Shown: positions 1 to 24,891 of the stretch, piece after piece | Position numbering within the stretch: the stretch's first letter is position 1 | Layout of the letters: each line of letters starts with the position of its first letter | Assembly (NCBI GenBank): GCA_027023115.1 | Contig: JALVWZ010000402.1 | Location: 1 to 24,891 of the forward strand | Length of the DNA: 24,891 nt | Source of the DNA: Thermaceae bacterium | GTDB taxonomy: Bacteria > Deinococcota > Deinococci > Deinococcales > Marinithermaceae | Direction: 5' to 3' | Notes under the pieces: generated by a model | Database searches by the model: none | Told to the model about the DNA's origin: nothing | What the model saw: the letters and a program-made list of their open reading frames with translations, nothing else | Made by a program: the position numbers and the translations under genes

Positions 1-530
1 TCGACAAGGAAACCTCGGGCGTAATCGTGGTCGCCCGGCACGAAGAGGCGCTCAGAAAGCTGGCCGACGCCTTCAGGCAGCGCTTCGTCTTCAAGCGCTA
101 CCTGGCGCTAACCGAGGGCGTGCCGCAAAGCACTACCGTGATCGCCCCCATCGGTCGCCATCCGGTGCACCGCCACAAGATGCACACCGGCGGCATCAAG
201 GCCCGCTACGCCGAGACTGATTTCGAGGTCCTGGCCGAGGCCGGCGGCCGGGCGCTGGTCGAGGCGCGGCCGCATACCGGCCGCACTCACCAGATCCGCG
301 TCCACCTGAAGCACCTACATACGCCGATCTGGGCCGACCCGCTCTATGGCAAGCCGTCACCGTACATCGAGCGGCTGGCCCTGCACGCTTACGAGCTGCG
401 CATCCCCCACCCCCGCAGCGGCAAGATAATGAGCTTTACCGCGCCGCTGCCGCCCGACATGACGGCCGCCTGGGTGGCCGCCGGAGGAACCTGGCCGGCC
501 GACGTTCAGCGGGCGGGAACCAGCTTGTAG
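1..530 (+). CDS. RluA-family RNA pseudouridine synthase (5'-truncated by window edge)
   Basis: This protein isomerises uridine to pseudouridine in rRNA or tRNA. The open frame is already running at position 3, where DKETSG matches the catalytic motif HRLDxxTSG; the first visible codon (gac, 3-5) is the catalytic Asp, so the N-terminal part (and any S4 domain) lies outside the window. The C-terminal core motif GRTHQIRVHLKHL and the following ADPLYG are clear. The GTG at 27 is internal and not the true start. The last 25 bp overlap the end of the convergent sugar dehydrogenase gene. Family assignment is secure; the RluB/C/D-type target cannot be told from this part. Confidence 0.93.
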   Translation, partial: DKETSGVIVVARHEEALRKLADAFRQRFVFKRYLALTEGVPQSTTVIAPIGRHPVHRHKMHTGGIKARYAETDFEVLAEAGGRALVEARPHTGRTHQIRVHLKHLHTPIWADPLYGKPSPYIERLALHAYELRIPHPRSGKIMSFTAPLPPDMTAAWVAAGGTWPADVQRAGTSL

Positions 531-1582
531 ACGCTACCTTTGTAATCGACTACGTAGAGTTCGCCGGCCTGATCCTGGCCGAAACTGCTTATTTCCAGCT
601 TGCTTCTGAGTAGCAGGGTAGTTTTCCAGCCCCTTTGCCAGCGGGCCGCCCAGATGAGGCCATTGCAGCGGTCGCCGAACAGGTAAGAGCCCGCGAGGGA
701 GGGGATGGCCTGACCGCGGTAGACGTAGCCGCCAATCACGGCGCAACCCTGTGCGTGGCTGTATTCGAGTATGGGCGGGGTAAGCCCGGCCTGCTTGCAG
801 TTCTGGGCCGGTTTGAAGCAATGGTTCCCCTCCATGACGTTCCAGCCAAAGTTGTGGCCGCCGTTGTCGGCGGGGGGAGCGGGGACGAAGTCTACCTCTT
901 CCCAGTTGCTCTGTCCCTGATCGCCCAGGTAGAGGTCGCCGCTTTTGCGGTCGAAGCTAAGGCGCCATGGCTGCCGCAAGCCCAGGGCCCAGATCTCGGG
1001 CCGGTAGGCAGGATTACCTACGAAGGGGTTGTCATCGGGGACAGCGTAAGGTTTGCCGTGATCCACGTCCAGGCGCAGGATCTTGCCCAGCAGACTATGC
1101 GGGTTCTGGGCAAAACGGCGCGGGTCACCGTTGGAGCCGCCGTCGCCGGTGGCGACGTAGAGGTAGCCGTCGGGTCCGAAGGCCATGCCACCGCCGTTGT
1201 GATTGGCGTAGGGCTGGCGTATCGTCAAGACCTTGCGGAAGGGCTTGCCGCTGCGGTATTCCTCGACCACCGTGCTGCCGCGGCGGTCGGTGTAGACGAG
1301 GAAGAAGCGGTGGTTGCGGGCGTAGCCGGGGTGGAAGGCCAGCCCCAAGAGGCCGCGTTCGTCGCAGCAGCTTACGTTTTTGCTTATGTCCAGCCAGAGG
1401 CGCAGATGCTTGTTTTGCAGGGCGTAGATTTGCCCCTTTTGGCTAACTATCAGGAGCGGACCGCCTGGCTCCTGGGCAGCGAAAACCGGTTTTTCGACGC
1501 CGCTGGCTACCGGAACCAAAGCGACGTTCGCGGCGAAGGCCAGCGAGTAGAGAAAGATGAAGGCGAGCATTAACCTCTTCAC
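506..1582 (-). CDS. Exported PQQ-dependent aldose (glucose/sorbosone-type) dehydrogenase
   Basis: A 358-residue soluble six-bladed propeller dehydrogenase that oxidises aldose sugars with PQQ in the cell envelope. I chose the GTG at 1582 because GGGAG lies 8 nt upstream and the protein then starts with a signal peptide (VKRLMLAFIFLYSLAFAANV); the frame stays open further upstream to 1675, but that part looks like leader. Family motifs in order: RGLLGLAFHPGYARN, NHNGGGMAFGPDGYLY with GDGG, NPFVGNPAYRPEIWALGLRQ, PWRLSFD and GDQGQSNWEEVDF. The 3' end overlaps the convergent pseudouridine synthase by 25 bp. The family is clear (YliI/Asd-like); the sugar substrate is unknown, and no PQQ biosynthesis gene is present in the window. 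Confidence 0.9.
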   Translation of the reverse strand: MKRLMLAFIFLYSLAFAANVALVPVASGVEKPVFAAQEPGGPLLIVSQKGQIYALQNKHLRLWLDISKNVSCCDERGLLGLAFHPGYARNHRFFLVYTDRRGSTVVEEYRSGKPFRKVLTIRQPYANHNGGGMAFGPDGYLYVATGDGGSNGDPRRFAQNPHSLLGKILRLDVDHGKPYAVPDDNPFVGNPAYRPEIWALGLRQPWRLSFDRKSGDLYLGDQGQSNWEEVDFVPAPPADNGGHNFGWNVMEGNHCFKPAQNCKQAGLTPPILEYSHAQGCAVIGGYVYRGQAIPSLAGSYLFGDRCNGLIWAARWQRGWKTTLLLRSKLEISSFGQDQAGELYVVDYKGSVYKLVPAR

Positions 1583-1602
1583 TAGTTTTTCTCCCACTAC
1601 CG

Positions 1603-1643
1603 AGCATACCTCATTACCCGTGGTGCGATAATGACTAAGGAGG
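1603..1643. promoter_or_regulatory. Overlapping divergent promoter region
   Basis: On the minus strand TTATCG (1626-1631) and TATGCT (1603-1608) are 17 bp apart and could drive the sugar dehydrogenase. On the plus strand GATAAT (1627-1632) precedes a strong Shine-Dalgarno AAGGAGG (1637-1643) and the ATG at 1650. The two candidate elements overlap. Read by eye only. Confidence 0.4.
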
Positions 1644-1649
1644 CCAATC

Positions 1650-1904
1650 ATGGTCTGGGACAGCTGGGAAGACAAACTGCAAGAGGCGCGCCGGCTGGTA
1701 GGCGGCCGGCTCGGATACCAGCCGGCCGTGGTGCTGGACGTGCCCTATGGAGCGGTAGAGATCAGGCTGCCGGGTGGGCGAAGACGCTTGCGCGGCTGTT
1801 TGCGCAGCGGCCTGTGGCGACTAGTCGAGGACGAGGTGGCGCTCTCGGAAGAGATGCCGCTCGAGCGGTTACTGTCCGAGCTGAAGCCGTTGGCGTATGG
1901 CTAA
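1650..1904 (+). CDS. Small conserved-looking protein of unknown function
   Basis: 84 residues, no signal peptide or membrane segment and no family I recognise. The start has a strong AAGGAGG 6 nt upstream. The N-terminal half is WDSWEDKLQEARRLVGGRLG followed by a short beta-like stretch (VVLDVPYGAVEIRLPG); the C-terminal half is amphipathic (SEEMPLERLLSELKPL). Its stop overlaps the tlyA start (ATGGCTAA, 8 bp), so the two are co-transcribed and probably translationally coupled. A role beside ribosome modification is only suggested by position. A strong ribosome site and the overlap argue for a real gene. Confidence 0.7.
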   Translation: MVWDSWEDKLQEARRLVGGRLGYQPAVVLDVPYGAVEIRLPGGRRRLRGCLRSGLWRLVEDEVALSEEMPLERLLSELKPLAYG

Positions 1905-2625
1905 GACCCGCCTCGACGTGGCCCTGGTGGAGCGCGGATTGGTGGAGAGCCGCGCCAAGGCGCAGGAGCTAATCCGCGCCGGCCGGGTGCTGGTGGACGG
2001 CCGGGAGGTTACCAAACCGAGTTTGCGCTTGGCAGGGCCCGAAGAATTACGGGTTACCGGCCCGGCTCCCTACGTTGGCCGCGCCGCCGGCAAGTTGCTG
2101 GGGGCGCTCGCGGAGTTCGCCGTGGAGTCGGCGGGGATGGTCTGGGCCGACGTGGGCGCGGGCGCGGGTGGTTTTACCCAAGTTCTGCTGGAGCGCGGGG
2201 CGGCCAGGGTCTACGCGCTCGACGTCGGGCACGGGCAGTTGCACCCCAGCCTGCGCGCCGACGAGCGAGTGGTGATGCTGGAAGGGGTCAACGCCCGTCG
2301 CCTCGAGGCCCTGCCGGAGCCGGTGGCAGGGGTGGTGATGGACGTTTCCTTCATTTCCAGCACCCTCATCCTGCCGCGCCTCTCTGGCTGGCTGGAGCCG
2401 GGCGGGGTGGCGCTGGTGCTGGTCAAACCGCAGTTCGAGCTCGAGCCGGGGAGCCACGGCGGAGTGGTGCGCGACGAGACCTTGCGCCGGCGGGCGCTGG
2501 CGCGGGTGCGCGAGGCCGCTCAGAGAGTTGGTTTTAGCGTATTAGGGGAGGCCGAGAGCCCGCTGGCGGGCAAGGAAGGCAACCGCGAGTTTTGGCTGCA
2601 TCTGAGAAAGCCGCCTCGGGGGTAG
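1897..2625 (+). CDS. tlyA: TlyA-family rRNA 2'-O-methyltransferase (S4 + FtsJ-like domains)
   Basis: TlyA proteins methylate the 2'-OH of cytidine in 16S and/or 23S rRNA using SAM. The 242-residue length is normal. Residues 1-55 are an S4 RNA-binding domain (RLDVALVERGLVESRAKAQE, GRVLVDG). YVGRAAGKLLGAL then starts the methyltransferase, with the SAM loop ADVGAGAGGFTQVLLERGA, ALDVGHGQL, VVMDVSFIS and LVKPQFE. Usual family members have Ser-Arg-Gly-Gly where this one has Gly-Arg-Ala-Ala and Gly-Ala-Ser-Thr-Gly-Gly where this has GAGAGG; these are mild variations. It overlaps the upstream small gene by 8 bp. Older annotation as hemolysin is misleading. Confidence 0.92.
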   Translation: MAKTRLDVALVERGLVESRAKAQELIRAGRVLVDGREVTKPSLRLAGPEELRVTGPAPYVGRAAGKLLGALAEFAVESAGMVWADVGAGAGGFTQVLLERGAARVYALDVGHGQLHPSLRADERVVMLEGVNARRLEALPEPVAGVVMDVSFISSTLILPRLSGWLEPGGVALVLVKPQFELEPGSHGGVVRDETLRRRALARVREAAQRVGFSVLGEAESPLAGKEGNREFWLHLRKPPRG

Positions 2626-2641
2626 CCGCGAGCGGTAAGGG

Positions 2642-2647
2642 TATGCT
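2642..2647 (+). promoter_or_regulatory. -10 box of a likely leaderless promoter
   Basis: TATGCT lies 6 nt before the ATG at 2654, and there is no Shine-Dalgarno between them. This arrangement is common in Deinococcus-Thermus leaderless genes. No convincing -35 element is visible. Confidence 0.55.
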
Positions 2648-2653
2648 CTGGGT

Positions 2654-2923
2654 ATGAAGCTATTTTTGGTGACCAACGTTCTCGATTCCGACGCTGGGTT
2701 GCGCGTCGAGGCCGTTTATGCGGTAGCCGCGGAGAGTGAGGAAGAGGCCTTGGAAAAAGCGCGCGCCAAGGCCAAGGTCGCGCCGGTTGAGCAGCGGGTG
2801 CGGCCGCTGGTGTTCGACCACCAGGGCACGGCGCTGGTTTGGATGGGAGCCCCGCAGACGGGCGAGGTGCAGCATATGGAGGGGCAGGCGCCAAAGAGCA
2901 GCGGCATGCGCGACGGTCGTTAG
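2654..2923 (+). CDS. Small protein of unknown function
   Basis: 89 residues, cytoplasmic, not recognised. A beta-strand-like start (MKLFLVTNVLDSDAG, VEAVYAVAA) is followed by a charged helix (SEEEALEKARAKAKVAP), a short strand region (RPLVFDHQGTALVWMG) and a polar disordered tail. This layout resembles small alpha/beta stress or ferredoxin-fold domains, but no motif proves it. The start is fixed by a TATGCT box 6 nt upstream, implying a leaderless message separate from tlyA. Followed by a long gene-free stretch. Confidence 0.65.
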   Translation: MKLFLVTNVLDSDAGLRVEAVYAVAAESEEEALEKARAKAKVAPVEQRVRPLVFDHQGTALVWMGAPQTGEVQHMEGQAPKSSGMRDGR

Positions 2924-3183
2924 TGCCGCATTGCCACCGGCGGGCGCAGCCGGGCGGGGTTGTCGCCGCCCTTCGTTCAGTCAGCTGGGGGCGATTTCGC
3001 ATTATGCGCTTTTCTGATAGACGGTAGAGCCTATCGTTGTGGCAGAGGATGGCGCGGTGGTTTCTTCAACGACGCAGCCGTGCGTCTTCGAAATTCCTGA
3101 AGACTGGTGAACGCGAGCTGCTTCAATCGCTTTAAGACAGCGGCCTTCCGGCCAGTCCAGCTGCCCCGCGTTTTGCCGTAGAA

Positions 3184-3213
3184 GCAAGAACCGCCCCGCG
3201 GGGCGGTTCTTGC
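3184..3213. terminator. 30-bp perfect palindrome, possible bidirectional terminator
   Basis: Arm GCAAGAACCGCCCC is followed by GC and its exact reverse complement. As RNA it would form a 13-14 bp GC-rich stem. It lies between two converging genes (2654-2923 plus and 3557-3859 minus), which suits a bidirectional terminator. Neither side has a T-tract, so a protein-binding palindrome or repeat unit is also possible. Confidence 0.5.
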
Positions 3214-3287
3214 GGCCCTCGAGCCTCTAGACGTAGGGTTCGAACACGCTGTTCACGCCCCTCCCGTCGCCACGTGCATCTTCCCTC

Positions 3288-3314
3288 GTCACCCCAGCGA
3301 AAGCTGGGGTCCAG
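3288..3314. repeat. REP-like short palindromic repeat
   Basis: ACCCCAGC-GAAA-GCTGGGGT (3291-3310) is a perfect 8-bp stem with a GNRA loop, flanked by GTC and CCAG. The unit, whose spurious translations read VTPAKAGV or PSFRWGDE, is a kind of dispersed repeat seen in many bacterial genomes. Only one copy lies in this window, so the repeat status rests on recognition. Confidence 0.55.
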
Positions 3315-3556
3315 GACCGTTTCGGGGCCATGGTAAGGGCTCTGCGCCATCACCATCGTTTCTTACGACATCCACGCGCTACAGAGAGTACTCCGGTCTG
3401 GACTGGCTAGCTTGGCTGGAATGGCGACCTGCAGTTTGGCTTGGGGCCAGCGAAACGCCAGCCTACCTACTTCCCACATCCCACTTCCTACCACCTACCA
3501 CGCACTACGTACCGCCCCGTCCTGGATTTTAAGAACAATGTATTGGGGAGCTGCAT

Positions 3557-3859
3557 CTAGGGCAGCGCCAACCTTCGCGCTTTTCGCGGCTGGCGGCGGG
3601 CGAGCAGCCTGCCCAGCAGGTTGCGGCGCGGGTAGTAAGCGTTGCGGTAGACATCGAGAGCCTTCAGCCAGAGGTTCAGGCGGGCGGCCTGGGGGTGGTT
3701 CACCCGGCGCAGGCGTGCGTGGGCGTAACGGATCTCGGCCTCGAGGCGGTCCAGGCCGCGCCGGCCCTCGCGGTTGTCCACTTCGATGAGCAGGTTGAGC
3801 ATTTCTCCGGGGAGCGTCCGGGCGGGGCTCTGGAAAAGGCGTTGAATGCGACTGTTCAT
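3557..3859 (-). CDS. Small basic helical protein, predicted DdrO-controlled damage-response gene
   Basis: 100 residues, not recognised. It appears almost wholly alpha-helical and very basic, with many Arg (AEIRYAHARLRRVNHPQAAR, YYPRRNLLGRLLARRQPRKA) and no signal peptide or membrane segment, so nucleic-acid or protein binding is plausible. The ATG at 3859 follows a strong AAGGAGG (5 nt spacing). Its promoter TTGCGT-N17-TACCAT has a 17-bp palindrome, TTATGTTACCATCATAA, centred on the -10 box; this resembles the Deinococcus damage-response operator bound by DdrO. It is divergent from ddrO itself. I infer that it is repressed by DdrO and induced when IrrE cleaves DdrO; its biochemical job is unknown. 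Confidence 0.75.
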   Translation of the reverse strand: MNSRIQRLFQSPARTLPGEMLNLLIEVDNREGRRGLDRLEAEIRYAHARLRRVNHPQAARLNLWLKALDVYRNAYYPRRNLLGRLLARRQPRKARRLALP

Positions 3860-3875
3860 AAAAACCTCCTTGTGA

Positions 3876-3892
3876 TTATGATGGTAACATAA
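3876..3892. promoter_or_regulatory. RDRM-like 17-bp palindromic operator (predicted DdrO site)
   Basis: On the minus strand the site reads TTATGTTACCATCATAA: perfect inverted ends TTATG-N7-CATAA. The Deinococcus radiation/desiccation response motif, as I recall it, is TTATGTCATTGACATAA; the first six and last five bases agree. It covers the -10 of the minus-strand small gene (3881-3886), so occupancy would block transcription. The ddrO gene starts 84 bp away. Confidence 0.7.
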
Positions 3893-3909
3893 TATACGGT
3901 ATTACGCAA
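3881..3909 (-). promoter_or_regulatory. Promoter of the small gene 3557-3859
   Basis: On the minus strand TTGCGT (3904-3909) and TACCAT (3881-3886) are separated by exactly 17 bp, followed by AAGGAGG and ATG. The -10 box sits in the middle of the palindromic operator. Confidence 0.6.
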
Positions 3910-3923
3910 GCGGGAGAGCAAAG

Positions 3924-3959
3924 TTATGTATTGACCGAATATCTTTAAGGTAGTAGCAT
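3924..3959 (+). promoter_or_regulatory. ddrO operon promoter with partial operator (possible autoregulation)
   Basis: TTGACC (3931-3936) and TAGCAT (3954-3959) are 17 bp apart, upstream of AGGGAGG and the ATG at 3977. The -35 overlaps TTATGTATTGACC (3924-3936), which matches the first part of the damage-response motif if one base is skipped; the second half-site is poor. DdrO is known to repress its own gene in Deinococcus, so a weak autoregulatory site would make sense. Confidence 0.6.
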
Positions 3960-3976
3960 AACCACAGGGAGGTGCC

Positions 3977-4369
3977 ATGACTCTAGCGGAACGCTTTCGC
4001 GAGCTGCGCAAGGAGCGCGGCTGGCGCCTGAAGGACGTGGCCGAGGTTACCGGGCTTTCCATCCCCTACCTATCCGACCTGGAACGCGACCGCACCAACC
4101 CCAGCCTGGAAACGCTGCGGACGCTTGCCGAAGCCTACGAGATGACCGTGCACGACCTGATGGCGCCGGTCGATTTTTACGGTCAGCGCACGGCGGCGGC
4201 GTTGCCGCGCGGCCTGGCGGAACTCTTGGAAGACCCGGTCTTGGGAGCCGAGCTGACGCCCGACTGGGTCGAGACGCTTTCGCGCATCGAACTGCGCGGC
4301 AAGCGGCCGGAGAGCAAGCGCGACTGGTACGAGATATATCTCCACTTGAGGCGCGTTTTGGAGGGCTAG
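3977..4369 (+). CDS. ddrO: DdrO-type XRE-family repressor of the DNA-damage response
   Basis: 130 residues, the same length as Deinococcus DdrO. Residues 6-60 form a XRE helix-turn-helix ([40 protein letters not shown]); residues 75-130 match the DdrO dimerisation domain ([47 protein letters not shown]). In Deinococcus the protease IrrE cleaves DdrO between Leu106 and Arg107; here L106-R107 falls at the same place. The immediate downstream gene is an IrrE-like protease, which starts directly after the stop. Own promoter and ribosome site (AGGGAGG) are clear. Assignment rests on remembered family sequence and on context; very likely a true DdrO. Confidence 0.9.
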
Positions 4370-5095
4370 GTGGAGCAGGCGCGGACGGCGCTCGAGGAGC
4401 GGGTGCTGGAGCTGGCGGCTGCATACCGCCGCCATAACCGGCCGCTAACGCCCGCGCGATTGGCTGCGGGCATCGGTTACCGCTGGCGGGAGGCCCCGCT
4501 AGCGGGCCGGGACGGCCTGCTGGAGCCGCGCTCGCGCACCATTTTGGTGGCTGCCGAACAGTCGCCGGCGCGGCAGCGCTTTACCCTGGCCCACGAGGTA
4601 ATGCACCACCTGATCGAACAAGACGGGGAGCTACTTTCGGAGCTGCACGAGGCCTACGAAGGGCGGGCGCTGGAGGCGGCTTTGGAGCGACTTTGCAACC
4701 TGGGGGCGGCGGAGATGCTGCTGCCGCGGCAGGAGTTGCGGCGGGCGCTGGCGCAGGCGGGGCCGAACCCGCGGCTGGTGTGGGAGCTGGCCGGCCGCCA
4801 CGGCGTCAGCGAGGCGGCGGCGGCCGTCGGGCTGGCTACGGCGCTGGGGCCGCGGGCGCAGGTGGCGGTCTGGGGTGGCAGGCCGCTGCGCCTTTACTTT
4901 GCCTTCGGCGCGGCGGCGCCGACGCGGGGGCTGGTTCTTAGCACTAATCACCCACTGGCGGCGGTGGCGAGCACCGGCCTGCCGTTGCGAGAGGCCATGG
5001 AGTTGCCGGGGGGTGGCGCAGGCCGGGCCTGGGTCCGCCCCTGGCGGGGGCGGGTCTACGTGGTGGCGCTCGAGGTGACTGCCGGTGCCGGCTAA
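4370..5095 (+). CDS. irrE: IrrE/PprI-type zinc metalloprotease, activator of the damage response
   Basis: IrrE is the damage-activated peptidase that cleaves the repressor DdrO. The 241-residue protein has the zinc motif HEVMH (H75, E76, H79), with E106 as likely third ligand, 31 residues after H75 as in Deinococcus IrrE, followed by AAEMLLP typical of COG2856 peptidases. Residues about 130-160 resemble a helix-turn-helix (VWELAGRHGVSEAAAAVGLA) and the C-terminal 75 residues could be the GAF-like sensor domain, so all three IrrE domains may be present although the protein is somewhat shorter than Deinococcus IrrE. GTG start abuts the ddrO stop. An ordinary ImmA-type toxin/antitoxin or phage protease is less likely given the DdrO partner. 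Confidence 0.87.
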   Translation: MEQARTALEERVLELAAAYRRHNRPLTPARLAAGIGYRWREAPLAGRDGLLEPRSRTILVAAEQSPARQRFTLAHEVMHHLIEQDGELLSELHEAYEGRALEAALERLCNLGAAEMLLPRQELRRALAQAGPNPRLVWELAGRHGVSEAAAAVGLATALGPRAQVAVWGGRPLRLYFAFGAAAPTRGLVLSTNHPLAAVASTGLPLREAMELPGGGAGRAWVRPWRGRVYVVALEVTAGAG

Positions 5096-5825
5096 AGAAC
5101 CCGGCTACGCCGCCAGCCTCAAGCCGCGGCCGGTGGTGGAGTATGTGGGCTACGTCTACCGTCCGCTCGGTTACCTGGTCGTACGGGCTCTATGGCGGAG
5201 CTCGCTGCGCCCGGAACACCTGGTCTTACTGCACGGTTTGCTGGGCGTGGCCGCCGCGGCGCTCATCGCCCGCGGCGACTGGGTGGCGGCGGCGGTCCTG
5301 TTGCAACTGGTGACCATCCTCGACAACGCCGACGGGCAGCTGGCGCGGGCGCGCGGGCAGACCAGCCGCCTGGGTCGTTTTCTCGATACCGAAGTGGACC
5401 TGCTGGCGCACCTGGCAATCTTCGCGGCGCTGGCGCGAGTCTGTGGAGGGTGGGTCTGGCTGGGGTTCGCGGCGCTGGTGCTGGTTCTGAGCCTCGACTT
5501 CAACCTCTCGAGGCCGCCGGGGACGGGGCGGGAACCGTCGGCGGGCGGCGCGGAGGCCGCCCTCGAGCTCATCTACCGGCTGGTCTTCGGCTGGCAGGAC
5601 TACCTGATCGGCCGCCTGGAAGCCTACCTGGGCGCCGCGCCACGCTGGTTGCGGGTCTTGCTGGCCAATCAGGGGCGCAGCACCCAGTTGCTCTTACTGA
5701 GCATCGCGCTTGTCGCCGGGCGTCCCTGCGTCTACCCCGTGTATCTGGTAATACTCGCCGCCGGGCTCGCGTTGGTATACGCTGTTCGCATATGGAGGCG
5801 AATCGCTACCCCATCCCTACGGTAG
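5085..5825 (+). CDS. CDP-alcohol phosphatidyltransferase family membrane protein
   Basis: Integral membrane enzyme transferring a phosphatidyl (or other phospho-alcohol) group from a CDP-linked donor to an alcohol. The complete signature is present: D80, D83, G84, A87, R88, G97, D101 and D105 (DNADGQLARARG, then LGRFLDTEVD). About six hydrophobic segments are visible (around 45-62, 66-79, 105-120, 124-138, 200-213, 218-235). The GTG start overlaps the end of irrE by 11 bp, so it is in the same operon. The alcohol substrate (inositol phosphate, glycerol phosphate or another) cannot be read from the sequence. Confidence 0.85.
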   Translation: MPAKEPGYAASLKPRPVVEYVGYVYRPLGYLVVRALWRSSLRPEHLVLLHGLLGVAAAALIARGDWVAAAVLLQLVTILDNADGQLARARGQTSRLGRFLDTEVDLLAHLAIFAALARVCGGWVWLGFAALVLVLSLDFNLSRPPGTGREPSAGGAEAALELIYRLVFGWQDYLIGRLEAYLGAAPRWLRVLLANQGRSTQLLLLSIALVAGRPCVYPVYLVILAAGLALVYAVRIWRRIATPSLR

Positions 5826-6211
5826 GAGCGCTGGTGCGGTCACCGGCGGGGCGCGTGCTGATCGTCAGGACCAGCAAGTGGCACGGCCGCTGGGGAGTGC
5901 CTGGGGGCAAGGTCGAGTGGGGCGAACGGTTGGAAGACGCCCTGCGGCGCGAATTCGCGGAGGAGGTGGGGCTGGGCCTTTCCGCCGTTCGCTTCGCACT
6001 CTTTCAGGAGGCGGTCTTCCCGCCCGATTTCTACGAGCCGATGCACTTTTTGCTCTTCAACTACTTTGCCCAGACCGGCGGCGAAGAAGTGCGGCCCAAC
6101 GAGGAGATCCTCGAGTGGGCCTGGGTGGAGCCGGCGGCGGCGCTGACGTATCCTCTGAATATGTACACGACGCCGCTCGTGGAACGATACCTGGAGGCCC
6201 AGGGTGACTAG
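5792..6211 (+). CDS. Nudix hydrolase
   Basis: 139 residues. Nudix enzymes hydrolyse nucleoside diphosphates linked to another group (damaged nucleotides, nucleotide sugars, ADP-ribose). The Nudix box is complete: G39, E45, R53-E54, E57-E58, G60 (GKVEWGERLEDALRREFAEE then VGL). The ATG at 5792 was chosen because it places the conserved IPTVGALV strand at the N-terminus; it overlaps the upstream transferase by 34 bp, while the frame itself stays open much further upstream. PTVGALVRSPAGRVLIVR followed by WGVPGG is typical of small ADP-ribose/8-oxo-dGTP-type members. Next gene overlaps by 8 bp. Substrate unknown. Confidence 0.88.
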   Translation: MEANRYPIPTVGALVRSPAGRVLIVRTSKWHGRWGVPGGKVEWGERLEDALRREFAEEVGLGLSAVRFALFQEAVFPPDFYEPMHFLLFNYFAQTGGEEVRPNEEILEWAWVEPAAALTYPLNMYTTPLVERYLEAQGD

Positions 6212-6917
6212 GGCGGCCCTGGTTACCGGAGCCGCTCGCGGCATCGGGCGGGCGGTGGCGCTGGGGCTGGCCGGGTGCGGCTTCGACGTGGCGGTTCACT
6301 ACCGCTCCAGCCGCAAGCAGGCCGAGCAAACCGCAGCCGAAATCCGCCGCTTGGGGCAGCGAGCCACCCTGGTGGCCGCCGACCTGGTAGACCCCGCTCA
6401 AGCTCAGCAGGTGGTAGACCTCGCCGCGAAGCGCCTGGGAGGGCTGGCGGTATTGGTGAACAACGTGGGCGACTACCTCTACAAGCCCATCGAGATGCTG
6501 GGCGCCGAGGAATGGCGCTACGTGCTCGACTCGAACCTCAATACCGCCTTCAATACCACCCAACCGGCGCTACCGCATCTGCTAGGCAACGGTTGGGGGC
6601 GGGTAGTCTTCATTGGTTACGCCGGCGCCGGCCAGATGGTCAGCAAGCCGCACATCACCCCTTACTTCATCGCCAAGACGGGGCTGATCCTTTACGCCCG
6701 GGCGCTGGCGGCGCGGCTGGCGGCGCGCGGAGTTACCGTCAACGTGGTAGCGCCGGGGATAGCCGAAAACTCGATGACCCAGCCGCTGGAGGAGGTTCCA
6801 CTGGGGCGGGCGGCCTACCTGCAAGAAATCGTGGACGCGGTCTGCTACTTCGTTTCCGACAAAGCCGAGTACGTCACCGGTCAGGTGCTCGAGGTGGCGG
6901 GCGGCTGGAACCTTTAG
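6204..6917 (+). CDS. SDR-family oxidoreductase, possibly pterin-related
   Basis: 237-residue short-chain dehydrogenase with Rossmann motif TGAARGIG (8-15), NNVGD (86-90, in place of NNAG) and catalytic Y154-x3-K158 (YFIAK). The usual catalytic Ser, 13 residues before the Tyr, is Gly141 (FIGYAGAG), so the active site is non-standard. GTG start overlaps the Nudix stop by 8 bp; folE follows 8 nt downstream. Adjacency to GTP cyclohydrolase suggests a pterin or dihydromonapterin reductase (FolM/PTR1-like, which also lack the Ser), but the sequence is also compatible with a 3-oxoacyl-ACP reductase-like enzyme. Confidence 0.85.
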
Positions 6918-6925
6918 GGGGCAAC

Positions 6926-7534
6926 GTGAAAAAGCGCGTAGAGCTGGAAGACAGCGACATCAGCTTCGAAACCGGCAGCGACCTGCAAACGATGGCCGCT
7001 ACGACCCGCCGCTGGCTGGAGCTGATTGGAGAAGACGTAGAGCGCGAGGGGCTGGTGGACACGCCGGCGCGGGTCGCCCGTGCCTGGGCGTTCTTGACCC
7101 GCGGCTACCAGCAGTCGCTCGAGGAGGTGGTGGGCGGGGCCGTTTTCGAGGCCGAGGGCTCGGAGATGGTAGTGGTGAAGGACATCGAGTTCTACTCGAT
7201 GTGCGAGCACCACATGCTGCCCTTCTTCGGCCGGGTTCACATCGGCTACATACCCCGTAAGAAGATCCTCGGCCTTTCCAAGTTTGCCCGCATAACCGAC
7301 ATGTTCGCCCGGCGCTTGCAGCTTCAGGAACGGCTGGCCACCCAGATTGCCGACGCCATCGTGGCGGTACTGGACCCGCTGGGGGTGGGAGTGGTCATCG
7401 AGGGAACTCACCTTTGCATGATGATGCGGGGCGTGGAAAAGCAGCAGTCGCAGACGGTTACCTCGGCCATGCGCGGCACCTTCAGGAGCGACCAGCGAAC
7501 CCGGGCCGAGTTTCTAACGCTGTTGAGTCGTTGA
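6926..7534 (+). CDS. folE: GTP cyclohydrolase I
   Basis: Converts GTP to 7,8-dihydroneopterin triphosphate, the first step of folate/pterin synthesis. 202 residues, typical length. Zinc ligands C93, H96 ([10 protein letters not shown]) and C164 ([10 protein letters not shown]) are present, plus [33 protein letters not shown] and [11 protein letters not shown]. The GTG at 6926, preceded by AGGGGG, is the start; the frame is open far upstream but there overlaps the SDR gene. It is the last gene of the ddrO-irrE operon. Its 3' end overlaps the convergent regulator gene by 53 bp. In Deinococcus radiodurans irrE is, as I recall, also next to folate genes. Confidence 0.96.
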
Positions 7535-9260
7535 GGGGCAGGTCCAGAATGGAAACTTCTTGGCCGTATTGATCGTGAGACAGCGCCTGCAGTTCGAATT
7601 TGGCAGCCACTTCGTCGGCACTGCTCTCGATGGCCAGTAGCGTACCGGCCGGCATTGGAAGGTAGTATTCGAAGCTTCCCAGAGCCGGCAGGAGCCACAG
7701 GTCGTCAAGGAGCTTGGCTTCGTTGACCGGTCCCAGGCCCAGGCGAAGCCCGCCGACATGGAGCACCAACGGCGGCCCGTCCTGGAAGGCCCCCGAAAGA
7801 GGCGCGTAGGTCCAAAGTTGCCCGAAGACGTGTAACAGGGCGTCTTCTTCGAGGGGTTCGAACTCCAGCCACGTGGGTTCTCCGGCAAACTCGGGGCGGA
7901 GCAAGAACCAAATTGAACCTAGTTGTTCCAATCCGGCGCCACGCCGCGAACTTTCCAGGAGGGGCAGCGCTTCGCCCACCCGGATTTTCTTTTTCGACAA
8001 ATCGCCACCAGTTTCGCTGCCGAGTAGCGCGGTGGCGTACTTCTGACCTTCGCGATACGCGATTTGCTGGGGATGCCGGCTCTTGCCCGACTGCAGGCGG
8101 TGCCAGGCGGCTATGAGCTGTTCGCCCGCCTCTTCCCAGACCGAAGCGGCCCGCAGGTGATACTGGTGTTTGAGGCCGGTGGGCAGGTCGTGCTCCAGCG
8201 CCCGGCGCGCCACCGGGTCGGCAAAGCGCCAACCGCCGTCGTATAAGAGCCAGCCTCGTCGCTCCAGCTCTTCAAGGTCTTCCTCGCTGCCAGAGCGGCG
8301 CGCCAGCTCGGCGTTGATGCTCTCGGGACAAACGCTTATCCGCTCCAGCGCCAGGCGGCTGCGGCGGCGCAGGCGGCGTGCCTCGATCTTGTAGGCGGCG
8401 CGGAACTTCAGGGGCATTTCGTGGCGGGCACGCACCATCTCCTCGAGCAGTTCGTCGCGACCGCGCGAGCGCAGGTAGTAACGGGCGGCGTCCGCGAAGG
8501 GAAGGTCGCCCAGCAAAGCCTGAGCCTCGACGAAGCTGAGATGGGGCATTTCCAGATAGCGTATCCTTTCACTGGGGTAAACGGCTCGCAACTTGAGGAT
8601 CAGGCTCGGTTCTTCGCCCAGCGGCGGGCGCGCAACCACCAAGACGCGCGGCCAGTCACGGGGGCGCTCGAGCTCCTCTAAGTTAGGTAGCGGCTCGCCC
8701 AGGAAGGACAGGCCTTCAAAACCGGGCCGCCACCCTTCGTGGAAAGGCAGATCCAGCTCGGCGGCAAGCGCTTTCGCCAGCCGGAGCTTGCCGACGCCAA
8801 TGGGGCCGGCCAAAATCCAGAGCCCGGGGACGGGCATCTCGGCGGCTAGGGCAGCGGTGTCGAAGAGGGGTCCGCCCCCTACCGGCCTTGCTCCCAGCTC
8901 GAAGCGCTTGCGGGTCAGCCAGGCGTCGAAGGCGGCGCTGAGCCCCTCCAGCCCTTCTAGAGCCTCCCCTTTTTGCCGTGATATGTCGAGAATGGCCCTG
9001 TTACAAGGCTCCAGCAGGCCCGGTGCCCCTGCTAACTCGACGCCAAAGTTCTTACGTAAGTAATGCAGCTCGGCGCGCAGGTTCACGCTAGAACCGGGAT
9101 GCGGCCATAACAAATCGGCCAGTTCCTCACGTCTGGTAACTCCTTCGAGCGCTAAGTAGTAGAGGATTGCCAGTGCTTTTCTGCGTATGGGTACTGTTTC
9201 TCCCGACCGCTCGAGGCGGGCGGCTCCGTAAAGGGGCAGGCGATAAGAATCTAAATTCAT
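7482..9260 (-). CDS. SARP-like transcriptional regulator with degenerate P-loop domain
   Basis: 592 residues. The N-terminal 95 residues look like the OmpR/SARP winged helix of BTAD-type activators ([65 protein letters not shown]). A STAND/AAA-like domain follows with [15 protein letters not shown] (152-165), a Walker A in which the usual Ser/Thr after GK is Leu159, so nucleotide binding may be weakened or lost. Residues 300-592 are a unique, mostly helical then beta-rich region. ATG at 9260 with AGGAG 5 nt upstream. It is divergent from the surface-fibre operon and its leader holds three CGTGAA direct repeats, so it probably regulates that operon and itself. The last 53 bp overlap folE tail to tail. 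Confidence 0.82.
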
Positions 9261-9281
9261 GAGCGCTCCTGTGCAATCTTC

Positions 9282-9310
9282 CGTGAAGCCCAGCGTGAAT
9301 GGCCGTGAAC
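9282..9310. promoter_or_regulatory. Three direct heptamer repeats, candidate SARP operator
   Basis: CGTGAAG (9282-9288), CGTGAAT (9294-9300) and CGTGAAC (9304-9310) recur at 12- and 10-bp steps, about one helical turn; an inverted copy TTCACG lies at 9374-9379. SARP regulators bind heptamer direct repeats with about 11-bp periodicity. They sit between the regulator gene and the divergent fibre operon. Confidence 0.5.
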
Positions 9311-9529
9311 TATTGGCTGCCCAACTTACGTCCCATTCTACCAGTTTCTTTGCAGGAGGGTAGCCGTGGCTGCTTCACGCAGGCGTCACACCGGGCGGAG
9401 TACATTCATACCGGTAAGTAAGTGATTTTGCAAAGGGGGGTGAGCGCTTGTTCGTGTGATACGTTTCGACCGGCAAAGGCACATAGACTCGAAGGCTTGG
9501 ATTTCTGGGGACGATTGAAGGAGGAAGTA

Positions 9530-10252
9530 ATGAAGAAGATTGCATTGCTAGCGGTATTTGCCCTGATGGGCGCGGCTTTGGCTACCGAACCCACTCAGCC
9601 TGGGCAGGCGTGGGCGATCAATGATAGCGGCAGCGACACGGTTTCGTTGAGCGAGACCATAAAAGTCATCATTCCCACCCGCTACGCGCTCCACCTGACC
9701 GAAGACAGCTGGACCATCGACCTGAACAACGTACCGGCGGCTAACCAGGACTGGTCGCTCAACAGCGGTTACGACCTGCCGGAAGAGGCCTGCTACCTGG
9801 TGCCCAAGAACGTCAAGACGGTGGACGACCTGCGCGCTTACATTCTCGATGGCGGCGTGTTGCGCCCCGCGTACAACTACCCGGCCATCTACGACTACAA
9901 CGATGACGGCGAGATCGCCGATACCGAGAAGGGCACGCTAATTTGCCTCAACAAGAAGATCCTGCAAAAGTTCTCGAACGACCCCGATGGCTGGGAGCTG
10001 AGCGTTCAGGTAACCAGCAACAGCGACAGCGGCTTCGGCGTTTTCGGACTCGGTGACCGGATTATGCCCGAAGGGCCGCAGGATGGCTTTACCACCACCA
10101 CGTTGCCTTACGGGCCCGACGTAGTCGCCAGTGGTCAGGGCACAACCGGCGGCTGGCTCGACGACCTGATCCTCGAGGGATTCTGGTTCGACGGTACTGA
10201 AGCCGCGGGCAACTACGAGATAACGGTGACCTTCAGCCTGGCCGGCCTCTAG
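9530..10252 (+). CDS. Secreted structural subunit of a putative surface fibre (paralogue 1)
   Basis: 240 residues with a clear signal peptide (MKKIALLAVFALMGAALA before TEP) and AAGGAGG 5 nt upstream of the ATG. Not a named family I recognise. It is a paralogue of the next gene: both share a beta-strand segment ending HLTE, a CYLVPK/CFLVPK motif, an EF-hand-like loop, KGTL-C-NKK-LQKF and a C-terminal GWLDD-EGFWFDG followed by a final strand G-Y-V-F-L. The loop D-Y-N-D-D-G-E-I-A-D-T-E carries acidic or amide side chains at 1, 3, 5 and 12 and could bind calcium. Two Cys suggest a disulfide. First gene of the putative chaperone/usher-like operon; probable major subunit. Confidence 0.8.
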   Translation: MKKIALLAVFALMGAALATEPTQPGQAWAINDSGSDTVSLSETIKVIIPTRYALHLTEDSWTIDLNNVPAANQDWSLNSGYDLPEEACYLVPKNVKTVDDLRAYILDGGVLRPAYNYPAIYDYNDDGEIADTEKGTLICLNKKILQKFSNDPDGWELSVQVTSNSDSGFGVFGLGDRIMPEGPQDGFTTTTLPYGPDVVASGQGTTGGWLDDLILEGFWFDGTEAAGNYEITVTFSLAGL

Positions 10253-10266
10253 GCCAGGGCTCCAAA

Positions 10267-10290
10267 GGGCCCCGGCGCACGCCGGGGCCC
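10267..10290 (+). terminator. Intercistronic GC hairpin after subunit gene 1
   Basis: Perfect 10-bp stem GGGCCCCGGC-gcac-GCCGGGGCCC, 14 nt after the stop. No T-tract follows, so partial termination or 3'-end stabilisation of the first cistron is more likely than complete termination. Confidence 0.6.
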
Positions 10291-10308
10291 AACCCAAAGG
10301 AGGTTGCC

Positions 10309-11073
10309 ATGAAACGCATGACGATAGCGGCACTAGCCCTTCTGGGCTTAGCGGTCGCCGGCTGGGGCCTTGCTTGCTGCAACGTTCCCTTCCACCAAGG
10401 TGACGGCCAATCTTGGATTAGCTGCCAGCACCAGGTGCAGCTCAACGAAAACGTCGAACTGACCATTCCCAAGCGGTTGGCACTGCACCTCACCGAGACC
10501 GAGTGGAACCTCGACCTCAACGATCCGCCGGCGGGAGACGTGCAGGCTGGCGAGGGTTGCTTCCTGGTGCCCAAAACCTTCAGCGGCACGCCGCAAGATT
10601 TGCTGGCCATGCTGGAAAACGGCGAGTTAACTCCCGCCGATACCTACCCGGCCATAGTGGATATCAACGGCGATGGCCAGATCAGCAATTCCGAGAAGGG
10701 AACCCTAGTCTGCTTCAACAAAAAGGTTCTGCAAAAGTTCTGTAACAACTGGCAGACCGGCACCAACTACGGTTGCGAGTTCGACCTCAAGGTCAACATG
10801 GTCATGCCCGCGGGCGTAACTGGTGGCTACGGGCGCCTCTTCTTCTACGACGAAGCTACGCTGCCTCCGGTTGGTCAGGTTGCCTACAACCCCTTCATCG
10901 AGATCACTCCCGGCCAGAACGATGAAGGCAGCCCGATAGAGGTTCTCAAGGTGCGCGGGGCTCGCTTCCCCGGTTGGCTCGACGACTTCATAACCGAAGG
11001 TTTCTGGTTCGACGGCTCCGAGCTTCCGGGAACCTACCAGTTCAACGTGGTCTTCATGCTTTCGGCTATCTGA
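10309..11073 (+). CDS. Secreted structural subunit of a putative surface fibre (paralogue 2)
   Basis: 254 residues, signal peptide MKRMTIAALALLGLAVAGWG then LACCNVPF; AAAGGAGG precedes the ATG. It is homologous over its length to the preceding subunit: LTIPKRLALHLTETEW, GCFLVPK, PAIVDINGDGQISNSEKGTL, CFNKKVLQKF and GWLDDFITEGFWFDGSELPG-Y-F-V-F-L. The loop D-I-N-G-D-G-Q-I-S-N-S-E fits the EF-hand consensus better than its paralogue (D1, N3, D5, G6, I8, E12). It has extra Cys residues (an early Cys-Cys pair, plus two around KFCNN and YGCEF), so more disulfides. Tandem duplication with divergence suggests major and minor subunits or subunits for different fibre positions. Confidence 0.8.
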   Translation: MKRMTIAALALLGLAVAGWGLACCNVPFHQGDGQSWISCQHQVQLNENVELTIPKRLALHLTETEWNLDLNDPPAGDVQAGEGCFLVPKTFSGTPQDLLAMLENGELTPADTYPAIVDINGDGQISNSEKGTLVCFNKKVLQKFCNNWQTGTNYGCEFDLKVNMVMPAGVTGGYGRLFFYDEATLPPVGQVAYNPFIEITPGQNDEGSPIEVLKVRGARFPGWLDDFITEGFWFDGSELPGTYQFNVVFMLSAI

Positions 11074-11081
11074 TCGGGCGT

Positions 11082-11112
11082 TTCCCCACCTCCGCGCAGC
11101 GGAGGTGGGGAA
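11082..11112 (+). terminator. Strong intercistronic hairpin after subunit gene 2
   Basis: Perfect 14-bp stem TTCCCCACCTCCGC (11082-11095), loop gca, and its complement (11099-11112), starting 8 nt after the stop. There is no T-run, and the chaperone gene's AAGGAGG follows at 11124. It could attenuate the message so that downstream assembly genes are made at lower level than the subunits. Confidence 0.6.
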
Positions 11113-11135
11113 TGCTTGACTCTAAGGAGGTAACG

Positions 11136-11924
11136 GTGAAAACATTGCGAGCTATCGTCTTACTGGCCTTGTTTGCAGCGCCGGCGGCGGCGCAAACCGG
11201 GGTGGGCGTCAGCCCGCCCAGGGTGGTTCTCAGCGGCCAGCCGGGCGACGTGTTGGAGGGCGTGGTGGTAGTGGATCATCCCGGCAACGACGCGCCCATG
11301 CAGGTGGATGTTTCCCTGAGCGACGTAGCCGTTCAACCCGATGGCGAGCCGGTCTATCTCAGCCCGGGCGCCGTTCCGCAGTCGGCGGCTACCTGGATAG
11401 CGGTCTCGCCGCCCTCTTTCGCATTGCAGCCCAAGGAATCACACGAAGTCCGCTACGCCGTGCACGTGCCGGCTGATGCCAAACCGGGGACGCACTGGGC
11501 GGTGATTTTCTTCGACTCCGGTCCGGTGCAAAAACGCCAGGCCAAGGGCGTGGGCGTGAACATGAGGGTGCGCGTGGGTCATGTGGTGTACGTCAACGTT
11601 GGCGAGATAACCAGAAGTGGCCAGATTCGCGGGGTGCGCTACCAGCCGCCGGCCGGAAAAAACCCGGCCGAGGTGCGCGTGCGCTTTCGTAATACCGGCA
11701 ACGGGCTGATGCGCCTCAACGGCTACGTGGAGTTGCGTGACGAAAACGGCAAGGTGGCGGCCCGGGGCCAGGTGAGCAACGCCGCCAGCCTGCCCGGGTT
11801 CGAGTATGAGATTGCCGCTCAGTTCAAGGAACCGCCGCCCAAAGGAAGTTACCTGGTGCTGATAATGCTCGATTACGGCGGTGAAGAGGCGATCATTGGC
11901 GAAGGTAGGGTGCAAGTGCCATGA
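11136..11924 (+). CDS. Periplasmic PapD-like assembly chaperone of the putative fibre system
   Basis: 262 residues from GTG at 11136, preceded by AAGGAGG; signal peptide VKTLRAIVLLALFAAPAAAQ. Two Ig-like domains: residues about 20-140 start VGVSPPRVVLSGQPGDVLEG and contain WIAVSPPSFALQPKESHEVR then YAVHVPADAKPGTHWAVIFF, a pattern typical of fimbrial chaperones (proline-rich first strand; V-P strand then G-x-Y/H strand). Residues 150-262 form a second beta domain (VRVRFRNTGNGLMRLNGYVE). In chaperone/usher pili these proteins fold subunits in the periplasm and hand them to the usher. Stop overlaps the next start (ATGA). Functional name is inferred from fold-like pattern and operon order. Confidence 0.72.
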   Translation: MKTLRAIVLLALFAAPAAAQTGVGVSPPRVVLSGQPGDVLEGVVVVDHPGNDAPMQVDVSLSDVAVQPDGEPVYLSPGAVPQSAATWIAVSPPSFALQPKESHEVRYAVHVPADAKPGTHWAVIFFDSGPVQKRQAKGVGVNMRVRVGHVVYVNVGEITRSGQIRGVRYQPPAGKNPAEVRVRFRNTGNGLMRLNGYVELRDENGKVAARGQVSNAASLPGFEYEIAAQFKEPPPKGSYLVLIMLDYGGEEAIIGEGRVQVP

Positions 11925-12397
11925 GAATGCTAGTTATTGCCGGTACGTTGCTGGTTTCGCTAGCGGCGGCGCAGATGCCCTTGCAGGTCGAGTTTCCCTC
12001 CGGCAGCTCTCTGCAAATATCTTCTCAAGAGGTCGCCTTCGACCTGAGCAGGAGCGGTTTTCCGCCGCGCGACCTGCCGGCTTACTACCGGCCACATGAG
12101 CCCGAGGGGTCGTTGGAGCTGCGACTGTTCAGCAACATCGAAGGTGGCTGGTCACTGGCCGCCAGGATGGATCCACTGGCCCGGTCCGATGGCGAGTGGT
12201 TGCCGCCGGGGCGCCTGGAGGTGCGTTGTGACGGCGGGCCCTGGTTACCGCTCTCCTCCGCGGTGGTTTTGCTAACGGGTTCCGGCGTTACTGGCGGGTA
12301 TCAGGCCCATACCATCGAGTTGCGGCTGAAGGTGCTTGGCGACGAGCTGCCCGGTTCGTACCAGGGAGTCTTGGTCTTCAGCTTGTCGAGGCTGTGA
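11921..12397 (+). CDS. Small secreted protein, likely minor (tip) subunit
   Basis: 158 residues, signal peptide MRMLVIAGTLLVSLAAAQ. All-beta pattern. It lacks the EF-hand loop and the EGFWFDG motif of the two larger subunits, but its end (ELPGSYQGVLVFSLSRL) has the same final-strand form, G-x-Y-x3-V-F-x-L, as theirs (ELPGTYQFNVVFMLSAI). A shared C-terminal strand suggests one assembly mechanism. Overlaps the chaperone by 4 bp, and the usher-like gene starts 1 nt after its stop. Two possible readings are a tip adhesin/initiator and a periplasmic helper; no other family is recognised. Confidence 0.65.
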   Translation: MRMLVIAGTLLVSLAAAQMPLQVEFPSGSSLQISSQEVAFDLSRSGFPPRDLPAYYRPHEPEGSLELRLFSNIEGGWSLAARMDPLARSDGEWLPPGRLEVRCDGGPWLPLSSAVVLLTGSGVTGGYQAHTIELRLKVLGDELPGSYQGVLVFSLSRL

Positions 12398-12398
12398 A

Positions 12399-15332
12399 AT
12401 GCGAATCTACCTGCTCGTCCTGGCCTGGCTGGCAGCCATAGCCTGCGCGGCCGGACTGCAGGTGCCCGGCGGGCTCGAGGCCGACGATGGCGCATTCGTC
12501 AGCGTACCGGTGGTGATTACCGGCGAAGTGAGCGAGATAAGAGTGACCCCGCCGCCCGGATTCAAACTACTCTCCAAACCAGCGGCGCATCCGGGCAAGT
12601 CCCTGGTCAACTTTTTTATCGACCGGGGCCTGGCGAGCGGGGACTATCAAGTAAAGTTTGATCTTTTACACGCGGACGGCGGCACCGAGAGGGCGCAGAC
12701 GACGGTCTTCGTAAGGCCGCGGGTGAGTTTCGCGGTCGAAATGCCGCCGGGGAAGGAAATCCTGCTGGGGGGTGAGGCGCAGTACCGTATTGGCCTGGTC
12801 AATAGCGGTAACGTCCCCGACGAGGTGACCATCGAGGTACGGGTTCCCGAGAACGACGTAGTGGTCGAGCCCGAGCGGGTACGCCTCCAGGCGGGAGAGC
12901 GCGGCGGTCTGCTCCTTACGGTGCACCCCCGCAGCGCCCAGCCTTTCGTGGTGATCTTGCTCCTGCGCTCGCAGCGCGACCCGCAGTTCAAGAAATACGT
13001 CAGTCTGCGGACCGACGTTCTTCCCTTCGCCGGCGCCGGTGCCTTGCGCGGCCGCTCGTTACGCTACCGAACCGAGTTGAAAGGCAGCACTGGCAGCGAG
13101 GGCTGGAGCTATGGCGTGCACGCTTCCATCGCGGGTGGGCTGTCCGACTACGTGCGCGGCGTACTTAGCGTTTCCTACGCTCCCGGTCGGCCGCGGGGCG
13201 GGGTCTTTCTGAACGGCGACTGGGGCGAGGTGGGGCTCGAGGCCGCTAGCGGCTATTACGCGGCCCGGGCCGCTAGCGGTGCTTGGCGCGGGGGGTTGCG
13301 CTACGATACCAGCGGCATGCTCAACGGCCAGATTGGTTGGTCGCCCGGCGTCTGGCGCTTTTCCCTGAGCGGATCTGCCGCCAGGCAGCGTTTTACGGTG
13401 GGTGCGACGTTGCCGGTGGTCCGCTGGCTACGGGTAGAACCCTCGCTCTTCGTCGATAGGTACGGTGGCTGGCAGGCCGACCAGCTCGACCCAGGCGGGG
13501 AGCTGCGCCTGAAGTATGACTCGCCCGACTGGCTCTTCAGCGCCAGGGTGGGTTACCGGAGCGGCTTGGTCTCAGCCGGTGGCGAGTTTGCGCGCCGCCG
13601 CTCCGAGGATTACAACCTGCGGGGCTACTGGTTCTATAGCGGCGGCAGCCTGGGAATGCACCTCGAGGCTGGCGAGGCGTTGGGAGAAACCTACCGCCTG
13701 GGCCAGTCGCTCAACTACCTGCACGGCGACCTCGGCTGGCGGGTGGGGTTGCACTACGCCGCGGACGGGGTTCCCTGGAGCTTTGGCCTGGGCGCGGCCG
13801 GCTCCAACCTAATCCCGGGCGGCTATGCGCGGTTGGCCTATAAGCAGCCCGACTGGCAGACTGGTGCCGGCGTGAGCTGGAGCCCCTATGCGGGCTGGCG
13901 CTATTCGTTGCGCGCTTCTTATAAGCAAAAGGGTACTAGTCTGAGCACCGCTTTTTCTTACGGCTCGTCGCCGCGCCTTTCCCTGGGGATGCGGCACGAC
14001 TGGCGCGGCTGGAGCGTAACCGCCTCCTACGACCTGGACCTGAATACTGCTCTCGGCGGCGGCCGGGCGGAGATCGGCTACGACAGCGGCAGCTGGTTGC
14101 TCAGCAGCGGAGTAAGTGGCGATTCGGCCAGGTTCAAGTGGTGGCTCAGCGGGGGGATGCGGCTGGAGGGCGGCTTGGCGACGCCGGAAGCGGTGGTGCA
14201 GCTCTTTGGCGGCCGCGAGACGGGCCGTATCAGCGGCCTGGTCTACGTCGACGCCAACGAAAACGCCGTTCGTGACGAGGACGAGGAACTTCTGGCAGGG
14301 GCTTACGTTAGCTGCGGGAGCGCGCGCGCGGAGAGCGGGGCAGACGGCCGTTACCAGCTCGAGGCCGAGCCGGGTGACTGCCAGCTGAGCGTCCAGGATG
14401 CTGCCGGTCGCTTCGGCCTGCCGCAGGAGACGACCCTCCGCTTCGAGCGCAACGGCGACCAACGGCGCGACCTGGGTCTGGTGCCCGTGGCCGGCGTTAC
14501 GGGCGTGGTCTGGCTGGACGCCGACCAAAACGGCGCCCGTGACGAAGGCGAGCACGTTCTTGCCGGCGCGGTGGTAATGCTCCAGGGGCCTGGCGGCTTT
14601 ACCGCCAAGACATTCAGCGACGCCTCCGGCCGCTTTTCGATCAGCTACCTGCCGCCGGGCGAGTACCGCCTGCGGCTGGCGGGTGGCCTGCCGCGGCTTG
14701 CCCAGCCCGCGCCGCCCCTCAAGATCCGCCTCGAGCCGGGGCCGCTTCCCTTTGTCGGCGTGCGGGCTCTGCCCAAGGAGCTGCGCCGGGTGCAGACTTT
14801 CAGCCTGGCCGACGCCAGCATGTCGGTGCAGCTGGGCCGGCAGAGCGCACCGCCGGGGGCCGAGCTGCCCATTACGGTGACGGTCAGCAAGGCGAGCCCT
14901 ACTCGCGTCTTCCTGCGCACGCCACAGGGCGAGTTCCCATTGAAAGAGCGCAATGAGGGCGTTTACGAAGGCTACCTGATCGTTCCCGAAAACGCCGCCG
15001 GTGCCTTCTTCTACCGCGTCATAGCCGAGACCGCCGCTGGCGAGGTTTACCAAGAGGCCATGTTGTTGGTTCGCCCCGGCCGGTTGGCCACGCTGGCGGT
15101 GCGGCCGGCCTTCGCCGCTCCCGGCGAAGAGCTACTGTTCACCGCTCGTTTCCTAAAGCGCGTTGCGGAGCCGTACCTGCTCATTGACGGCGTAAAGGCG
15201 CCCTTGCAACGGCAGGGCGAGTTCACTTACGTAACGCGCCTGGCCGCACCGCAAAAACCGGGGCGCTACGTCGTCGAGCTGTACGTGGAGGGCAAAAAGT
15301 GGGCCGAAACGGCCTTCCGGGTTTCTCAGTAG
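12399..15332 (+). CDS. Large outer-membrane beta-barrel protein, usher-like, with SdrD-B-like and Ig-like domains
   Basis: 977 residues, starting at ATG 12399 after a weak GAGG; signal peptide MRIYLLVLAWLAAIACAAG. Domain order read by eye: about 22-115 an Ig-like region; 118-205 a NEW3-like domain (YRIGLVNSGNVPDEVTIEVR); 217-606 a long series of short amphipathic strands with alternating aromatic residues and Gly/Ser/Asp turns, typical of an outer-membrane barrel; 608-690 and 697-785 two SdrD-B/Cna-B-like domains (VYVDANENAVRDEDEELLAG, VWLDADQNGARDEGEHVLAG); 790-977 Ig-like domains. Classical ushers also have periplasmic Ig-like domains at both ends of a barrel, but I see no canonical usher plug motif. 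Inferred role: export and assembly of the subunits encoded upstream. The last 7 bp overlap the convergent HD gene. Confidence 0.72.
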   Translation: MRIYLLVLAWLAAIACAAGLQVPGGLEADDGAFVSVPVVITGEVSEIRVTPPPGFKLLSKPAAHPGKSLVNFFIDRGLASGDYQVKFDLLHADGGTERAQTTVFVRPRVSFAVEMPPGKEILLGGEAQYRIGLVNSGNVPDEVTIEVRVPENDVVVEPERVRLQAGERGGLLLTVHPRSAQPFVVILLLRSQRDPQFKKYVSLRTDVLPFAGAGALRGRSLRYRTELKGSTGSEGWSYGVHASIAGGLSDYVRGVLSVSYAPGRPRGGVFLNGDWGEVGLEAASGYYAARAASGAWRGGLRYDTSGMLNGQIGWSPGVWRFSLSGSAARQRFTVGATLPVVRWLRVEPSLFVDRYGGWQADQLDPGGELRLKYDSPDWLFSARVGYRSGLVSAGGEFARRRSEDYNLRGYWFYSGGSLGMHLEAGEALGETYRLGQSLNYLHGDLGWRVGLHYAADGVPWSFGLGAAGSNLIPGGYARLAYKQPDWQTGAGVSWSPYAGWRYSLRASYKQKGTSLSTAFSYGSSPRLSLGMRHDWRGWSVTASYDLDLNTALGGGRAEIGYDSGSWLLSSGVSGDSARFKWWLSGGMRLEGGLATPEAVVQLFGGRETGRISGLVYVDANENAVRDEDEELLAGAYVSCGSARAESGADGRYQLEAEPGDCQLSVQDAAGRFGLPQETTLRFERNGDQRRDLGLVPVAGVTGVVWLDADQNGARDEGEHVLAGAVVMLQGPGGFTAKTFSDASGRFSISYLPPGEYRLRLAGGLPRLAQPAPPLKIRLEPGPLPFVGVRALPKELRRVQTFSLADASMSVQLGRQSAPPGAELPITVTVSKASPTRVFLRTPQGEFPLKERNEGVYEGYLIVPENAAGAFFYRVIAETAAGEVYQEAMLLVRPGRLATLAVRPAFAAPGEELLFTARFLKRVAEPYLLIDGVKAPLQRQGEFTYVTRLAAPQKPGRYVVELYVEGKKWAETAFRVSQ

Positions 15333-15808
15333 TCGGCGTCCACCTCGTGCAGCCGTTTGCCCCAGAGGCTTTGGGGGGCGTGGTGTTCGCGCACCAGCGC
15401 CGCCACCTCTTCGTCGGCGATGCGGTCGGCGGCGTAGCGGGGGTGGTACAGGCGCACCTGCCAGGCGCCGGCCAGCCCGCTCTTCAGGGGGTAGGGCGGC
15501 AGGTCGGGGGCGCGGTTTTCCAGCAGGGCGGTGTATATCCTTTCCCAAACGCGGTAGGGGCGCACGGCTTTGCCGGCGTCGTGGAGTATGGCGGCGCGCA
15601 CGGCGTGGGCGGGAGCCTCGGGCCAGCGTTTTAGCAACCGCCGCGCCACCAGCACGCCGTGCTCGCGGTCGCGAACGTCCATCGCGCGGTAAAGAAGCGC
15701 CTCGTCGGGCCCCAGGCGCGCCAGTGCCCAGGCATCGTCGGGGCGGCAAAGTGCGGGGAAGAGGCCCTTGGCTAGCCGCACCAGGCGCAGCCTGGAAACA
15801 AGCGCCAT
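15326..15808 (-). CDS. HD-domain phosphohydrolase-like protein
   Basis: 160 residues. HD motif: H50 (REHGVLVARRLL), H76-D77 (AAILHDAGK), H122 (YHPRYAADRI), H142-H143 (REHHAP) and a late Asp near 157, giving a plausible metal-binding set. HD proteins hydrolyse phosphoesters of nucleotides or second messengers; it is short and has no RelA or GAF partner, resembling stand-alone HDIG-type proteins. It starts at the stop of the uracil-DNA glycosylase (TGATG, 1-bp overlap), so the two are co-transcribed. A nucleotide-pool role is possible from that linkage only. Confidence 0.8.
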   Translation of the reverse strand: MALVSRLRLVRLAKGLFPALCRPDDAWALARLGPDEALLYRAMDVRDREHGVLVARRLLKRWPEAPAHAVRAAILHDAGKAVRPYRVWERIYTALLENRAPDLPPYPLKSGLAGAWQVRLYHPRYAADRIADEEVAALVREHHAPQSLWGKRLHEVDADY

Positions 15809-16479
15809 CAGCGCAACCCCGCCAGTTCCACGGCCCGCGCCAGCACCGCGTCGAACATTTCTTCTGTCAATCTGCCGGTTTGGGTGTTCTGCCGGCTGAC
15901 GTGATAGCTGTCGAGCAGTACGATTCCGTTTGGTAGTTGGTGCTCGGCCCCGTGACCAAAGCGGTAGCGGAAGCGCACCAGCCCCTGATGTTCCAGTAGG
16001 GCGTCGTGGGCCAGCTTACCCAACGCCAGGTATACCCGTAGCTGTGGCAGCAGCGCTAGCTCGCGCTCGGTCCAGACGCTGCAGGTGGCGAACTCCTCGC
16101 GGGTCGGCTTGTTGCCGGGAGGAACGCAGCGCACCGCGGCGGTTATGTAGACTCCGCGCAGCTCGAGCCCGTCGTCGCGGCTCTTTGCCAGCGGCTGATT
16201 GGCCAGACCGGCGCGCCAGAGAGCGGGGTAGAGGAAGTTTCCCGAGGCGTCACCGGTGAACATCCGGCCGGTACGGTTAGAGCCGTGCGCTCCGGGGGCC
16301 AGTCCGAAGATGAGGATCCGCGCCTTTGGGTCGCCAAAGCCGGGAACGGGCCGGGCCCAGTACTCTTCCTGCAGGTAGGCGCGGCGCTTTTTGCGACCCA
16401 CCTCCTCCCGCCAGGCTAAGAGCCGCGGGCAGCGGCGGCACTGAGCTAGCTCCCGGTACAGCGCCTCAAACGCTTCCAC
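15808..16479 (-). CDS. Uracil-DNA glycosylase, family 5 (UDGb)
   Basis: Removes uracil (and often hypoxanthine or other deaminated bases) from DNA to start base-excision repair; family 5 enzymes are typical of thermophiles. 223 residues. Motif A is GLAPGAHGSNRTGR (59-72), without the polar catalytic residue of other families; FTGDASG follows at 74-80. The second motif is HVSRQNTQTGRLT with H193. C14, C17, C118 and C133 fit the 4Fe-4S cluster ligands. GTG start; TATCTT lies 8 nt upstream. It is followed by the HD gene with 1-bp overlap. Family 4 is less likely because of GLAPGAHG and the SRQNTQTG motif. Confidence 0.92.
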   Translation of the reverse strand: MEAFEALYRELAQCRRCPRLLAWREEVGRKKRRAYLQEEYWARPVPGFGDPKARILIFGLAPGAHGSNRTGRMFTGDASGNFLYPALWRAGLANQPLAKSRDDGLELRGVYITAAVRCVPPGNKPTREEFATCSVWTERELALLPQLRVYLALGKLAHDALLEHQGLVRFRYRFGHGAEHQLPNGIVLLDSYHVSRQNTQTGRLTEEMFDAVLARAVELAGLR

Positions 16480-16487
16480 AGGAACTC

Positions 16488-16493
16488 AAGATA
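16488..16493 (-). promoter_or_regulatory. Possible -10 box of the uracil-DNA glycosylase gene
   Basis: TATCTT (minus strand) lies 8 nt before the GTG start with no Shine-Dalgarno in between, consistent with a leaderless or nearly leaderless transcript. No -35 is evident. Confidence 0.35.
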
Positions 16494-16508
16494 CCACCGG
16501 CGGCGAAG

Positions 16509-17867
16509 CTACTGGCGCTTCGCCGTGCCCAAAAGGACGTTGGAAGAAGTGCCCCCTGACTGGTTTTCGTATTCTTCGGTCCCGACCAAGAAGGCTCCGT
16601 TACCGTCTGGGGCAAGGCCCCGGACCCCGTCATTTTTCTCGTATGCGTTTTGGCCCAGGGCCAGGAGCGTTCCATCCGGGCTGTAGACGGCGATGAAAGC
16701 GTCCCTGTTGTAAGACCCCAAATGCCTTCCCTCTACCAGCTCGGCGTCGGTGGTGCCGGCGAGGAAGACGGTGCCGTCTTGGGTGACGGTCAGGGCCTTG
16801 CCCTCCTCGGTGCCACTGGTCCCGATCTGGTGGATCCAGATCTGGTTTCCGTCCGCGTCGTAGCGGGCGATGAAGGCGTCGGCCCATCCCCCGACTTCAC
16901 CGCTCGCCAGGGCCCCGTAGGTGGTGCCCGCCAGGTAGACCCCGCCGTTCGGGGCGGGCACCGCCGCGTATACGATGTCGCTGCCATCGGTTCCAAACTG
17001 ACGGGCCCACGCCTGCGTACCGTCGGATTTGAAGCGAATCACGAAGGCGTCGGGGCCGCCGGCGTTTGCGACGCCGCTCGCCAGGCTCCCTTCTGTGTAT
17101 CCGGCGGCGTAGACCCCGCCTTCCGGCGCTGGGGCCAGGGCCATTATGCCGTCGCTTACCTGGCTACCGCCATTCAGTTCGATGGTCCAGCCTGCCGGGT
17201 CGCCGTCGCTGTTTGCGTCGTAGGGGTAAAAGCGCAAGAAGGCATCGTAGTAGCCATATTCCGAGCCATCGTTAGCTAGGTCTCCGCGGGTATAGCCGCC
17301 TACGTACATTCCTTGACCGTCCTCCGGCCCCGGCGCAAGCGAGGTGGCTACGTCGTCTTCGTTTGTGCCGAACTCGTCGGCCCATAGCTGGTTCCCGTTT
17401 ACGTCGTAGTGGGCCACGTAAGCGTCAGCAGAACCGTTAACTCCTTGGTGGGTGCCGTAGAGTTCGCCCCCGGTGCTGCCGGCGATCCAGACCCCGCCGT
17501 TGGGGTCGGCTATGAGAGCCCATACGTCTTCGCCGAGCCCCGATCCTTTTTGCACGACCCAGATCTTCTGCAGATCAGCGTCGTAGCGGGCCAGGAAGAT
17601 GTCCGCACCGCCTTGTGGGGTGTAACTGGGGTCGAGAGCCTTGTCGCTTTCGCCGCCAACGAAAACGCCGCCGGCGCCGTCGGGCGCGGCGGCCTTACCA
17701 GCATCGGAGCCGTCGGTGCCGAATTGCGTCAGGTTCCAGGTAAGGGCGGTAGTAGAGCCGCCTCCGTCACCACCATTGTTGCCGTTGGAGTTTGAAGCGC
17801 CGCACGAGGCCAAAACGAGTAACAGGGCTAGCAGAACCAGTTTGATGCCGGTCGCCAGTGTTTTCAT
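16509..17867 (-). CDS. Exported lipoprotein with seven-bladed SBBP-like beta-propeller
   Basis: 452 residues starting at the ATG at 17867, which is 8 nt after GGGAGG; an ATG two codons earlier is only 2 nt from the SD and less likely. A lipoprotein signal ends in the lipobox LASC (C22), followed by a Ser/Asn/Gly-rich linker. Then about seven repeats of roughly 55 residues run to the C-terminus; typical starts are QFGTDGSD, QKGSGLGED, EFGTNEDD, QFGTDGSD and QIGTSGTEE, with a middle GGVYLAGTT and an end DAFIARYDADGNQ-W. Seven blades imply a closed propeller. Function is unknown; such proteins are often surface binding or scaffolding proteins. Confidence 0.85.
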   Translation of the reverse strand: MKTLATGIKLVLLALLLVLASCGASNSNGNNGGDGGGSTTALTWNLTQFGTDGSDAGKAAAPDGAGGVFVGGESDKALDPSYTPQGGADIFLARYDADLQKIWVVQKGSGLGEDVWALIADPNGGVWIAGSTGGELYGTHQGVNGSADAYVAHYDVNGNQLWADEFGTNEDDVATSLAPGPEDGQGMYVGGYTRGDLANDGSEYGYYDAFLRFYPYDANSDGDPAGWTIELNGGSQVSDGIMALAPAPEGGVYAAGYTEGSLASGVANAGGPDAFVIRFKSDGTQAWARQFGTDGSDIVYAAVPAPNGGVYLAGTTYGALASGEVGGWADAFIARYDADGNQIWIHQIGTSGTEEGKALTVTQDGTVFLAGTTDAELVEGRHLGSYNRDAFIAVYSPDGTLLALGQNAYEKNDGVRGLAPDGNGAFLVGTEEYENQSGGTSSNVLLGTAKRQ

Positions 17868-17903
17868 TTGCATATCCTCCCGATAGTACACAAAGATGGG
17901 AAT

Positions 17904-17909
17904 ATTATA
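17904..17909 (-). promoter_or_regulatory. Extended -10 promoter of the propeller lipoprotein
   Basis: On the minus strand TGC-TATAAT is a perfect extended -10 element, 36 nt before the ATG at 17867 and followed by GGGAGG. No strong -35 is needed or seen. Confidence 0.7.
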
Positions 17910-18610
17910 GCAAGCAAGTCTAGGGTTATATGCCCTATTTGCCGTATCGCTTTCAAACATCTGTATTAGATGGCAAAAGGAAACCGCTGTCTTTTTGCAG
18001 GCGTTTTCTATCCGGCCAGGCCGGCTTGCGCGAGGTGGTTGTTGCGTGCGCGGGGGCAGTAACCAGCAGGTATTACCTCGCGAGCCGGGGCTCACTTCGG
18101 GGCGCGGGGAGGCGCCCGGCGTTTCTGGGAGAATGCAGCGATGAGAGGCTCGAGGGCGAAAGCCCGTCAGTCGTGCCGCGCCGCCCTTTTCCTCCTTGCG
18201 CCGGTGGGACGCAACCCGTAGGGGCGCGTATGCATTTACTTAGCCACCCGGCGGTGGCCCGTGCGCGTTTTGCGGCGGCAGCGGCAGGGTCTTGGCCAGC
18301 GTGCGGCGAAAGGCGTTCCTGTATTGGCTCGGCAACCTCTTCGTAGTAACCAGCGCCGGCAAGAGCAGTTTTGACGGTGCTGCGGCCACTATGGTCTGCA
18401 ACTGCCCCGTGACGTTGGCCCCCAGCGAGAGCGCAAAAGCGTGGACTCATCACCATGAGCCCGCCAGCGACGTTACCAGCGTTGCGCACGGCCAAGAGCC
18501 GCCTAGGTCCGGCGTCGAAGATCCGGTATGGGGCCAGCCGCGTGGACCGTGGTTTTCGGGAATGCCGCGTTTCGGCTCGAGGGAGCGAGTATTCCCTGCG
18601 CTCAGCTAGT
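17910..18610. other. About 700-bp gene-free stretch
   Basis: Between the lipoprotein promoter and the end of the carboxyltransferase gene no frame has a credible start, ribosome site or motif. It holds a few stems: GAGCC-gg-GGCTC near 18080, GGGC-GAAA-GCCC near 18159-18170, and CCCGTAGGGGCGCGTATGCA near 18216, which resembles part of a common dispersed repeat. No tRNA, tmRNA, RNase P or SRP RNA signature was found. A decayed gene or an unrecognised structured RNA are both possible. Confidence 0.5.
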
Positions 18611-20176
18611 CTAGAGCGGAATGTTGCCGTGCTTTTTCCACGGACGTTCCTCGTGCTTGTCTTCCAGCATGCGCAGGTGGCGGATGAGGTGTTGGCGGGT
18701 GTGCTCGGGTGAGATTACGTCGTCTATGTAGCCGCGGCTGGCGGCAATCCAGGGATTGTCGAACATCTGCTTGTACTGCTTGATCTTCTCGGCGCGGGTA
18801 GCCTCGGGGTTGGCCGATTCCTTGATCTCGCGGCGGTAGACGATGTTGGCCGCGCCCTCGGCCCCCATCACCGCCACCGCCGCGGTGGGCCAGGCCAGCA
18901 CCACGTCGGCGCCCATGTCGCGCGAGTTCATAGCCAGGTAAGCGCCGCCGTAGGCCTTGCGGGTAATGAGGGTAATCTTGGGCACGGTCGCCTCGGCGTA
19001 GGCGAAGAGCAGCTTGGCGCCGTGGCGGATGATGCCGCCGTGTTCCTGGGTGACCCCTGGGAAGAAGCCGGTAACGTCCACGAAGGTCACGATGGGCAGG
19101 TTGAAGGCGTCCATGGTGCGGATGAAGCGGGCGGCCTTGTCGGCGGCGTCTATGTCGAGGGCGCCAGCCATGAAGCGCGGGTTGTTGGCGACGATGCCCA
19201 CCGGCTGGCCGCCAAAGCGGGCCAGGCCGACGATGATGTTGCGGGCCCATGCGGGCTGGATTTCCAGAAAGTCGCCCTCGTCCACCAACGCCCGGATGAC
19301 CTGGTGCATGTTATAGGGGCGGCGCGGGTCGGGGTTGACCATGTCGAGCAGCTCGGTGGCGGGGCGGTCTTCGGGGTCGTCGGTTTGACGCCGGGGAGGT
19401 TTTTCACGGGCGTTCGAGGGCAGGTAGCCGAGAATCTTACGCACCAGCACCAGCACTTCTTCGTCGTCCTTGCCCTCCAGGTGGGCCACGCCGCTCTTGG
19501 CGGTATGAACGTCGGCCCCGCCCAGCTCCTCGAAGCTCACCTCTTCGCGGGTCACCGTCTTGATGACCTCGGGTCCGGTGATGAACATGTAGCTGCTGCC
19601 CCGGCTCATCAGGACGAAGTCGGTAATCGCCGGGCTGTAGACCGCGCCGCCGGCGCAGGGGCCGAGAATGGCGCTTATTTGCGGCACTACCCCCGAGTAG
19701 ACGGAGTTGCGGTAGAACACCTCGCCGTAGCCGGAAAGGCTGTCTACCCCCTCCTGGATGCGCGCGCCGGCCGAGTCGTTGAGGCCGACGATGGGAGCGC
19801 CCACCTTGACGGCCATGTCCATCGCCTGGGCTATCTTGCGGCCGTGCATCTTGCCGAGCGAGCCGCCGAGGACGGTAAAGTCCTGACTGAAGACGAAGAC
19901 GGTGCGGCCGTCTATCTTGCCGTAGCCGGTAACTACGCCCTCGCCGGGGGCCTTTACCCCCTTCATCATCTCGGTCTCGATGTGCTCCACGAAGGTGCCG
20001 AGTTCCACGAAGGTGCCCGGGTCGAGTAGTTTGTCTATCCGCTCGCGGGCGGTCAGCTTGCCCTGCCGGTGCTGTTTCTCGATGCGTTCGGGGCCGCCGC
20101 CCTGCTGGACCTGCTTGCGGCGCTCCTCCATCTCGGCGATGAGTTCTTCCATCCAGGCGCGGGTGTTGTCGGCCAT
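18611..20176 (-). CDS. Biotin-dependent acyl-CoA carboxylase beta subunit (PccB/AccD5/12S transcarboxylase family)
   Basis: 521 residues, normal for the family. It transfers carboxyl from carboxybiotin to an acyl-CoA. Landmarks: KLTARERIDKLLDPGTFVEL, DFTVLGGSLGKMHGRKI, NDSAGARIQEG (133-143), GPCAGGAVYSPA (172-183), VDVTGFFPGVTQEHGGIIRH, RKAYGGAYLAMNS (406-418) and the usual C-terminal KKHGNIPL. The residue that in PccB is Asp (RKAYGGAYD) and helps select propionyl-CoA is Leu414 here, so acetyl-CoA or another acyl-CoA could be the substrate. No biotin carboxylase or biotin carrier is in the window. TATCAT 9 nt before ATG suggests a leaderless start. Confidence 0.93.
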   Translation of the reverse strand: MADNTRAWMEELIAEMEERRKQVQQGGGPERIEKQHRQGKLTARERIDKLLDPGTFVELGTFVEHIETEMMKGVKAPGEGVVTGYGKIDGRTVFVFSQDFTVLGGSLGKMHGRKIAQAMDMAVKVGAPIVGLNDSAGARIQEGVDSLSGYGEVFYRNSVYSGVVPQISAILGPCAGGAVYSPAITDFVLMSRGSSYMFITGPEVIKTVTREEVSFEELGGADVHTAKSGVAHLEGKDDEEVLVLVRKILGYLPSNAREKPPRRQTDDPEDRPATELLDMVNPDPRRPYNMHQVIRALVDEGDFLEIQPAWARNIIVGLARFGGQPVGIVANNPRFMAGALDIDAADKAARFIRTMDAFNLPIVTFVDVTGFFPGVTQEHGGIIRHGAKLLFAYAEATVPKITLITRKAYGGAYLAMNSRDMGADVVLAWPTAAVAVMGAEGAANIVYRREIKESANPEATRAEKIKQYKQMFDNPWIAASRGYIDDVISPEHTRQHLIRHLRMLEDKHEERPWKKHGNIPL

Positions 20177-20185
20177 AACGTTTTT

Positions 20186-20206
20186 ATGATACCGGGCTGC
20201 AGCCCG
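20186..20206 (-). promoter_or_regulatory. -10 box and palindrome upstream of the carboxyltransferase gene
   Basis: TATCAT (20186-20191, minus strand) lies 9 nt before the ATG and no Shine-Dalgarno is present. Immediately upstream is the 14-bp perfect palindrome CGGGCTGCAGCCCG (20193-20206), which could be the terminator of the dynamin gene transcribed from the same side or an operator overlapping the promoter. No T-tract follows it. Confidence 0.45.
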
Positions 20207-20228
20207 TTAGGCGTGGCGTTCGTCTCCG

Positions 20229-21866
20229 CTACTGAGACTTTAGCTCCTCGAGCAGAGCAGCGCTGCGGTTTTCTAGCTCGGTCAGCTTTTGCTGCAAGGC
20301 CAGGGTTTCTTGCGCTGCCTGGTCGAGTTCTTCACAGTGGTCGCGGTAGAGGGCGCGGAAGCGGTCGGCAGCGCGCTCCAGCTCGCCGTTCAGAGTGGCT
20401 TGCAGGCCGCTTTGGAGTTCGCTTTGCAACTGGTCCAGGCCGGCGTCTATCCGCCGCTGGGCGGCCTTCTTGCGCCGCGGCAGTATGGAAAGGCCCAGCA
20501 CCGCCGCCATCAGCCCGGCGGTAATGCCGGTAACGTCGGCGGCCAGGCCATGGAGGACCACCGCCAGGCCGGCGCCCAGACCCACCGCACCCAGCTCGGC
20601 GAGGGCGGTGTGTTGCAGGGCGCGGCTGAGCATGGCCTGCAGGTCGCGCGCTTCCACCTCGGGGTCGTACTTGCCAAGGGCTTCCATTACTTCGTTTGCC
20701 AGCTCTGGTTCGCCCTCGCTCGCGGCGGGGCCGCGGCCGGTGCTGCGCAGCAGGTCGAGGGCGCTCGCCAGCAGGTCCCGTTCGGAGCGGGCCAGCCAGG
20801 CGAGGCTGCTTTGGATCTGCCGCTCGAGCTCGCGGTGGGCCTGCCCGATGACCTGCTCTTCGAACGATTTTTGAACCTTGCTGGCGTTGAGCAGGTCGAA
20901 GATGCGTCCCAGGCGCAGGGTGTCGTCGAGCCAGGCGGCGGCGCGGCGGCGTACCTGGCCGATTACCGCTTCTATCTGCGCGGTCTGTCCGTTGAACTCC
21001 TCGCGGACGCGGCGTTGGTGACGCTGTAGCAGGGCTTCCAGGCGGGCGCAGGTTTCGCGGTCGCGCTCCAGCTGCTCCCGCTTTTCCTTGACCTCCGCTT
21101 CCGCATCTTGCAGCAAGCGGCGTAGCACCCCCAGCGGCGAGCCCAGCTTGATGCGGGCCGCTTCCTCGTGCAAGACCCGCTCGATGTAACTTTCCAGCTG
21201 CTTTATACCGCCGTCTTCTCCGCGGCGCGCCCGCCGCGCCGAAACCCCGAATACCGGAGCCTCGAGGCCCAGGCTCTGCTTTGCCTGATGGCGCACGAAT
21301 TCCAGAACCTCGGCGGCTTCCTCTTCGGAAAGGAGGTCGAGCTTGTTGACCACCAGCACTAGCTTTTTGCCCCAGTCGCGGATCAGATCGATGAAGTCGC
21401 GCTCGCTGGCGGTGAAGGGGCGGTCGGCGCTGGTGGTGAAGAGTATCAGGTCGGCCCGCGGCAGAAAGCGCTCCGTGAGCACCTGGTGGTTTTTTAGCAC
21501 CGCGTTGGTGCCGGGCGTGTCCACCAGGTGAACGTCTTTCAGCAGCGGATGCGGCAGGTAGAGGGCGATGAGACCCGGTTCCAGCACCTTGCTGCGCGAT
21601 TCTTCGCCGTAGGCGATGAGCTGTATCTTGTCGGTGGTGGGCGTAACCCCTTCGCGCAAGAGCTCCTTGCCGAGTAAGGCGTTGAGCAGGCTCGACTTGC
21701 CGCTGTTGAACTCGCCGGCGACGACCAGCAGGAAGGGGCCGTCCAGGTCTTGCAGAGCCTGCTTGAGTGGTCCGGTCTCGGCGCCGGCGCGGGCTAGCAC
21801 GTCCAGACCGTCGCCGAGCAGGGCGCGCGCCTCCGCCGCCAGGCGTTGTAGCTGGGGGTCTATCAC
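20229..21866 (-). CDS. Bacterial dynamin-like large GTPase
   Basis: 545 residues. G1 GEFNSGKSS (51-59), G2 PTT (76-78), G3 DTPG (116-119) and G4 NKLD (174-177) define the dynamin-family GTPase. The region 250-410 is helical and partly coiled-coil (VKEKREQLERDRETCARLEA), about 420-462 has hydrophobic membrane-binding helices (ELGAVGLGAGLAVVLHG, ITAGLMAAVLGLSILP), and the C-terminus is a coiled coil (ETLALQQKLTELENRSAALL). Bacterial dynamins tubulate or fuse membranes and help with membrane stress or repair. It starts with GTG at 21866, 6 nt after TAGCAT, a leaderless pattern. The carboxyltransferase gene follows after 52 bp, each with its own -10 box. Confidence 0.93.
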   Translation of the reverse strand: MIDPQLQRLAAEARALLGDGLDVLARAGAETGPLKQALQDLDGPFLLVVAGEFNSGKSSLLNALLGKELLREGVTPTTDKIQLIAYGEESRSKVLEPGLIALYLPHPLLKDVHLVDTPGTNAVLKNHQVLTERFLPRADLILFTTSADRPFTASERDFIDLIRDWGKKLVLVVNKLDLLSEEEAAEVLEFVRHQAKQSLGLEAPVFGVSARRARRGEDGGIKQLESYIERVLHEEAARIKLGSPLGVLRRLLQDAEAEVKEKREQLERDRETCARLEALLQRHQRRVREEFNGQTAQIEAVIGQVRRRAAAWLDDTLRLGRIFDLLNASKVQKSFEEQVIGQAHRELERQIQSSLAWLARSERDLLASALDLLRSTGRGPAASEGEPELANEVMEALGKYDPEVEARDLQAMLSRALQHTALAELGAVGLGAGLAVVLHGLAADVTGITAGLMAAVLGLSILPRRKKAAQRRIDAGLDQLQSELQSGLQATLNGELERAADRFRALYRDHCEELDQAAQETLALQQKLTELENRSAALLEELKSQ

Positions 21867-21872
21867 GCTTCC

Positions 21873-21878
21873 ATGCTA
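21873..21878 (-). promoter_or_regulatory. -10 box of leaderless dynamin-like gene
   Basis: TAGCAT on the minus strand, 6 nt before the GTG start. The same hexamer serves as the -10 of ddrO. No Shine-Dalgarno fits between the box and the start codon. Confidence 0.5.
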
Positions 21879-21919
21879 CCAGCCCACTTTTAAGGCGGCG
21901 TAAGACCGGCAAGGAAGAA

Positions 21920-21941
21920 GCGGCGGGCGCACGCCCGCCGC
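21920..21941 (-). terminator. Terminator-like hairpin of the exported hydratase gene
   Basis: Stem GCGGCGGGC with loop gcac and exact complement, 15 nt after the stop at 21957 in the minus direction, followed on that strand by the pyrimidine tract TTCTTCCTT. Fits an intrinsic terminator. Confidence 0.6.
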
Positions 21942-21956
21942 GCTAGAGGCGTGGGG

Positions 21957-22793
21957 CTACTTGAAAGAGACCTTTACTTCGCCGCCCCAGTTGCCAAAAG
22001 TGTAACCTACCCACATCTTCTGGCCGGCTTGGGGGCGCAGCGGCTTGCCGAAGCTGCCGAGACTGATCAGGTCGCCCGCCTTGAGCGCCTGACCATGTTT
22101 GGCCAGGTCCTGCACCAGCCAGACGGCGGCGTTGAGCGGGTTGCCGAGAATGGCCTTACCCGGCACCTTCATTACCAGTTTGTCGTTCACCGAAACGAAG
22201 ACCTGCATCTCGGCCATAGCCCGGGCGAAGTCGCGCGTCGGTTCGACCGCTATCGGGTCGCCCAAAACGCCCAGGCGGGCGCCGACGTTGATGGCGGTTA
22301 TGGTGGCGCCGTTGAGTGGCTGCCCCTTCTTGAGCATCAAGTCGGGCAGCTCGATGAAGGGAATGACCTGGTCTATGTGCTTCACGACCTCTTCCGGAGT
22401 CTTGGCCGCATTGATGCCGGCGTCCTTGACGCGCACCAGCAGGTCGGCTTCGGCGATTGGAATAGCGCCGAACTTGGCCGGGACCACGGCGTTGTTTGCT
22501 AGTAGCATTCCCTCGAGCAGCACGCCGCGCAGGGGTTGGTGGACCCCAAACCTCTCCTGTACCGCCTTGCTGGTCAAGCCCACCTTGTAGCCGACCGGCT
22601 TGCCCACGATGGGCTCGAGCCCGGCCACGAACTTGGCCTGGAACGCCAGCCCTTCGTCTATGGTCTTCACCGCCGGCGCCGGCGCCGGGGTCTTGCCCAG
22701 CCAGTAGACGACCAAATCGTCGGGGGTTATCGCCAGAGCCAGCGAAGCGACCGTGAACGCCAGTATGAACCCGATAATCTTTTTAATGCGCAT
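21957..22793 (-). CDS. Exported FAH/MhpD-family hydratase or decarboxylase
   Basis: 278 residues from the ATG at 22793, chosen because GGGAGG lies 4 nt upstream and the protein then starts with a signal peptide (MRIKKIIGFILAFTVASLAL then AITPDD). The rest resembles 2-keto-4-pentenoate hydratase/4-oxalocrotonate decarboxylase (FAH fold): VGYKVGLTS, LRGVLLEGMLL, IPIAEADLLVRVKDAG, VIPFIELPDL, NVGARLGVLG and NPLNAAVWLVQDLAKHG then LISLGS. The likely metal ligands are Glu/Glu/Asp around EGMLL and EADLLVRV. Members are normally cytoplasmic enzymes of aromatic catabolism; export is unusual. It is alone, with no other aromatic-degradation gene nearby. It has a hairpin terminator. Substrate unknown. 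Confidence 0.85.
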   Translation of the reverse strand: MRIKKIIGFILAFTVASLALAITPDDLVVYWLGKTPAPAPAVKTIDEGLAFQAKFVAGLEPIVGKPVGYKVGLTSKAVQERFGVHQPLRGVLLEGMLLANNAVVPAKFGAIPIAEADLLVRVKDAGINAAKTPEEVVKHIDQVIPFIELPDLMLKKGQPLNGATITAINVGARLGVLGDPIAVEPTRDFARAMAEMQVFVSVNDKLVMKVPGKAILGNPLNAAVWLVQDLAKHGQALKAGDLISLGSFGKPLRPQAGQKMWVGYTFGNWGGEVKVSFK

Positions 22794-22848
22794 ATTTCCT
22801 CCCTTCCATGAGCCTTCTTGCATGTTCATATTACCGTCCAAAATGGCG

Positions 22849-23190
22849 TCATTGTCGGTGGCCGGACTCGTAGCGGATGACCTCGACCTTCTCGAGAGTC
22901 ACCAGTCCGCCGCCCAAGACTTCCTCGAGCCACGGTAGGAGGCCGCGAATGCGGGCTTCTTCGTCCACCAGCTCCACGACCACCGGCAAGTCTTCGGAAA
23001 GACGCAGTACGGCGGCAGTGTGAATGCGGCTGCCGGCTCCATAACCCATGATGCCCTTGAGGACCGTAGCGCCGCGGATACTGCGCCGCCGCGCCTCCTC
23101 TACTATGGCCGCGTAGGCTGGCCTGCTACCAATCTTGTCCCCCTCCCCCAGGAAGATCCTGGCTAGAAGCGCCGTTCCCGATAGCGTCAT
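22849..23190 (-). CDS. DUF190 (PII-like) protein
   Basis: 113 residues. The sequence fits DUF190: ARIFLGEGDK, RPAYAAIVEEARRRSIRGAT, VLKGIMGYGAGSRIHTA, LRLSEDLPVVVELVDEEA. This fold is related to PII signalling proteins, and the family commonly neighbours crcB, suggesting a regulatory or helper role in fluoride export. SD AAAGGAG lies 7 nt before the ATG; 17 nt separate it from the crcB stop, so it is the second gene of a crcB-DUF190 operon. The exact role is not established. Confidence 0.88.
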   Translation of the reverse strand: MTLSGTALLARIFLGEGDKIGSRPAYAAIVEEARRRSIRGATVLKGIMGYGAGSRIHTAAVLRLSEDLPVVVELVDEEARIRGLLPWLEEVLGGGLVTLEKVEVIRYESGHRQ

Positions 23191-23207
23191 GCGCCCACTC
23201 CTTTCAA

Positions 23208-23585
23208 CTACCCTCGCCAGGCGTCAAAACCCGCCATGCCCAAGGCAACTAGCAGAAGTCCTGCTATTAGATTAACCCCTACGTAGAGCAGAGCCTGGGG
23301 CCCCATACCGGTCCGCATCAGCTCCAGCGACTCGTAGGCAAAGGTCGAGAAGGTCGTAAACGCGCCCAAGAAGCCGACCGCCAGCAGCAAACGGTATTCG
23401 GTGCTAACGCTTCCGGCCAGGCTTGCTTGCAAGACGAAGCCAAGCAAAAAGCTGCCCAGGAGGTTGACCGCCACCGTCCCCCAGGGGAAGATACCGCCCA
23501 CCGCGTCCTGCACCCAGCCGGCGACCAGGTAGCGCGCCACGGCGCCCAGAGCCCCCCCCAACGCGACCAGTAGAAGCTGCGACAT
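23208..23585 (-). CDS. crcB: CrcB/FluC-type fluoride channel
   Basis: 125 residues, four membrane segments. Exports fluoride as a dual-topology dimer. Family motifs: GGALGAVARY (10-19), WGTVAVNLLGSFLLG (35-49) with N41, and GFLGAFTTFSTFAYES (71-86) with the phenylalanine box F76/F79 and TTFST sodium-site segment. Only one crcB is visible, so the channel is probably homodimeric. The ATG is 7 nt after TATACT, indicating a leaderless promoter, which leaves no room for a fluoride riboswitch in the 5' leader. The DUF190 gene follows. Confidence 0.95.
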   Translation of the reverse strand: MSQLLLVALGGALGAVARYLVAGWVQDAVGGIFPWGTVAVNLLGSFLLGFVLQASLAGSVSTEYRLLLAVGFLGAFTTFSTFAYESLELMRTGMGPQALLYVGVNLIAGLLLVALGMAGFDAWRG

Positions 23586-23592
23586 GCCTGCC

Positions 23593-23598
23593 AGTATA
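23593..23598 (-). promoter_or_regulatory. -10 box of the crcB operon
   Basis: TATACT on the minus strand, 7 nt before the ATG at 23585. Transcription would start at or next to the start codon. Confidence 0.6.
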
Positions 23599-23748
23599 CG
23601 AAAATCGAGAATGTAACATACACACAGAACGTTGGTTTATATACCCCCAAATGTGGGTACTGCGTTTCAAAATAACCATTGTAGGATGAAAGCGGTATAG
23701 CTAGTTCCTTGGCGCCGACACGCAGTTTCTAGTAGATGGAGACGCGAT

Positions 23749-24891
23749 ATGGGAAATAAAAAGGGTGTCGCTTTGATAATCACCTTGCTGGTGGCGCTTG
23801 TCCTCTTCATCGCCATCATTGCTATCAGTAGCTCACTTTCGATATCCAGCAAGCGGGTCACCACCGATCAAAAGGTTTCGCTGGAAGCCCAGTATGCAGC
23901 CGAGTCGGGCCTGGCGCTAGCTTCCGCCGAAATACCCAAGACGGGCAACGAGATCGCCACGGTTCTCGGCCAGGCCCGGGCGCTGGTTTTCCCTAGTAGT
24001 ACGGATTGGAATAAAATTAAAGTATATGTACAGAAATTTTGCGGACGGGGAGTAGCTCTCAACCCCCCGGATGGCACCAAGCACGTTGTTTGTAAAGCCG
24101 ACCTGAGCCGGGTTAGGTGGAGCCGCGGTAACGAACCATACAAGGTATTGGAAGACTATACCGACTCCGATGCCTATCCAACCGACCCAGATACCGGCAA
24201 TAAGTATGAGGCTCACAAGTACTGGAGTGAGCGTATAGGCTTGCATACGGTACAAAAAACAATCAAACCTGGTTCCGCCTCCAGCAAATACAGCGTTTCA
24301 TACGGCTTCGTGCCCATGCAGGCCAATGCCACTACCGACGGGGCCGTCCATCTCATTTTCAAGGCAACGGCTACCTCGCTTGGGAAAGTCGAGAAGAGCG
24401 GCGCCGTGCTCTCTAACCACAAAATCAAGAAGGAGTTTACGGGACAGCTGGAAATAGTTCTCAGCCCGCCGAGCTTTTCTCACTACATGTCCTTTACTAA
24501 TTACCAACGGGCAGGCCGTAGCAGCCACGCCAGTAGGGTCTTCTTCTATAACGGCACCCTGTTTGACGGACCCGTCCATACCAACGAGCACTTCAACTTT
24601 ATCGATCGCCCCTGGTTTGGCGACGAAGTGACCAGTGCCGGCTGCACTCGCGAAAGCTCTGACAAGAAGAGCTGCCTTTCCAGCACTCCGGCTTTCTACT
24701 ACTGGAACAAAGCTCGCAGAAAGGCGGTGCGCACTCCTGCGCCGCCGGATAACTTTCCCCCTTACACCGACCCCGAGTACACCAAGGCGCCGGTATGGGA
24801 TGATGACTACATACCTCTTCCCAAAAAGGGCGACGCTCAGGAGAGAGCCGCCAAAGATAGTGGCCTCTATATTGAAGATAGGTATAGCGAC
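23749..24891 (+). CDS. PilX/DUF4900-like type IV pilus-associated protein (3'-truncated by window edge)
   Basis: An uninterrupted frame from ATG at 23749 runs to the last base without a stop (381 codons). GGAG lies 7 nt upstream of the start. Residues 5-28 are a single hydrophobic helix (GVALIITLLVALVLFIAIIA) followed by ISSSLSISSKR and QKVSLEAQYAAESGLALAS, the layout of PilX-type minor pilins (helix then AEAG-like segment). Around residue 245 the sequence SHYMSFTNYQ and later FYNGTLFDGPVHTNEHFNF resemble DUF4900 proteins of Deinococcus and Thermus, some of which take part in pili or DNA uptake. It is less GC-rich than its neighbours in the middle (about 24000-24300). A TATAGC box at 23696-23701 may be the promoter. 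The C-terminus and downstream genes are outside the window. Confidence 0.78.
   Translation, partial: MGNKKGVALIITLLVALVLFIAIIAISSSLSISSKRVTTDQKVSLEAQYAAESGLALASAEIPKTGNEIATVLGQARALVFPSSTDWNKIKVYVQKFCGRGVALNPPDGTKHVVCKADLSRVRWSRGNEPYKVLEDYTDSDAYPTDPDTGNKYEAHKYWSERIGLHTVQKTIKPGSASSKYSVSYGFVPMQANATTDGAVHLIFKATATSLGKVEKSGAVLSNHKIKKEFTGQLEIVLSPPSFSHYMSFTNYQRAGRSSHASRVFFYNGTLFDGPVHTNEHFNFIDRPWFGDEVTSAGCTRESSDKKSCLSSTPAFYYWNKARRKAVRTPAPPDNFPPYTDPEYTKAPVWDDDYIPLPKKGDAQERAAKDSGLYIEDRYSD

Follow-up and report, generated by a model that had tools for sequence, protein, structure and literature searches.

Does the 17-bp palindrome between a gene for a DdrO-type repressor and a divergent 100-residue gene serve as an operator through which DdrO controls that small gene, and, if so, how far does the same control extend in this organism and its relatives? 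The locus lies in the draft genome of a Thermaceae bacterium (G000; 2.02 Mb in 435 contigs, 85.5% complete), of which one entire contig, 24,891 nt in length, constitutes the window analyzed here (Table 1).

Table 1. Features of the ddrQ-ddrO-irrE locus, in window coordinates
Feature	Position	Strand	Basis
ddrQ ortholog, 100 aa, AAGGAGG at 3865–3871 before start	3557..3859	-	homologs divergent from ddrO; profile reaches Deinococcus 83- to 87-aa proteins
Predicted DdrO operator (RDRM), ddrQ promoter	3876..3892	-	of 35 ddrO loci, 30 have exact TTMYG-N7-CRKAA here and 32 a site within one mismatch
Predicted -10 box of ddrQ, TACCAT	3881..3886	-	operator positions 7–12; TANNAT at those positions in 26/35 loci
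Predicted -35 box of ddrQ, TTGCGT	3904..3909	-	17 bases from -10; read from sequence
Second, imperfect predicted DdrO operator over ddrO -35, TTATGTATTGACCGAAT	3924..3940	+	2 mismatches to general pattern; absent from first-pass annotation
Predicted -35 box of ddrO, TTGACC	3931..3936	+	read from sequence
Possible third, weak operator over ddrO -10, TTAAGGTAGTAGCATAA	3945..3961	+	1 mismatch; absent from first-pass annotation
Predicted -10 box of ddrO, TAGCAT	3954..3959	+	17 bases from -35; read from sequence
ddrO ortholog, 130 aa, RIELRGKR at residues 103–110	3977..4369	+	aligns with solved DdrO over its full length, E 8.8e-60
irrE ortholog, 241 aa, HEVMHH	4370..5095	+	matches 8slm and 3dte; Peptidase_M78

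The palindrome and the genes that flank it

The palindrome (plus strand, TTATGATGGTAACATAA; minus strand, TTATGTTACCATCATAA) has the 17-bp length and the TTATG/CATAA-type ends of an RDRM, with the outer five bases of its arms pairing perfectly and 6 of 8 positions paired in total. It is the sole exact copy of TTATG-N7-CATAA in the window, with 0.005 expected when the window is modeled as a first-order Markov chain; at the two-mismatch level, the window holds 2 sites versus a shuffle mean of 2.24, and there is no surplus. The first-pass annotation had placed the palindrome on the -10 box of a minus-strand promoter (TTGCGT-N17-TACCAT), and this arrangement is present, the -10 box occupying operator positions 7 to 12. 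The Deinococcus motif to which it likened the palindrome, TTATGTCATTGACATAA, is the D. radiodurans ssb site as printed in Table 2 of PMC8533742 and agrees with the palindrome at 12 of 17 positions.

The DdrO-type repressor gene that was said to lie beside the palindrome is real and encodes a full-length DdrO ortholog: residues 1 to 128 align with 6jq1/6rmq (E 8.8e-60), taking in the HTH as well as the C-terminal dimerisation domain that is specific to DdrO. Its closest named relatives are in Thermaceae metagenome genomes and Meiothermus (near-identical records were possibly omitted from this comparison). IrrE cleaves the 129-residue DdrO behind residue 106 and so strips off its final 23 residues; the corresponding motif, RIELRG[KR]R, occurs in all 35 DdrO orthologs examined, suggesting at the sequence level that these proteins can be cleaved. 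The GTG start of the window's irrE is at the base right after the ddrO stop, and its product contains an M78 metallopeptidase domain with HExxH. IrrE has a C-terminal GAF-like domain; the best structure alignments of the window's protein span residues 6 to 167 of 241. Downstream of ddrO, an IrrE-like HExxH frame is found in 27 of 35 stretches examined; this frame abuts ddrO in the 7 genomes of f1, and in the 18 f4 loci that have it the motif lies 480 to 1,312 bases downstream. Farther along the window (6204–6917, plus strand), downstream of irrE, is a short-chain reductase that scores above the NCBIfam cut-off for dihydropteridine/dihydrofolate reductase TmpR (347 versus 325 bits). According to the available part of PMC8072749, homologs of DdrO and of IrrE occur in Oceanithermus, Marinithermus, Meiothermus, and Calidithermus but not in Thermus.

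The divergent gene had been presented as new, which did not hold up: it is best called an ortholog of the already described Deinococcus ddrQ, an assignment drawn from profile matches to Deinococcus proteins and from the published description of Deide_20580. The 100-aa protein matches proteins named Oceanithermus, which, with the named relatives of the DdrO, marks the organism as Oceanithermus-like. A profile of the Thermaceae-side proteins has matches in 31 of 111 genomes of the phylum, every one of them among the 35 with DdrO and every one beside ddrO on the opposite strand. With G022 added by eye, ddrQ is found in 32 of the 35 genomes with DdrO versus none of the 76 without, although the initial search scored at most 45 candidates per genome, so that a copy elsewhere may have been missed. 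A broader profile picks up two sizes of Deinococcus protein, 83 aa (P0078) and 87 aa, and alignment of the Thermaceae-side and Deinococcus-side profiles by hhalign gives a probability of 98% (E 2.2e-13).

As described in the available portion of PMC5552922, Deide_20580 is ddrQ of D. deserti, an 83-aa protein of unknown function encoded divergently from ddrOC, which falls in the top group of radiation-induced genes and whose induction is IrrE dependent; ddrQ is listed there in 6 of 7 Deinococcus species, the entry for D. radiodurans in Table 4 being blank. In the same study, DdrO shifted the ddrO-ddrQ intergenic fragment in vitro, and the shift was gone after incubation with active IrrE, the fragment being the whole intergenic region of D. 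deserti and not that of the present organism. The first-pass description of a small basic protein is correct for this genome (pI 11.8) but does not extend to the family, two Deinococcus members of which have pI values of 9.9 and 6.8. A 332-aa reading of ddrQ exists in Meiothermus luteus. In G001, a Rad52-family (DdrA-like) gene (L127, 1255–1860, minus strand) lies directly after ddrQ on the same strand and would thus come under the operator of ddrQ.

Conservation of the two predicted operators across the phylum

Upstream DNA was read for all 35 DdrO-bearing genomes. On the ddrQ side, exact TTMYG-N7-CRKAA is present in 30 of the 35 loci, versus 0.2% of mononucleotide shuffles, and a site with at most one mismatch is present in 32, versus 3.1% of shuffles. 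The third positions change as pairs, C-G replacing A-T in 2 of the 35 loci, and a TANNAT -10 box sits at operator positions 7 to 12 in 26. A palindrome arising by chance would be unsurprising at the two-mismatch level, where sites are expected in a window of this size; the conservation in 30 loci, the paired changes, and the other exact sites before repair genes of the genome (see below) make this explanation next to negligible. Judged by its conservation, the site at 3876–3892 is a DdrO operator (RDRM).

On the ddrO side, the second site, TTATGTATTGACCGAAT, corresponds to the motif printed for D. radiodurans ddrO, TTCTGTATTGACCGTAG. Such a site is exact in 10 of the 35 loci and has at most one mismatch in 31, the window's own genome being among the other four; these sites were chosen by their TTGAC, so the conservation of TTGAC within them is by construction. 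The possible third site, over the ddrO -10 box, has no equivalent at that spacing in the other genus members compared. The gap between the ddrQ-side and ddrO-side operators measures 47 to 52 bp in 33 of 34 loci, the exception being G025, whose site is poor; G027, in which gene and site are lost, was left out of this count.

So regular a spacing is what would be expected if the ddrQ-side site were a distal operator for DdrO autoregulation only, acting through cooperative binding or looping to the ddrO-promoter site about 49 bp away and leaving ddrQ uncontrolled, a reading also favored by G031 and G020, in which the operator is kept and ddrQ is absent. Against it, the operator core lies on the ddrQ -10 box in most loci (26 of 35); G027 has lost ddrQ, its flank, and the ddrQ-side site, yet ddrO's own site stays; and ddrQ is radiation induced in D. 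deserti (available part of PMC5552922). We regard control of ddrO alone as improbable and favor an operator that would act on ddrQ. In G031, the gene divergent from ddrO, across the retained operator, encodes a protein with an Lrp/AsnC ligand-binding domain (PF01037; L131, 2085–2417, plus strand).

The predicted DdrO regulon and its relation to LexA

Scanning with the stricter pattern TTAYG-N7-CRTAA returned three exact sites in the window's genome, versus none with the reversed control: one overlaps the ddrQ -10 box, one lies 8 bases before a rarA-like frame, and one lies 12 bases before a gene for a Y-family polymerase. Across the genus (6 genomes), there are 34 sites versus 6 for the control, of which 23 are at ddrQ, ddrO, rarA, the polymerase, or nurA; of the 32 sites inspected (the remaining 2, in G005, are not among them), 9 further sites have no recognisable repair gene. 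The site precedes rarA (in G006, a frame of only 97 aa) and the polymerase in 6 of 6 genomes each and nurA in 4 of 6. Most of these genes were assigned by eye from their N-terminal residues, with a Pfam check of one example each of the polymerase, the rarA-type ATPase, NurA (weak, E 8.5e-6), RuvB, RecX, GyrA, and CinA; the polymerase has an intact SIDE motif and can be aligned with structures of Pol IV. A short protein that begins with a signal-like segment is encoded divergently from rarA across a shared operator region (L004, 1044–1451, minus strand; similar frames in L078, L087, L095, and L097) and has no Pfam or NCBIfam match.

Relatives have additional sites at gyrA (G015 and G017), ruvB and recX (G017), and dnaE (G014 and G017, by eye). 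At cinA, a gene of the recA operon, the site is exact in G001, G014, and G017 and carries one mismatch in G015 and two in G016. Within the genus of the window, cinA has no site with at most one mismatch in any of the 5 readable upstream regions; two-mismatch matches occur in 2 of the 5 (G003 and G004), and the cinA match of the window's own genome was partial. The check proposed in the first-pass annotation, a genome scan for RDRM-like sites before repair genes, is passed by the exact sites before rarA and the polymerase; of the genes that it named, recA is represented by cinA of its operon, which has a site in some relatives and none with at most one mismatch in this genus. Its central proposal, a DdrO-type operator on the promoter of the divergent gene, gains in silico backing from conservation and from the exact sites before repair genes.

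The same strict pattern is in excess in family f4 (158 sites versus 51 for the control in 22 DdrO-bearing genomes) and shows no excess in the DdrO-less genus of that family (8 versus 10 in 26 genomes), which we infer to be Thermus. It also shows no excess in f3 (35 versus 88 in 4 DdrO-bearing genomes, G022 to G025), where the reversed control, AATRC-N7-GYATT, is itself strongly over-represented and perhaps marks a repeat family. Looser scans gave no excess over the control, unlike the stricter pattern in the genus and in f4, and were dropped as regulon evidence: a one-mismatch scan of G000 yielded 14 sites versus 11, and TTMYG-N7-CRKAA in 7 genomes yielded 7 to 23 versus 21 to 32. Rad52-type genes were likewise rejected as regulon members: 6 of 11 genomes yielded a total of 8 matches, of which a single one, in G001, adjoins ddrQ, and within the stretches examined no site at the one-mismatch level or better precedes the other seven.

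A Y-family polymerase under such an operator raises the question of whether another regulator, such as a LexA-type repressor, binds the site and the neighboring ddrO is incidental, given that LexA controls Y-family polymerases in other bacteria. The window's genome, however, has no LexA match at E 0.001; the strict-pattern excess appears in DdrO-bearing f1 and f4 genomes and not in the DdrO-less f4 genus; and both the motif and its places fit the experimentally mapped Deinococcus DdrO motif (PMC8533742). Binding by a different regulator is accordingly very improbable, and DdrO is retained as the predicted ligand of these sites.

Across the 111 phylum genomes, counted by hand, a strong LexA match (E at most 1e-15) is present in 4 of the 35 that have DdrO versus 52 of the 76 that lack it, such that strong LexA matches and DdrO are largely mutually exclusive; another 20 of the 35 show weaker matches, most of them partial, so that a divergent LexA may be present there, and the LexA family cut-off was passed by only 7 of the 111 genomes. 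Of the three DdrO genomes without visible ddrQ, two (G027 and G031) are among the four with strong LexA matches. Together with the SIDE-bearing polymerase and the Rad52-family gene behind ddrQ in G001, the LexA distribution supports a damage response that DdrO would run. The available part of PMC8072749 places the D. deserti translesion cassette under LexA and RecA; error-prone repair may be wired differently here, because the translesion-type polymerase carries a predicted DdrO operator. We lean slightly toward a broader scenario in which, on the Oceanithermus/Marinithermus/Meiothermus side, DdrO-IrrE replaced the LexA SOS response and, with it, the mutagenic arm of that response, with polymerase, RarA, and NurA under DdrO operators and with DdrQ as a dedicated circuit component that exists only together with DdrO.

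A proposed circuit and its Deinococcus counterparts

Very probably, the palindrome is a DdrO operator that would repress ddrQ by covering its -10 box, as part of a DdrO-IrrE damage circuit that includes distant members. A DdrO dimer produced from the divergent gene would bind the palindrome and would also bind the second, poorer site over its own -35 box; because both sites would be bound, ddrQ and the ddrO-irrE operon would be repressed together. Upon DNA damage, IrrE would cut free DdrO behind residue 106, the repressor would be lost, and ddrQ, ddrO-irrE, rarA, and the Y-family polymerase (in relatives, also nurA, cinA, gyrA, and ruvB) would be derepressed until new DdrO restored repression. 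The analysis establishes the sites and how they are conserved and placed, the orthology of DdrO, IrrE, and DdrQ, the exact RDRM-like matches before repair genes, and the co-occurrence of ddrQ with DdrO; that DdrO binds, represses, and is cleaved in this organism, and that the genes are induced, is what we infer. As for DdrQ itself, a role in tuning the DdrO-IrrE circuit has about an even chance of being correct and is favored over a direct repair role, which we hold to be somewhat less probable, because ddrQ is found only where DdrO is and always beside its gene.

The locus resembles ddrOC-ddrQ of D. deserti (Deide_20570/Deide_20580), as far as the available part of PMC5552922 describes it, in gene order, orientation, the small homologous protein, an RDRM on the ddrQ side, and a DdrO with a conserved cleavage motif. 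It differs in that its DdrQ is longer (100 versus 83 aa) and more basic, that irrE directly follows ddrO, and that the predicted regulon holds a Y-family polymerase, rarA, and, in relatives, nurA, which that part of the source does not list for Deinococcus. The D. radiodurans DdrO/RDRM regulon (PMC8533742) likewise has a 17-bp motif, TATGYYHTTARCRKA, with sites near -35 and -10 boxes, and shares ddrO, cinA, gyrA, and ruvB with the predicted set; unlike that set, its Table 2 contains neither rarA nor a Y-family polymerase.

The open-access literature that we searched holds no report of ddrQ or a DdrO regulon in Oceanithermus, Marinithermus, Meiothermus, or Calidithermus. Apparently new are the occurrence of ddrQ and of a predicted DdrO regulon beyond Deinococcus, the finding of ddrQ solely in genomes with DdrO, a predicted DdrO operator on the gene for a translesion-type polymerase, and the scarcity of strong LexA matches among DdrO-bearing genomes. 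The DdrO-IrrE damage response, which has been studied in Deinococcus, would extend to thermophilic relatives, where the predicted regulon gives it concrete members. The small protein DdrQ stands out by its tie to DdrO throughout the phylum, and its function is directly testable. The order of a repressor gene followed by a peptidase gene, with protease-driven derepression, recalls the ImmR-ImmA type XRE repressor/M78 peptidase pairs of mobile elements (as given in the available part of PMC8072749); unlike in those pairs, the window's repressor is orthologous to DdrO from end to end, and chromosomal repair genes are preceded by exact sites.
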